Source: an uncultured Clostridia bacterium (GTDB lineage Bacteria; Bacillota; Clostridia; Oscillospirales; Ruminococcaceae). From it: 64,000 nt of DNA. The notes below the pieces were generated by a model. It made no database searches and was not told the origin of the DNA. It saw only the letters and a list, made by a program, of their open reading frames with translations. Positions 1 through 64,000 of the stretch are shown piece by piece (within the stretch, counting starts at the first letter, position 1; every line of letters begins with the position of its first letter). Made by a program: the position numbers and the translations under genes. The stretch is from positions 1 through 64,000 of the forward strand of contig CANQLR010000009.1 in assembly GCA_947624745.1 (NCBI GenBank). The letters are read 5' to 3'.

Positions 1-14
1 CGGGGGTCTCCCCG

Positions 15-175
15 TTTGCCGAGCGATGAGCGAGGCAAAGAAAAGGTTGGGGCTATACCAAGAGTAAACGGTTGCGCACAGAGCAGGGGCGTTATCTTCC
101 AATTTGCCGAGCGGCGAGCGAGGCAAAGAAAAGCCGGGGCTACATCAAAAGTAAATGGTTGCGCACAAAGCCGAG
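15..175 (+). repeat. Imperfect tandem repeat, unit about 88 bp (TTTGCCGAGCGRYGAGCGAGGCAAAGAAAAG...GGGGCTA...GTAAAYGGTTGCGCACARAG)
   Basis: Copy 1 starts at 15 and copy 2 at 103; both contain tttgccgagcg..gagcgaggcaaagaaaa and a downstream gtaaa[ct]ggttgcgcaca[ag]ag. A further copy of the first ~40 bp is at 4998-5037. Confidence 0.8.
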
Positions 176-181
176 GGGGGA

Positions 182-260
182 GCGGTGAGCCCGTAAGGCG
201 AAGCCGTGATTTGCCATAACGTTATAAAGCAAATCGCGGCGAGCCAAAAGGGCTCACCGC
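182..260. repeat. Long imperfect inverted repeat (about 32-nt arms)
   Basis: gcggtgagcccgtaaggcgaagccgtgatttgc (182-214) versus the reverse complement of gcaaatcgcggcgagccaaaagggctcaccgc (229-260); the loop holds the palindrome ataacgttat. Confidence 0.75.
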
Positions 261-270
261 GACGGCTTGG

Positions 271-360
271 CGGAGCAGGAGAGATTCGAACTCTCGGACG
301 GTTCATCACCGTCACACGATTTCCAGTCGTGCTCGTTATGACCACTTCGATACTGCTCCG
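271..360 (-). tRNA. tRNA-Ser (anticodon GGA)
   Basis: Reverse complement cggagcagtatcgaagtggtcataacgagcacgactGGAaatcgtgt...ggttcgaatctctcctgctccg shows a class II tRNA with long variable arm, GTTCGAATC T-loop and 7-bp acceptor stem. Confidence 0.93.
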
Positions 361-489
361 TGTTCATAGCGCTGTCTGCAACATTCGCTATTATATCACA
401 TTCCGAAGCAAATTGCAACCCCTTTTTCAAAAAAATTTTTCGCGGGCCGTTTTTTCCGTAATTTTAATAAATTCTTAAGAAAATCCCTC

Positions 490-518
490 TTGTCTATTTT
501 TGTCGGACGTGCTACAAT
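490..518 (+). promoter_or_regulatory. Putative sigma-A promoter for the RR-HK-VanY operon
   Basis: TTGTCT (490-495), 17 nt spacer, TACAAT (513-518). Confidence 0.55.
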
Positions 519-553
519 TATCTTGAGAAGCGGTTTAAAATTTATTTAAGGAA

Positions 554-1255
554 GTGGACGGTTTGTATAACATTCTTATCTGCGACGACGAGCGGGACAT
601 CGTTTCCGCTCTCAAAATCTATCTTCAGGGCGAGGGCTACGGACTTTACGAGGCCTATAACGGCGCCGAGGCGTTAAAAATTCTTCGGACGGGGAAGATA
701 CACCTCGTTCTCATGGACATCATGATGCCTGTGCAGGACGGCATTTCTGCCCTTTCCGAGCTTCGCTCCTTCACCAACGTTCCGGTGATATTTCTCACCG
801 CGAAGTCGGAGGACACCGACAAAATTTTAGGGCTGAATCTGGGCGCGGACGACTACATCACAAAGCCCTTCAACCCGGTCGAGGTCTTGGCGAGGGTGCG
901 CTCGCACATACGAAGGTATGTCATGCTCGGCAGCGCCCCGGAAAGCCCCGACATGATCCGCCTCGGCGGGGTAGAGATACGGGACGGCGACCGAACGGTC
1001 AGCGTCGACGGCGAGGAGATCCGCCTTACCGCCAAGGAATACGAGATCTTATACTTTCTGATGTCGAACGCCGGGACGGTCTATTCCCCCTCCGAGATAT
1101 ACCGAAAGGTCTGGGGAAACGTGCCGATAGGCGTCGACAACGCCATCGCGGTGCACATACGCCATCTTCGCGAGAAGATAGAGATCGACCCCGCCGAGCC
1201 GCGCTATTTAAAGGTAGTGTGGGGCAGGGGCTACAAATTCGACAAGGACGTTTAA
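554..1255 (+). CDS. OmpR/PhoB-family response regulator (GTG start)
   Basis: ILICDDERDIV, LVLMDIMMP, FLTAKSEDTDKILGLNLGADDYITKPFN receiver motifs; C-terminal winged helix (VHIRHLREKIE..YLKVVWGRGYKF). Confidence 0.95.
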   Translation: MDGLYNILICDDERDIVSALKIYLQGEGYGLYEAYNGAEALKILRTGKIHLVLMDIMMPVQDGISALSELRSFTNVPVIFLTAKSEDTDKILGLNLGADDYITKPFNPVEVLARVRSHIRRYVMLGSAPESPDMIRLGGVEIRDGDRTVSVDGEEIRLTAKEYEILYFLMSNAGTVYSPSEIYRKVWGNVPIGVDNAIAVHIRHLREKIEIDPAEPRYLKVVWGRGYKFDKDV

Positions 1256-1274
1256 AAAAGGGGAGCTGAAACGG

Positions 1275-3860
1275 TTGAGAAAGCTAAGGTATTCCGCGGT
1301 GCTTAAGGCCGTGGCGGTGATCGTCGCCGCAGCCGCGTTCACGGCGGCGTTTTTCGGGGGAGTTCTTGCCGTCATCTGCTGGCAGAACAACGTTTATCTT
1401 GACGGCGGCGGGGAGTTCATGCAAAACTCCCTTGAAGGCGTGGTCGGCAGCATGACCAAGATCCGCGCCGAGCTCTCCCTGGGCGATGGCAGACCGCCCG
1501 AATTTATCGGCAGCCTGCCTTTTGACAGCGAGACCGAGGACGGCCTTTTGCTTACCCTTCGCGACCGCGACGGCGGAGTCGTCTACTCGACCGGGCCGAG
1601 CCTTGCCGAGTACGCCTTCGGCTACAGCGCGGTCTACTCGGAGGAGGTAAAGATAAAGACCCACTACCCCGACAGGCGCGAGGAATATTTGCAAAGCGGC
1701 TTTGCAAGCGCCTCCGAGGCGACGGCCGAGATGAACCGTCTCATGGAGGAGAACGGCTTCGAGGGGATAGTAAAGCTCACCCTTCTTTCCGCGAGCGGAA
1801 AAACCGGCGAGGCCGCCCTCGGCTGGTCGGGAAGTTCCGACGGCGGCTACGGCAGCTATCTTTTGGCGCCGGAGGGAGAATACGAAGCCGCCGAGGCTTC
1901 GGACGAGCCCGCTCTCATGGAAATTCAGACCGCGACCACCGTTACCGTCGGCTGCGGGGTCTACCTGAACCAAGAGTATACGGTCGTCCCGCCCGAGGTC
2001 GCAAGGATACTCATGGGAAAAGCTGCGGTCTCCTTCTACAACCCGAACACCGGCAAAAACGACACGGGATATGTGGTGTTCAATCCGAACACCGGGGATT
2101 ACTTTGTCTCGGCGAGCAGCGGCGAGGCCTCCCTTTTGCAGGATCTTATCGAAAGGACAAACTTCTATCTCTCCCAGAGGTCGCAATTTCTCAACGCGGT
2201 GCACAGCGGCGAGATATGGGAGATCACCGACATCAGCGTTTCGGGCGAGATCTCCCCGAGTGCGGACGAGACCTACACCGCGACGGTGTACCTTAACGAC
2301 GGCGTGGGGACGACTCCCGCCTACATGAGCGACGGCACCGTAAGGACCAATATGACCGTCTCCGCTGTAAGGACTATTTCGCGGCTTTCGCTTCTTTGGC
2401 CGATAGTCGCGGGCGGCAGCATGCTTGTTTTTCTGATCTCGGCGATATATCTCTGCTGCGCGGGCGGAAATATCAGGGGCGCGGAAGGGTATAAGCTCTC
2501 GAAGCTCGACTATATCCCCTTGGAGGCCTATATCATCGCGCTTTGTCAGGTGGGTTTTCTTCTCGTTGAGTGCTACATCATGTTCAACTACCGCGAGGCC
2601 CTCGTCAAATTCTACACCCAGCGTCTCTTTACCCTTGCCGCCTCGGCGGGGATAGTCTTCGGCTCGGGGCTTCTGCTCTCGATGTTTATTCTAAGCCTTG
2701 CCTCCCGCATAAAAAGCCGCGGGCTGATGAAGACCTCAATAATAGGCGGGCTTATCTTCGCGATAATTAAGCTCATCAGCCTTTCAAAATTTATCTTCGG
2801 CCGCATACGCTTCACCTGGAAGGCGATCCTGTTCGGCGCTTTCGTGGTGCTTTTGGACGCCGGCACGGTGCTCGTCGTTCTTCTTAGTGAAAATCTCGTC
2901 ATCGGGATAATAATTTACGCGATCACTCACGCGTTTATCATCGCGGCCTTTGCGGTGTGGGCGGCGGGGTTCTCGAATATCAGGGAGTACATCAAAAAGC
3001 TCAAAAAGGGCGAGCTGAACGAAACGGTAGATCGAAAATTCATGAACAGCGAGCTGTCACAGACCGCTTCCGACCTCGAGGGGGTAAGCGAGGGGGTAAA
3101 GCTCGCGGTGGACGAGAGAATGCGCTCGGAGCGGCTCAAGACAGAGCTTATCACGAACGTCTCGCACGACCTCAAGACCCCGCTCACCTCAATAGTTAAT
3201 TATGTTGACATACTTTCAAAGGACGACATCGAAGACGAGGCCGCGAAGGAGCACATCGGGATACTCAAGCGGCAGGCGGCGCGAATGAAAAAGCTCATCG
3301 AGGATCTTGTCGAGGTGTCGAAGGCGACGAGCAAGAACATCAGCTTCAGCCTCGAGCGCACCGACGTGAACCTTCTCATCACCCAGTCGGCGGCGGAATA
3401 TGAGGAGAAATTCGAGGCGGCGGGCCTCACCCAGATAATAAATATCCCGGAGGAAAAGATCACAGCTAACCTCGACGGCCGGCTGATGTGGCGTGTGCTC
3501 GACAACCTCCTCGGAAATATCCAAAAATACGCCCTCACCGGCACGAGGGTCTACATCACCGTCGAGGACAGGGGCGACGACGCGGTCATAAGCTTCAAGA
3601 ACATTTCGCGCTGTCCCATCGACGTTTCGGCAGAGGACCTGACCGAGCGCTTCGTGCGCGGCGACTCCTCGCGGAACACCGAGGGGAGCGGGCTCGGCCT
3701 GTCGATAGCGAAGAGCCTCTGCGAGCTCATGGACGTCGGGTTCAGGATCACCGTCGACGGCGACCTTTTCAAGGCGGAGCTCACGGTGAAAAAATGCGGC
3801 GACGGCGAGCTTTTGGAGGACGCCTCGGACAGCGAAGAAAGGGGAGCTGAAAATGGCTGA
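1275..3860 (+). CDS. Membrane sensor histidine kinase
   Basis: N-terminal extracytoplasmic region and multiple hydrophobic segments, HisKA box TNVSHDLKTPLTSIVNYVDIL, HATPase box LDNLLGNIQKY and GSGLGLSIAKSL. Confidence 0.95.
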   Translation: MRKLRYSAVLKAVAVIVAAAAFTAAFFGGVLAVICWQNNVYLDGGGEFMQNSLEGVVGSMTKIRAELSLGDGRPPEFIGSLPFDSETEDGLLLTLRDRDGGVVYSTGPSLAEYAFGYSAVYSEEVKIKTHYPDRREEYLQSGFASASEATAEMNRLMEENGFEGIVKLTLLSASGKTGEAALGWSGSSDGGYGSYLLAPEGEYEAAEASDEPALMEIQTATTVTVGCGVYLNQEYTVVPPEVARILMGKAAVSFYNPNTGKNDTGYVVFNPNTGDYFVSASSGEASLLQDLIERTNFYLSQRSQFLNAVHSGEIWEITDISVSGEISPSADETYTATVYLNDGVGTTPAYMSDGTVRTNMTVSAVRTISRLSLLWPIVAGGSMLVFLISAIYLCCAGGNIRGAEGYKLSKLDYIPLEAYIIALCQVGFLLVECYIMFNYREALVKFYTQRLFTLAASAGIVFGSGLLLSMFILSLASRIKSRGLMKTSIIGGLIFAIIKLISLSKFIFGRIRFTWKAILFGAFVVLLDAGTVLVVLLSENLVIGIIIYAITHAFIIAAFAVWAAGFSNIREYIKKLKKGELNETVDRKFMNSELSQTASDLEGVSEGVKLAVDERMRSERLKTELITNVSHDLKTPLTSIVNYVDILSKDDIEDEAAKEHIGILKRQAARMKKLIEDLVEVSKATSKNISFSLERTDVNLLITQSAAEYEEKFEAAGLTQIINIPEEKITANLDGRLMWRVLDNLLGNIQKYALTGTRVYITVEDRGDDAVISFKNISRCPIDVSAEDLTERFVRGDSSRNTEGSGLGLSIAKSLCELMDVGFRITVDGDLFKAELTVKKCGDGELLEDASDSEERGAENG

Positions 3861-4743
3861 ACAAAAGACGCGGCGGAGGGTAAAGCCCCTTCGCCTCACA
3901 GTGATGATATTGATCTTCATCGCCGCGGGGTATTTGGTGCTCTGCGCGGCGAAGGCGGGGGCGGACATCGTCGGGATAGTCGCCCAAAAGCTCAAAAAAG
4001 AGCCGGAGGAGGAGCGAATGATCCCGACAATGAGCCTCTACGACGGAAAAACCGCCGAGGGGGTCAAGCTTGACGGCGCGAAGGAGGACCAGTCGCTCAT
4101 GCTCATCAACACCGAGCACCTTCTGCCGGAGGGCTTTTCCGCGGACGTTTCGGAGTACCGCGAGACCGGGGTCTGGTTCAATAACTGTATGCACGAGGCA
4201 TACGGCGCGCTCTCCGACGACGTGAAGGACAAATTCGGCGAAAAGCTTTTCGTGAGCTCTGCCTACCGCACCGAGGAGGAGCAGAAGAAGCAGATCGAGG
4301 AGGAGGGCGACACCGCGCAGGCGGTCGGCGCTTCGGAGCACCAGGCGGGGCTCGCGGCGGATGTCTACATAATGAACTTCGCGGGGGAGGGGTTCATAAA
4401 AAGCGACGTCGGGAAGTGGATAAACTCCGACTGCTGGCAGTACGGCTTCATCATAAGGTACCCCAAGGGCAAAACGCGCGTCACCGGGATAGAATTCGAG
4501 CCGTGGCACTTAAGGTACGTCGGCAGCCCCCACGCCGAGTATATCATGCAAAACGGCCTGTGCTATGAGGAGTATATCGACTCCCTCGAAACGGGAGTTC
4601 TGTATAAAATATCCACCGCAGACGGCGATTACGCGGTGATCCGCTACTACGGCGACCCGCCAAAGATCCCCGAAAAGTATGAGGACGTCACCACCTCCCC
4701 CGATAATACCGGGGCAAAGATCGCGACGTTTAGGATAAAGTGA
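3853..4743 (+). CDS. VanY-like D-alanyl-D-alanine carboxypeptidase
   Basis: SAYRT...ASEHQAGLAADVY...EPWHLRYVG metal-binding motifs; N-terminal hydrophobic anchor; start overlaps the end of the HK gene by 8 bp. Confidence 0.9.
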   Translation: MAEQKTRRRVKPLRLTVMILIFIAAGYLVLCAAKAGADIVGIVAQKLKKEPEEERMIPTMSLYDGKTAEGVKLDGAKEDQSLMLINTEHLLPEGFSADVSEYRETGVWFNNCMHEAYGALSDDVKDKFGEKLFVSSAYRTEEEQKKQIEEEGDTAQAVGASEHQAGLAADVYIMNFAGEGFIKSDVGKWINSDCWQYGFIIRYPKGKTRVTGIEFEPWHLRYVGSPHAEYIMQNGLCYEEYIDSLETGVLYKISTADGDYAVIRYYGDPPKIPEKYEDVTTSPDNTGAKIATFRIK

Positions 4744-4749
4744 AAGTGA

Positions 4750-4785
4750 ACCCCCCGCGGGAATGATCCTGCGGGGGTTATTTTG
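4750..4785 (+). terminator. Rho-independent terminator after vanY-like gene
   Basis: aaccccccgcgggaatgatcctgcgggggttatttt: GC-rich stem then T-rich tract. Confidence 0.75.
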
Positions 4786-4789
4786 GAGT

Positions 4790-5815
4790 AGAGGGGGTTA
4801 TCGCGGTCAGCGCAGCACAAATACTAAAAAGGTTTCGCCGGCCTTTCCTCAAAAGGCCGCGGGTTTCCAAAGGGCAGAGCCCTTTGGCCGCGACCGCAGT
4901 CGCGAAATCCCTCTACGCGTCAGCGAGCGCAGGAGGGTAGCCAAAATCAGTCCTGCGGACTGTTTTGGCGTAGGGGACCCTCGCCGGGGGTCCCCTATTT
5001 GCCGAGCGGCGAGCGAGGCAAAGAAAAGCCGGAGCTAAGCAGAAAATGCAGATGTTGCGCTGTTGGAGGGGGCGAAGCCCCGAGGCGCCCGAAGGGCGCC
5101 GAGCCGCCGTGAGCAGCACGGCGGCTGAGACTGCGAAGCAGGCTCGCGGGGCTTCGCACGTGCGTGTCCATGGCTTTGTATCTTTAATGCAGTAAAGTAC
5201 AGACTCGCACATATAAGTAGAGGCACAAAGCTTGCGCTTCTCTGAAAACTACAGTAGAGGCACCGACCGGGGCGAAGCCCCAACATTCGCAGAGCGAATA
5301 TTGTCCGCCGCGCGGAAAGTTTTGCAGTTTCCTTTTAAAAGGCGCTGATTTCGACATATTGCAAAGTGTAAAAATATATATCGCGGCGGGTAGCGCGTTG
5401 AAAACGCGCTAAGGGCTTCGCCCCTGCTCCCTGCGTTTTAGCCGAGTTTGGTATGTACCAAACCAAACTCATAAGGTATTCGCTCGCGCGCTCGCTCATG
5501 CTATCTCAAGCCCCCACCCCTGCCCCTCCCCGGTGGGGAGGGGGCGGTCGACGTGCTTTCTAACTTCACTGCTGCAAAGTGCAAAATTGCACGCCCCGCG
5601 CGTCGAAGCCCCTGTGAGCCTTCGGCTCACGTTCGGCCATATGGGGGCCTCAAAACGCCTGCGTTTTGGGGTGGAGGAGGAGTGACGGAGTGAATGAGCG
5701 GTGGCACATTTCAGCTTTTAAAATGCCGCCGCGAATGATGCGTAGTCCGCGACTACGAGCGTGGCCGAACCGCTGCCCGCTTCGCAGACGGCCGTGGCTT
5801 CACCCCTCACACCTA
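4790..5815. repeat. Hairpin-dense non-coding intergenic region between convergent genes
   Basis: Many perfect short inverted repeats, e.g. 4867-4887, 4972-4996, 5069-5081, 5084-5100, 5103-5125, 5285-5299, 5392-5410, 5446-5463, 5614-5630, 5651-5668; no ORF with a recognisable protein. Confidence 0.7.
4998..5037 (+). repeat. Third copy of the window-start repeat
   Basis: tttgccgagcggcgagcgaggcaaagaaaagccggagcta, nearly identical to 103-142. Confidence 0.85.
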
Positions 5816-5816
5816 C

Positions 5817-5851
5817 AAAAAAGCCTCCCCCCGGAAGGCTTTTATTATTAT
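5817..5851. terminator. Terminator downstream of nifU (bidirectional-looking)
   Basis: aaaaaagcctccccccggaaggcttttattatt. Confidence 0.75.
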
Positions 5852-5858
5852 TTTTCGC

Positions 5859-6287
5859 TTATATCCCGCAGCTTGCTTCTCTGTCCGGCACCTTGCCGAC
5901 GATCGGCTCGGGGTCTATGCCCTGCCTCTTATAATAGTCGGTGAGGGCGGCCTTTATCGCCTGCTCCGCCAGAACCGAGCAGTGCAGCTTTACTGTCGGG
6001 AGGCCGTCCAGAGCCTCGACGACCGCCTTGTTTGTGAGCTTGAGGGCGTCCTCGACGGGCTTGCCCTTGATGAGCTCGGTCGCCATCGACGAGGTCGCGA
6101 CCGCCGCGCCGCAGCCGAAGGTCTTGAACTTGACGTCGGTGATGATGCCGCCGTCTATTTTAAGGTACATTTTCATTATGTCGCCGCACTTGGCGTTGCC
6201 GACCTCGCCCACGCCGTCCGCGTTTTCGATCTCGCCGACGTTTCTCGGGTTGGCGAAGTGTTCCATTACCTTTTCGGAGTAGATCAT
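5859..6287 (-). CDS. nifU: NifU/IscU-like Fe-S cluster scaffold protein
   Basis: MIYSEKVMEHFANPRNVGEIENADGVGEVGNAKCGDIMKMYLKI...FKTFGCGAAVATSSMATELIKGK...KLHCSVLAEQAIKAAL: the three conserved Cys positions. Confidence 0.95.
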   Translation of the reverse strand: MIYSEKVMEHFANPRNVGEIENADGVGEVGNAKCGDIMKMYLKIDGGIITDVKFKTFGCGAAVATSSMATELIKGKPVEDALKLTNKAVVEALDGLPTVKLHCSVLAEQAIKAALTDYYKRQGIDPEPIVGKVPDREASCGI

Positions 6288-6325
6288 ACTAAAAACTTCC
6301 TTTCCTAAAATTTATTTCCTGCCGA

Positions 6326-7525
6326 TCACTCGGCGTCTATGTCCTCGTCGCGCAAAATTCTCTCCCAGAGCGGGCTCATCGCGCGAAGCTTTTCGACCGT
6401 TTTCGGCACCGTTTCGATGATGTAGTCGGCGTCCTCCTCGGTGTTGTCCTCGCCGAGGGTGATGCGGAGCGAGCCGTGCGCCGTCGAGTGGGGCAGGCCG
6501 ATCGCCAGAAGAACGTGCGACGGGTCGAGCGAGCCCGACGTGCAGGCAGAGCCGGAGGAGGCGAATATTCCCGCAAGGTCGAGGGACAAAAGCAGACTCT
6601 CGCCCTCTATCCCCCTAAACGAGATGTTCACGTTCCCGCAGAGGCGCTTTACCGGGTCGCCGTTTAGCCGCGATTCGGGAATTTTTAACAGTTCATTGAT
6701 TATCCTGTTGCGGATCTTCGAGAGGCGCTGCTGCTTCGCGGGAATGTCCGCGGTCGCGAGCTCTATCGCCTTCGCAAGGCCGACGATGGAGGCGACGTTT
6801 TCGGTGCCTGCGCGTTTCGAGCGCTCCTGGGCGCCGCCGTGAATGAGGTTCGGCAGGTTGATGCCGGTGCGCATATAAAGCGCTCCCACGCCCTTCGGCG
6901 CGTGTATCTTATGTCCCGAAAGGGACAGAAGGTCGATATTCATCTCGGCGACGTTTATCGGCACGTTGCCGACCGCCTGCACCGCGTCGGTGTGGAACCA
7001 GACCTTTTTCTCGCGGCAGATCTTACCGATCTCGGCGATGGGCTGAATTGTGCCTATCTCGTTGTTTGCGAACATGACCGAGACCAAAAACGTGTCGGGG
7101 CGTATCGCTTTTTCGATGTCGGCGGGGTTCACGAGCCCCATTTCGTCGACCGGGATATAGGTGACCTCGAAGCCGTGCTTTTCGAGATACTGCGCGGTAT
7201 GGAGCACCGCGTGATGCTCAAAAACGGTGGTAATAAGGTGCTTTTTTCCCTTCGGAGCCATTGCGTCGGCGGCGCATTTTATCGCCCAGTTGTCCGACTC
7301 GGACCCGCCGGAGGTGAAATATATCTCGTTGGTCTTGGCGCCGAGGGCCTTCGCGACCGTCTCGCGGGACTTTAAAATCGCCCTTGCAGAGTCCATTCCG
7401 AGGGAATAGATGCTTGAAGCGTTGCCGTAGCCTCCGGTGAGGTAGGGCATCATGGCCTCGAGGACCGGCTCGGATATTCTTGTCGTCGCCGAATTGTCGA
7501 CGTAGACGAATCTTTTATCCATCAA
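6326..7525 (-). CDS. nifS: Cysteine desulfurase NifS/IscS
   Basis: [71 protein letters not shown]. Confidence 0.96.
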
Positions 7526-7584
7526 ATTACTTCCTTTCCAAAAATTTGCGCAATTTCATTTTGCATTCAATTGCCGGGGTATGC

Positions 7585-8025
7585 TCAGCCCTTGAGCTTC
7601 ATGTATTCGCCGGCCGCGAGCCTGTCGCAGCGCTCGTTTTCGGGGTGACCGGCGTGGCCCTTCACCCAGACGAAGCTGACGCGGTGGATATCAAGAAGCC
7701 GCAGCAGCTCCTCCCAAAGATCGGGATTTAGGGCGGGCTTGCCGTCGGCTTTTTTCCAGCCTCTTGCCCGCCAGGAGCGCGCCCAGCCCTTTTCCACGCC
7801 GTCGCAGACGTATTTCGAGTCGGTCGTGAGCTCGACCTCGCAGGGCTCCTTGAGCGCCCTAAGCGCCATGATGACCGCGGTGAGCTCCATTCTGTTGTTT
7901 GTCGTGAGCGGCTCGGAGCCGGAGAGCTCCTTTTCGTTCCGCCCGTATTTCAGCACGACGCCCCAGCCTCCCGCGCCGGGGTTTCCGGAGCACGCGCCGT
8001 CGGTAAAAATGTAAACTTTTTTCAT
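7585..8025 (-). CDS. rnhA: Ribonuclease HI
   Basis: [58 protein letters not shown]. Confidence 0.95.
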
Positions 8026-8352
8026 TGTAACAGTCTCTGTAAATAAGTTGCCGTGTGCTAACCGATATTATACTACGAAAATGCGGGTTTGTCAATAGAT
8101 TTTGGGGGAGGGGAGCGTGCAGAGGTAATAAATGTGTTATGAATAAGGAAAATTGAGAATTCGACACCTCTTTATTTTGAGTTTTATGAGTTCATCAGCG
8201 AACCCTTTTCCTCTTGTCATGTTATAATTGGCTAATCAAAAGCTTTTGCTATATTCTCATCTGCGGCTTTCACCTACTTTTTTCTCAAAATCTCTGGACA
8301 TTTTCTTACAATTGGTGTATAATATATGTAAGCTTTTTCGGAGGTTTAAATT

Positions 8353-9612
8353 ATGAAACTTTTTCCCGACAAAAAATACAACGTCATTTTAAAATACGTG
8401 ATCGCGGTCATCGTAATCGCCCTCATTTTAGTACTCGCGATGTTTCGCTGGGACACCGTAAAATCGCTATTTTCGGTCGTGATGAGCATTTTCGAGCCGA
8501 TAATCTGGGGCGCGGTCATCGCCTTCATCATGAACCCGATAATGAAAAACGCCGAAAGCTTCCTCTCACGCTTTATTTTCAGGAAAAAGCCGAGGCCGAA
8601 GCTCTGCCGCGCGCTGGGCGTTCTGTTTGCGACACTCGTGTTTTTGCTGGTGATAGTTGTCATAATCATGTCGGTGATACCCGAGATAATCTCGAACATT
8701 CCGGGCATTTACGACGGCATTCGCTATGACCTTCTGCCGGGGCTACAGAACTGGGCGAGCAAGGTACTTGCGGATAACCCCTCCATCGCCGACATCGTTT
8801 CCCGCGAGCTGAGCGACATCGGCTCAACCGTGCAGCAGGTGCTCTCGAACATCGTCCCCCGGCTGCAAAACTTCCTGGTGAGCCTCTTTGACTTCGCAAA
8901 TTCGGTCAAAAACTTCGTCTTCGGGATAATCGTTGCCATATACTTCCTTTTGAGCAAGGAGTCGCTTCAGACCCAGGCCAAGAAATTCATCGTCGCGAAC
9001 TTCAGCGAGGACACCTACAGAAACATTTTCCGCTTCACTCACAACACCAACTCGGCGCTTCTGAACTTCATCTACGGAAAGGTCATAGACTCGCTTATTA
9101 TCGGCGTTTTATGCTGCATAGGAATGCTTATACTCCGTATGCCCTATGTCATGATAATCTCGATAATAATAGGCATCACGAACATTATTCCCATCTTCGG
9201 CCCGTTCATCGGGGCGATACCCGGGGCGATACTCGTACTGATTGCCGAGCCGAAAAAGGTAATATGGTTCATCGTCTTTATCATTCTCTTGCAGCAGCTC
9301 GACGGTAATATCATCGGCCCGAGGATACTCGGCTCGAAGATCGGCCTCTCGCCGTTCTGGATGCTCTTTTCCATCATCATCTTCGGCTCGATGTTCGGCA
9401 TCGTCGGCATGATAGTCGGGGTCCCGCTCTTTGCGGTGGCGTACGACCTCCTGAACGGCTACGTCAACTCGAAGCTTCGGGAAAAGAACATGCCGACCGA
9501 CGACGAATACTATATGATGTCGGCGGTGGACATCGGAAAGGTGCAAAACACCGTGCCGGACAGCGAACCGCCGGTGCCTATAGAACTTGAACGCGAGGAG
9601 GATAAAAAATGA
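8353..9612 (+). CDS. AI-2E family transporter (PF01594-type permease)
   Basis: Multi-TM protein with IIPIFGPFIGAIPGAIL and DGNIIGPRILGSKIGLSPFWMLFSIIIFGSMFGIVGMIVGVPLFA. Confidence 0.92.
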   Translation: MKLFPDKKYNVILKYVIAVIVIALILVLAMFRWDTVKSLFSVVMSIFEPIIWGAVIAFIMNPIMKNAESFLSRFIFRKKPRPKLCRALGVLFATLVFLLVIVVIIMSVIPEIISNIPGIYDGIRYDLLPGLQNWASKVLADNPSIADIVSRELSDIGSTVQQVLSNIVPRLQNFLVSLFDFANSVKNFVFGIIVAIYFLLSKESLQTQAKKFIVANFSEDTYRNIFRFTHNTNSALLNFIYGKVIDSLIIGVLCCIGMLILRMPYVMIISIIIGITNIIPIFGPFIGAIPGAILVLIAEPKKVIWFIVFIILLQQLDGNIIGPRILGSKIGLSPFWMLFSIIIFGSMFGIVGMIVGVPLFAVAYDLLNGYVNSKLREKNMPTDDEYYMMSAVDIGKVQNTVPDSEPPVPIELEREEDKK

Positions 9613-10739
9613 GCACAGCGGCAGTAAGAAAAATAGTTATAGCTTTAATCACGCTGTTGGTCGTATTTGTCGTATTTTCCGCCGTCGTGATGATATACAC
9701 CTTCCCGATGCTCGACGGGCTTTTCGCGAGGGCCGACCGCCCCGCGCACTCCTTCGACATAATCTATTCCGACTATGAGGCGAGCTATCCGAGAACCAAT
9801 CTCGACATCACCTCCGGCAAGAACCGGCTGAACTGCTATCTCTACGGCGCGAACAAAACGGGCGGGCTGGTCATTCTCTGCCCCGGCATTGACGAGGGAG
9901 CGGACTCGATGCTCTCCGAAATGATGCGCTTTGTCAACGCGGATTATCAGGTCATCGCGTTCGACCCGACCGGCGTTTACGACAGCGAGGGAGACTCGAC
10001 GGTGGGCCTCACGCAGGAATATCTCGACCTTGACGCGATCCTCGATTATGTCGAGGCGCAGAAGGAATTCGAGGACAAATCCATATACATCTACGGCGTT
10101 GCGAGCGGAGGTTACGCCGCCGCGGCCATGCTCGGGAGCGAACACTACATAACCGCCGCCGTGTCGGTATCGGCCTACAACTCCCCTCTTGAAATAACCG
10201 AGGAATGGACGAGGGGCTCGCTCGGGCTTCTTTCCGGAAGGATCGCCGAGCCGTATATCCTTCTTTACGATTTTCTGAAATTCGGCACCAAATGCAATAT
10301 TTCCGCCGCAAAGGCGATAAGCTCCTGCGACACGCCGATACTCATCGCCCACGGCACCAACGACGCCACGGTGAGCTATAACTACTCCTCGGTAATCGCC
10401 CACGAAAGCGAGATAACTAACCCCAACGTCCGCCTAAAAAGCTGCGACAAGATAGCGCAGGACGGCCACGACACCCTTTATCTCTCCCGCGGGTCGATAG
10501 AGTACCGCATGAGGATAGATCAGGAAATGCGGGACCTTATCAACCAGTACGGCGGCACCGTTCCCTCCGATGCGGCGGAGGCGTACTACGCGAGCATAGA
10601 CCACGACCGCCTCAACCGCCTCGACGACGATTTCATGGGCGAGGTGATACGCTTCTTCGGCAGCTATCACCGCGAGGTTGACCTTATAAAGCAGCTGCTC
10701 GACAGCTATGCCGCAGCGCAGGGGTCGGGGGTGGAGTAA
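9609..10739 (+). CDS. Membrane-anchored alpha/beta hydrolase-like protein
   Basis: Single N-terminal TM; VILCPGIDEGADSMLSEM, FDPTGVYDSEGDSTVG, GVASGGYAAA, ILIAHGTNDATVS; start overlaps the previous CDS. Confidence 0.75.
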   Translation: MSTAAVRKIVIALITLLVVFVVFSAVVMIYTFPMLDGLFARADRPAHSFDIIYSDYEASYPRTNLDITSGKNRLNCYLYGANKTGGLVILCPGIDEGADSMLSEMMRFVNADYQVIAFDPTGVYDSEGDSTVGLTQEYLDLDAILDYVEAQKEFEDKSIYIYGVASGGYAAAAMLGSEHYITAAVSVSAYNSPLEITEEWTRGSLGLLSGRIAEPYILLYDFLKFGTKCNISAAKAISSCDTPILIAHGTNDATVSYNYSSVIAHESEITNPNVRLKSCDKIAQDGHDTLYLSRGSIEYRMRIDQEMRDLINQYGGTVPSDAAEAYYASIDHDRLNRLDDDFMGEVIRFFGSYHREVDLIKQLLDSYAAAQGSGVE

Positions 10740-10827
10740 AGCTCTCCTATGTTCCGACCTTCACTTGATCCGCTTTTGTTCTTAAGCCCGTCCTTCCCGA
10801 ATAGAATTTCACAAAGGAGGAAGGACA

Positions 10828-11397
10828 ATGAAGGAGACGGTAAAACAAAAGGCCGCGCCGGTACTATGGCTGATGCTTGTCTGCGGGATAACCGCCGGGG
10901 TGATACTCACCCTCGGGGCGGAGCCGCAGGAGCTCATATCGCTTTGCGGCGCGGAGAAAAAGCTTTTAATGTGTGAAAACGGGCAGTGGCTCATGGCGGC
11001 GATAAAATCCTTCGCCGGGGCGGGGCTTATAATGGCCGCGGGGTATCTCTGCGGGTTCTGCGCGCTCGGACAGCCTGCGGAGCTTCTCATCTCGGGGCTT
11101 CGGGGAATGGGCCTCGGCGCCGCGGTGCGCGGGGTATATCTCTCGGGGAGCGTATTTAAATGTATGGCGGCGTTTTTGCCCTACGCCGTTCTCTCCACGA
11201 TGCTGATACTTTCCGCGCTGAACGATTCTTTATCGCTGTCGATGCGCTATTTCGGGCTCTCGACGACCGCCGAGAACCGGCTCGGCCTTAAAAACGAGGT
11301 CGGGTCGTATTCGGCGAGGTATCTCTTGAGGTTTTTGATATTGGCGGCGCTTGCCGTTTCGGACGCCCTTGCGGCGGCATATATCCTGAAACTATAA
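10828..11397 (+). CDS. Membrane protein, possibly SpoIIM-like
   Basis: Multiple TM segments with gross SpoIIM-like topology; RBS aaaggagg upstream. Confidence 0.5.
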   Translation: MKETVKQKAAPVLWLMLVCGITAGVILTLGAEPQELISLCGAEKKLLMCENGQWLMAAIKSFAGAGLIMAAGYLCGFCALGQPAELLISGLRGMGLGAAVRGVYLSGSVFKCMAAFLPYAVLSTMLILSALNDSLSLSMRYFGLSTTAENRLGLKNEVGSYSARYLLRFLILAALAVSDALAAAYILKL

Positions 11398-11409
11398 CTT
11401 TCCTGGAGG

Positions 11410-12312
11410 ATGTTTAAAATGGGACTGTTCTCGAATTATGAAAAGGTAGGCAAGGGTGTTTCCAAGGATCCCGACAAGAAAATTCCCCTGTTTCGGTTTT
11501 TGGACATCTACATGGAGCACATAACAAAGCTTATCCTGCTTAACTTTATCTTCCTTCTGGCGCTTCTGCCGTTCGGGGGGATAATGTTCGTCGAATACCT
11601 CGGGCTCGGAAATCTGGCGTTTTATGTTATCTTCGTTCTTCTGGGAGCGTTCGTCGGCCCCGCGCTCTGCGGGTTCATGAAGGTGCTGCGGAATATTTCC
11701 TGCCGCAGACCTGTGTTCATCTGGTCCGACTTCTGGAAGGCGTTCGGCAAAAACTTCAAGCAGGGCGCGGTAATGGGGATAATCGACATGTTCTTTCTGG
11801 TCGCGATGAGCTTTGCGCTGCCGATGTACTGGGGCTTTGCCTCCGAAAATTCCCTCTTCAACATTCCCTTCGTGATATGCGTCGTCTGCGCTTTTTTGTT
11901 CGTGATGATGCACTTCTACATCTATCTCCTGATGGTCTCGACCACGCTGAATCTCTGGGAAATTCTGAAAGACTCCCTCTATCTCACCGCCATCGAAATT
12001 AAATCCAGCGTCGTGAACCTTATAACCACTGTCGTCGTCGTGATGGCGTTCGTGGTGCTGTTCCCGTGGTCGACGATACTTCTTTTCGTCGCGCCGTCAT
12101 TTTTGGGGCTGCTCTATGCCTTCAACTGCTTCCCTGCGATCAGGGAGCACGTCATAAAGCCCTATTACGACGCGCGGGGCGAGGAAATGCCGGAGCTCAC
12201 CTATACCGCTAAAACCGAGGAGGACGGGAGCGAGCCTATATTCACCGACACCCCCGAGACCGAGATCCCGCAGGAGCCTCCCAAGAAGCCCAAGAAGAAA
12301 AAAATACGCTGA
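11410..12312 (+). CDS. YesL/DUF624-like membrane protein
   Basis: LFRFLDIYMEHITKLILLNFIFLLALLPFGG..., five or more TM segments, FNCFPAIREHVIKPYYDARG. Confidence 0.6.
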   Translation: MFKMGLFSNYEKVGKGVSKDPDKKIPLFRFLDIYMEHITKLILLNFIFLLALLPFGGIMFVEYLGLGNLAFYVIFVLLGAFVGPALCGFMKVLRNISCRRPVFIWSDFWKAFGKNFKQGAVMGIIDMFFLVAMSFALPMYWGFASENSLFNIPFVICVVCAFLFVMMHFYIYLLMVSTTLNLWEILKDSLYLTAIEIKSSVVNLITTVVVVMAFVVLFPWSTILLFVAPSFLGLLYAFNCFPAIREHVIKPYYDARGEEMPELTYTAKTEEDGSEPIFTDTPETEIPQEPPKKPKKKKIR

Positions 12313-12345
12313 AAAAAGGGAGGCGCAAAAGCTGCGCCCCCTTCG
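12312..12345. terminator. Bidirectional terminator between convergent genes
   Basis: aaaaaagggaggcgcaaaagctgcgcccccttcgtt. Confidence 0.65.
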
Positions 12346-12534
12346 TTACATGAACATACCGCCCAGAATATCCATCATCGAGCCGACCGAGCGGACCGCC
12401 TTCATGGTGTTTGACTTGAAGCGGCGCTTTTCCGAGCTTGTGGCGTTTGTGATGGCGTAGGTCACCATTCCGGCGGAGATCCCGACGGCGACCCCCTTGC
12501 AGAGCGATGAGACGTTCATTGACATTTTTAACAC
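12346..12534 (-). CDS. Small uncharacterised membrane-associated protein (62 aa)
   Basis: ORF MLKMSMNVSSLCKGVAVGISAGMVTYAITNATSSEKRRFKSNTMKAVRSVGSMMDILGGMFM with upstream RBS; glycine-rich hydrophobic segment. Confidence 0.7.
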   Translation of the reverse strand: MLKMSMNVSSLCKGVAVGISAGMVTYAITNATSSEKRRFKSNTMKAVRSVGSMMDILGGMFM

Positions 12535-12626
12535 GACCTTTCAGAATTTGTGATATTATCTTTGCCAAAAATTTGCGGGATTATCCGCGAAAAATGTGAG
12601 TTTTAAAGGAAATTTCAACCATCGAG

Positions 12627-13490
12627 GTGACTGCAATGTTAAAGCGCGTAGCCGCCATACACGACCTTTCGGGCGTCGGAAGATGCTCGCTTTCGGTCAT
12701 ACTCCCCACGCTGTCGGTGATGGGGATACAGGTCTGCCCCGTGCCGACGGCGCTTCTGTCCGCCCACACGAACGGCTTCGGCGACGTCGTTTTAAAGGAC
12801 ATGACCGACTATATCCCCGAGGCGCTTTCGCACTATCTTCGCGCGGACGTCGGGTTCGACTGCGTATATTCCGGGTTTTTAGCCTCGGAGGAGCAGGTCA
12901 GCCACTGCCTCGAATTCATGGACAGCTTCAAGGGCGCGATGCGGGTCGTCGACCCGGTCATGGGCGACGGCGGACGGCGGTATAAGACCTATTCCGAGGC
13001 GCTCTGCAAGAGAATGGGAGATCTGGTCGCCGCGGCGGACATCATCACCCCGAACCTGACCGAAGCCTCGATACTTTTAGGCGAGAGCTATCCCCAAAGC
13101 CCCCGCACCGTGAGCGAGGCCAAGAGCTTTTTGGTGAGGCTCTCCCAAAAGGGCCCCGGCACGGTGGTCATCACCGGCGTAGTCATGGCGAGCGGCGAGG
13201 TCGCGAACATCGGCTATGACCGCGAGCACAGCGCCTTCTGGCGGGTGCCGTATGAGACTATCCCGAAAAGCTATCCCGGCACCGGGGACATCTTCGCGAG
13301 CGTTCTGACCGGCGGGCTGATTTTAGGCGACAGCCTGCCGATAGCCATGACCCGCGCGACGGTTTTCTGCGAGACCGCCATCAAGACCACCTTCGGCTAC
13401 GGCACCCCTCCGCGCGAGGGGGTCATGCTCGAAAAGTGCCTCGGCATACTCGCCGAAAAGGGCAGCTACCTCGACTATAAAACGCTTTAG
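12627..13490 (+). CDS. Pyridoxal/pyridoxamine kinase family protein
   Basis: AAIHDLSGVGRCSLSVILPTLSVMGIQVCPVPTALLSAHT, RVVDPVMGDGGRRY, ITPNLTEASILLG, YPGTGDIFASVLTG. Confidence 0.9.
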   Translation: MTAMLKRVAAIHDLSGVGRCSLSVILPTLSVMGIQVCPVPTALLSAHTNGFGDVVLKDMTDYIPEALSHYLRADVGFDCVYSGFLASEEQVSHCLEFMDSFKGAMRVVDPVMGDGGRRYKTYSEALCKRMGDLVAAADIITPNLTEASILLGESYPQSPRTVSEAKSFLVRLSQKGPGTVVITGVVMASGEVANIGYDREHSAFWRVPYETIPKSYPGTGDIFASVLTGGLILGDSLPIAMTRATVFCETAIKTTFGYGTPPREGVMLEKCLGILAEKGSYLDYKTL

Positions 13491-13505
13491 CCAAAGGAGA
13501 AAGAT

Positions 13506-14006
13506 ATGACCCTCAACATAGTTTTGGTCGAGCCGCAGATCCCGCAGAACACCGGGAACATCTCCCGGACCTGCGCCGTGACCGGGGCGAGGCTCCACCT
13601 TGTCAAGCCGATGGGCTTTACGGTCACCGACAAAAACCTTAAGCGCGCGGGGCTCGACTATTGGGACAAGCTCGACATCACCTACTACGACAGCCTCGCC
13701 GATTTCTTTGAAAAGACAAAGGGCGGCAAGTACTTCTACTTTACGACCAAAGGCCGCCATGTCTACTCCGAAATGAGCTATCCCGACGGCTGCTATATCC
13801 TCTTCGGGCGCGAGGACGCGGGCCTTCCCGAGGAGCTTTTGCACGATAACCCCGATTCCTGCGTGCGCCTGCCCATGCGCCCGACTCTAAGAAGCCTCAA
13901 CCTTTCAAACTCGGTCGCCATCGCAGCTTATGAGATACTGCGGCAGTGGGACTTTCCCGATCTTGAGCGCGAGGGAAAGCTCACCCGCTTTACATGGGAG
14001 GACTGA
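13506..14006 (+). CDS. trmL: tRNA (cytidine(34)-2'-O)-methyltransferase, SPOUT family
   Basis: LNIVLVEPQIPQNTGNISRTCAVTGARLHLVKPMGF, YILFGREDAGLPEELL, RSLNLSNSVAIAAYEILRQ. Confidence 0.93.
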   Translation: MTLNIVLVEPQIPQNTGNISRTCAVTGARLHLVKPMGFTVTDKNLKRAGLDYWDKLDITYYDSLADFFEKTKGGKYFYFTTKGRHVYSEMSYPDGCYILFGREDAGLPEELLHDNPDSCVRLPMRPTLRSLNLSNSVAIAAYEILRQWDFPDLEREGKLTRFTWED

Positions 14007-14007
14007 C

Positions 14008-14499
14008 ATGGCGAAGGTTATTCTTACCTGCGGGCGGCTATGCTCGGGAAAAACTACCTACGCCGAGATGCTCGCGAAAGATCTTCCGGCGGTGCATTTT
14101 TCGATAGACGATCTGACCCTGCTGCTTTTAGGCCCCATGCCGGGCGACATTTTGGACGAATACGTCGAAAAATTAGAGGGCTACTATTTCAAAAAGGCCG
14201 CCGAGACCGCGAAGAACGGGATCAACGCCGTGATAGACCTCGGCCTCTGGACAAAGGCCGAGCGCGAGAACGCTAAAAGATACTTTCTTGAGGATGGGGC
14301 CGAGTGCGAGATACACTATCTCAAGGTCGATGAGAGCACATGGAAGAAGCGGATAGAAAAGCGGAACAGGGACGTCGAGGAAGGCAGAAATATGTCGTAT
14401 TTCGTCGACGAAAACCTCTTAAATAAATTCCAAAGCTTCTTCGAGGAGCCGTCCGAGGGCGAGGTCGACAGAGTAATTTTCAGCGAAGATAAAATTTAG
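14008..14499 (+). CDS. P-loop ATPase/kinase (AAA_33-like)
   Basis: MAKVILTCGRLCSGKTTYAEMLAKDL Walker A; VIDLGLWTKAEREN; W[KR]KRIEKRN. Confidence 0.8.
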   Translation: MAKVILTCGRLCSGKTTYAEMLAKDLPAVHFSIDDLTLLLLGPMPGDILDEYVEKLEGYYFKKAAETAKNGINAVIDLGLWTKAERENAKRYFLEDGAECEIHYLKVDESTWKKRIEKRNRDVEEGRNMSYFVDENLLNKFQSFFEEPSEGEVDRVIFSEDKI

Positions 14500-14520
14500 C
14501 TGAAAATTTTTCTTAACCCC

Positions 14521-14549
14521 TTGCCTTTTCCGAGGAAATTTAGTATAAT
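14521..14549 (+). promoter_or_regulatory. Putative sigma-A promoter for pgk
   Basis: TTGCCT, 17 nt, TATAAT. Confidence 0.6.
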
Positions 14550-14616
14550 GTATCTGTGAATGTCCCCGGGAACGGGGAAGCTAAATTGTCAATTTTTAGA
14601 TAAAGGAGTAATAGCT

Positions 14617-15837
14617 ATGGCACAACTCAAAAAAGTTTCTGTTGACGACCTCTCCCTCAAGGGCAAAAAGGTCCTTGTCAGGGTGGATTTCAACGTTCCG
14701 CTCAAGGACGGCGTCATCACTAACGACAACCGCATCACCGCGGCACTTCCCACCATCAACAAGCTCGTTTCGGAGGGCGCAAAGGTAGTTCTCTGCTCCC
14801 ACCTCGGCAAGCCGAAGAACGGTCCCGAGGACAAGTTCTCCCTCGCCCCCGCGGCCGAAAGACTTGCTCAGCTCGTGAACACCAACGTTATCTTCGCCAA
14901 GGACGATACCGTTGTCGGCGAGAACGCGAAAAAGGCCGTCGCGAACATGAAGGACGGCGAGATCGTTGTGCTTGAAAACACCCGCTTCAGAGGTAACGAC
15001 GAGACCAAGAACGGCGAGAACCTCTCGAAAGAGCTTGCAGACCTCGTCGACGGCGAAGCGTTCGTCATGGACGCCTTCGGCTCGGCTCACCGCGCCCACG
15101 CCTCTACCGTAGGGGTCACCAAGTTCGTCAAGGAGACCGCCGTCGGTTACCTTATGCAGAAGGAAATAGCCTACCTCGGCAACGCCGTCGAGAACCCCGT
15201 AAGGCCGTTCGTAGCCATTTTGGGCGGCGCCAAGGTCGCGGATAAGCTCAACGTTATCTCGAACCTCCTCGAAAAGTGCGACACCCTCATCATCGGCGGC
15301 GGCATGGCCTATACCTTCCTCAAGGCCAAGGGTCTCGAGATCGGCAAGTCTCTCGTCGACGATGAAAAGCTCGATTACTGCAAGGAAATGCTCGCGAAAG
15401 CGGATAAACTCGGCAAGAAGCTCCTTCTTCCCGTCGATACCGTTGTCGCGGCTTCCTTCCCCGACCCCATCGACGGCCCCATCGACATCAAGACGGTGCC
15501 GGTCGACGCTATCCCCGCCGACATGATGGGTCTTGACATCGGCGAAAAGACCAAGGAGATCTTCGCCAAGGAAATTTCTACCGCCAAGACGGTCGTCTGG
15601 AACGGTCCTATGGGCGTGTTCGAGAACCCGACCCTCGCCAAGGGCACCCTTGCGGTCGCGCAGGCTCTTGCGGACGCCGACGCTACCACCGTTATCGGCG
15701 GAGGCGACTCGGCTGCGGCAGTCATCAACCTCGGCTTTGCCGACAAGATGACCCACATCTCGACCGGCGGCGGCGCCTCCCTTGAATACCTCGAGGGCAA
15801 GGGGCTCCCCGGCGTTGACGCCATCGCGGACAAGTAA
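14617..15837 (+). CDS. pgk: Phosphoglycerate kinase
   Basis: [69 protein letters not shown] aaaggag. Confidence 0.98.
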
Positions 15838-15927
15838 ATTATTTCAGGTTGAACGGGGCAGACGCTGCCTCGTTCAATTTTGAAAAGCGAAATATCCAAA
15901 AAATGCTTTATTGAAAGGATAATTCAG

Positions 15928-16695
15928 ATGAATAAAACGCTTAGGAAGGCAATTATTGCCGGAAACTGGAAAATGAATAAGACCCGCCCCGAGGCCAAGG
16001 AGCTCATCGAGGCGATAAAGCCGCTCGCCGCGAACGCCGGCTGCGAGGTCGTCGTCTGCGTGCCGTTCACGAATCTTGAGGCCGCGGTCGAGGCAGTCAA
16101 AGGCTCGAACATTCACGTCGGCGCGCAGAACTGCCACTTTGAAAAGTCGGGCGCGTTCACAGGCGAAATTTCCGCGGATATGCTCACCGAGCTCGGCGTG
16201 GAGTACGTCGTCCTCGGGCACTCTGAACGCCGCCAGTACTTCGGCGAGACCGACGAGACGGTCAACAAGCGCTTAAGAGCCGCCCTCAACGCTGGTCTCA
16301 AGCCCATCGTTTGCATCGGCGAGCTTCTTTGGGAGCGCGAGTGCGGCATCACCGAGGAGGTCTTGGGCAAGCAGTGCAAGCTCGATTTCTTCGGTCTCAC
16401 GGCCGACGAGATGAAAAAGTGCGTGATCGCCTATGAGCCCGTTTGGGCCATCGGAACCGGCAAGACCGCGACCGCCGATCAGGCGGAGGAGGCCTGCAAA
16501 TTTATCCGCGACACCGTTGCCAAGATGTTTGATCAAGTAACCGCCGACGCAGTCACCGTTCAGTACGGCGGCTCGATGAACGCGAAAAATGCGGCGGAGC
16601 TGGTCTCGAAAGAAGACGTTGACGGCGGACTTATCGGCGGAGCTTCGCTCAAGGCTCCCGACTTCGGCGAGATCATCAAGGCCGCGAGCGTTTAA
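15928..16695 (+). CDS. tpiA: Triosephosphate isomerase
   Basis: IIAGNWKMNKT, VLGHSERRQYFGETD, IAYEPVWAIGTGKTATADQAEE, VQYGGSMNAKNAAEL, DGGLIGGASLK. Confidence 0.98.
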   Translation: MNKTLRKAIIAGNWKMNKTRPEAKELIEAIKPLAANAGCEVVVCVPFTNLEAAVEAVKGSNIHVGAQNCHFEKSGAFTGEISADMLTELGVEYVVLGHSERRQYFGETDETVNKRLRAALNAGLKPIVCIGELLWERECGITEEVLGKQCKLDFFGLTADEMKKCVIAYEPVWAIGTGKTATADQAEEACKFIRDTVAKMFDQVTADAVTVQYGGSMNAKNAAELVSKEDVDGGLIGGASLKAPDFGEIIKAASV

Positions 16696-16710
16696 ACTGC
16701 AAAGTCAAAA

Positions 16711-16784
16711 GGCTTTACACGGCAGGCGGACAATCAGGCTCACCGAAGGCCTTAAAATAAGGTTTTCAAAAGCCGTGTAAAGCC
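16711..16784. repeat. Inverted repeat with perfect 13-bp arms between tpiA and gpmI
   Basis: ggctttacacggc (16711-16723) and gccgtgtaaagcc (16772-16784). Confidence 0.8.
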
Positions 16785-16818
16785 GTATCACTTAACACAT
16801 ATCGAAAGGAAGAAAGCA

Positions 16819-18384
16819 ATGAAACCCTTGGTTTTGATAGTCATGGACGGCGTGGGATTCTCAAAGACCGGCCTCGGCGACGCGGTCACTCTCGCGAACA
16901 CCCCCGTTCTTGACAGACTTTTAAAGGAGAGGCCGAACACCCGCCTCAAAGCTCACGGCGGCGCGGTCGGGCTCCCGACGGACGACGACATGGGCAACTC
17001 CGAGGTCGGACATAATGCCCTCGGCTGCGGTCAGATCTACTCGCAGGGCGCAAAGCTCGTCAACGAGTCGATCGAAAGCGGCAAAATGTTTGATTCGGAA
17101 ACGTGGTTAAAGCTCGTCGGCAACTGCAAGGCGAACGCCTCGACGATGCACTTCATCGGCCTTTTGTCGGACGGAAACGTCCACTCGAACATCAGCCATT
17201 TAAAGCAGATGATAATCCGCGCGAAAGCGGACGGCATAAAGAGCGTGCGCTGCCACATTCTTCTTGACGGCCGCGACGTTCCCGCGACCTCTGCCCTCAC
17301 CTATGTAAACGAGCTCGAGGAGCTCCTTGCCTCCCTCAACGACGGCAGCTTCTGCGGCATGATAGCTTCCGGCGGCGGCAGAATGAAGGTCACGATGGAC
17401 CGCTATCAGGCCGACTGGAACATGGTCAAGCTCGGCTGGGACACCCATGTCCACGGCCTTGGCAGGCAGTTTGCGACTGCGGCAGACGCGATCGAGACAT
17501 ACAGAAAAGAGCTCGACGTGATCGATCAGGATCTTCCCGCGTTCGTCATCGCCAAGGACGGCGAGCCGGTCGGAAAGATCAAGGACGGCGACAGCGTTAT
17601 CCTCTACAATTTCAGAGGCGACCGCGCCATCGAGATTTCCATGGCGTTCGATCAGCCCGATTTTGACAAGTTCGACCGCGGCGTTGTTCCGAAGGTCATC
17701 TATGCGGGAATGCTGCAGTACGACGGCGACCTGAAGCTCCCCGAAAACTACCTCGTCGCCCCGCCGGAGATCAAAAACACCCTCTCGGAGCTCTTGGTCG
17801 CCCACGGCCTGCGGCAGTACGCGGTCTCCGAGACCCAGAAATACGGCCATGTTACCTATTTCTGGAACGGCAACCGCTCCGGCAAATTCTCGGAGGAGCT
17901 CGAGACCTATAAGGAGATCCCGTCCGACAACGTCAGCTTCGACGAGCGCCCGTGGATGAAGTCCGCCGAGATCACCGACGACGTCATCGCGGCCCTCGAA
18001 AGCGGCAAGTACGACTTTATCCGCTGCAACTTCCCGAACGGCGACATGGTCGGCCACACCGGCAATCTTGACGCCACCATCACCGGCGTAGAGGCGGTCG
18101 ATCTCGGCCTCGCGAGGATACTTAAGGCCGCGGACGCGGTCGGCTCAACGGTCCTCATCACCGCGGACCACGGCAACGCCGACGAGATGCTCGAAAAGAA
18201 CAAGAAGGGCGTGGTGCAGGTCCGCACGGCGCACTCTCTGAACCCCGTGCCGTTCATAATTTATGATAACGATGTTAATTATGAGATCATCCCCGGCGAG
18301 TACGGCCTCGCCAACGTCGCCCCAACCGTCGCAAAGATCCTGGGATTAGACCCGCCCGAGTGCTGGGAAAAGGCGATGATATAA
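16819..18384 (+). CDS. gpmI: 2,3-bisphosphoglycerate-independent phosphoglycerate mutase
   Basis: VLIVMDGVGFSKTGLGDAV, DDDMGNSEVGHNALGCGQIYSQGAKLV, HILLDGRDVPATSAL, ITADHGNADEML. Confidence 0.97.
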   Translation: MKPLVLIVMDGVGFSKTGLGDAVTLANTPVLDRLLKERPNTRLKAHGGAVGLPTDDDMGNSEVGHNALGCGQIYSQGAKLVNESIESGKMFDSETWLKLVGNCKANASTMHFIGLLSDGNVHSNISHLKQMIIRAKADGIKSVRCHILLDGRDVPATSALTYVNELEELLASLNDGSFCGMIASGGGRMKVTMDRYQADWNMVKLGWDTHVHGLGRQFATAADAIETYRKELDVIDQDLPAFVIAKDGEPVGKIKDGDSVILYNFRGDRAIEISMAFDQPDFDKFDRGVVPKVIYAGMLQYDGDLKLPENYLVAPPEIKNTLSELLVAHGLRQYAVSETQKYGHVTYFWNGNRSGKFSEELETYKEIPSDNVSFDERPWMKSAEITDDVIAALESGKYDFIRCNFPNGDMVGHTGNLDATITGVEAVDLGLARILKAADAVGSTVLITADHGNADEMLEKNKKGVVQVRTAHSLNPVPFIIYDNDVNYEIIPGEYGLANVAPTVAKILGLDPPECWEKAMI

Positions 18385-18437
18385 CTAAAGCGCCCCGAAA
18401 GGGTAGCCCCTAATAAAACAACTTTTTGATTGTTTTC

Positions 18438-18470
18438 CGAACCGATGTATCACTGCATCGGTTCGTTTTT
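18438..18470 (+). terminator. Intrinsic terminator overlapping the end of the recombinase remnant
   Basis: cgaaccgatg-tatcactg-catcggttcg-ttttt; perfect 10-bp stem with T-tract on the + strand. Confidence 0.75.
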
Positions 18471-19697
18471 CATTTCCTCAAACAAGCTTTTCGGCAGGAT
18501 CCCCACGAAATCATAGGCAATGTCTATGTCCACAACCTGCTTGCCATCAACCTTTTTAGGCCTATGAACGTATACCGCCTTGATCAAATCGTTAAGTATC
18601 GCAGGCGTCAGTTCGGTCATATTAAATATTTTGTAATTTTGGCTATAAACCTGTCGATACTGTCCGCTTGCTCCTCTTGCTGTTCAATCTCCGTCGTCAA
18701 CATTTCTAACCTTTCGTACAATTCAGCCTGTTCGGCTTCATAGTCACTCGAAAGCATTTCATATCTTGCCTCGGAAAGTCGCTGATTAGCGTAATCCTCA
18801 TAGACTTTTTTGAAAAGCCTATCCAATTCGCCAATCCTACGCTCAATTTGGTTAACCTGCTTTTTCTTGCTTGCACGAGCCTTTTTCATTTCAGATTTCT
18901 GCATAGCACCAAGAGCCGCCCTAAACTTTTCCTCATAATTGGCGACAAGCCACATCACCGTGCGAATGTGATGAAAAACGCCCTGTTCCAAGATGATTGC
19001 CCTAATGAAGTGTGTTTCGCAAGCTTCTTTTCCTTTGATTCTCGACGTCGAGCAAACAAAGTGGTCTTGCCGTTTATCAAAGTTTTTGGTTGTGCAATAG
19101 TACATCTTTTCCCTACAGTCGGCACATCGCACAATTCCCGAAAACATATTGGTTCTGCCCGTTCTCGTCGATCTGCGCTTGTTTTTGCGAAGCTCCTGCA
19201 CACGGTTAAATGTTTCTTCGTCAACAATCGGCTCGTGAGTATTCGGGAAAATTTTCCACTGCTCTTTGGGGTTGTCAACGGTCTTTTTGATTTTGTACGA
19301 CTGTCTATGCGTCTTAAAGTTGACTGTATGTCCAAGGTAGACTGGCTGCTCCAAGATATACGCTACACTATCTCCTACCCAATGATATGGGTCGGTTGGC
19401 ATTGGATTTCTTGTCGCAATTCCGAGAGATTGAGCGTGAACCGTGGGCGTGGGAATCTTGCACTCTTGCAGTATTCTTGCAATCTGAGTAGGACCGTTGC
19501 CAGCGACACATAATTTGAAGATGTCCTCGACAACTTTGGCGGCTTCCTCATCGACTATCCACCGCTTTTTATTGTCGGGGTCTTTGAGATAACCGTATGG
19601 AGGGTTTGTGCAGAGGTACTCACCAGATTCTCCCTTTGACTTCATCACCGCTCGGATTTTCTTGCTCGTATCCTTGGCATAACATCTCTCAATTATT
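18450..19697 (-). pseudogene. Truncated and frameshifted large serine recombinase (catalytic domain missing)
   Basis: Frame reads ...YLIRIIERCYAKDTSKKIRAVMKSKGESGEYLCTNPPYGYLKDPDNKKRWIVDEEAAKVVEDIF (recombinase domain), zinc ribbon CADCREKMYY...C, coiled coil. ORF 18617-19648 ends at KYLI-stop; the -1 frame continues MTELTPAILNDLIKAVYVHRPKKVDGKQVVDIDIAYDFVG (DUF4368-like) to a stop at 18450. In-frame TGA lies upstream of YLIRII, and no N-terminal resolvase domain is present. Confidence 0.85.
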
Positions 19698-19810
19698 CTT
19701 ATTAAATATCATGAACTTTTTATATCATGTTTTTCGTTTTGGCAATTGACTTTACACAACACGTCTGATATAATTTTTTCAAACCAAAATATGATTAAAG
19801 GAGTATCACC

Positions 19811-20527
19811 ATGACCAAGCAGCAGCTTTACGACAATTTCGGCGCGATCAACCTTGCCTTTCACCGAGCTTTAGATGATCGAAATTCCGAAAAAGTCAAA
19901 TCCTTGGCCCTTCGGCTTCACGCGCTTGTGCACCCGGCGTGCGTGTCGGGCGGGAGCGAGAAGACGATGGCGGACTACGTCGCGGAGTACATGCTCGCCG
20001 GGCACCAAAACGACCTCGTGCCGAGACAGCCGTGGGCGACCGACCTCCACTACGCCGGCACGGACCGGGTGCCGATGGCGTGGCAGCTCTGGCATACCGC
20101 GCGGATCGAGGACCTGGTCAGCAATTTTCTTTTGGCCGATCGGGAGCAGATATTTAACAGCATTTGGCAGAAGAAGATCGGCTCGCCGATCACCGACACC
20201 GGCAACGCTTTGGAGCCCGAGGAGGCGGTCGAATTCGGGAGGGCCATCCGCCCGCAGGCGCTTGTCGACTACATGATCGAGATCGGCAGGAACACGCGAA
20301 AAATCATCGCCGAGATCCCAAGCGACCGGCTTTTCGAGACGGTGCCCGAGGAGTGGGTCATGCGGATCTACGAGGCGGGCGGGGTCACGGGCGACCTGCG
20401 CTCCGTGTGGCTGCTCGTGTTTTGGGGGAGGCTCACCCGCGCGGGAATGCTGGAAACGCCGATGACAAACCACTTTATGATGCACCTCCCGCCATGCCTT
20501 GATAATTTGCAGATTATGGTTGAGTGA
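19811..20527 (+). CDS. DinB-superfamily-like protein
   Basis: MTKQQLYDNFGAINLAFHRALD..., WQLWHTARIEDLVSNFLLADREQIFNSIW resembles DinB-like helical metal-site proteins; RBS aaaggag. Confidence 0.55.
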   Translation: MTKQQLYDNFGAINLAFHRALDDRNSEKVKSLALRLHALVHPACVSGGSEKTMADYVAEYMLAGHQNDLVPRQPWATDLHYAGTDRVPMAWQLWHTARIEDLVSNFLLADREQIFNSIWQKKIGSPITDTGNALEPEEAVEFGRAIRPQALVDYMIEIGRNTRKIIAEIPSDRLFETVPEEWVMRIYEAGGVTGDLRSVWLLVFWGRLTRAGMLETPMTNHFMMHLPPCLDNLQIMVE

Positions 20528-20553
20528 TTTTGATCAGGGCGGGCACATGATTT

Positions 20554-20649
20554 TTACAAAAATTGCCTTGCAAGCGCGATGTTCTCCTCAACGGAAAATT
20601 CGTTTTGCAAGGCGATAGTTTTTGCACGTTCATTCTTAAATTCATTCAT
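20554..20649 (-). pseudogene. Short gene fragment
   Basis: Minus-strand frame MNEFKNERAKTIALQNEFSVEENIALARQFL-stop; protein-like but too short, and the upstream frame is closed. Confidence 0.3.
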
Positions 20650-20741
20650 CAATGTAGTTTATAATTTGCCTATTTCTCATCAACCTCTCTCGCCCTTTTT
20701 CTGTACGATTCGCTCCACCGAAATTGATGTGCAAATTATTT

Positions 20742-20905
20742 TACTGCAATCATAAACAGCCTCGGAAATCTGAATATTATCTCCCCGTTTTGCTGAACGG
20801 GATAAAACCTTTGAACTTCCGCTAAGATATCTTTTTCAAATTCGGCCCTGTCGCTGTCGCTGAGCTGCTCAAGATACGGCCGCAAGCCCGTGCCCTTGTA
20901 GTTCC
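20742..20905 (-). pseudogene. C-terminal fragment of a SAM-dependent methyltransferase (trans-aconitate methyltransferase-like)
   Basis: Minus-strand reading NYKGTGLRPYLEQLSDSDRAEFEKDILAEVQRFYPVQQNGEIIFRFPRLFMIAVK-stop; the remainder of the gene is absent. Confidence 0.7.
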
Positions 20906-21126
20906 TTATCACTATTAAACCAACTCTTAGTGAGTTGCATTTGAGCTATGAAGCGATGGATATTTTGAAGAGCGGCAAGTTGAATAACAGGCTAATTTGT
21001 GAAATTCTTTGCCACGAGAATTTTAGACGGCTGCTTGTTGACTCCGAAGTTTTCGTTGATAGAATCGCAGAAATGCACACCGAGGAATTTATCTCGATCA
21101 TGAATGTCGCAGGCTTAATGTCTTGA
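20902..21126 (+). CDS. Hypothetical protein fragment (island gene remnant)
   Basis: Open frame FLITIKPTLSELHLSYEAMDILKSGKLNNRLICEILCHENFRRLLVDSEVFVDRIAEMHTEEFISIMNVAGLMS; no convincing start codon or RBS. Confidence 0.35.
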   Translation, partial: FLITIKPTLSELHLSYEAMDILKSGKLNNRLICEILCHENFRRLLVDSEVFVDRIAEMHTEEFISIMNVAGLMS

Positions 21127-21359
21127 AGAAAAACGGCGATGTAAACAATTTAGACGCACGGACTTTGGAAATTGCGGAAGACGTTGACAAGCACTATATT
21201 GAGGGCGTTCTGATACAGGATCTGCTTTCAATACTTAACGATATTAGAGAAAAGCATTTTACAGACAACACGACCGCAGATGCGCCCTACACGGCTGACG
21301 AAGCTCAGAAAAAGATTGACGAAGTTATTAATTTCAAGGGGAGTGAGCGGGAGAAGTAG
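21123..21359 (+). CDS. Hypothetical protein fragment
   Basis: ORF MKKNGDVNNLDARTLEIAEDVDKHYIEGVLIQDLLSILNDIREKHF...; overlaps the previous ORF by 4 bp. Confidence 0.35.
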   Translation: MKKNGDVNNLDARTLEIAEDVDKHYIEGVLIQDLLSILNDIREKHFTDNTTADAPYTADEAQKKIDEVINFKGSEREK

Positions 21360-21504
21360 TTGTTTTTGGTTTGCAATCAGTTGCAAATTCCGTACAATAC
21401 TCTGAAGCCGGATGAGAAAGCTGCACTTTTGAGCGCAATATCAAAGTCAAAGATTCTGGGGAAGTTGGGGAAGCACGGCAGAGGTAAAAAGAAAGCATAA
21501 AAAA

Positions 21505-21529
21505 TAGGGCAAGGATTATCCTTGCCCTA
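21505..21529. terminator. Perfect hairpin acting as possible bidirectional terminator
   Basis: tagggcaagg-attat-ccttgcccta. Confidence 0.6.
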
Positions 21530-22043
21530 CATTCGCAGGAATATCGTGGGTCACAACGCTCCCTGCTCCGATAACAGAATTATCGCCTATCGTAATTCCG
21601 GGCATAATTTGGGAGCCGGAACCTATCCAAACGTTTCTCCCGATGTGGATAGGAAGATTATAAACGTAGTGATGTTCACGCAAAACAGGCAGGATGGGAT
21701 GCCCGGAGGTTGTAAAAACCACATTCGGGGAAATCATAGAGTAGTCGCCTATATAGATATGTTCATCGTCTACAAATGTGACATTTGAATTTATATAGAT
21801 ACCTTTTCCCAAATGAACGTGTTTACAGCCCCAGTTCGCATTAAGCGGTGTTTCCACTGTGCAGCCCGTTCCTACTTCCGCAAATACCTCCCGCAAGAGT
21901 TTCTGCCGAAGTTCCGTCTCGGTAGGAAGCGTGCGGTTATACTCTGTCATTTTGTTTTGATAGATATGCTGGTCGCCGAGTAATGCGGGGTCGTCATAGC
22001 GATACGGCAGCCCTTGCTGTTTCCGTTTAATATTATCCATCAT
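21516..22043 (-). CDS. Sugar O-acetyltransferase (Maa/NodL-like, left-handed beta-helix)
   Basis: NANWGCKHVHLGKGIYINSNVTFVDDEHIYIGDYSMISPNVVFTTSGHP...IGRNVWIGSGSQIMPGITIGDNSVIGAGSVVTHDIP hexapeptide repeats. Confidence 0.9.
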   Translation of the reverse strand: MMDNIKRKQQGLPYRYDDPALLGDQHIYQNKMTEYNRTLPTETELRQKLLREVFAEVGTGCTVETPLNANWGCKHVHLGKGIYINSNVTFVDDEHIYIGDYSMISPNVVFTTSGHPILPVLREHHYVYNLPIHIGRNVWIGSGSQIMPGITIGDNSVIGAGSVVTHDIPANVGQG

Positions 22044-22306
22044 TCAATTCCTCCATATATCCCGATTTATCGTTGAAATAATTATAGCAGGTTCACGGGG
22101 AAAAGTAAAGCGGTGTGCAAGATTACTTTGATATATCCTTATCCCCGCCGAATTATTCATCTAAAATTCATCAGCAGGGCATTGTTTTTCCTCAACCGTT
22201 CATGTATAATATAAATATCAACTACCCTCAAATTTTTTACTCCGTTTAAGCTTTGCGTCATAAAATAAACTCGTACACCCCACATCTCTTATAAGGAAGG
22301 ATAAAC

Positions 22307-22990
22307 ATGAGAATTTTAATAGCCGAGGACGAGCGGCCTTTGGCGAAAGTGCTTGTCAAACTTTTGGAGAAAAATAACTATTCCGCCGACGCGGTGCATA
22401 ACGGCGTTGACGCTCTTGCATATCTCGACGGCGGGAATTATGACGCGGCGATTTTCGATATTATGATGCCGAAAATGGACGGAATAACCGCGCTTAAAAA
22501 GCTTCGGGAATCGGGCAGTCAGCTCCCGGTTTTGCTGCTCACCGCCAAATCCGAGGCGGACGATATGGTCGAGGGGCTCGACAGCGGCGCTAATTATTAC
22601 CTGACAAAGCCTTTTGACTCAAAAAGTCTTTTGGCCGCTATCCGCGCCATCACCCGCGTTCAAACCGAGGTCAATACAAAGCTGTCGGTCGGAAATATAA
22701 CGCTTGACCGCGCAACGTTTGAGCTGTCGTCGCAGGCGGGGAGCTTTCGGCTTGCAAATAAAGAATTTCAGCTGATGGAGATCTTTATGGCGAACCCGCA
22801 TCGGATTTTTTCGGCTGAGCGGCTGATGGAGAAAATCTGGGGATTCGACACTGAGGCGGAGATAAACGTGGTGTGGGTTTATGTGTCATATCTGCGAAAA
22901 AAGCTGGCGGCTATAGGCGCAAATGTCGTCATAAAAGCGTCGAGAAATATAGGATACTCTTTGGAGGAAGCGAATGATAAAGAAGCTTAA
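22307..22990 (+). CDS. OmpR-family response regulator
   Basis: MRILIAEDERPLAKVLVKLLEKN, AIFDIMMPKMDGITAL, LLLTAKSEADDMVEGLDSGANYYLTKPFD; winged-helix C-terminus. Confidence 0.95.
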   Translation: MRILIAEDERPLAKVLVKLLEKNNYSADAVHNGVDALAYLDGGNYDAAIFDIMMPKMDGITALKKLRESGSQLPVLLLTAKSEADDMVEGLDSGANYYLTKPFDSKSLLAAIRAITRVQTEVNTKLSVGNITLDRATFELSSQAGSFRLANKEFQLMEIFMANPHRIFSAERLMEKIWGFDTEAEINVVWVYVSYLRKKLAAIGANVVIKASRNIGYSLEEANDKEA

Positions 22991-24233
22991 AATAAGATTT
23001 ATCTGTCTTGCGATGGCTTCGCTTTTTGTCGTGCTCGCCGTTTCGGTCATCGGAATGAACGCTATCAATTATTCGACAATAGTAAAAGACGCCGACGACG
23101 TTCTGACTTTTCTTTCGCGAAATCAGGGAGTATTCCCCGAGGCGGAGGGAATTACGCCGAGTGAACATAAAGTGCCGAACGCGCCAAATGCGCAGATTGC
23201 GCCGAAGAGATTTTCCCCCGAAACGCCGTATGAATCAAGGTATTTTTCGGTTCTTATAGACGAATCGGGGAATATAATCCACGCCGATACCCGCAGGATT
23301 TTTTCGGTCGATTCCGAGAGCGCGGGCGAATATGCCGAAAAAGTATACGCATCGGGCAAAAAATCGGGGTTTATAGACGAATACCGATATCTGCGAAGCG
23401 CCGAGGGAAGTTTTACCCGGGTAATTTTTCTTGACTGCGGAAGAAAGCTGGACGGTTTTTATACATATCTTTGGATAAGTATCGGCATGACCTTGGCGGG
23501 GCTCGCGGTGATGTTTATGGTGATCGTTTTCTTCGCGGGAAAAATCGTGCGCCCGATTGCGGAGAGCTATGAAAAGCAGAAGCAGTTTATAACCGACGCG
23601 GGTCATGAAATAAAAACGCCCCTGACGATAATAAACGCAAATGTTGATCTTCTGGAGGACGACCCCGAGGACGCAGACTGTTTGCAGGATATTCGTCAGC
23701 AGGCGCAGCGGCTTACGGCTTTAACAAACGATCTTGTATATCTCGCCCGCATGGAGGAAACGGACAGGCCGCCCGAAATGACGGATATTGCGGTTTCCGA
23801 AATCATCTCGGAAACGGCCGCGGCATTCAGGGCTCCGGCGCTTCGGCAGGAAAAAGAATTTATTTGCAAAATAAAGCCGGGACTGTTTATGGCGGGAAAC
23901 GATAAGGCGATACGGCAGCTTGTGAACATCACGCTCGATAACGCGCTTAAATATTCTCCCGAGGGCGGGAAGATCGAAATTCGCTTTGAACAGGTCAGGC
24001 GGACTCTTCAGCTAAACGTCTGCAATACCACCGAAACGGCTCTAAACGCCGAGGAATTGGAGCATGTTTTCGACCGGTTCTACCGCATGGATAAATCCCG
24101 AAATTCGGCGACGGGCGGGCACGGAATCGGTCTTTCAATCGCAAAGGCAATAGTCGAAGCGCATAAAGGCACTATCCGAGCATGGTCTCAGGACGGCTGT
24201 TCGTTTAATATAACCTGCGTATTTCCCGCGTGA
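22974..24233 (+). CDS. Sensor histidine kinase
   Basis: Two TM segments, FITDAGHEIKTPLTIINANVDLL, NITLDNALKYSPEGG, GGHGIGLSIAKAIVEAHKGTI; start overlaps the RR end by 17 bp. Confidence 0.95.
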   Translation: MIKKLKIRFICLAMASLFVVLAVSVIGMNAINYSTIVKDADDVLTFLSRNQGVFPEAEGITPSEHKVPNAPNAQIAPKRFSPETPYESRYFSVLIDESGNIIHADTRRIFSVDSESAGEYAEKVYASGKKSGFIDEYRYLRSAEGSFTRVIFLDCGRKLDGFYTYLWISIGMTLAGLAVMFMVIVFFAGKIVRPIAESYEKQKQFITDAGHEIKTPLTIINANVDLLEDDPEDADCLQDIRQQAQRLTALTNDLVYLARMEETDRPPEMTDIAVSEIISETAAAFRAPALRQEKEFICKIKPGLFMAGNDKAIRQLVNITLDNALKYSPEGGKIEIRFEQVRRTLQLNVCNTTETALNAEELEHVFDRFYRMDKSRNSATGGHGIGLSIAKAIVEAHKGTIRAWSQDGCSFNITCVFPA

Positions 24234-24249
24234 TTTATGACATAAAATA

Positions 24250-24290
24250 TTCAAACGGCGTTCTTCGGCAAAGAGGAGACCGCCGTTTTA
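24250..24290 (+). terminator. Probable terminator after HK
   Basis: aaacggcg...cgccgttttata. Confidence 0.5.
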
Positions 24291-24332
24291 TACTTCATTT
24301 AAGGTTTATATAATATACTGCTCCGTAAAGAG

Positions 24333-25067
24333 GTGAGCCCATTGAAAAACATACGCGCAGCGTTGATACCAGCTTATCAGCCGTCCGCTTTTTTGCCTGA
24401 TTTGGTAAAACAGCTTTATAGTTTGGATCTTACGGTCATTGTTGTGGACGACGGCAGCGGCGAGCAGTACAGTGAGATATTTGATAAATGCTCGCCCTAT
24501 GCTTTGGTTTTGCGCCATGACAAAAACGAGGGAAAAGGTCATACGCTCAAAACAGGGCTGAACGAAATCTATAAGCGGCACGGGACGAACTGCGCGGTTG
24601 TCACCGTGGACGCCGACGGACAACACCGCGCCGAGGACGCTCTTAAGGTAATAAACTTAGCCGAGCAAGATCCGTCTGCGCTGATTCTCGGGAGCAGGGT
24701 CCTTGAAAAGAATACTCCGCTTCGCAGCCGTTTCGGAAATACTGCGACCCAGTGGGTGTACCGCATGTGTACGGGGTATTCGATCCGTGATACCCAAACG
24801 GGTCTTCGCGCTTTTACAGGGGATTTGATTCCGATACTGGTTGAGATCCCCGGCGAGCGTTATGAATACGAAATGAATATGCTCTTACAGTTTGCCCGCG
24901 ATAAAAGAAAAATCACGGAATATCCGATAGAGACGATTTATATAGACAATAACTCCGCCTCCCACTTCGACGCTGTAAAGGATTCGGTGCGTATCTATAA
25001 GGAAATTTTGAAATTCTCGGTTTCTTCGCACAAAGGCGGCTTGAATTCGGAAAAAAAGAGGAGGTGA
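24333..25067 (+). CDS. Family 2 glycosyltransferase
   Basis: AALIPAYQPSAFLPDLVKQL, VIVVDDGSG, HDKNEGKGHTLKTGL, VVTVDADGQHRAEDAL, SIRDTQTGLRAF. Confidence 0.93.
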   Translation: MSPLKNIRAALIPAYQPSAFLPDLVKQLYSLDLTVIVVDDGSGEQYSEIFDKCSPYALVLRHDKNEGKGHTLKTGLNEIYKRHGTNCAVVTVDADGQHRAEDALKVINLAEQDPSALILGSRVLEKNTPLRSRFGNTATQWVYRMCTGYSIRDTQTGLRAFTGDLIPILVEIPGERYEYEMNMLLQFARDKRKITEYPIETIYIDNNSASHFDAVKDSVRIYKEILKFSVSSHKGGLNSEKKRR

Positions 25068-25074
25068 GCGCATA

Positions 25075-25992
25075 TTGAAAAAATATATTTGGGGGATTTT
25101 TTACGGGATTTTGCTGACGGCATTCACGGGATATGTATTGCTTGATACATTTGTTATCGCTAAAGTTTACCAAACCGTCCCGCAAGAGCCCGAGAACGCA
25201 AATATTGCTGACACGGCAGTTTTGCATGAACCGGTATCCGAGCAGCAGGATCCCTTGCCCGATACTGCCGAATACAGCTATATTGACGACAATATTTCCG
25301 TTTCCGTCACAGAATATGAAACAAGCGGCACTGCCGTCTATGCAGCCGATATACGACTTTCCTCCGCGGAATATCTGAAAACAGCCTTTGCCGACGATTC
25401 TTACGGAAGAAATATTACAGCTAAGACGTCCGAGATCGCCGAAGAAAAAGGTGCGATCCTTGCCATAAACGGCGATTACTACGGCGCGCGGGAAAAAGGA
25501 TATGTGCTGCGAAACGGCGTTATATATCGTGATTCCGCGTCGAAAAATCAGGAGGACCTTGTTATATACAGCGACGATTCTTTCGGGATAATTGAAGAAA
25601 AAAGCGTTTCGGCAGACGAGCTTTTGTCGGACGGCGCGGTGCAAATTCTCTCGTTTGGTCCCGCTCTGATCAAGGACGGTCAGATTTCGGTCTCGGAAAA
25701 CGACGAAGTGGGCAAGGCAAAGGCAAGCAATCCTCGAACAGCCATCGGTATCATTGACGATCTCCACTATGTCTTTGTCGTTTCTGACGGCAGAACCGAG
25801 GAAAGCGAAGGGCTGTCGCTGTATGAGCTTGCCGAATTTATGCAAAGCTTAGGCGTGCAGACAGCCTACAATCTTGACGGCGGCGGCTCGTCCGCCATGT
25901 ATTTTAACGGAGAGATAATCAACAACCCCACAACGAACGGGAGAAGCATTAAAGAAAGGAGCGTGAGCGATATTGTATATATCGGATACTGA
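25075..25992 (+). CDS. Phosphodiester glycosidase (NAGPA-like) family protein
   Basis: N-terminal TM, AILAINGDYYGAREKGYVLRNGVIYRD, NPRTAIGIIDDLHYVFVVSDGRTEESEGLSLYELAEFMQSLGVQTAYNLDGGGSSAMYFNGEIIN. Confidence 0.92.
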   Translation: MKKYIWGIFYGILLTAFTGYVLLDTFVIAKVYQTVPQEPENANIADTAVLHEPVSEQQDPLPDTAEYSYIDDNISVSVTEYETSGTAVYAADIRLSSAEYLKTAFADDSYGRNITAKTSEIAEEKGAILAINGDYYGAREKGYVLRNGVIYRDSASKNQEDLVIYSDDSFGIIEEKSVSADELLSDGAVQILSFGPALIKDGQISVSENDEVGKAKASNPRTAIGIIDDLHYVFVVSDGRTEESEGLSLYELAEFMQSLGVQTAYNLDGGGSSAMYFNGEIINNPTTNGRSIKERSVSDIVYIGY

Positions 25993-26398
25993 GAAAAAAG
26001 GCTCGGGAGCTGCAAAGACTGCCCTTGTATATTTGATGATCTCTGTTTTTTGCGCTTTGTTCGGAGCGGTATATGAAATGTTCAGCCATGAGGTCTATTC
26101 ATTTTATATGATATATGCGTTTGGGTTTCCGCTGGTCGGCGGCGCGCTGCCCTACGGGATTCTTTCCGCTTTTCATCTGAGTGGATCTTCCACGGCGCTT
26201 GCAAGAAATTTATATCATTCGGGCATCGCAACGCTTACCGTGGGGAGCATTGTCCGAGGCATTCTTGACATATACGGTACGACAAACAGTCTGTCGCGGT
26301 ATTATTGGTTTGTCGGCATTTTTGCCGTCGCTGCGGGAACTGTTATCGGCATTATCGGTCATTTCTTTCCGAAAAAAAGAAAATCTCAAGTAATTTAA
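25973..26398 (+). CDS. Uncharacterised four-TM membrane protein
   Basis: Hydrophobic segments; start overlaps the upstream CDS by 20 bp. Confidence 0.7.
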   Translation: MYISDTEKKGSGAAKTALVYLMISVFCALFGAVYEMFSHEVYSFYMIYAFGFPLVGGALPYGILSAFHLSGSSTALARNLYHSGIATLTVGSIVRGILDIYGTTNSLSRYYWFVGIFAVAAGTVIGIIGHFFPKKRKSQVI

Positions 26399-26451
26399 CT
26401 CCGCTTAAGCTTCATCGGATATGATACTGTCAAAGGAAAGGAGAACGGACT

Positions 26452-27123
26452 ATGGACGTTCGCCATGAATGGAAAATTGAAATCAACACCGCCGACCTCT
26501 TCGCGCTCCGCAGTCGGCTTCGGGTAATCATGAAGCCCGACGAGCATGCCGTAAACGGCAAGTATCTAATTCGCAGCCTGTATTTTGACACCCCAGAGGA
26601 CAAGGCTTTGCGCGAGAAAATCGACGGAGTGAATCAAAGGGAAAAGTTTCGCATTCGCTGTTATAACGGCGACCCGAGCTTTTTAAGCTTGGAGAAAAAG
26701 AGCAAGCTTAACGGGCTCAGCAATAAGCAGTCGGTGCAGATTACCGAAAAACAGGTGCAGGCAGTTTTAAGCGGAGATATTCTTCGGACTCCCGAGAACT
26801 CCCCGCCGCTCTTTTGCGAGCTTATCTGCAAGATGAAAACCGAAAGGCTTCGTCCTAAGGTCGTCGTGGACTATACAAGAGAGCCTTTTGTCTGCCATGC
26901 GGGAAACGTTCGGGTAACATTCGATTACGGAATCCGCACGGCACTCGGGTGCACCGATTTTCTGAATCCGAATCTTGTGACTGTCCCCGCGGGCGACGCT
27001 CCTATTTTAATGGAAGTGAAGTGGGATGAATATCTGCCCGACATAATCCGCGACGCGGTTCAGATTACGGGCAGACGGGCTGCCGCTTTTTCAAAATACG
27101 CACAGTGCCGAATTTACGGCTAA
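26452..27123 (+). CDS. VTC-domain (polyphosphate polymerase-type) protein
   Basis: RHEWKIEIN..., YLIRSLYFDTPEDKALREKIDGVNQREKFRIRCYNGD, LEKKSKLNGLSNKQS, KVVVDYTREPFV, ILMEVKWDEYLP: VTC tunnel-fold charged motifs. Confidence 0.9.
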   Translation: MDVRHEWKIEINTADLFALRSRLRVIMKPDEHAVNGKYLIRSLYFDTPEDKALREKIDGVNQREKFRIRCYNGDPSFLSLEKKSKLNGLSNKQSVQITEKQVQAVLSGDILRTPENSPPLFCELICKMKTERLRPKVVVDYTREPFVCHAGNVRVTFDYGIRTALGCTDFLNPNLVTVPAGDAPILMEVKWDEYLPDIIRDAVQITGRRAAAFSKYAQCRIYG

Positions 27124-27143
27124 AAAAGAAAGGAACAATAACC

Positions 27144-27815
27144 ATGACATTCAGCGATATTTTCAAATCAAGCTTTTTAGAGAACATTTCAAGCGTGACG
27201 GTATTCGATATGGCTCTCGCGCTTATACTCGCGTTCGGGCTCGGCATATTCATTTTTCTCATCTACAAAAAGACCTACAACGGGGTGATGTATTCCTCGT
27301 CGTTCGGCGTTACGCTTATCGCACTGACGATGATCACAACGGTTCTGATACTCGCCGTAACGTCAAACGTGGTGCTTTCCCTCGGAATGGTCGGAGCGCT
27401 TTCTATCGTCCGTTTTCGCACGGCAATAAAAGAGCCGCTCGATATTGCTTTTCTGTTTTGGTCGATTGCGGTCGGCATAATCCTTGCGGCGGGAATGATC
27501 CCTCTTGCGGTCATCGGCAGCGTTATAATCGGGCTCATACTTCTTATGTTCGTAAACAGAAAATCACGCTGCAACCCCTATATTGTGGTGCTACAGTGCG
27601 ACGGATATGAGAGCGAACAGGCTGCAAGGGCATATCTTGAAAATAAAACCAAGCGGTGCGTTGTAAAAAATAAAACAGCGCAAAAGGGCTTTGTCGAGCT
27701 CAACCTTGAAATCCGCCTCATGGACGACAACACGGATTTTATCAACGAGCTTTCCGAAATGCCGGGCGTTCAGAGCGCAGTGCTCGTGAGCTATAACGGG
27801 GAGTATATGGGCTAA
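27144..27815 (+). CDS. DUF4956 membrane protein
   Basis: TM segments with VVLSLGMVGALSIVRFRTAIKEPLDIAFLFWSIAVGIILAAGM; RBS gaaagg. Confidence 0.88.
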   Translation: MTFSDIFKSSFLENISSVTVFDMALALILAFGLGIFIFLIYKKTYNGVMYSSSFGVTLIALTMITTVLILAVTSNVVLSLGMVGALSIVRFRTAIKEPLDIAFLFWSIAVGIILAAGMIPLAVIGSVIIGLILLMFVNRKSRCNPYIVVLQCDGYESEQAARAYLENKTKRCVVKNKTAQKGFVELNLEIRLMDDNTDFINELSEMPGVQSAVLVSYNGEYMG

Positions 27816-27825
27816 GGAGGGCGTT

Positions 27826-30069
27826 ATGGCAACACACAGGCATATTGACGCGGTTTGCGTTGTGATAACGGTGTTTACCCTTTTACTGACGGTTTTGTTT
27901 ATGAACGGGACGGCTCTCGGAATTCAGGCGGTTTCCGATGAAGAAAACAGCGACGCTATGTTCACCCAAAACGACCTCAACGCTGATTGGGACACCTCGG
28001 GCGCGACGAAAATCACCCTGTCCGATGAGGGCAGCACGGTCGCAGGAAACGGAGCTTATGTCAACGGCGGGGACGTGCATATTGTTTACGCGGGGAAGTA
28101 TCTGCTTTCTGGCGATCTTTCCGACGGCTCGGTAATCATCGAAGCGGACGGCGACGACAAGATTTGGCTGATGTTTGACGGCGTTACCCTGCATTGTGAA
28201 GATAATGCGGCTCTGCGCGTGGAGCAGGCGGAAAAGGTCTTTATCACACTAAAAGACGGCACCGAAAATACTCTTTCCTCGGGTTCATCTTTCAGCGAAG
28301 AAGCAATATCCGCAGGCATAGACGGAACAATTTACTCCCGCGACGATCTGACCGTAAACGGCGAGGGCTCGCTCAATATAACCGCGGATTATCGGCACGG
28401 AATCGTCTGCAACGACGATTTAAAAATCACGGGCGGCGAAATAACCGTAACAGCCGCGCAGGACGCGATACATGCAAACGACAGCGTTCGCATTAAAGAC
28501 GCGGACCTCACGCTTAACGCGGGCGATGACGGAATTACGGCTTCAAACGACGATGAAACGTCATTTATCTATGTGGAATCGGGAAATATTGATATTCCGT
28601 CCTGCTATGAGGGGCTGGAAGCGGTGCAGATAACTGTTGCAGGCGGGACGATTGATATCAAACCTACCGACGACGGAATAAATGCCAACGGATACCAAGG
28701 GAACTCTGTTATCAACATAACAGGCGGCGAGATCACCGTCATGAACGAAAACGGCAGGGACGCTGACGGCATAGATTCCAACAAGGACATTTACATCAGC
28801 GGCGGTAAGCTGTTTGTCAGCGTCGGCGACAGCGGCGGGAGCTGCGCTATAGATTACGGAAGCGAGTACGGCGGAAAATGCGAGATAAGCGGCGGGATTG
28901 TCATAGCATGCGGAAGCAGCGGAATGGCTGAGGGGTTTGATTCCTCCTCGTCGCAGGGCTTCATCATGCAGACCGTTTCCGCTCAGGCGGGCACTGCCGT
29001 GACGGTAAAAGGCGCCGACGGAAACAGCCTTATTTCCGAAAATATTCCGTACAGCTTCTCATCAATTCTTATAAGCACGCCCGAAATGAAGCTCGGAGAT
29101 ACCTGCACGCTGATTGTCGGCGATACCGAAACGGAGATAACTATTGACAATTCTTCGGCGGGCGGAGGATTCGGCGGTTTTGGCGGCAAAATGCACGGCG
29201 GGAACGGCTTCGGAAACGGACAAATGCAGAATCGCGGCGGCTTCGGCAGAAACGGCGGGATGGTTGATAGCGATACGGCAGATGAAGCCTCCGAAACGGA
29301 AAGCCAAACTATCGGCACGCTGTCGGCAAGTGCGGATATGCCGACTGTCAGTCTTTTGAGCACATCGGGCAACGACTTCATGGGCGGTAACGGAGCGGGA
29401 GAATTCACCCCTCCCGAGCCGCCTGACGGAAACAAACCTCCCGATTTTCCCGAAAACGGTGAAGCGAGCGTTATGCAGCCGCCGGATATGCAAGGAGGAA
29501 TGTCTCCCGATTTTCCCGACGGCGACCTTGGTTCTATGCAACCGCCCGAGATGCAGAGCGGTGAAGACATGACTCCTCCCGACTTTTCGCAAGACGGCGA
29601 GGAAGACAATGTTCCTCCAGAAATCCCGCAAGAAATTGAGTCGGATTCTTCACAAAATGATGTTTCGGACGAAGGAGCGAATCAAGATATTTCGCAAGAC
29701 GAAATGAACAAACCGCAGTCCGATATTCAAAGCAGCGAAGCAGACGATTTGGAGCAGAGCGGCGCTGAGGAAAGCATGACGCCTCCCGACTTTCAGCAAG
29801 GCGCGGCAGAGGACGAATCGCCGTTTGATCTGCCGCAAGAAATGCCGCAAGAAAATATGCAGGATTCTCTGCAAAACGGTCAGAATTTCGGCGGGCGCCA
29901 GTTCGGAGGAAATATGAGAACTCCAAACGGCAATCAGGCGCAGGAAGACATTCCCCAAGAAGCGGACGCTGCTTCGGTTTCGGGCAAGGACCTTTTTCTT
30001 CTTGCGGTTTCGGGGATTGTCCTGCTTGTCGGCTGCATAATTGCGGGGATTTATAGGCGTAGGAGATAG
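27826..30069 (+). CDS. Carbohydrate-binding-domain-containing (DUF4353-like) surface protein with Pro/Asp/Glu/Met-rich spacer and C-terminal TM
   Basis: N-terminal hydrophobic segment; GGDVHIVYAGKYLLSGDLSDGSVIIEADGDDKIWLMFDGVTLHCEDNAAL...; low-complexity PPDMQGGMSPDFP region; LFLLAVSGIVLLVGCIIAGIYRRRR end. Confidence 0.82.
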   Translation: MATHRHIDAVCVVITVFTLLLTVLFMNGTALGIQAVSDEENSDAMFTQNDLNADWDTSGATKITLSDEGSTVAGNGAYVNGGDVHIVYAGKYLLSGDLSDGSVIIEADGDDKIWLMFDGVTLHCEDNAALRVEQAEKVFITLKDGTENTLSSGSSFSEEAISAGIDGTIYSRDDLTVNGEGSLNITADYRHGIVCNDDLKITGGEITVTAAQDAIHANDSVRIKDADLTLNAGDDGITASNDDETSFIYVESGNIDIPSCYEGLEAVQITVAGGTIDIKPTDDGINANGYQGNSVINITGGEITVMNENGRDADGIDSNKDIYISGGKLFVSVGDSGGSCAIDYGSEYGGKCEISGGIVIACGSSGMAEGFDSSSSQGFIMQTVSAQAGTAVTVKGADGNSLISENIPYSFSSILISTPEMKLGDTCTLIVGDTETEITIDNSSAGGGFGGFGGKMHGGNGFGNGQMQNRGGFGRNGGMVDSDTADEASETESQTIGTLSASADMPTVSLLSTSGNDFMGGNGAGEFTPPEPPDGNKPPDFPENGEASVMQPPDMQGGMSPDFPDGDLGSMQPPEMQSGEDMTPPDFSQDGEEDNVPPEIPQEIESDSSQNDVSDEGANQDISQDEMNKPQSDIQSSEADDLEQSGAEESMTPPDFQQGAAEDESPFDLPQEMPQENMQDSLQNGQNFGGRQFGGNMRTPNGNQAQEDIPQEADAASVSGKDLFLLAVSGIVLLVGCIIAGIYRRRR

Positions 30070-30077
30070 CTGATAAG

Positions 30078-30112
30078 CAAAAGCCATACCCGAGGGATTG
30101 GGTATGGCTTTG
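30078..30112 (+). terminator. Terminator after surface protein operon
   Basis: aaagccataccc-gagggatt-gggtatggcttt. Confidence 0.7.
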
Positions 30113-30276
30113 TGTAAACTAATGAAATTAGTTTTGCACCCATGACGGCAGACCGCTGCAATAAAATTTTTGTTTTGCTGTTTTATGCGGGGCTGCCTAA
30201 AGGGGCGTTTTTTTGGAAAAAATGTGGAATTTTCTTTACATAGCCTATTCAGCCCCTGTCGAAAAAATATTTTACC

Positions 30277-30636
30277 CTACTTTCTCGCCACCCCCGCCCC
30301 CGCCATCACCACCCCAAGTACCATCAGCGCGGCGTTTCCCTGCAGCAGCAGCGCCCCTATACATGCCAAAAACACCCCCATTTTGACGGCTAATTCTCCG
30401 TTCTCTGCGTTTTTTGCCCTGTGCGCCACCCTTGAAATTCCCGTCCCCAGCATAATTACTACCCCGAGCAGAAGCAGCGTTGCCCCGAGCGCCTTGGCGG
30501 GCTGCTCCAGCGCTCCGAAGCCGATTTTCGGGAATTTCCCGAGCCTTGACAGCACTATCCCGCCCGCGGTGAGCGCTGCCGAGAAAGTCGCAAAAACAAG
30601 CCCACGGCCGGGGCGAGTCTGACCGTTTTTATCCAT
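30277..30636 (-). CDS. Small multi-TM membrane protein (119 aa)
   Basis: Four hydrophobic segments; SD ggaggg upstream; upstream TATAAT on minus strand near 30659. Confidence 0.65.
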   Translation of the reverse strand: MDKNGQTRPGRGLVFATFSAALTAGGIVLSRLGKFPKIGFGALEQPAKALGATLLLLGVVIMLGTGISRVAHRAKNAENGELAVKMGVFLACIGALLLQGNAALMVLGVVMAGAGVARK

Positions 30637-30697
30637 AAAATCCCTCCAAACACCTTATTATATGCCTATCATTTGCCCGCGCGGTGATCAAGAGCAA

Positions 30698-30713
30698 GTT
30701 AGCGGCAGCTAAC
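30698..30713. promoter_or_regulatory. Dyad operator site GTTAGC-GGCA-GCTAAC
   Basis: 6-bp arms separated by 4 nt; same motif as 30751-30766. Confidence 0.75.
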
Positions 30714-30750
30714 CTATCTCCCAAATAAAAGCCGCAGGAACGGCGGGCAC

Positions 30751-30766
30751 GTTAGCATATGCTAAC
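30751..30766. promoter_or_regulatory. Perfect 16-bp palindrome GTTAGCATATGCTAAC, DtxR/IdeR-like operator
   Basis: Perfect palindrome; same half-sites as 30698-30713, 53 bp away. Confidence 0.78.
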
Positions 30767-30873
30767 TGAAGTATACCACAGCCCCGAAAAAATGTCAAGA
30801 GGCAAATTAAATTTTCCGGAGCTATTGCAAATCGCGCGGAAATGTATTAAAATAGATAAAAAGGAGGGCTAAA

Positions 30874-31503
30874 ATGGTAAAAGCTGTTATTTTTGACCTT
30901 GACGGCACGATGTGGGACAGCTCCCGCGAGGTCGCCGAGGCGTACAATCTCTCGCTCGAAAAGCAAGGGCTCGGCGTTCGCTTCACCCTCGACGACATAC
31001 GCTCCCACATGGGCAAAACGATGGTCGAGATCGCGCATTTGGCGTTCGATAAGGTCGACCCGCAGCGCGCCGAGGAGATCATGCAGCGCTGCATCGACGA
31101 GGAAAACCGCTATCTCACGACCCATTCGGGGAAGGTCTACGACGGGCTCGAGGATACGCTCAGGGCGCTTTCTGCGGACGGCTGGCTCCTTGCGTGTGTG
31201 TCAAACTGTCAGCAGGGTTATATCGAGGCATTTTATGATGGCACGGGGCTCGCCAAATATTTCGGCGATAAGTGCTGCTGGGGCGATACGGGGCTCTCCA
31301 AGGCCGAAAATATCCGCCTTGTTGCCGAGAGAAATCACGCCGCCCGCGCGGTTTATGTCGGCGATACGATGGGGGATTACCTCTCGGCCAAGGAAGCCGG
31401 CGCAGAATTTATCCACGCCGCCTACGGCTACGGCACCGTCCCCGAGGGAACCCCGAGCATCGGGAGCATAGGGGAGCTAAAGGATAAACTGATTGTAAAA
31501 TGA
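30874..31503 (+). CDS. HAD-superfamily hydrolase (phosphoglycolate phosphatase-like)
   Basis: VIFDLDGTMWDSS, CVSNCQQGYIEAF, VYVGDTMGDYLSAKEAGAEFIHAAYGYG; promoter TTGCAA-N17-TAAAAT upstream. Confidence 0.9.
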   Translation: MVKAVIFDLDGTMWDSSREVAEAYNLSLEKQGLGVRFTLDDIRSHMGKTMVEIAHLAFDKVDPQRAEEIMQRCIDEENRYLTTHSGKVYDGLEDTLRALSADGWLLACVSNCQQGYIEAFYDGTGLAKYFGDKCCWGDTGLSKAENIRLVAERNHAARAVYVGDTMGDYLSAKEAGAEFIHAAYGYGTVPEGTPSIGSIGELKDKLIVK

Positions 31504-31522
31504 TCAAGAAGGAGGGAAATCA

Positions 31523-31954
31523 ATGTTCAGATCCACAAAAATAGTCATTGCCGTCGGTCTGACGCTGATTGCGCTGGTGCTCGGGTGGTTTTTCATTCAG
31601 CAGTACGCGTTCAACCACCCCGACGTGCGGATATTCTTTTTGGCGACCGGCGAGGGCGAGGAAAACGTTTACACCGTGCCGCAGATCGAGCTCACCGAAA
31701 AAAGCACCATGGGCGTCTCCGAGACGTGGGACGAAAGGTATTTCGAGGCGTATGCGCTTATTGACCAAATGATCGCCGACGCGTCGTCGTTTCACGACAT
31801 GAAGCCGTGGCACTTCGACTCGAAGGCCGAAAACCGCGACGGCAGGACCGTTTTCACGCTCTACGGCTACTATACCGAAAACGGCGAGAAAAAGGAGTTC
31901 TCGAAGGAGTATTCTCTTGATTATATCCTCACCGAGAACATCGAGGAGCACTGA
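31523..31954 (+). CDS. Uncharacterised membrane-anchored protein
   Basis: N-terminal TM (IVIAVGLTLIALVLGWFFI), 143 aa, RBS aaggaggg. Confidence 0.65.
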   Translation: MFRSTKIVIAVGLTLIALVLGWFFIQQYAFNHPDVRIFFLATGEGEENVYTVPQIELTEKSTMGVSETWDERYFEAYALIDQMIADASSFHDMKPWHFDSKAENRDGRTVFTLYGYYTENGEKKEFSKEYSLDYILTENIEEH

Positions 31955-31978
31955 TCCCGAAAAATTTTTCAAAACCCC

Positions 31979-32007
31979 TTGACAATCATAACGTTTTCGG
32001 GTATAAT
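31979..32007 (+). promoter_or_regulatory. Sigma-A promoter for tRNA-Gly/tRNA-Cys
   Basis: TTGACA, 17 nt, TATAAT. Confidence 0.75.
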
Positions 32008-32037
32008 ATTTCAGTCGGCTGAAAAAAGAGCCGGCGC

Positions 32038-32113
32038 GCGGATTTAGCTCATCCGGTAGAGCGCCACCTTGCCAAGGTGGAGGTAGCGAGTTCGAGCCTC
32101 GTAATCCGCTCCA
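32038..32113 (+). tRNA. tRNA-Gly (GCC)
   Basis: gcggatttagctcatccggtagagcgccaccttGCCaaggtggaggtagcgagttcgagcctcgtaatccgctcca; encoded CCA. Confidence 0.95.
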
Positions 32114-32116
32114 TAC

Positions 32117-32190
32117 GGTGTCATAGCCAAGTGGTAAGGCGTAGGACTGCAACTCCTTGACCCCCGGTTCAAATCCGGGTGACACCTCCA
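32117..32190 (+). tRNA. tRNA-Cys (GCA)
   Basis: ggtgtcatagccaagtggtaaggcgtaggactGCAactccttgacccccggttcaaatccgggtgacacctcca. Confidence 0.95.
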
Positions 32191-32192
32191 GA

Positions 32193-32220
32193 AGCCGCTC
32201 CTTTCGGGGCGGTTTTTTGT
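32193..32220 (+). terminator. Terminator of tRNA unit
   Basis: agccgctcctttcggggcggttttttg. Confidence 0.75.
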
Positions 32221-32277
32221 TGACATTTTCTCAAAAAGGCAGTATAATATGTTCATAAACCGCAAGGAGGTATTTTC

Positions 32278-33681
32278 ATGAAAAAAATTCTCGCCGCGAT
32301 TCTCTGCGCGGCTGTGCTTTTCGGGATTCTTTCGACTGTCGCTTTTGCCGAGAGCTTACCCGCCCCCACGGCGAAGGCCGACGGCACTTCGGTGACCCTT
32401 ACCTGGAAAAGCGTTTCGGCAGCAAAAAGCTACACCGTATACTTCAAAAAGGCTTCGGCGGATAAATTCGTGAGCCTCGGGAGCTTTAAGTCTACAAAGC
32501 TCAAGGTCAATAAGCTCACCCCGGGGACGGAATATCAGTTTAAAATTAAGACCGATGGGGGAGCCGAGAGCGAAGTCGTGACCGTCAGCCTCTCGGGAAA
32601 AAAGGCGGAAGCAGGGGAGGGGAGCAAGGCCGAAAACACCGGCTTTGAGTCCGCCAAGGACGCCGTCGCGAAGATGGGCGCGGGGTATAATATCGGCAAC
32701 TCGTTCGACTCCTGCGGCTCGTGGCTTCCCAAAAACGCCTCGGTGAAGCAGTTCGAGGAGGCTTGGGGCAACCCGCAGGTCACAAAGGAGCACATCAAGG
32801 CGCTTAAGGCCGCAGGCTTCGGCGCGGTAAGGCTCCCGGTGACATGGAACTACGTCTCCGACTCGAAGGGAAATATCCGCGAGGACTGGCTCGACAGGGT
32901 GCAGGAGGTCGTCGATTGGATCCTTGACGAGGATATGTACTGCATAATTAACGTCCACCACGACACAGGCACCGACGGCTGGATCCACGCCTCGGAGACC
33001 TCATTCAAAAACGGCAAGGCGAAATTCCAAAATTACTGGAAGCAGATCGCCGAGCGGTTCAAGGACTACGGCGAGAAGCTGCTGTTCGAGTCGATGAACG
33101 AGACCCTCAACGACTCTAACGACTGGAACTCGACCAACTCAAAGGACTACGACGTCATCACGAAGTGGCACCAGGTCTTTGTCGACACGGTCAGGGCCTC
33201 GGGTGGCAACAACGCCGAGAGAAACCTCGTCGTTACGACATATGCGAGCTCGAGCAACCCGGATATAATCAACGCGTTTAAGCTTCCCGAGGACACCGCC
33301 GAGGGGCATATGCTCATGGAAGTGCACAACTACGACCCGCAGGGCTTCACCTGGAAGAACGTCGGCTACGCGCCTGAGCGTTCGACCTGGGGCACCGCCG
33401 AGGACAAGAAAAACATGGAAAGATTCATAAACACCCTCAAGACGAAGGCGGATAAGCTCGGTGTTCCGGCGATCGTGGGCGAGTTCAGCTCGGACAACAA
33501 AAACAACGAGGCCGAGCGGGCCGAGCACGCGGAATATATGTATAAGACCGCGCACGACAGCGGAATAGCGGTGTTCTGGTGGGACAACGGCGACGCAAAC
33601 GCCTGCCGGATATTCGACCGAAAGACCGGCGAGATAACCATGCCGAAGATAGTCGAGGCCATCGCCGGCAGCGTGAAGTAA
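32278..33681 (+). CDS. Secreted GH5-family cellulase/endoglucanase with N-terminal FN3-like domain
   Basis: Signal peptide; FN3 PAPTAKADGTSVTLTWKSVSAAKSYTVYFKK; GYNIGNSFDSCG, AVRLPVTWNYV, CIINVHHDTG, LLFESMNETLND (NE acid/base), AIVGEFSSDN nucleophile; promoter TTGACA-N17-TATAAT at 32220-32248. Confidence 0.93.
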   Translation: MKKILAAILCAAVLFGILSTVAFAESLPAPTAKADGTSVTLTWKSVSAAKSYTVYFKKASADKFVSLGSFKSTKLKVNKLTPGTEYQFKIKTDGGAESEVVTVSLSGKKAEAGEGSKAENTGFESAKDAVAKMGAGYNIGNSFDSCGSWLPKNASVKQFEEAWGNPQVTKEHIKALKAAGFGAVRLPVTWNYVSDSKGNIREDWLDRVQEVVDWILDEDMYCIINVHHDTGTDGWIHASETSFKNGKAKFQNYWKQIAERFKDYGEKLLFESMNETLNDSNDWNSTNSKDYDVITKWHQVFVDTVRASGGNNAERNLVVTTYASSSNPDIINAFKLPEDTAEGHMLMEVHNYDPQGFTWKNVGYAPERSTWGTAEDKKNMERFINTLKTKADKLGVPAIVGEFSSDNKNNEAERAEHAEYMYKTAHDSGIAVFWWDNGDANACRIFDRKTGEITMPKIVEAIAGSVK

Positions 33682-33894
33682 AAAAGCTTGCGCGAAGTCA
33701 TGCCGCAAAAATTTGCTATGTAAAGGCAAAGACCTTTACGGAAAAATCGCAATATAACGATATTTTCGGACTGTCGCAAAAGCTTGCAATATTGCGCGAA
33801 ATTAGTAAAGGCTTTGACATTTACACGCAAGAAATTATAGCAATTGTACGGAAAATGTATGTAAAGATTGTGCATAATTACACTGCAAAATCGC

Positions 33895-33923
33895 TTGACA
33901 AAATCGGCAAAATATGAGAAAAT
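33895..33923 (+). promoter_or_regulatory. Putative promoter of array gene 1
   Basis: TTGACA, 17 nt, GAAAAT. Confidence 0.5.
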
Positions 33924-33980
33924 AATTAAAGTAGTTTGCGCGTAACAGACTATCAAAAAATGAATTGGAGGATCATAACA

Positions 33981-34628
33981 ATGAAAAAAATTCTTGCAGT
34001 TGTCATAGCCGTTATGATGGTTATGGCGCTCTCCGTAAGTGCTTACGCAGTTACGGTCGATCTCACTCAGGACAACATTGCCGGCAATGACGGCGATTAC
34101 ACCGTCGGCGACAACTCCATCACTTCGAGCGGCACCAGCTTCAGCGTTAAGCTCCCCGAGAACGTTCCCGACGGCGAGACTGTTACCGTCCACATCAAGG
34201 GCTCCTTCAACGGCGACTTCAGAGTCTGGCTTGCCTGCGGCGGCGCTACCTTCTCGTCCGAGCCTCTTTGGAAGGCTTCCGAGCAGGGCGTGACCCCCGG
34301 CGAATTTGATGTTACCTTCGATCTGACTGCCTTCCCGAAGGACGGCACCGGCACCGAGGCGGACTGCATCATGTTCAAGGCTCCTTCCTACGACTCCAAG
34401 CTCGACAACTTCACCCTCACCTACCTCTCTATAAACGGTGATGAGGCTCCCGCTGCTGCCGAGGAACCCGCTGCCGAAGAGCCTGCCGCCGAAGCTCCCG
34501 CCGAGGATGCTCCTGCTGCTGAGGCTGCTCCCGCAGAGACCGCTGCCGCTCCTTCGACCGGTATCGCCCTCATGGTGATTCCAGCCGTAGTTGCCCTTGG
34601 CGCCGTCGCTGTTTCCAAGAAGCACTAA
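33981..34628 (+). CDS. Array surface protein 1: signal peptide, variable ectodomain, A/P/E linker, PSTG-TM-SKKH tail
   Basis: MKKILAVVIAVMMVMALSVSAYA...AAAPSTGIALMVIPAVVALGAVAVSKKH. Confidence 0.9.
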   Translation: MKKILAVVIAVMMVMALSVSAYAVTVDLTQDNIAGNDGDYTVGDNSITSSGTSFSVKLPENVPDGETVTVHIKGSFNGDFRVWLACGGATFSSEPLWKASEQGVTPGEFDVTFDLTAFPKDGTGTEADCIMFKAPSYDSKLDNFTLTYLSINGDEAPAAAEEPAAEEPAAEAPAEDAPAAEAAPAETAAAPSTGIALMVIPAVVALGAVAVSKKH

Positions 34629-34731
34629 TTCGGAAAAGATGAAATAAGAGTTCTCGCAAGGGGGCTCTTTTTCGTTGCCTATAAAAAATTAACGTTTTCG
34701 ACTATTCGTTCTGCCAAATAATTAACTTATA

Positions 34732-34760
34732 TTGACTTTTCCGCGGCAGGGTGGTATAAT
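34732..34760 (+). promoter_or_regulatory. Promoter of array gene 2
   Basis: TTGACT, 17 nt, TATAAT. Confidence 0.75.
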
Positions 34761-34810
34761 TTCAGTACAGACGCGAGATCGCGCCAAAAATGAAAACGGA
34801 GGTTTTTAAA

Positions 34811-35497
34811 ATGAAAAGAATTTTTGCAGCTATCGTTGCTGTGATGCTCGTTGCGGCCCTTTCCGTCAACGTTTTCGCAGCCGAGGCTACCGTTACCGGC
34901 CAGTTCAAATGCACCTTTGAACCCAACGATTACGACAGCGCCATCGTTGTCGGCTCGCTCTCCGGCGAGAACATCGAGATCGACCACACCTGGGGCATGG
35001 ACTTCCCCGACATCACTCCTCTTATCGAGACCGTTGCGCCGCTCAGCTCCGTGAAGCACATCGACATCACCATCACCGCGAGCGACGTCACCCCCGATTC
35101 CAAGGTATCCTCTGTCATGTGCGAGATCAAGAAGAACACCCGCGACGGCGAGCAGCTCGTCGACCCCACCCCCGCCTTTGTTGACGGCGCGGTTGTCGCT
35201 TCCTTCGACGTTCCCGCCGACTGCACCAAGGTCGTTCTCAACCCCTACGCCTTCTCTGCCGATTCCGGCGAGATCACCTTCGACCTCACCCTCGTTCTGA
35301 CCGGTGATTTCGAGGCTCCCGCCGCTGCCGAGGAACCCGCTGCCGACGAGCCTGCCGCCGAAGCTCCCGCCGAGGACGCTCCTGCTGCTGAGGCTGCTCC
35401 CGCAGAGACCGCTGCCGCTCCTTCGACCGGTATCGCCCTCATGGTGATCCCCGCCGTAGTTGCCCTTGGCGCTGTCGCTGTTTCCAAGAAGCACTAA
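34811..35497 (+). CDS. Array surface protein 2
   Basis: MKRIFAAIVAVMLVAALSVNVFA + distinct ectodomain + identical PSTG tail. Confidence 0.9.
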   Translation: MKRIFAAIVAVMLVAALSVNVFAAEATVTGQFKCTFEPNDYDSAIVVGSLSGENIEIDHTWGMDFPDITPLIETVAPLSSVKHIDITITASDVTPDSKVSSVMCEIKKNTRDGEQLVDPTPAFVDGAVVASFDVPADCTKVVLNPYAFSADSGEITFDLTLVLTGDFEAPAAAEEPAADEPAAEAPAEDAPAAEAAPAETAAAPSTGIALMVIPAVVALGAVAVSKKH

Positions 35498-35601
35498 TTC
35501 GGAAAAGATGAAATAAGAGCTCTCGCAAGGGGGCTCTTATTCATTTTATCGACAAAAATAAACGCGCGGTATTATGCAGAGTGACAAAAATTTGCCTGCT
35601 A

Positions 35602-35630
35602 TTGACTTTTTCGGGGCGGAGTGGTATAAT
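35602..35630 (+). promoter_or_regulatory. Promoter of array gene 3
   Basis: TTGACT, 17 nt, TATAAT. Confidence 0.75.
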
Positions 35631-35686
35631 TTAAACGTAGTTTGCGGAACACCGCGCTAACAAAATGAAAATGGAGGAACATTAGC

Positions 35687-36436
35687 ATGAAAAAGTTTTT
35701 AGCTGCGGCTATAGCCGTCATGATGATTGCTGTAGTCATGGTAACGCCTGTTTCGGCCGTTAATACCGACAACAAGTACATTACCTGCCATTTCTGGTAT
35801 CAGGATACCGCCAACTGGACTTGGATCCAGGCAACCCCCGGTGACGTTCAGGTACCCCTCGGCGAGACCGTTGAGCTCAAGTGGACCGACTTCTCCAACG
35901 TTATGGATCTGCCCACCACCGCCAACATTCAGTTCGGTCTCCAGTTCGACGACGGAACCTTCGACACCGACGGCGACACCTCTACGGTCGCTGTTGAGGT
36001 CTCCGACCTGGTCATAAAGGCCACCGGCTATGACGACGTTACCGTTGCCATCGGCGGCTCCTACACCTATGACCTCGGCCCTCTCGACACCAGCGCGGGC
36101 TACAGCCAGAACCACTGCTTCGTCTTCAACGATGAAGCCACTGCTGCCATCACCGCTGTTGCCGGCTCGGACGCCGCTTCTATCCAGACCTACCTCGCTG
36201 CCATCACCGACGCGACCATGACCCTCACCTACGTTTCCTACAACGGTGAGACTGCCGCTCCCGCTGCTGCCGAGGAACCCGCTGCCGATGAGCCTGCCGC
36301 CGAAGCTCCCGCCGAGGACGCTCCCGCCGCTGAGGCTCCCGCTGAGACCGCCGCCGCTCCTTCGACCGGTATCGCCCTCATGGTGATCCCCGCCGTAGTT
36401 GCCCTTGGCGCCGTCGCTGTTTCCAAGAAGCACTAA
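35687..36436 (+). CDS. Array surface protein 3
   Basis: MKKFLAAAIAVMMIAVVMVTPVSA + distinct Trp/Tyr-rich ectodomain + identical PSTG tail. Confidence 0.9.
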   Translation: MKKFLAAAIAVMMIAVVMVTPVSAVNTDNKYITCHFWYQDTANWTWIQATPGDVQVPLGETVELKWTDFSNVMDLPTTANIQFGLQFDDGTFDTDGDTSTVAVEVSDLVIKATGYDDVTVAIGGSYTYDLGPLDTSAGYSQNHCFVFNDEATAAITAVAGSDAASIQTYLAAITDATMTLTYVSYNGETAAPAAAEEPAADEPAAEAPAEDAPAAEAPAETAAAPSTGIALMVIPAVVALGAVAVSKKH

Positions 36437-36499
36437 ATCGCTTAATTAAAGGCTCCCCCGAAAAAGGGGAGTCTTTTTTTACAAAAGTTCAAAAAGGTA

Positions 36500-36528
36500 T
36501 TGACTTTTTATCAAAAAAGGTATATAAT
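36500..36528 (+). promoter_or_regulatory. Promoter of array gene 4
   Basis: TTGACT, 17 nt, TATAAT. Confidence 0.75.
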
Positions 36529-36584
36529 ACTTTCGTAGATTGCGGGTGACCGCGCTAACACAAATGAAAATGGAGGAATTTTCG

Positions 36585-37268
36585 ATGAAAAAAATTTTGG
36601 CTATTGCCATAGCCGTTATGATGGTTATGGCGCTGTCCGTGAGTGTTTATGCCGATACGCTCTTCACTCATGAATTTACCGATGCACACGACGACGGTTG
36701 GTGGGAAGACACCAGCATGAACGGCCTCGGCAGCGATGCTGACCTTATTGCCGCTCTTAAGACCGAAGGCGCTAAGCTCGTTATCTATGCCAGCGCTGAC
36801 GCTGTTCCTACCGAAGACGGCGGCGGATTCCAGTATGGTTTCCAGGACACCGCTACTTGGGTAAACGTTCTTGCTCACTCCAACTTTGCTAACGGCGAAG
36901 GCAACCTCGGCTATGAGTCCGCCGAAGTTGTTGACGGCCAGACCGTTATCGTTATCGACGCCGCCACTTTAATGGCCGCTGCCGATGAGGCCGGTGCCGC
37001 TCTTGCGACCTACAACTGGATCAACGGCGCTTCTGCCGGCGATACCTTCAAGATCGAAGTTGTTACCGGTGATTCCGTTCCCGCCTCTGCCGCTGCTGCC
37101 GAAGAGCCCGCCGCCGAGGAACCCGCTGCCGAAGCTCCCGCCGAGGACGCTCCCGCCGCTGAGGCTGCTCCCGCCGAGACCGCTGCCGCTCCTTCGACCG
37201 GTATCGCCCTCATGGTGATCCCTGCCGTAGTTGCCCTTGGCGCTGTCGCTGTCTCCAAGAAGCACTAA
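36585..37268 (+). CDS. Array surface protein 4
   Basis: MKKILAIAIAVMMVMALSVSVYA + ectodomain + identical PSTG tail. Confidence 0.9.
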   Translation: MKKILAIAIAVMMVMALSVSVYADTLFTHEFTDAHDDGWWEDTSMNGLGSDADLIAALKTEGAKLVIYASADAVPTEDGGGFQYGFQDTATWVNVLAHSNFANGEGNLGYESAEVVDGQTVIVIDAATLMAAADEAGAALATYNWINGASAGDTFKIEVVTGDSVPASAAAAEEPAAEEPAAEAPAEDAPAAEAAPAETAAAPSTGIALMVIPAVVALGAVAVSKKH

Positions 37269-37366
37269 TTCACAAAACCATGAAAGTCCCCTGAAATAAG
37301 GGGACTTTTATTTTGCTGAAAATTCGGGGATTATTTTGTGCAATTTGCTATAATATTGAAACAGGC

Positions 37367-37394
37367 TTGACAAATGGCGAAAAATGTGTAAAAT
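37367..37394 (+). promoter_or_regulatory. Putative promoter of array gene 5
   Basis: TTGACA, 16 nt, TAAAAT. Confidence 0.5.
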
Positions 37395-37443
37395 TAAATA
37401 TGTACTAATATGGTACTCATTATTTGGAATGGAGGATTTTTAC

Positions 37444-38127
37444 ATGAAAAAGATCTTTGCTATCGTCGTAGCCGTCATGATGGTCATGGCTCTTTCCGTC
37501 AGCGTTTTCGCCGAGGAGGTTGTTTATTCAATGACCGAGACTGTCGGCCAGGGCATGGAGAATCTGCCCCTTGCCGACGGCGCTGCGTTCTCGACCGGCG
37601 ACAACGGCGATAACTACGCCCGTATCGCTACCAACTGGGTCGGCGGCGGTTCTGCCTTCAACGACATCGTTGCGGCCGTTCAGACTGCTGACGCCGTTGT
37701 CAGGGTCACCTACACCGGCACCATGACCAAGATCGGTTTCCAGTCCGAGTCGGGCAGCTATGAAATGGTCGACGTCACCGACGTCACCGAGGTCGACGGC
37801 AAGAACGTCGCCATCATCCCCTGCGCCGATATCGTTGCGGCCGCTCCCGTTGCTCTTTCGGGCAGCTTTGGCGGTTGGGCGAACTTCATGATGGACTACA
37901 CCGAGGGCGGTATGCTCTACGGCTTCGAGGTCGTCACCGGCTATGAGGCCGGCGCTGCTGCTCCCGCCGAGGAAGCCGCTCCCGCAGAGGACGCTCCCGC
38001 TGCCGAGGAAGCTCCCGCCGAGGCTCCTGCTGCCGATAACGCTGCCGCTCCTTCGACCGGCATCGCCATCATGGTGATACCCGCCGTCGTGGCTCTTGGC
38101 GCTGTCGCTGTCTCCAAGAAGCACTAA
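37444..38127 (+). CDS. Array surface protein 5
   Basis: MKKIFAIVVAVMMVMALSVSVFA + ectodomain related to protein 4 + slightly diverged A/P/E linker and PSTGIAIMVIPAVVALGAVAVSKKH. Confidence 0.9.
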   Translation: MKKIFAIVVAVMMVMALSVSVFAEEVVYSMTETVGQGMENLPLADGAAFSTGDNGDNYARIATNWVGGGSAFNDIVAAVQTADAVVRVTYTGTMTKIGFQSESGSYEMVDVTDVTEVDGKNVAIIPCADIVAAAPVALSGSFGGWANFMMDYTEGGMLYGFEVVTGYEAGAAAPAEEAAPAEDAPAAEEAPAEAPAADNAAAPSTGIAIMVIPAVVALGAVAVSKKH

Positions 38128-38180
38128 GCACCTAAGAAAAAACTCCGGTAGGGGCGACCCTGCCGGAATTTTTTGTCTAT

Positions 38181-38978
38181 TTACTTGCCGAGTTCATTTG
38201 ATCGCTCCTCGCAGGCCTTTGCGGCTTTTTTGATTATGTCCTCAAAGCCCCGCCCGTCGAGCACCTTTACCGCCTCGACGGTGGTGCCGTTCGGGGTGCA
38301 TATTTTTTTCTTGAGATCAATCGGGGATTCGCTCCCCTCAAGCACCATCTTCGCCGAGCCTAATACAGTCTGCGCGGCGAAGGTCACGGCCTGAGCGGCG
38401 CTCATTCCGGCCTCTTGGGCATACTCCGAAAGCGCCGAAATGAAGGAGTAGACATACGCCGGGCCCGAGCCGGAGACTGCAGTAACGCAGTCAAACAGGC
38501 TCTCCGGCATTATCTCCGCCCGGCCGAAGCTTTCAAATATCTCAAGAACGCGTGAGGTCTCTGCCTCGCCGCAGTTTTTGTTCGGACAGACCGCGCTCAT
38601 TCCCTCGCCGACAAGGGCGGGGGTGTTCGGCATCACGCGGATGATTTTTTTGTCCTCGCCCAAAAGCCCTTCGAGGTAGGAGAGCTTTTTCCCCGCGCAT
38701 ATCGAGACGGCGGCGGAATCGCCCAGAATCGGCCTTAAAACGGGGAGAAGCTCCCCGAGGTCCGCAGGGCGGACGGCGATGATGATGACGTCCGAGCCCT
38801 TTGCCGAGGCCGGATCGCCCGAAACCGCAAAGCCGAGCGATTTAGCGCGCTCTAAAAGCTCGGGAGATCTGTCTATCGCCAAGATTTCCCCGGGGGACAA
38901 AAGTCCCGCCTTTGCGGCCCCCTCGGCGATGGCGGAGCCCATATGTCCGAAGCCGATAACGCTTAATTTCATAAACAT
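38181..38978 (-). CDS. proC: Pyrroline-5-carboxylate reductase
   Basis: LSVIGFGHMGSAIAEGAAKAGL, VIIIAVRPADLGELL, RVMPNTPALVGEGMSAVCPN, DCVTAVSGSGPAYVYSFISAL. Confidence 0.95.
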   Translation of the reverse strand: MFMKLSVIGFGHMGSAIAEGAAKAGLLSPGEILAIDRSPELLERAKSLGFAVSGDPASAKGSDVIIIAVRPADLGELLPVLRPILGDSAAVSICAGKKLSYLEGLLGEDKKIIRVMPNTPALVGEGMSAVCPNKNCGEAETSRVLEIFESFGRAEIMPESLFDCVTAVSGSGPAYVYSFISALSEYAQEAGMSAAQAVTFAAQTVLGSAKMVLEGSESPIDLKKKICTPNGTTVEAVKVLDGRGFEDIIKKAAKACEERSNELGK

Positions 38979-39149
38979 TCCTCCGAATTTCCGGGCAAAT
39001 TTCAGAGCCCGGCATTTTTATATCTACAGTTTATCACAACCGGGGAGGATTTTCAAGAAAAAAGATAAAAATTACGTGAAAACGATTGATTTTTTTCGGA
39101 TATTTTAGTACAATGTTATTATGAATATTATGCTTAGGAGGTATAAAAA

Positions 39150-41246
39150 ATGGAAATTTATAGGGACAAGACAAAGTCGTTTGAGGAAAGGGCAAAGGAC
39201 CTTGTCTCAAAAATGACCCTTTTGGAGCGCTGCGAGCAGCTCAAATTCGGCGCGCCGACCATCGAGCGCCTGTCGGTCGAGGCTTATAACTGGTGGAACG
39301 AGGGTCTTCACGGCGTTGCAAGAGCCGGCGTCGCGACGATGTTTCCGCAGGCGATAGGGCTTGCCGCGTCCTTCGACGACGAGCTTTTACATACCGTTGC
39401 CGAGGTCATCTCGATCGAGTGCAGGGCGAAATACAACGAATATTCCAAAAAGGGCGACCGCGACATCTACAAGGGCCTGACCCTCTGGAGCCCGAATATA
39501 AACATCTTCCGCGATCCGCGCTGGGGCAGGGGACACGAGACCTACGGCGAGGACCCCTATCTTACGGCTCGGCTCGGCTGCGCGTTCGTAAAAGGCATTC
39601 AGGGCGAGGGCGAGTACATGAGGGCCGCGGCCTGCGCGAAGCACTTTGCGGTGCATTCGGGTCCCGAGGCGCTCCGCCACGAGTTTGACGCCGTCGCCGG
39701 CCCCAAGGACATGGAGGAGACCTATCTTCCCGCCTTCGAGGCGCTCGTCAAGGAGGCCAAGGTCGAGGGTGTCATGGGCGCGTACAACCGCACCAACGGC
39801 GAGCCCTGCTGCGGCTCGGAATACCTCCACAATAAGCTTGTGGAGTGGGGCTTCGACGGCTACTTCGTGTCCGACTGCTGGGCGATAAAGGACTTCCACG
39901 AAAACCACCACGTCACCGCGACCCCGGAGGAATCGGTCGCCTTGGCTCTTAAAAACGGCTGCGACGTGAACTGCGGCTCGACCTATTTAATGGTCTACAA
40001 GGCGTATCAGGACGGGCTTATCACCGAGGAGGAGATAACCGCCGCCGCCGAGCATCTCATGCGCACGAGAATGAGGCTGGGAATGTTCGACGAGACCGAG
40101 TACGATCACCTCTCCTATATGGACGTCGAGAGCCGCGAGCACCTCGATATAAGCCTCGAGGCCGGAAGAAATGCCTGCGTGCTGCTTTCTAACGACGGCA
40201 TACTGCCGCTCAAGGCCGACGAGATAAAGACGATCGGCGTTATCGGCCCGAACGCTCAGAGCCAGAAGGCGCTCATGGGCAACTATCACGGCACCGCATC
40301 GCGGTATGTGACCATTTTGGAGGGCATTCAGGACGCTTTCCCGGGTAGGGTCCTCTTCTCGGAGGGCTGCCACCTGTTCAGGGACCGCGTCGAGGGCTTG
40401 GGCCTGCCGGGCGACAGAATTGCCGAGGCGCAGATAGTCGCCGAGCACTCGGACGTAGTTATTCTCTGCGTGGGTCTTGACGAGACCTTGGAGGGCGAGC
40501 AGGGCGACGCCTCGAACACCGACGCTTCGGGCGACAAGCTCACTCTTCAGCTCCCCGACCCGCAGAGACTTTTGGTCAAGAAGGTCATGGAGGTCGGAAA
40601 GCCTACCGTCATCGTTGTCGTGAGCGGATCGTCCCTTAATGTAGAGGCCGAGCCGAACGCTCTCTTGCAGGCGTTCTATCCCGGCTCGGAGGGCGGCAAG
40701 GCGGTCGCGGAGATACTCTTCGGAAAGACCTCGCCCTCGGGCAAGCTCCCCGTGACCTTCTACAAGGACGTTCACAAGCTCCCCGATTTCACCGACTATT
40801 CGATGAGATACCGCACCTACAGAAACGAGCGCGCCGAGGACGACAACGTGCTGTTCCCGTTCGGATACGGGTTAAGCTACGGCGACGTGAGGGTGGTGTC
40901 CGCAAAGGCGACAGTCAACGAGGATACCGTCTCGGCCGAGATCGAGCTTTCAAATAACGGCAGAGAGACCGCCGATGTCCTTCAGGCTTACTTCAAGTCG
41001 GACTCGAAGGACGCGGTGAGAAACCACGCTCTCTGCGGGTTCAAGAAGGTACATCTTAAGGCCGGCGAGAAGAAAACTGTCGAGATGACTATCCCGAAGT
41101 CGGCCCTCACGGTGGTCGACGACGAGGGAAGAAGATACCTCGACGCTGCGGCGAAGACGACGCTTTACTTCGGCACCTCGCAGCCGGATCAGTTGAGCGA
41201 AAAGCTCACCGGCAAAAAGTGCGTTTCGGTCGAGATCAAGCTTTAA
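39150..41246 (+). CDS. Glycoside hydrolase family 3 (beta-glucosidase/beta-xylosidase type), no signal peptide
   Basis: WWNEGLHGVARAGVATMFPQAIGLAASFDDEL, SPNINIFRDPRWGRGHETYGEDPYLT, AACAKHFAVHSGPE, GVMGAYNRTNGEPCCGS, YFVSDCWAIKDF, C-terminal FN3-like domain. Confidence 0.95.
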   Translation: MEIYRDKTKSFEERAKDLVSKMTLLERCEQLKFGAPTIERLSVEAYNWWNEGLHGVARAGVATMFPQAIGLAASFDDELLHTVAEVISIECRAKYNEYSKKGDRDIYKGLTLWSPNINIFRDPRWGRGHETYGEDPYLTARLGCAFVKGIQGEGEYMRAAACAKHFAVHSGPEALRHEFDAVAGPKDMEETYLPAFEALVKEAKVEGVMGAYNRTNGEPCCGSEYLHNKLVEWGFDGYFVSDCWAIKDFHENHHVTATPEESVALALKNGCDVNCGSTYLMVYKAYQDGLITEEEITAAAEHLMRTRMRLGMFDETEYDHLSYMDVESREHLDISLEAGRNACVLLSNDGILPLKADEIKTIGVIGPNAQSQKALMGNYHGTASRYVTILEGIQDAFPGRVLFSEGCHLFRDRVEGLGLPGDRIAEAQIVAEHSDVVILCVGLDETLEGEQGDASNTDASGDKLTLQLPDPQRLLVKKVMEVGKPTVIVVVSGSSLNVEAEPNALLQAFYPGSEGGKAVAEILFGKTSPSGKLPVTFYKDVHKLPDFTDYSMRYRTYRNERAEDDNVLFPFGYGLSYGDVRVVSAKATVNEDTVSAEIELSNNGRETADVLQAYFKSDSKDAVRNHALCGFKKVHLKAGEKKTVEMTIPKSALTVVDDEGRRYLDAAAKTTLYFGTSQPDQLSEKLTGKKCVSVEIKL

Positions 41247-41267
41247 TATTTCAAGGAGCATTATTTC

Positions 41268-42731
41268 ATGAAGATAAAAGGAACCAACCCCCTGACGAGG
41301 CTCGATTACCCCGACCCCGACGTGATACGGGTGGGGGATACATATTATATGTGCTCGACGACCATGTATTTCCAGCCGGGCTGCGTGATACTGCGCTCGT
41401 ACGACCTCATCAACTGGGAATTTTGCACCCACGTCTACGACCGCTTGGAGGATACCGACCGCCAGAACCTGAACGGCTGCCACGCCTACGGAAACGGAAT
41501 GTGGGCGCCTACGATAAGATATCACGACGGGGTTTTCCACGTTGTGTTCATCGCAAACGACACAAAAAAGACCTATCACTACACCGCCGAGAACATCGAG
41601 GGCCCTTGGAAAAAGTCCTATATTGAGGGATTTTACCACGACAGCTCGCTTCTGTTCGACGACGACGGCAGGGTATACATCATGTACGGCAACCGCACCA
41701 TCCGCGTGACCGAGCTTAAGCCCGACCTTTCGGGGCCGCTTCCGGGCGGGGTCGACAGGGTAGTCATCAAGGACGACCCCGGGCCGCACCTCGGCTATGA
41801 GGGCTGCCACCTCTACAAGATCGGCGGGAAGTACTACGCCTTCTTCATTCACGCCGCGAAGGACCGCTGGCTGAGGATTGAAGCGGCGTTCATGTCGGAC
41901 CGCATCGACGGCGGTTGGGTCGGAAAGGACGTCATCGCCGAGTATTTCGACGGCACAACAGGCGTCGCGCAGGGCGGCATCGTCGACACTCCCGACGGCA
42001 AGTGGTACGGCGTTATCTTCGGCGACCGTGGGGCAGTCGGCAGGATCCCGAACCTTGTTCCGAAGCACTTCGACGGGGACGGCTTCCCGGTCTTTGAGAA
42101 GGTCACGAAGGAGATCGAGTGCTCATCTACCCGGCCGGGCTATCGCTATGCGCCGCTTTACGTCTCGGACGGCTTTTCGGGGGAGAGCCTTAACGGCGCG
42201 TGGGAGTGGAACCACAACCCGGTACTTGAAAATGTAAGTCTTGACTGCGGGCTTATCCTTCGCCCCTTGGCGGCGAAGAGCTTTGACATGGCCAAGAACA
42301 CGCTCACCCAGCGCGCGCTTTGGGACAGATGCTCCGCCGAGGTCACCGTCGACGCGACGGGGCTTGAAACAGGCGGCTTTGCGGGCATCGCAGCTTTGCA
42401 GTACAGCTACGGGGCTTTGGGGATAGAGCGCACCGAAGCGGGGTACTCCCTTAAGCTTCGGCTTCGTGACGACAGCGAGGAATATGTCGCCGAGAGCATT
42501 GACTGCGGCGGGGTAGAGCGCCTTAAGGTCGAGTTTGAATTCGGCGCGGGTAAAGACCTCGCGAGGTTTTACCTCATCACCCCCGCAGGCGAGCGGCAGA
42601 TAGGCGGCGAGCATAAGATGAGCTTCGATCTTAGGCACTTCACCGGCTGCCGGTTCGGGCTGTTCTGCTACACCTACGGCGAGCCCGGTGGGCAGGCGAA
42701 GCTGACCGATTTCAAATACAATGAGCGCTGA
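41268..42731 (+). CDS. Glycoside hydrolase family 43-like protein
   Basis: TRLDYPDPDVIRVGDTYYMCSTTMYFQPGCVILRSYDLINWE, GMWAPTIRYHDGVFHVVF, C-terminal beta-sandwich. Confidence 0.92.
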   Translation: MKIKGTNPLTRLDYPDPDVIRVGDTYYMCSTTMYFQPGCVILRSYDLINWEFCTHVYDRLEDTDRQNLNGCHAYGNGMWAPTIRYHDGVFHVVFIANDTKKTYHYTAENIEGPWKKSYIEGFYHDSSLLFDDDGRVYIMYGNRTIRVTELKPDLSGPLPGGVDRVVIKDDPGPHLGYEGCHLYKIGGKYYAFFIHAAKDRWLRIEAAFMSDRIDGGWVGKDVIAEYFDGTTGVAQGGIVDTPDGKWYGVIFGDRGAVGRIPNLVPKHFDGDGFPVFEKVTKEIECSSTRPGYRYAPLYVSDGFSGESLNGAWEWNHNPVLENVSLDCGLILRPLAAKSFDMAKNTLTQRALWDRCSAEVTVDATGLETGGFAGIAALQYSYGALGIERTEAGYSLKLRLRDDSEEYVAESIDCGGVERLKVEFEFGAGKDLARFYLITPAGERQIGGEHKMSFDLRHFTGCRFGLFCYTYGEPGGQAKLTDFKYNER

Positions 42732-43401
42732 AAATATCCGCGCGCGGCTGATGGCGCTTCGGGACGAAAAATACGCGCGGTTTCAGGCCTCGCTGATCCC
42801 CACGGCTGCTCCCGAAAGCATTATCGGGGTCAGACTGCCCGACATAAGGCGCCTTGCGAAGTCTCTTTCAAAGGAGGAGCGGCGGGAGTTTATATCGGAT
42901 CTTCCGCACCGCTATTACGACGAAAACGTCCTTCATTCGGCGGTCCTGTCGCTTCTGACCGACTTTGACGAAGCGCTCGCCGAGGTCGACCGGTTCCTTA
43001 AGTACGTCGACAACTGGGCGGTCTGCGATACCCTGAACCCGAAGGCGTTTTCGCGCTCTCCCGAGAGGCTTTTACCTCATATCCGCCGCTGGATGGGCGA
43101 AGCCGAGCCCTATACCGTCCGCTTCGGCATAGGAATGATGATGAGATACTTTTTGGACGATCTGTTTCTGCCCGAGTATCTTCACGAGGTCGCGGCGATA
43201 CGGCATGATCACTACTACGTCAAGATGATGCAGGCGTGGTTCATGGCGACGGCGCTCGCGAAGCAGTATGACGAGGCGCTTAAAATCATCGGCTCGCGGG
43301 AGCTCGACCCGTGGGTCCGCAACAAGTCTATTCAAAAGGCTCGCGAGAGCTTTCGCGTACCTTTGGAGCATAAGAACCACTTAAACATGTTAAAGATCTG
43401 A
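42721..43401 (+). CDS. DNA alkylation repair (AlkD-like HEAT-repeat) family protein
   Basis: IIGVRLPDIRRLAKSLSKEERREFISDLPHRYYDENVLHSAVLSLL..., YVDNWAVCDTLNPKAF, WVRNKSIQKARES; overlaps GH43 CDS by 11 bp. Confidence 0.88.
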   Translation: MSAENIRARLMALRDEKYARFQASLIPTAAPESIIGVRLPDIRRLAKSLSKEERREFISDLPHRYYDENVLHSAVLSLLTDFDEALAEVDRFLKYVDNWAVCDTLNPKAFSRSPERLLPHIRRWMGEAEPYTVRFGIGMMMRYFLDDLFLPEYLHEVAAIRHDHYYVKMMQAWFMATALAKQYDEALKIIGSRELDPWVRNKSIQKARESFRVPLEHKNHLNMLKI

Positions 43402-43414
43402 AGGAGGAAACGAA

Positions 43415-44515
43415 ATGAAAAAATTAGGATTCGGACTGATGAGGCTGCCCTGCATAAGCGGAGACGGCAAGAACATCGACCTCGAAAGGGTAAAGGAAAT
43501 GGTCGACCTCTTCCTGTCAAAGGGCTTCACCTATTTCGATACCGCGTATGTCTACCACGGAGGCTTCAGCGAAGTAGCTTTTAGGGAGTGCGTCGTAAAG
43601 CGCCACCCGCGCGACAGCTTCACCGTAACGACGAAGCTGCCTCTCTTCTCAAACCCCGACAGGGCGGGCATGGAGAAGATGTTTAATGAATCCATGGAGC
43701 GCCTCGGTGTCGATTATATCGACTACTACTGGCTCCACGCGCTGAACAGAAACAGCTACGAGTTCGCAAAAACCTCCGGCGCGTTCGACTATTTAAGAGA
43801 GCTTAAGGCCGCCGGGAAGATCAGGCACATGGGCTTTTCCTTCCACGACAACGCCGAGACCCTCGACAAGATCCTCACCGAGCAGCCGGACATGGAGTTT
43901 GTGCAGCTGCAGCTCAACTATCTTGACTGGGAGGATCAGGGAGTGCAGTCCCGCCTTTGCTATGAGGTCGCGACAAAGCACGAAAAGCCGGTCATAGTCA
44001 TGGAGCCCATCAAGGGCGGAAGCCTTGCGAATCCCCCGAAAAAGGCGGAGGAAGTCCTCAAAAACGCCGATAAAAACGCGTCCTGCGCCTCGTGGGCGAT
44101 ACGCTTTGCGGCAACTCTGCCGAACGTCATGGTCGTTTTGAGCGGCATGAGTAATTTAGAGCAGGTCAAGGACAACGTCAGCTACATGGACGACTTCAAG
44201 CCCCTCACCGAGAGTGAGAGCAAGATGCTCACCGACATCGCGGCGGAGTTCAAGGTCGCGATACCCTGCACCGCCTGCCGCTACTGCACCGACGGCTGCC
44301 CGATGAACATCAACATTCCCGAGGTGTTCGCCATCTATAACACCGTCAAGCGGGACATTCACAAAAAGGGTGAGGCGCGCGAGAAATACGCCGAGCTCAT
44401 CAAGACTAACGGCGCCGCGACCGACTGCATCGGTTGCGAGCAATGCGTGAACGCCTGCCCGCAGCACCTTGAGATCCCGAAGCTCCTGGCCGAGTGCGCG
44501 GGGGATCTTGCATGA
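43415..44515 (+). CDS. Aldo/keto reductase with C-terminal 4Fe-4S domain
   Basis: [68 protein letters not shown]. Confidence 0.93.
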
Positions 44516-46746
44516 GCAGCATCTACCTGAACGCCCCCGCGCCCACCGATGAGCGGGCTTTCGCGGAGGGCTGGAACGAGGCTCTGCCGATCGGAAACGG
44601 TTACCTCGGCGCGATGGTCTACGGCGGCCCCGAAAACGATATCCTGCAGCTCAACGAGGACACCGTCTGGGTCGGCGGGGGAGGGCGGAACAGGGTCAAC
44701 CCCAAGGCCAAGGACAGCTGGAAAAAGGTCCGCGAGCTGCTTGTAGACGGCAGGATAAAGGAGGCCGAAAAGCTCTGCGTCGAGACGCTCTATGCCGTCC
44801 CCGATCAGCAGAGATACTACGATACCTGCGGGCATATTCGCTTTAAATTCTCGCACAAAGGGCATGATCCCGAGAGCTACCGCCGCGAGCTCGACCTTGG
44901 GCGCGCGGTCTGCTCGGTGCGCTTTTCGGAGGGCGGCAGCGCGTTTTTGAGGGAGTATCTCTCCTCAAACCCCGACGGCGTAATCGCGATGAGGCAGATC
45001 TCCGAAAACGGCGCTAAATTCGGCTGCAAGGCGGATATCTCGGAGCGGGATAACCCCGACTACAGCTTCGGCCTTTGCGAAAACGGCTGCTTTGTCAAGG
45101 TCAAGGAGCCGGAGGGCGGCTGCGAGTACGCCGTGATGATGAGCGCCGAGAGCGACGGCTGCGTGATCTTCTCCGAGACCGGGTTCGAGGCATACGACTG
45201 CACCGAGCTCACGGTCTGCATCGCGATAAGAAGCGACTTTTACGGCGAAGTGCCGGAGGATAAGTGCGCGGAGATCCTTCAAAGCGCGTCCGAGCTCGGC
45301 TATGAAGCGATCTTAAACCGCCATGTTGAGGACTATAAGTCGCTCTATGACAGGGTGAAGCTTGATATCGACGGCGAGGACAGAAGCGGCATTCCCACGA
45401 ACCTGCGCCTAAAGAACGCGGAAAGCGACCCGAAGCTTGCGGAGCTCTATTTTGACTTCGGCAGGTATCTTCTGATATCCTCATCGCGGCCGGGGACAAG
45501 GCCTGCAAACCTCCAAGGTATCTGGAACAAGGACCACACCCCGCCGTGGGGCGCGAAATACACTATAAATATCAACGCCGAGATGAACTATTGGCCGGCG
45601 AACGTCTGCAACCTGTCCGAGTGCGAAATGCCGCTTTTCGAGCACCTTAAAACCATGCTCCCCTACGGGCAGAAGGTCGCGAGGGACATGTACGGCCTGA
45701 ACGGCTTCGTCGCGCACCATAACACCGACCTTTTCGGGGACTGCGCGCCGCAGGACATGTGGATGCCCGCGACGGTCTGGCCGACGGGCGCGGCGTGGCT
45801 CTGCACGCACATAAAGACCCACTACGAGTTTACGAAGGACGCCGCCTTCCTGCGCGAATACATCGGCATTTTAAAGGAGGCCTGCCGCTTCTTCACCGAG
45901 TATATGTTCGAGAGAAACGGCGCCTACATCACCGGGCCGTCGGTATCGCCGGAGAACACCTATAAGCTCCCCGGCTCGGACGAATCGGGCTGCCTCTGCG
46001 TCGGGCCGACGATGGACTCGATGATAATCAGCGAAATTTTCGAGAGCTGCCTCGAATACTCAAAGCTTCTTGGCGAGTGGGACGGCCTCTGCGACAAAAT
46101 TTCGGAGATGCTCCCGAAGATCCCGAAGCCGAAAATTGGCAAGTACGGGCAGATAATGGAGTGGGCCGAGGACTACGACGAGGTCGAACCGGGGCACCGC
46201 CACATCTCCCACCTCTGGGGGCTGCACCCGTCCGACCGCCTGACCTTTGAAAAGACACCCGAGCTGATGAAGGCAGCGAGGGTGACCCTCGAGCGCAGGC
46301 TTTCAAACGGCGGCGGACACACCGGCTGGTCCCGCACGTGGATAATAAATATGTGGGCGAGGCTTCGCGACGGCAACAAGGCCTGCGAGAATATCGAGGC
46401 GCTTCTGAGCCGCTCGACCTACCCCAACTTTTTCGACATGCACCCGCCGTTCCAGATAGACGGCAACTTCGGCGGCGCCGCGGGCATCGCGGAGATGCTT
46501 TTACAGAGCCACGACGGGGTGATAACCCTTCTCCCGGCGCTTCCCGACAAGTGGCCGAGCGGCAAGGTGTCCGGCCTCCGGGCGAGGGGAGACCTGACCG
46601 TCGGCATCGAGTGGAAAGGCGGAAAGCTTTACAAGGCTCTTATCAAGTCCCACCGCGGCGGAAGCTTTAAAATAGCCGCTCCGGGTATGCATGTAAAGGA
46701 GATTAGCTTTACAGTGGGCGAGACAAAGGAGTTCTCGACGGAGTGA
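44512..46746 (+). CDS. Glycoside hydrolase family 95 (alpha-L-fucosidase-like)
   Basis: [117 protein letters not shown] overlap with AKR stop. Confidence 0.93.
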
Positions 46747-46768
46747 GATCTCACCAAAATAATCATAA

Positions 46769-46805
46769 ATAAAAGCAGATCAATGCGGTCTGCTTTTGTT
46801 TTTTT
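46769..46805 (+). terminator. Terminator after GH95
   Basis: aaaagcagatcaatgcggtctgcttttgttttttt. Confidence 0.75.
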
Positions 46806-46872
46806 CGACGAAAAATTTTTTCCGGCGCAACTTTTCCGCCCCGAAAAGCGTCTTATATACAGAGGTGATAAG

Positions 46873-47427
46873 ATGGACGACAGCGAGATAGTCGGCTTGT
46901 ATTTTGAGCGCTCCGAGGAGGCCATCAGCCGGACTGACGAAAAATACGGCGCGCTTGCGAAGAAGCTGGCCTACAATATTTTGGGAACGCACGCCGATTC
47001 GGAGGAGTGCGTTCTGGACGCCTATCTCGCTGTGTGGAACTCGGTCCCGCCGGAAAGGCCGAAGAGCCTGAAAGCCTATCTTTTGGGGATCGTGCGAAAC
47101 ATTTCCATCGTTCGGCTTCGGCACGACACCGCAAAAAAGCGCTCCCGCGATCTTGAAATATCCTTTGACGAGCTCGAAGCGCTCCTCCCGGACAGGGGCT
47201 TTTCCCCGGGATCAAACGACGGCGAGATCTCGGAGGCTATAAGCGAATTTTTGCGAGGCGAGAGCCGCGACAGCCGCCTGATATTTCTGCGAAAATACTT
47301 CTATTTTGACAGCATAGCCGAGATCTCCGCGCGGTTCGGGTTCAGTGAGGCAAAGATAAAATCCTCGCTCAAACGAACGCGGGAAAGGCTGCGAAAATTT
47401 CTCACGGAAAGGGGGATATACATATGA
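46873..47427 (+). CDS. ECF-type RNA polymerase sigma factor
   Basis: LAYNILGTHADSEECVLDAYLAVWNSVPPERPKSLKAYLLGIVRNISI; region 4 LIFLRKYFYFDSIAEISARFGFSEAKIKSSLKRTRERLRKFL. Confidence 0.9.
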   Translation: MDDSEIVGLYFERSEEAISRTDEKYGALAKKLAYNILGTHADSEECVLDAYLAVWNSVPPERPKSLKAYLLGIVRNISIVRLRHDTAKKRSRDLEISFDELEALLPDRGFSPGSNDGEISEAISEFLRGESRDSRLIFLRKYFYFDSIAEISARFGFSEAKIKSSLKRTRERLRKFLTERGIYI

Positions 47428-49505
47428 ACGTGCCGAAAATCGCGGAGCTTTTGGGAAAGATCGACCCTGATCTTATCGACGAGGCGGACGCGCCCGTGAT
47501 AAAGCGCTCCTCCACGAAAAAGCGGTATTTAATCGCGGCGTGCTTTTTGGCGCTCGTGATACTCGGCTCTGCGGCCCTCATATACGACGCGAGGCCGGAT
47601 ATCTCCCTGAAAATTCCCGAGGAAACACTTACCGCTTCGGACGATATGCCCCCGCCGTTTGAGGAGGAAACCGAGCCGCTCGTTCACCGAAGCTTTTACT
47701 CGCCCTGTATCCCCCAGTTCGACTTGATACCGAAGGCGCTCGCGGTCAAGATTCCGAAGGATAACTTCTCCGTCTGGCTCGATTCGTATGAGGGCGGAGG
47801 CGCCGCGGTGCCGGACAGCATCGAGAGCTACCCGAACCTTTACACCTTCGTCACCGATTTCGGCATCCGCCGCGACGAGCTGACGAGCGTCATAACCTCC
47901 GAGGAGGAGAGCCTGCCGAGCGGTCTTGTGGATCTTATCTATTCCGGCGACGTCGACGGCATCACTGCGGCGGTCGCGACCGACTATTCTATCGTCATCG
48001 GCGTGAAGGTCTACAGTCCCTACTGGGTCTACAGCCACGACCCGGACGACTACGCCGAGGCGGGGATAACCCTCAGCGACATCGACGAGAAAAAGGCGTA
48101 CTACTATAACGACTTCGGGCTTTCGGCCGAGGCGGTGACCGCTTTGGAGGAAAAAATCGGCAGCGAATTTATGCACTACGGCGATTCGCTCGTCTACCGC
48201 GACGGCACCGTTATCTATAATTTGGAGAGGCCGCTCGTTCAAAAGGAGTTTGCGGTGGTCGAGATCGAGCGCGAGACTGCCGACAGCGTTTTCTACCTCG
48301 TCTCGAACGACCCCGGGGACGACAGCGAGGAGATCTACACCGTCCGGTATGAGCTCGGCGAGGTGACTTTGGGCTGCGATTCTCTTGACTCCTTCAAGAT
48401 CATGGAGGCGGCGGTCGGCGACGGGGGAGGGCTCTATCCCGACGGCGCGCCCGATGTCGCGGGGACGGTTGTGCGGGTCGCGTGGGACGGCTACGCGCTT
48501 GACGGCGGCGAGTTCGACTGCCTCGAAAACGTCTCGCGGATACAGTTCAGCGACGCCGAATCGAACCTCTACGCGTCGGATCTTAAGGAGCTGGAGGTGA
48601 AGCTGCAATACGTTTCGGTCAAAGACTCCGAAGAGGGCGAGCGGCGGCTTCTTGAGAACCTCAAGCCTTACTCGATGAACCTTGACACCTGGGCGGAGTC
48701 GGAGGAGGAATACTTCGCAAAGCTCAAAAACGTCGCGACGGTTATGGACACCGACGGGGTAATCTACGCGGACGGCAAAAAGTACGTCTGCACGGGCTAT
48801 ATCCTCACCGGCGACGAGTTTTTGAAATATATGTATTACTGCGACCGAGAGCTGCGCGATGCCCCCGCGGTCTCGGTGCCGATGGGCGGCGCAGAGCCTG
48901 CGGAATACGGCGACATATACAAGACGAGGTGGTTTTTCCTCGGCGATTTCGACCTTTACGGCAGCGGTTACGACCCCGCCCTTACCGGCTGCCAGGCAAG
49001 CTGCTTGGAGAGCGGCACGGCTCTCTATTTCGCCGACGACTTTTGCTTCGCGCGGCTCGGGAGAAACACCGAAATGCTCGACGGCAGGACGTTTTACGGC
49101 TGGCTGTTCAGGCTCGCTGACGACGGCGGCGAGGAAAAAACGGCGAAGCTCTCTGCTGTCAGTAAGACCGCTTACCCCGACGGGCTGGAATTTTTGGGGG
49201 AGCTCACCGACCCCGACCCCGAGGACATCATCGCCCTCGGGAGCGAGACCTTCGGCAGGACGGAATATCTTCTGACCTCGGCGCAGTTCGAGCTCTTCAA
49301 AAAAACCGGCGAATACGTCGGAAAAACAGGGGAGGGGATCGGATCGGGCAGCTTCCCGCCCGGGTGCGAGGTCTATCGGGTCCGGGACGTCCTTCTCGCG
49401 GTCTGCGGCGAGCCGGAGATAAGCGGCTGGACGGTGTATAATAACGTCGGGAGCGATCCAGTGCCGATAATGACCTACGGAAGATTGTTTAAGCTGATAA
49501 ATTAA
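47424..49505 (+). CDS. Large membrane-anchored protein, candidate anti-sigma/sensor partner
   Basis: ATG overlaps sigma stop by 4 bp; cytosolic ~35 aa, TM KKRYLIAACFLALVILGSAALIY, ~630 aa extracellular region. Confidence 0.75.
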   Translation: MNVPKIAELLGKIDPDLIDEADAPVIKRSSTKKRYLIAACFLALVILGSAALIYDARPDISLKIPEETLTASDDMPPPFEEETEPLVHRSFYSPCIPQFDLIPKALAVKIPKDNFSVWLDSYEGGGAAVPDSIESYPNLYTFVTDFGIRRDELTSVITSEEESLPSGLVDLIYSGDVDGITAAVATDYSIVIGVKVYSPYWVYSHDPDDYAEAGITLSDIDEKKAYYYNDFGLSAEAVTALEEKIGSEFMHYGDSLVYRDGTVIYNLERPLVQKEFAVVEIERETADSVFYLVSNDPGDDSEEIYTVRYELGEVTLGCDSLDSFKIMEAAVGDGGGLYPDGAPDVAGTVVRVAWDGYALDGGEFDCLENVSRIQFSDAESNLYASDLKELEVKLQYVSVKDSEEGERRLLENLKPYSMNLDTWAESEEEYFAKLKNVATVMDTDGVIYADGKKYVCTGYILTGDEFLKYMYYCDRELRDAPAVSVPMGGAEPAEYGDIYKTRWFFLGDFDLYGSGYDPALTGCQASCLESGTALYFADDFCFARLGRNTEMLDGRTFYGWLFRLADDGGEEKTAKLSAVSKTAYPDGLEFLGELTDPDPEDIIALGSETFGRTEYLLTSAQFELFKKTGEYVGKTGEGIGSGSFPPGCEVYRVRDVLLAVCGEPEISGWTVYNNVGSDPVPIMTYGRLFKLIN

Positions 49506-49523
49506 AGAAGTGTTTATAATAGA

Positions 49524-49555
49524 TCCCGCAGACTTTTGCCTGCGGGAGCTTTTTG
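49524..49555 (+). terminator. Terminator
   Basis: tcccgcagacttttgcctgcgggagcttttt. Confidence 0.7.
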
Positions 49556-49585
49556 CCGAAAAAAACGCCTCGGCGTGCCGAAGCG

Positions 49586-50323
49586 CTAAATCATCTCTGC
49601 GTATTTCCCGAACAGTCCCGCGATATCCTCCTTGCGGTGGGCGTCGCTCGAAAGAATGAGCTTCGCGCCGTGCTGCTTGAGATATTTTATGATAGCGGGG
49701 GAGGGGTAAGGCTCGTCAATCCACCCGCGTAAGATCCCGCCGAGGTTGACCTCGAACGGCACCTTAAGCTTAAGAAGAATGTCCGCGGCGCGCTGCCACG
49801 CCCTGACGTAGCGGGGCTCGTTGTCGTCAAAGGGAAAGAGCCGCCTGAACTTTTTGATGAGGTCGAAATGCCCGATTATGTCAGGCTTTTTTTCGCCGAG
49901 CTGCGAGACCGCCCCGAAATAATCCTCGGCGCAGGAGTAGATATCCCCGCCGTAGTCGTTTTCCAGCATCTCCCCGAAAATTTCGGGAGTGTCGTCGACC
50001 GCCTTATACTTTCCGCCCTGCTTTAAATAGTGCACCGAGCCTATCGAGTAGTCAAAAAGCCCGCTTTGCTGCTGAGAGTAGAGGTCCTGCTCCACACCGC
50101 AGAGTATCTCGATCTTGTCTGCGTACTTTTTCTTTAAAAGCGAGATCTCGTATACATAGTCCTCGATCCTTTCCATCGAAACGCAGCTCAGCGGGTCGAA
50201 CGGCACGTATGAATGTACCACAAGCCCGAGCCGCTTTACCCCCTTTTCGATGGCGGATAATACCATCTCCTCGGGGGAATTTTGCCCGTCGCAGAAATTC
50301 GTGTGAACATGAAGGTCGGTCAT
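49586..50323 (-). CDS. hisK: PHP-type histidinol-phosphatase
   Basis: [53 protein letters not shown]. Confidence 0.9.
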
Positions 50324-50979
50324 ACCATCTTCTCCTGCTTCACCTTGTGATCAATGACGTGGCGCGAGGCAAGCTCGGTCTTGATCTCGTCGGGAGTTAT
50401 CCCCGCCTCGACCATCAGCACCATGACGTGATACATCAGGTCCGCGATCTCATAGACCGTCTCCCTCTTGTCCTGCGCCTTCCCCGCGATGATGACCTCG
50501 GTGCACTCCTCGCCGACCTTTTTGAGTATCTTGTCGAGCCCCTTTTCAAACAGATAGCTCGTGTACGAGCCCTCGGGTAGGGTAGCCTTGCGCTCCTTCA
50601 GAAGCTCATAAAGCCCCGAAACGCTGAATTTTTCGGGGATATTCTCGTCCTCGAAAATTTCGTTGAAGAAGCAGGACTCCTCGCCGGTGTGGCAGGCCGG
50701 TCCGTCCTTTCTGACGTATACCAAAAGCGCGTCGCCGTCGCAGTCGGCGGTTATTTTTTCAATATGCTGGTAATTCCCACTCGTCTCGCCCTTGAGCCAA
50801 AGCTCCTTGCGCGAGCGGCTCCAGAAGCAGGTCAGCTTTTTTTGAAGCGAGATTTCAAGGCTCTCGCGGTTCATGTATGCAAGGGTCAGCACCCTGCCGT
50901 TTTCGCTGTCGACCACTATCGCGGGTATCAGCCCGTCGGAATTGAATTTAAGTTCGTTAATTGTCATAGCTTTCTCCAA
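50320..50979 (-). CDS. hisIE: Bifunctional phosphoribosyl-AMP cyclohydrolase / phosphoribosyl-ATP pyrophosphatase
   Basis: [41 protein letters not shown]-terminal [36 protein letters not shown]. Confidence 0.95.
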
Positions 50980-51738
50980 TCATAATCTTATCGGTATGCC
51001 GTTTTGATCAAGTATCCTTTTCAGCTCTGGTATCGCGATCTCCTTATAGTGAAACACCGACGCCGCGAGCCCCGCGTCTACCCAAGGAAGGGCCTTGAAA
51101 AGCTCAACGAAGTCCTCCGTCTTTCCCGCGCCTCCCGAGGCGATGACCGGCACGTCGAGCCCCGAGCAGCAGTAGTCGAGCATCTCGATGTCGAATCCGC
51201 CCTTTACTCCGTCGGCGTCCATCGAGTTCAGAACGACCTCGCCGGCGCCCTCCGAAACGCAGTATCTAAGCCACTCCCGCGCCTCGAGGCCGGTGCTGTC
51301 GCGGCCGCCCCTGCCGGTGACCTTAAATCCGCCGTCCTCCCGCCTCACGTCCGCCGAGATCACAACGCACTGACTGCCGTATTTCTCGGCGGCCTTTCTT
51401 ATGAGCGTTTTGTCGGCGATGGCGCCCGAGTTCACCGAGACCTTGTCCGCCCCGCACTTAAGCACCCTGTCGAAGTCTTCAAGAGTTCTTATCCCCCCGC
51501 CGACGGTCAGCGGAATGAACACCTTCGAGGCCGTCTTGCGAAGAATGTCGGTGAAGATAGCCCTGCCCTCGGCGCTCGCGGTGATATCGTAAAAGACGAG
51601 CTCGTCCGCGCCGCAGTCGCTGTAGAGCTTCGCGAGCTCCACGGGGTCGGCGATGTCCTTATTTCCGAGGAAATTAACCCCTTTTGTCACCTTTCCGTTT
51701 CTGACGTCGAGGCAGGGGATGATACGTTTTTTCAGCAT
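50980..51738 (-). CDS. hisF: Imidazole glycerol phosphate synthase cyclase subunit
   Basis: MLKKRIIPCLDVRNGKVTKGVNF, GGGIRTLEDFDRVL, VISADVRRE, SGGAGKTEDFVE. Confidence 0.96.
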   Translation of the reverse strand: MLKKRIIPCLDVRNGKVTKGVNFLGNKDIADPVELAKLYSDCGADELVFYDITASAEGRAIFTDILRKTASKVFIPLTVGGGIRTLEDFDRVLKCGADKVSVNSGAIADKTLIRKAAEKYGSQCVVISADVRREDGGFKVTGRGGRDSTGLEAREWLRYCVSEGAGEVVLNSMDADGVKGGFDIEMLDYCCSGLDVPVIASGGAGKTEDFVELFKALPWVDAGLAASVFHYKEIAIPELKRILDQNGIPIRL

Positions 51739-51748
51739 ATTCCCTCCG

Positions 51749-52459
51749 TCACACTGCGGCCGAAAGCGCGTCCTCAAGGGAAATAAGCCCCTCGTAATAC
51801 GCCTTGCCGATTATCGCGCCCTCGGCCCCGCAGGCCTTGAGCTTAATTATCTCATCAATTCCCGTGACCCCGCCCGAGGCGACGATGCCTATTTTAAAGC
51901 GCGAGGTCAGCTCCTTATACATCTCAAGATTCGCCCCGCGCATCTCGCCGTCGCGGCTGATGTCGGTGCAAATAAGTGTCGAAACTCCTATTTTCTGCAT
52001 ATTTTCCGCAAAATCAAGTAGCCCTGTCTCCGAGCTTTCGAGCCAGCCCTTTACCGCGATTTTTCCGTTTTTCACGTCTGCACCTACGGCTATCTTTTCG
52101 CCGTATTCTCCCACGCAGCGCTTCAAAAACTCGGGGTCGGATATAGCCGCAGTGCCCAGAATGACCCGCGAAGCCCCCGCGGCGAGGTATTTTTTCACCG
52201 TCTCAAAGGTCCTGATACCCCCGCCGACCTCCGAAAAAAGCCCGACCGAAAGAATATCCCTTATCGCCTCAAAGTTCGGCGTAAGGCCGGTCTTCGCGCC
52301 CTCAAGATCGACTATGTGAACGCACTCTGCGCCCTTTTGTTTAAACTCCTCGGCAACCTCGGCAGGGGAGTCGCGATACACCTTCATCTTGTTATAGTCG
52401 CCCTGCGTGAGCCGCACCGCCTTTCCTCCGACGATGTCTATAGCAGGAAATATCTTCAT
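51749..52459 (-). CDS. hisA: ProFAR isomerase
   Basis: MKIFPAIDIVGGKAVRLTQGDYNKMKVY, EVGGGIRTFETV, ICTDISRDGEMRGANLEMYKEL. Confidence 0.96.
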   Translation of the reverse strand: MKIFPAIDIVGGKAVRLTQGDYNKMKVYRDSPAEVAEEFKQKGAECVHIVDLEGAKTGLTPNFEAIRDILSVGLFSEVGGGIRTFETVKKYLAAGASRVILGTAAISDPEFLKRCVGEYGEKIAVGADVKNGKIAVKGWLESSETGLLDFAENMQKIGVSTLICTDISRDGEMRGANLEMYKELTSRFKIGIVASGGVTGIDEIIKLKACGAEGAIIGKAYYEGLISLEDALSAAV

Positions 52460-52470
52460 ATTATCACCCT

Positions 52471-53076
52471 TTAACACATTTTGCAGAACGCGGAAAGAAT
52501 TTTCAGCCCGACCTCGCCGGATTTTTCCGGGTGGAACTGGCAGCCCATGACGTTGTCTCTTCCGACCGCAGCGGTCAGGGTCGCGCCGTAATCTGTTGTC
52601 GCGATGACGTCGGGGCAGCTTTCCGCGTGATAGCTGTGCACGAAATAAACGTTGTCTCCGGGGCGGATATCCGCAAAGAGCGGGTGCGGCTTAAAGCTCA
52701 GCTCGTTCCAGCCGATGTGCGGGATCTTAAACCCCGCAGGTATCCGCCCTGCTATCGGCACGACCTCGCCCTTTATCAGACCGAGCCCGTCGTGGATCCC
52801 GAATTCAAGGCTTCTTTCGAGCAAAAGCTGCATTCCGAGGCAGATCCCGAGTATCGGTTTTCCCGCCTTCGCCTGCGACAGCAGCTCCTCCCGCATTCCC
52901 GAGCTTTCGAGCTTTTTTGCCGCGTCGCCGAACGCCCCGACCCCGGGGAGGATTATCCCCGAAGCCTCGCGGAGACTTCCCGGCTCGCGGACCGTTCCCA
53001 CCTCATATGAAAGCGCTTTCAGCGAGCTTTCGAGGGAAAAAAGGTTCCCCACGCCGTAATCAACGATAGCTATCAT
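52471..53076 (-). CDS. hisH: Imidazole glycerol phosphate synthase glutaminase subunit
   Basis: MIAIVDYGVGNLFSLESSLK, PILGICLGMQLLLERS, VYFVHSYHAE, GCQFHPEKSGEVG. Confidence 0.96.
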   Translation of the reverse strand: MIAIVDYGVGNLFSLESSLKALSYEVGTVREPGSLREASGIILPGVGAFGDAAKKLESSGMREELLSQAKAGKPILGICLGMQLLLERSLEFGIHDGLGLIKGEVVPIAGRIPAGFKIPHIGWNELSFKPHPLFADIRPGDNVYFVHSYHAESCPDVIATTDYGATLTAAVGRDNVMGCQFHPEKSGEVGLKILSAFCKMC

Positions 53077-53663
53077 CAGAGCTTCCCCTTTGTCGAAGGT
53101 ATGCGGTCGGAAAATCTCCCGTCCGGCGATACCGCCTGCCTCAGCGCCCGCGCAGCCGCCTTGAACGCGCCCTCCGCGATGTGGTGCGAGTTTTTTCCCG
53201 CCCGCTGTATGAGATGCAGCGTGACCCCGGCGTTTTTAGCAAATGCCGAGAAAAATTCCTCCACGAGCTCGCTGTCAAACGTTCCTATTTTCTGGGAGGG
53301 AATGTCGAGTCCGTAGGCGATAAAGCTCCTCCCCGAAATGTCGACCGCGCACTCTATAAGCGCCTCGTCCATCGGCACAAGCGTCGCGCCGTAGCGGGTT
53401 ATCCCGCGCTTGTCGCCCAGCGCCTCGCAGAATGCCTGCCCGAGCGCGATCCCGATGTCCTCGACCGAATGGTGGTCGTCGACCTCCGTGTCGCCCCGGC
53501 AGCTCACCTTAAGATCGAAGCCGGAGTGCCGCGCAAAAAGCGTCAGCATGTGGTCCAAAAACCCCACGCCGGTCCTGATCTCGCTCTCGCCGCTGCCGTC
53601 GAGGCAAAGATACAGCGATATATCCGTCTCGAGCGTTTGGCGTTTTACGGTCGTTTCTCTCAT
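53076..53663 (-). CDS. hisB: Imidazoleglycerol-phosphate dehydratase
   Basis: GVGFLDHMLTLFARHSGFDL, DDHHSVEDIGIALGQAF, KNSHHIAEGAFKAAARALRQAV. Confidence 0.96.
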   Translation of the reverse strand: MRETTVKRQTLETDISLYLCLDGSGESEIRTGVGFLDHMLTLFARHSGFDLKVSCRGDTEVDDHHSVEDIGIALGQAFCEALGDKRGITRYGATLVPMDEALIECAVDISGRSFIAYGLDIPSQKIGTFDSELVEEFFSAFAKNAGVTLHLIQRAGKNSHHIAEGAFKAAARALRQAVSPDGRFSDRIPSTKGKL

Positions 53664-53665
53664 TT

Positions 53666-54724
53666 TCAGCGCCTCCCGATAATTTTTTCAAGCGTTTTGC
53701 AAAGCGTATCCATGTCGGCCTCGGTCCCGACAGTTATCCGAAGCCGGTTTTCTATCCTTTTTTTGTCAAATCTGCGGACCAAAATCCCCTCGGCGCGAAG
53801 CCTCTCGTAAAGCTCCTTTCCCGAAAATTCGGGGTGCATACAGAAGATGAAATTTGCCTCGCTTTGGGTGAGCACAAACCCGAGCTCCCGAAGCCTGTTT
53901 TGGGTGATCTCTCTGACCCGCGCCACCTCGCGGCAGTTCGCCTTGGTGTATCCGTCGTCCTCCAAAGCGCCGATCGCGGCATACATGTTCGCCCGGCTAA
54001 GATTGTACGGGTTAGTCGAGTATATGACGGTATACAGGTCGCGGATAATATCCGGCGCAGCGCAGGCAAACCCGACCCTCGCCCCTGCCAGCGAGCGCGA
54101 CTTTGAAAAGGTCTGCACGACGATGAGGTTCGGGTGATCCTTCAAAATCGGGATCGCGCTTTTCCCTCCGAAGTCGACATACGCCTCGTCCGAAACGACG
54201 ATGTTGTCGGGGTTACTGTCGCAGATCCTCGCTAAGTCCTCAAGCGAGATCGACAGCCCGGTAGGCGCGTTAGGGTTCGCAAGAAAAATGTTTTTCCCGA
54301 TCCCCAAAAAGCGGCTCACGTCGACGGTGAAGTCCTCGTTCAGCGGGATTTCCTCGTAGGGAACGCCGGAGAGCTCGCAAAAAACGGGGTAGAAGCCGTA
54401 GGTGATGTCCAAAAACGCGGCGGGGGAGTCCTTCGAGCAAAACGCCTTCACGATAAAGTTCAGCGCCTCGTCCGAGCTGTTTGTGACCGCGACGTTTTCA
54501 ACGCCCAGCCCCAGATATTCCGCCAACTTCGGCCGTAATTTCCCTCCGTCGAGCGGGGGATAGAGGTTCGCCTTTTTCACCGCCTCCGCGGAGTATTTTA
54601 TCGCGAGCGGCGAGGGCGGAAAAGGGCTCTCGTTGGTGTTCAGCTTGATGTATTTCTGCGCCGGCTGCTCGCCCGGAACGTACGGAGTTATCGCTCTCAC
54701 GGCGGGCTGTAAGAATTTTGACAT
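53666..54724 (-). CDS. hisC: Histidinol-phosphate aminotransferase
   Basis: YIKLNTNESPFPPSPLA, ANPNAPTGLSISLEDL, VVQTFSKSRSLAGARVGFACA, RITVGTEADMDTLCKTL. Confidence 0.95.
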   Translation of the reverse strand: MSKFLQPAVRAITPYVPGEQPAQKYIKLNTNESPFPPSPLAIKYSAEAVKKANLYPPLDGGKLRPKLAEYLGLGVENVAVTNSSDEALNFIVKAFCSKDSPAAFLDITYGFYPVFCELSGVPYEEIPLNEDFTVDVSRFLGIGKNIFLANPNAPTGLSISLEDLARICDSNPDNIVVSDEAYVDFGGKSAIPILKDHPNLIVVQTFSKSRSLAGARVGFACAAPDIIRDLYTVIYSTNPYNLSRANMYAAIGALEDDGYTKANCREVARVREITQNRLRELGFVLTQSEANFIFCMHPEFSGKELYERLRAEGILVRRFDKKRIENRLRITVGTEADMDTLCKTLEKIIGRR

Positions 54725-54832
54725 TAGTTCACTTCCCAAACGATGTAAAGCTTTGCGGCTTGTCAGACATGCTTAAATCCTTATTTATAGGCTACCAGCG
54801 TGCCTTCAAGTTTCAAAACCATGTAAAGCAAT

Positions 54833-56113
54833 TTACCTTTGCATATTTATTCTCTTCCTCGCGCTTGCTGCGTGAGCTCCGAGGCCCTCCTTGTCGGCAA
54901 ACTGCGCGACCTTCTCGGCTACCTCCGAAAACGCCTCCTCGGTATAGTAGGTAAACTGCGACTTTTTCACGAAATCGTCCACCGAAAGGGGAGACGAGAA
55001 CCTTGCGGTCCCGCTGGTCGGGAGGGTGTGGTTCGCGCCGGAGAAGTAATCGCCCAGCGGCTCGGGGCAGTAGCTCCCCATGAATACCGACCCCGCGTTT
55101 TTGATCTCCGGGAGAATGTCGAACGGCTCCTCGACCTCAAGCTCGAGGTGCTCGGGTGCGATCTCGTTAGAAAGCTCGATCGCTTCTGCAATGCTCCCCG
55201 CGACTATAATCTTTCCGTTTTGTTCGAGCGACGCCGCGGCGATGTCCTTTCTCGAAAGCTTCTCAAGCTGCCCCTCAAGCTCGGCCGCCGTCTTTTCTGC
55301 GATCTCCTCGCTGTCGGTTATAAGTACCGCCGTCGCGAGCTTGTCGTGCTCGGCCTGCGAGAGAAGATCCGCCGCCAAAAATTCCGGATTCGCGGTCTTG
55401 TCCGCGATAATGAGTATTTCGCTCGGCCCGGCGATCATGTCGATCGCGACCTGCCCGAACACCTGCCGCTTCGCCTCGGCGACATATTGGTTCCCGGGGC
55501 CGACGATCTTATCAACTTTCGGGACGCTCTCCGTCCCGTATGCGAGCGCCGCGACCGCCTGCGCTCCGCCGACCTTGAATATCTTTGTGACCCCCGCGAT
55601 CTTCGCCGCGGCAATCATCTCGGGGAGAATTTTTCCGTTTTTCTGCACCGGGGTAGTCATGACTATCTCCTTGCAGCCCGCAAGGCTTGCGGGTATCGCG
55701 CTCATCAGAACCGTCGAGAAGAGGGGAGCGGTGCCGCCGGGCATATACAGCCCGACCTTTTCGAGCGGAAGCACCCTCTGCCCCATGACAACGCCCTTTT
55801 TGTCGCTCATCACAAACCCCGGGCGGAGCTGGTTTTTGTGGAACGCCCTGATGTTGTCGGCGGCCTCATACATGATCCCCAAAAATTCCGGGTCTACCTC
55901 CATCATGGCCTCGTTTATCTCGTCCTCCGAGACCCTTACGTCGTGGATCACCACTCCGTCGAACTTCTCGGTCAGCTCCAAAAGTGCCGAATCGCCCCTC
56001 TCGCGGACGGTGTCTATAACCTGCTTAACTACCGCGGTGACGTCCGCCGTCTTTGTGGTCCGGGCAAAAAGCTCGTCCAGCGTAACCTCGGATGTTTTCA
56101 TGATCTTTATCAT
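54833..56113 (-). CDS. hisD: Histidinol dehydrogenase
   Basis: GLYMPGGTAPLFSTVLMSAIPASLAGCKEIVMTTP, DKIVGPGNQYVAEAKRQVFGQVAIDMIAGPSEILIIAD, FMGSYCPEPLGDYFSGANHTLPTSGTARF. Confidence 0.97.
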   Translation of the reverse strand: MIKIMKTSEVTLDELFARTTKTADVTAVVKQVIDTVRERGDSALLELTEKFDGVVIHDVRVSEDEINEAMMEVDPEFLGIMYEAADNIRAFHKNQLRPGFVMSDKKGVVMGQRVLPLEKVGLYMPGGTAPLFSTVLMSAIPASLAGCKEIVMTTPVQKNGKILPEMIAAAKIAGVTKIFKVGGAQAVAALAYGTESVPKVDKIVGPGNQYVAEAKRQVFGQVAIDMIAGPSEILIIADKTANPEFLAADLLSQAEHDKLATAVLITDSEEIAEKTAAELEGQLEKLSRKDIAAASLEQNGKIIVAGSIAEAIELSNEIAPEHLELEVEEPFDILPEIKNAGSVFMGSYCPEPLGDYFSGANHTLPTSGTARFSSPLSVDDFVKKSQFTYYTEEAFSEVAEKVAQFADKEGLGAHAASARKRINMQR

Positions 56114-56748
56114 TTTCGGTTCTCCTTGACAGTTTCTAAGTTTTTCTTTATCTCGTTAATTTTTTCGCTCTTGAATCGGTACCCCGCCTTGTTTGCGATA
56201 AGCCTCGCGCTTATGTCAAAAAGTGTGTCGACGACGGTAAGGTCGTTCTGCTTTAATGTCGCGCCGGTCTCGACGATGTCGACGATGACGTCAGAAAGCC
56301 CCAAAATAGGCGCAAGCTCTATAGATCCGTTCAGCTTTATGATCTCGATCTCACGCCCCGTCTTTGCGTAATGCTCCTTGGCGGTCGAGGTGAATTTTGT
56401 CGCGACCCGAAGCGTTTTTCGGTAGTCGTCCTTGAAGCTCTTCGGCGCTGCTACGCACATTCTGCACTTTCCGAGCCCCACGTCCAAAAGCTCGTAAACG
56501 TCGGGTCGGTATTCAAGAAGAATGTCCTTCCCCGCGACCCCGATGTCCGCCACGCCCTTTTCAACGTAAATAGCGACGTCGGAGGGCTTCACCCAGAAGT
56601 ATCGAACCCCCGCCTCGCGGTTTTCAAAGGTAAGCTTTCTGCCGGGGTTTTCAAGCTCGGGGCAGCGGTAACCCGCGCTCGCGAACATTTCATATACCTT
56701 CTCGCCGAGCCTTCCCTTCGGCAGGGCGATATTAACCGTTTCAGCCAA
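56110..56748 (-). CDS. hisG: ATP phosphoribosyltransferase catalytic subunit (short form)
   Basis: NIALPKGRLGEKVYEMFASAGY, ADIGVAGKDILLEYRPDVYELLDVGLGKCRMCVA, DVIVDIVETGATLKQNDL. Confidence 0.96.
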   Translation of the reverse strand: MAETVNIALPKGRLGEKVYEMFASAGYRCPELENPGRKLTFENREAGVRYFWVKPSDVAIYVEKGVADIGVAGKDILLEYRPDVYELLDVGLGKCRMCVAAPKSFKDDYRKTLRVATKFTSTAKEHYAKTGREIEIIKLNGSIELAPILGLSDVIVDIVETGATLKQNDLTVVDTLFDISARLIANKAGYRFKSEKINEIKKNLETVKENRK

Positions 56749-57823
56749 TCAGATCACCGTCCTTGCCGAGTCTGTAAATCTCCCCGAATCTCATATCAGC
56801 CGGCTCATACGGCATCACCGATACCTTAAGCCCGCGCGATCTGAGCTTTTCCGCCGCGCTTAAAATGTCGGCGGGCTTCGCCTCCTCGGGGTAGACGAGC
56901 AGCGCATCGAAGTCAAACTCGCCCGAGCTTATTATCAGCGGCTCCAAAAGGTCGAGATACATCGCGAACCCTATCGCTCTGCCCCGCTTCTGGAGCTTTG
57001 TCATCAGCTGGTCGTACTGCCCGCCGCTTAAAACGCTCTGCGGCACTCCGCTTAAATACCCCCGGAAAATTATCCCGGAGTAGTAGCTGATGTCCCCGAC
57101 GGTCGAGAAGTCCACCCGGACCTTCGAGCCGAATTTTCTCCCCAAAATTTCGCAGGTGTCGCAGAAAAGCTGCAGCCTCTCCCACGAGACATACCCGCCG
57201 AGAATATCCTGAAGCTGCTTCGGAGCCTCCGCCGCCGGGCAGTCGAGACGTGAAAGCTGCAAGATCCTTGCCTTAACGTCCTCCGAAACGCCGTTTTGCT
57301 CCAAGATATTTTCAATCTCGCCAAAGTTTTTCCCGCCGAAGAGCTCAATCACCCGCGCCTTTTCGGGATCGTCAAGAGGCGAGAGCGCCTCCGAAAGTAT
57401 ACCGAGGTGGCTGATGTCCAGCTCATACCTCGGGCCGATGAGGCCGAGGGTCTGCGCCGCCATCGAAAGCACCTCGCAGACGGCGTACTCGTCGACGTCG
57501 CCGAGGCACTCGACCCCGGCCTGCTCTATCTCGCGGAAGCCGTGGCCGCCGTCGCGGTAGACGCTTTCGTGATAGTAAAGCTTCTCGACGCCCTCGGTCT
57601 GCCGAAAATTCTTGATTATCGACAGGGTGACGTCCGGCTTCAGCGCCAAAAGCTTGCCGTCGGTGTCTGTAAAGGTCAGAACCTTTTCGGACATGAGAAA
57701 ATTCTTGTTCCCGGCGTAGAGGTCGTATTCCTCAAACTTTGACATTTTGTAACGGCGGTATCCCGAGCTCTCGAAAAATCCGCGGAGCGCCGCCCTAAGC
57801 TCGGGCTGTGACAAAAGGCTCAA
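56741..57823 (-). CDS. hisZ: ATP phosphoribosyltransferase regulatory subunit
   Basis: HisRS-like LTFTDTDGKLLALKPDVTLSIIKNF, HGFREIEQAGVECLG, YYSGIIFRGYLSGVPQSVLSGGQYDQLM; adjacent to short-form hisG. Confidence 0.93.
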   Translation of the reverse strand: MSLLSQPELRAALRGFFESSGYRRYKMSKFEEYDLYAGNKNFLMSEKVLTFTDTDGKLLALKPDVTLSIIKNFRQTEGVEKLYYHESVYRDGGHGFREIEQAGVECLGDVDEYAVCEVLSMAAQTLGLIGPRYELDISHLGILSEALSPLDDPEKARVIELFGGKNFGEIENILEQNGVSEDVKARILQLSRLDCPAAEAPKQLQDILGGYVSWERLQLFCDTCEILGRKFGSKVRVDFSTVGDISYYSGIIFRGYLSGVPQSVLSGGQYDQLMTKLQKRGRAIGFAMYLDLLEPLIISSGEFDFDALLVYPEEAKPADILSAAEKLRSRGLKVSVMPYEPADMRFGEIYRLGKDGDLIG

Positions 57824-58071
57824 AATAATTAACCTGCTTTCATGTTTTAGTATTGCGATTTAAAAGTTTAAACCGTAAAAGCTTTATTATCGGGCTTTTG
57901 CGGGTGTCTGACGCTGTCAAGTTTATCATAGTAGTACGCTAAAGTCAAGCCCTTACGGGAAAGTTTGTAGCTTTTCACAACATTTCTGTCCCTATCGGCT
58001 TTACTGCGCATATTTTTGACATATTCTTCTGTATGCCTTGCGGGAGGAACGCCGTCCCTCCCGCGTGAAAA

Positions 58072-61000
58072 TTATTTAAAATACTCGACCGCCGAGCGGA
58101 ACATACCTATGTCGTAGTTCCCGGGGACGTTCTTGTAAAGGTCGGGCGCGTATCTCTCCGAGTGCCCCATCTTGCCGAAAACTCTGCCGTCCGGCGAGGT
58201 AATTCCCTCCACCGCGCAGACCGAATCGTTCGGGTTGAAGCGAATGTCGGAGGCCGGTTTACCGTCAAGGTCGACATACTGGGTCGCGACCTGCCCGTTT
58301 TCGATGAGCTTTTTAAGCAGCTGATCCGAGCAGAGGAACCGTCCCTCGCCATGCGAGATCGGCACGTTTATGATGTCGCCGAGCTCCACGTTTTTAAGCC
58401 ACGGGGACTTGTTCGACACTATCTTTGTCCGCACTATCCTCGACTGGTGGCGGGAGATGGTGTTGTAGCTAAGCGTCGGGAAGTCGGGGTCCGAATCAAG
58501 TATCTCGCCGAACGGGACGAGCCCGAGCTTTATAAGCGCCTGGAAGCCGTTGCAAATTCCGCACATCAGTCCGTCGCGGTTTTTAAGGAGCTCGGTAACG
58601 CCGTCCTTTATCTTTTGGTTTCTGAAGAACGCGCAGATAAACTTTGCAGAGCCGTCCGGCTCGTCTCCTCCCGAAAATCCTCCGGGAATAAACACCATCT
58701 GGGCGTTCTTAAGAGCCTCGGCGAACCTGTCAACGCTCGCCGAAATTCCCGCGGCGGTGAGGTTCTGAATGACGATTATCTCCGGCTCGGCGCCCGCGTC
58801 GCGCATCGCCTTTGCGCTGTCGTATTCGCAGTTGGTGCCGGGGAACGCGGGTATCAGAACCCTCGGCTTCGTCGCTTTTATAGCGGGAGATGAGGTGTTT
58901 CTGCCGTCATATGCGATGTTTTCGAGCTTCCCTCCGCCCTGTTTAATGTTGCAGCTGTAAACGCCCTCGAGCTTGTTTTCGTAAATGTCAATAAGCTCGT
59001 TAAGCTTTACAGTCTCTCCGCCGAAGCTTATCTCCGCCTCGGGTACAGTCTCGCCGATGACGGTCAGCCCCTCCTTGTCGAAGCAGTTTCCGCAGCTCCC
59101 GCAGGACATTTCGAGCACGAACGAGCCGCACCTGAACTCAAAGAGCCGCTTAAGGGTCATTTCGTCGTTGAACTTAAACCCGATGCCGTTTCCGATAGCC
59201 ATCTTGAGCACCGCCTCGGCAACGCCGCCCATGCAGGGCGTATATGCGGAAATTATCTTCCCCTCGCGTATAAGCCGCGAGATGCGCTCATAAATCGACA
59301 GCAGCGAAGCCGTGACCGGCAGGCCGTTTTCGTCGTATTCCGGCTCGATATACATGACCTTGTGGTAAGGCTCCTTGAACTCGGGCGATATGACGTCCGA
59401 GGTCTTTCCGGTGGTGACGGCGAAGCTCACGAGCGTTGGCGGAACGTCGAGGTCCTCAAAGCTTCCGCTCATCGAATCCTTTCCGCCGATCGCGCCAATG
59501 CCGAGGTCGAGCTGTGCCCTGAACGCTCCCAAAAGCGCCGCTAATGGCTTGCCCCAGCGCTTCGGGTCGCGCCCCGGGTGCTCGAAATACTCTTGGAACG
59601 TCAGATAAACGTCCTCAAACGAAGCGCCTGTCGCAATAAGCTTCGATACCGACTCGACCACCGCGCTGTATGCGCCGTGATAGGGGCTTGCCTCGGTGAG
59701 ATAGGGGTTGTATCCCCAAGACATGAACGAGCAGTCGTCGGTGTGCTTTTTCTCGACCGAAATCTTGTGCACCATCGCCTGAATCGGGGTGAGCTGGTAT
59801 TTCCCGCCGAACGGCATGAGAACGGTGCCCGCGCCGATGGAGGAGTCAAACCTCTCGGAAAGCCCTCTTTTCGAGCAGATGTTCAGGTCTCCCGCCATCG
59901 CCTTAACGTTTTCCGCAAACCCGCCCGAGATCGGCTGCTCATAGGCCTTGGAGGCGGCAGGGGAGACGGTTATATGCTTGTCCGCGCCGTTCGAGTTTAA
60001 AAATTCGCGGCTTATGTCGACAATTTTTTTGCCGTTCCACTTCATGACGAGCCTCGGCTCTTTTGTGACCACGGCTACCGGGCAGGCCTGCAAATTCTCC
60101 TTCGCGGCGAGCTCCAAGAACCTCTTTACGTCCTTCGGCTCGACCACGACCGCCATTCTCTCCTGCGATTCTGATATCGCGAGCTCGGTCCCGTCGAGGC
60201 CCTCGTATTTTTTCGGTACCGCGTTGAGATCAATTTCCAGCCCGTCGGCAAGCTCGCCGATAGCTACCGAAACGCCGCCCGCGCCGAAGTCGTTGCAGCG
60301 CTTGATTAGCCTTGAAGCCTCGGGGTCTCTGAACATTCTCTGGAGCTTTCTCTCTTCGGGAGCGTTGCCCTTCTGGACCTCCGCTCCGCAGGTCTCGACC
60401 GAGTGGGCGTTATGCGCCTTCGACGAGCCGGTCGCTCCGCCGATCCCGTCCCGCCCTGTCGAGCCGCCGAGAAGGATAACAACGTCTCCCTCCTCCGGCA
60501 CCTCACGCCTGACGTTTTCCTGCGGTGTCGCGGCAATCACAGCGCCGATTTCAAGCCTTTTCGCGGCGTATCCGGGGTGGTAAAGCTCGTCCACAATGCC
60601 CGTCGCGAGGCCGATCTGGTTGCCGTATGAAGAATACCCCGCCGCTGCGGTGGTGACGAGCTTTCTCTGCGGAAGCTTGCCGGGGATTGTCTCCGAAACG
60701 GGGACGGTCGGGTCGGCGGCGCCGGTCACGCGCATAGCGGCATAAACGTAAGCCCTGCCCGAGAGCGGGTCTCTTATCGCCCCGCCGATGCAGGTCGCCG
60801 CTCCGCCGAACGGCTCGATCTCTGTCGGGTGGTTGTGGGTCTCGTTTTTAAAGAGAAGCAGCCACGGCTCCTTCTTGCCGTCCGCGTCTATCTCGATCTT
60901 CACGGTGCAGGCGTTTATCTCCTCCGACTCGTCAAGCTTCGGGAGCTTTCCCTCTTTCTTGAGATACTTTACCGCCACCGTCGCGAGGTCCATAAGGCAT

Positions 61001-61782
61001 ATCGGCTTCTTGTCGCCGATCCTGCGCCTCACCTCGAGGTACTCGTCGTAGGTTTTTTGCAGCAGCTCGTCCTCGAACTTCACCCCGTCGATGACCGTTA
61101 AAAACGTCGTGTGGCGGCAGTGATCCGACCAGTATGTGTCGATCATTCTTATCTCGGTGACGGTCGGGTCGCGCTTCTCCGATTTGAAGTAATTCTGACA
61201 GAACTCGATGTCGTCCGCGTCCATTGCAAGCCCATAGTCCGAAACGAACTGCTCGAGCCCCGCCCTGTCCAATTTTGTGAAGCCGTCGAGGGTCTTTACC
61301 TCTGTCGGGATAACATATTCGAGCTTAAGCGTTTTCGGCAGCTCGAGCGAAGCCTCCCTCGCCTCGACCGGGTTGATGACGTATTTTTTTATCTCCGCGA
61401 TGTCCTGCTCGTTCAGATTTCCGTAGAGGCAGTATACCTTCGCCGAGCGTATCAGCGGGCGCTCCCCCTGCGAGATTATCTGAATGCACTGCGCTGCCGA
61501 ATCCGCCCTTTGGTCGAACTGTCCGGGAAGGTATTCCACCGCGAACACATACGCCCCCTCGGCGCTCAGAGAATCGCTCGCGATGTCGAGCTGCGGCTCG
61601 GAAAATACATTTCTCACCGAATACTCAAACAGCTCCTTCGAGATGTTTTCTGCGTCGTATCGGTTAAGAATTCGCACCCCTTCGAGCCCGTCTATCATCA
61701 GAAGATTCTTAAGATCGTTAAGAAGCGCCTTGGCCTCGTGGGCAAGCTCCGGCTTTTTTTCAACAAATACACGGTAAACCAT
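58072..61782 (-). CDS. purL: Phosphoribosylformylglycinamidine synthase, single-chain (synthetase + glutaminase)
   Basis: DTYWSDHCRHTTFLT, FKNETHNHPTEIEPFGGAATCIGGAIRDPLSGRAYVYAAMRVTG, GGKDSMSGSF, C-terminal VLIPAFPGTNCEYDSAKAMRDAGAE...MCGICNGFQALIKLGLVP...ISHGEGRF. Confidence 0.97.
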   Translation of the reverse strand: MVYRVFVEKKPELAHEAKALLNDLKNLLMIDGLEGVRILNRYDAENISKELFEYSVRNVFSEPQLDIASDSLSAEGAYVFAVEYLPGQFDQRADSAAQCIQIISQGERPLIRSAKVYCLYGNLNEQDIAEIKKYVINPVEAREASLELPKTLKLEYVIPTEVKTLDGFTKLDRAGLEQFVSDYGLAMDADDIEFCQNYFKSEKRDPTVTEIRMIDTYWSDHCRHTTFLTVIDGVKFEDELLQKTYDEYLEVRRRIGDKKPICLMDLATVAVKYLKKEGKLPKLDESEEINACTVKIEIDADGKKEPWLLLFKNETHNHPTEIEPFGGAATCIGGAIRDPLSGRAYVYAAMRVTGAADPTVPVSETIPGKLPQRKLVTTAAAGYSSYGNQIGLATGIVDELYHPGYAAKRLEIGAVIAATPQENVRREVPEEGDVVILLGGSTGRDGIGGATGSSKAHNAHSVETCGAEVQKGNAPEERKLQRMFRDPEASRLIKRCNDFGAGGVSVAIGELADGLEIDLNAVPKKYEGLDGTELAISESQERMAVVVEPKDVKRFLELAAKENLQACPVAVVTKEPRLVMKWNGKKIVDISREFLNSNGADKHITVSPAASKAYEQPISGGFAENVKAMAGDLNICSKRGLSERFDSSIGAGTVLMPFGGKYQLTPIQAMVHKISVEKKHTDDCSFMSWGYNPYLTEASPYHGAYSAVVESVSKLIATGASFEDVYLTFQEYFEHPGRDPKRWGKPLAALLGAFRAQLDLGIGAIGGKDSMSGSFEDLDVPPTLVSFAVTTGKTSDVISPEFKEPYHKVMYIEPEYDENGLPVTASLLSIYERISRLIREGKIISAYTPCMGGVAEAVLKMAIGNGIGFKFNDEMTLKRLFEFRCGSFVLEMSCGSCGNCFDKEGLTVIGETVPEAEISFGGETVKLNELIDIYENKLEGVYSCNIKQGGGKLENIAYDGRNTSSPAIKATKPRVLIPAFPGTNCEYDSAKAMRDAGAEPEIIVIQNLTAAGISASVDRFAEALKNAQMVFIPGGFSGGDEPDGSAKFICAFFRNQKIKDGVTELLKNRDGLMCGICNGFQALIKLGLVPFGEILDSDPDFPTLSYNTISRHQSRIVRTKIVSNKSPWLKNVELGDIINVPISHGEGRFLCSDQLLKKLIENGQVATQYVDLDGKPASDIRFNPNDSVCAVEGITSPDGRVFGKMGHSERYAPDLYKNVPGNYDIGMFRSAVEYFK

Positions 61783-61783
61783 T

Positions 61784-63055
61784 TTATCTCTCCTTAAGCG
61801 CCGAAAGCGCCTTTTTTCCTATGTCGCGGCGATAGTAAGCGTTCCCAAAGCCGATCCTTCCGACCTTTTCATACGCCGCCTTCACCGCCTCGGGAAGACT
61901 TTCCCCCCTGCCGACAACTCCGAGGACTCTTCCGCCGCTCGTCAGAAGCTTTTCGTCCTCAAGCTTCGCCCCCGCGACGTAAACGCTGTCCTTAAGATCA
62001 TCCGGAATAGTTATCTCGAACCCCTTTTCGTACTTTTCGGGGTATCCGTCCGAGGCCATGATAACGCAGCACGCCGCGCCGTCCGAAAACTCGACCGGAA
62101 CGTCCTTCAATCTGCCGTTTGTGGTCGCGAGCATGATGTCCAAAAGATCCGACTTTAAAAGCGGCAGCACCACCTGCGTCTCCGGGTCGCCGAAGCGGCA
62201 GTTATACTCGACCACCTTCGGCCCCTCGGGAGTTATCATCAGCCCGAAGTACAGGCAGCCTTTAAACGGCCTTCCCTCGGCCTTCATCGCCTTTACCGTC
62301 GGGAGGATTATCCTTTCGAGCGCCTCTTTTTCGACCTCTTTTGTGTAATAGGGCGAGGGCGCGACCGTTCCCATTCCGCCGGTGTTCAGGCCCTCGTCGT
62401 TGTCGTGAGCCCTCTTGTGGTCGGTAGATGACACCATCGGCACCACCGTCTCGCCGTCGGTGAAGGAAAGCACCGTCACCTCGGGGCCTGTCATGAACTC
62501 CTCGACGACGATCTTATCGCCACTCGCGCCGAACTTTTTGTCCTCCATTATCTCCTTTACCGCGCTTACGGCTTCCTCCCGGCTCATGCACACCAACGCG
62601 CCTTTTCCGAGCGCCGGGCCGTCCGCCTTGACGACGGTCGGAATTTTGCAGCTCTTAACGTATTCAAGCGCCCTGTCCGCGTCCTCAAAGACCTCGTATT
62701 CCGCGGTCGGAATGCCGTGCTTTTTCATGAAATTCTTTGAAAACACCTTCGAGCCCTCGATAATAGCGGCCTTTTTGTCCGGACCGAAGCAGGGAACTCC
62801 GATCTTATTCAGCTCGTCCACGCAGCCCATCACGAGCGGGTCGTCCTGCGCCACTACGGCATAGTCTATCCCGGTTTTTTTCGCAAAATCCACTATCGCG
62901 GGAATGTCGGTCGAGCCGATCGGCACGCACTCCGCGTCCGCGGCTATCCCCCCGTTTCCGGGAAGGCAGTATATCCTTTCAACGGCGGGGTTTTCCTTAA
63001 GCTTTTTAATTATAGCGTGCTCGCGTCCGCCGCCGCCTACAACCATGATCGTCAT
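61784..63055 (-). CDS. purD: Phosphoribosylamine--glycine ligase
   Basis: MTIMVVGGGGREHAIIKKL, VKADGPALGKGALVC, STDHKRAHDNDEGLNTGGMGTVAPSP, EYNCRFGDPETQVVLPLL. Confidence 0.97.
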   Translation of the reverse strand: MTIMVVGGGGREHAIIKKLKENPAVERIYCLPGNGGIAADAECVPIGSTDIPAIVDFAKKTGIDYAVVAQDDPLVMGCVDELNKIGVPCFGPDKKAAIIEGSKVFSKNFMKKHGIPTAEYEVFEDADRALEYVKSCKIPTVVKADGPALGKGALVCMSREEAVSAVKEIMEDKKFGASGDKIVVEEFMTGPEVTVLSFTDGETVVPMVSSTDHKRAHDNDEGLNTGGMGTVAPSPYYTKEVEKEALERIILPTVKAMKAEGRPFKGCLYFGLMITPEGPKVVEYNCRFGDPETQVVLPLLKSDLLDIMLATTNGRLKDVPVEFSDGAACCVIMASDGYPEKYEKGFEITIPDDLKDSVYVAGAKLEDEKLLTSGGRVLGVVGRGESLPEAVKAAYEKVGRIGFGNAYYRRDIGKKALSALKER

Positions 63056-63070
63056 ATCATCAAGTCCTTT

Positions 63071-64000
63071 TTAATAGCAGTCGTTATAGATCGGGAATTT
63101 CGAGCAAAGCTCCAGCACCTCGGCGCAGACCCTGTCCTTATTTCCCTCGAAGTCGGTCACGATGTCGTGGAGCCAGCGGGCGATCTTCACCATCTCGTCC
63201 TCCCTGAACCCGCGCGATGTGACGGCAGGGGTGCCTATCCTTATGCCGCTCGTGATGAACGGGCTCTGCGGGTCGTTCGGCACGGCGTTCTTGTTCGCAG
63301 TGATGTGCACCTCGTCAAGGTTGTGCTCAAGCTCCTTGCCGGTTACCCCGAAGTTCTGAAGATCAATGAGCATCAGGTGATTGTCGGTCCCTCCCGAAAC
63401 AAGGTTGAACCCGAGCTTCATGAGCTCCTCCGCGAGCTTCGCGGCGTTTTTCTTGATCTGCGCCTGATAGACCTTGAACTCGGGCGAGAGCGCCTCCTTG
63501 AAGGACACCGCCTTCGCCGCGATTATGTGCATCAGCGGCCCTCCCTGGATTCCGGGGAAGATAGCCTTGTCTATCGCCTTTGCGTACTCCTCCTTGCAAA
63601 GTATCATGCCGCCCCTCGGGCCTCTTAAGGTCTTGTGGGTGGTGGTGGTGACGACGTCCGCATACGGCACCGGGTTCGGGTGGAGCCCCGCGGCGACAAG
63701 CCCCGCGATGTGCGCCATGTCCACCATGAGATACGCCCCGACCTTTTTGGCTATCTGCGAAAATCTCTCGAAATCTATCTCTCTCGGATACGCAGACGCG
63801 CCCGCCAGAATAAGCTTCGGCTTGTTTTCTACAGCGAGCCTTTCGACCTCGTCGTAATCTATCCTTCCCGTCTCGGCCGAAACGCCGTAGGGGACTATCT
63901 TAAAGTATTTTCCCGAGATATTTACGGGAGACCCGTGCGAGAGGTGCCCGCCGTGCGCGAGTGACATCGAAAGCACGGTATCGCCCGGCTGCAAAAGTGC
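63071..64000 (-). CDS. glyA: Serine hydroxymethyltransferase (5' part lies beyond the window)
   Basis: [62 protein letters not shown]; frame open to the window edge. Confidence 0.97.

Follow-up and report, generated by a model that had tools for sequence, protein, structure and literature searches.

Candidate DtxR-family operators at an iron-type regulon of an uncultured Clostridia bacterium, and a possible repressor-gated terminator in the leader of a small membrane protein gene

Introduction

In low-GC Gram-positive bacteria, iron is the province of Fur, with DtxR regulators being kept for manganese (reviewed in PMC10317159). Within the DtxR family, Met10 and Cys102 are sulfur ligands that raise selectivity for Fe2+, and MntR has Asp/Asn and Glu at these positions (PMC10317159). 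Repressors may also bind downstream of a transcription start and act as roadblocks, as is known for PurR, GalR, CcpA, CodY and LacI. Such roadblocks are released mainly by Mfd, or by Rho, and no built-in terminator is described in the parts of the two sources considered here (PMC4132739, PMC10310618). A literature search, of incomplete coverage, returned nothing directly on point for a GTTAGC-N4-GCTAAC motif or for the combination of a roadblock with an intrinsic terminator.

Here we analyze a pair of such motifs in a 64,000-nucleotide stretch of DNA (the window) from an uncultured Clostridia bacterium of the family Ruminococcaceae, together with the remainder of its genome and the genomes of relatives.

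Results

Two dyads with identical half-sites, 53 bp apart from centre to centre, were confirmed where a preliminary description of this DNA had placed them, i.e., dyad A (GTTAGCATATGCTAAC) at 30751-30766 and dyad B (GTTAGCGGCAGCTAAC) at 30698-30713, neither being assigned to a strand. The exact GTTAGC-N4-GCTAAC pattern occurs six times in the 2,573,951-base (2.57 Mb) genome, as compared with 0.02-0.15 sites expected under models ranging from second-order Markov to independent bases, and with one match to a reversed-pattern control in the same genome. Relaxing the pattern to GTTAGN6CTAAC (positions 6 and 11 freed) yielded the same six sites and none in addition. Two of these are the dyads of the window, three lie around a feoA-feoA-feoB operon (contig C55, positions 7382, 7701 and 7800) and the last (contig C42, position 2642) precedes a gene encoding a heavy-metal-associated (HMA) protein of 87 aa. 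Hence a scan for the motif near feo and other metal genes, as had been proposed, placed four of the six exact sites at feoA-feoA-feoB and the HMA gene, and the motif is not randomly scattered. The six sites constitute an iron-type regulon and not a dispersed repeat.

Similar sites were present in relatives, with dyads being found at feoAB, heavy-metal-domain, ZIP and other genes. Exact dyad pairs with a 14-44 bp spacer occurred in 11 of 31 genomes of the genus, and no such pair was returned by the reversed-pattern control. A chance or generic repeat without regulatory role is hardly credible: one-mismatch near-matches do exist elsewhere, e.g., within a reading frame on contig C82, but the genome-wide count, site locations, conservation and promoter overlap contradict such a reading. 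The sole further one-mismatch dyad in the genome (L010, 1591-1606) lies on a small contig within a 355-aa frame resembling a replication gene, and is probably due to chance. The spacing of A and B had been described as about five helical turns. As it varies from 30 to 64 bp among relatives, with no conserved helical phase, this value is incidental and helical phasing of the pair was ruled out. A further arrangement, in which feoA is preceded by two dyads spaced 99-100 bp from each other, was seen at L009 (7701-7815) and at L040 and L044 (1501-1616); at the latter two loci the pair sits between feoA and a divergent DtxR gene, with the spacing kept.

A search for DtxR/MntR homologues, likewise proposed earlier, revealed a single DtxR-family gene, and no Fur-family gene was found in the genome. 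The candidate repressor, of approximately 120 aa and without an SH3-like C-terminal domain, matches Pfam Fe_dep_repress (34.9 bits, cut-off 26) and Fe_dep_repr_C (56.5 bits, cut-off 27). Alignment with DtxR indicated that the primary-site ligands, which we take to be Met10, Cys102, Glu105 and His106 in DtxR numbering, are all kept, and an EMYLE...DACxxEH pattern was retained in most of the relatives' DtxR proteins. At the ancillary site, H79 is kept and both E83 and H98 are replaced; in the recognition helix, Gln43 of DtxR is replaced by Arg. The best overall NCBIfam profile was MntR, albeit below its cut-off (81 vs 153 bits), and the Asp/Asn and Glu that in MntR replace Met10 and Cys102 are absent. 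Given the retained primary-site ligands, the missing E83, H98 and SH3-like domain, and MntR as the best profile, the candidate regulator is, on this sequence evidence, a DtxR-family repressor with an iron-type site, and neither IdeR nor MntR proper.

Several observations connect this protein with the dyads. Among 60 relatives, dyads were present in 48 of the 54 genomes with a DtxR gene vs one of the six without (Fisher p=4.6e-4, phylogeny ignored), and no association was seen between dyads and Fur. Fur was rejected as the regulator on account of its absence from the genome and its lack of correlation with dyads in the relatives. In three relatives (L028, L040, L044), the DtxR gene is divergent from feoA with dyads in between. 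The preliminary assignment of the motif to DtxR-family operators is upheld by the feoAB, HMA and ZIP locations, the promoter overlap, the co-occurrence with DtxR and the dyads before orthologues of the 119-aa gene, but the sites are not classical DtxR/IdeR boxes. The identity of the dyads as operators is strongly supported and, judging from these comparisons, they very probably belong to the genome's single DtxR-family repressor and define its regulon. We infer that the candidate DtxR protein binds them and that iron is its metal. The same operators could conceivably respond to manganese through an MntR-like repressor, as the MntR profile match (still below its cut-off), the two-domain protein size and the replaced ancillary residues would allow. 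We consider this quite unlikely, however, in view of the Met and Cys standing where MntR has Asp/Asn and Glu (PMC10317159), the location of operators at feoA/feoB, i.e., the ferrous iron transporter, and the lack of Fur in the genome.

The promoter of the 119-aa gene, TTGACA-N17-TATACT on the minus strand (30798-30770), is strongly supported, with 11 of 12 consensus matches across the -35 hexamer (TTGACA, 30793-30798) and the -10 hexamer (TATACT, 30770-30775), and a spacer of 17. Dyad A starts 3 bp past the -10, so that the predicted transcription start at approximately 30763 is covered by it; dyad B falls inside the transcribed leader, at about +50. The same layout of a -10 followed by a dyad was found at feoA and at the HMA gene in the window genome. 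More broadly, among 80 distinct dyads from the examined loci, 36 were preceded at 0-12 bp by the end of a promoter -10 (at least 10/12 matches), as compared with a mean of 0.7 and a maximum of 3 in shuffles. The TATAAT near 30659, to which the preliminary description had attributed the gene, was dropped as it has no -35 partner. In contrast, the choice of the minus-strand gene at 30277-30636 as the target, rather than the HAD gene, was borne out. Control of the HAD gene was rejected because its promoter begins 58 bp beyond dyad A and its start is covered by no dyad.

The presumed target gene (30277-30636, minus strand) encodes a 119-aa membrane protein that had been described as uncharacterised. 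Orthologues were identified in three genomes of the same genus (uncultured Clostridia MAGs), and dyads were present at all three. One orthologue, of 161 aa, scores above cut-off against both Pfam PEMT and Pfam ICMT, and its C-terminal segment is missing from three shorter forms (119-127 aa). When these three were compared as a profile with five full-length relatives, the probability was 99.1% (E=6e-19), which identifies the window protein as a C-terminally shortened member of a PEMT/ICMT-like methyltransferase group and thus not as an orphan. The window protein lacks the C-terminal EEKWL..FG..Y..Y segment of the full-length relatives as well as the RNP motif, and probably has no methyltransferase activity. 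In the three relatives, an HMA gene precedes the orthologue; one dyad lies immediately upstream of the orthologue and others lie upstream of the HMA gene. Since the window leader can be aligned to that of the HMA operon in one relative (G007), the HMA gene of the window genome was probably separated from this operon and moved to C42, where it has a promoter and a dyad of its own. Full-length PEMT/ICMT-like relatives adjoin an ArsR-type repressor and a heavy-metal P-type ATPase at L090, and a ZIP transporter at L094, suggesting that the group is metal-associated beyond the genus.

Other genes were also found behind dyads. A stand-alone 36-42-aa single-helix membrane protein (MIITILSAAVISTAILLATSLVKRLCR...), encoded in eight genomes of the same genus (L034, L049, L050, L052-L055, L059) behind a strong promoter, paired dyads and a long leader hairpin, has no NCBIfam match and is likely to be a new small member of the iron regulon. 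DUF3793 proteins, an uncharacterised family, are encoded directly behind dyads in many genera (L041, L042, L051, L101, L103, L110, L124, L125, L137 and others), and this recurrence suggests an iron-related role. At L060 and L126, a promoter and paired dyads precede a NifH-like gene. Elsewhere, the window contains three consecutive genes (33936-36436) for secreted-type proteins that share a near-identical alanine/proline/glutamate-rich C-terminal tail ending in STGIALMVIPAVVALGAVAVSKKH, as well as two adjacent tRNA genes on the plus strand at approximately 32038-32187 (Rfam matches, L056 2841-2990).

Between the dyads lies a terminator-like element, which is new and was absent from the preliminary description. 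It comprises an RNA hairpin, GCCGT-TCCT-GCGGC (30731-30744, minus strand), that ends 17 nt before dyad B, directly followed by a T-tract, TTTTATTT (30723-30730, minus strand), that ends 9 nt before it. The hairpin is weak, having five pairs of which one is G-U, and in the window leader alone its position reached p=0.037. Counterparts were present in the aligned leaders of G007 and G004. Across other paired leaders the distance between A and B ranges from 30 to 64 bp, but where the spacer is long a hairpin usually ends about 13-18 nt ahead of B. In the genus/family set, eight of 13 leaders gave p<=0.056 and the combined value was 3.7e-6, the range of 13-19 nt before B having been picked on this same set after inspection. 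The test was then applied unchanged to dyad pairs found by searching 394 genomes across the whole order, yielding combined values of 1.5e-10 (19 leaders) and 2.6e-8 (15 non-redundant leaders); these sequences had been seen by eye beforehand, with the hairpin range and energy function left as set. Some leaders share ancestry, so all of these p-values are optimistic and rough. Approximately one third of the leaders in the second set have no gap-free hairpin at the expected place.

The hairpin was not a feature of every dyad. Short-spacer pairs had no extra hairpin and promoter-proximal single dyads showed no excess (p=0.98); internal single dyads showed a weak one (p=0.03), and in the window genome an internal dyad lying between the two feoA genes is preceded by a strong hairpin, whose end is 14-16 nt away. 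In many leaders dyad A itself forms the 5' arm of the hairpin, at the extreme start of the RNA. In nine of these, the otherwise free N4 pairs with the opposite arm at 34 of 36 positions (permutation mean 19.9, P=1e-4, a value that is too small given that the leaders were picked for having such a hairpin and that some are related). Known RNA families were rejected, no Rfam family or RNA-binding ligand having been found for the leaders tested. A third, degenerate operator between A and B, though possible in some leaders, was set aside because several of the hairpins are of unrelated sequence.

At positions -18 to -10 before downstream operators, Ts exceeded the number in shuffles (175 vs 90 +/- 7), as they did ahead of promoterless single operators (134 vs 84 +/- 6.5); short-spacer pairs displayed modest enrichment only. 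In a set curated by promoter and reading-frame orientation, the T fraction was 0.66 and 0.60 on the transcription side (-17 to -10) vs 0.34 and 0.37 at the mirror position. An excess of Ts on one flank only of a palindrome can be accounted for by the direction of transcription, but not by symmetric protein binding, and with no enrichment at the mirror position we discarded the idea that the T-tract belongs to a symmetric DNA site. A second -10 box was similarly discarded, since many of the tails are plain T-runs (e.g., CTTTTT) without a TATA-like hexamer.

The geometry of the proposed roadblock-gated terminator, i.e., a hairpin and T-tract at a fixed distance upstream of B and on the transcription side only, is thus present. 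The regulon, the promoter overlap and this fixed position relative to the downstream operator can be read from the sequences themselves. Two other readings of the leader were weighed. In plain double-operator repression, the DtxR protein would occupy A and B, with B adding occupancy or serving as a simple roadblock cleared by Mfd, and hairpin and T-tract would play no part in release. This is a less favoured but serious alternative: roadblocks downstream of promoters have precedents (PMC4132739, PMC10310618) and short-spacer pairs manage without an extra hairpin, but it does not predict a one-sided T-tract and a hairpin that keep a constant distance to B across differing dyad spacings. The hairpin might instead block backsliding of a roadblocked polymerase or stabilise the mRNA 5' end, without termination. 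The many leaders in which dyad A supplies the 5' arm at the RNA start would fit such a role; we regard it as improbable, however, as it leaves unexplained the T-tract, which also occurs before internal operators that have no hairpin.

Discussion

In this Clostridia species, which lacks Fur, an iron regulon appears to be run by a DtxR-type repressor acting through a distinct operator. In the scheme that we propose, the metal-loaded repressor on dyad A would cover the start site used by the TTGACA-N17-TATACT promoter and prevent initiation, and any polymerase that escaped would meet a second repressor at dyad B. RNA polymerase halts approximately 10-15 bp before a bound protein, so the RNA end would fall in the T-tract. 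Dyad B would thereby hold the polymerase with U-rich RNA in the hybrid just past the weak hairpin, which could then release it, i.e., the site would act as a repressor-gated intrinsic terminator. When iron is scarce, A and B would be empty and the 119-aa protein would be made along with FeoAB and the HMA protein. We judge the whole scheme, comprising an iron-regulated initiation block at A and gated termination at B, to be likely; for roadblock-assisted termination at B taken by itself, we infer a somewhat lower probability, though we still lean towards it.

Should the terminator geometry mean what we suggest, this would be a simple attenuation device triggered by a DNA-bound repressor and not by an RNA ligand. 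Reconstruction in a laboratory strain would be feasible, and the device predicts two-level repression at many operons simultaneously. Whether there is an order-wide class, in which a DNA-bound DtxR-type repressor about one polymerase front-edge past a hairpin and T-tract makes a weak terminator efficient, we regard as evenly poised. If there is, one regulator would act on initiation, on early termination and, ahead of feoB or a second feoA, at points within operons, and Mfd would not be needed.

The candidate repressor resembles DtxR/IdeR of Actinobacteria in its winged-helix and dimerisation domains, its Met10, Cys102, Glu105 and His106, its GTTAG/CTAAC half-sites and its predicted repression of iron-uptake genes. 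It differs in lacking the SH3-like domain, in the replacement of E83 and H98 and in having Arg for Gln43, and its presumed operator is a 16-bp dyad with a 4-bp centre, GTTAGC-N4-GCTAAC, whereas the classical box is TTAGGTTAGSCTAACCTAA (PMC10317159). With MntR of Bacillus and E. coli it shares the two-domain size and the top overall profile score, but it has iron-type Met/Cys ligands in place of Asp/Glu, and its operators are on feoAB. The CodY, CcpA, PurR, GalR and LacI roadblocks likewise involve a repressor downstream of the start, in the transcribed region; here, by contrast, a T-tract and usually a hairpin precede the downstream operator at a fixed distance. Finally, transcription attenuators such as riboswitches and TRAP-type leaders also place a leader terminator between promoter and gene, but the trigger proposed here is a DNA-bound repressor lying beyond the terminator.
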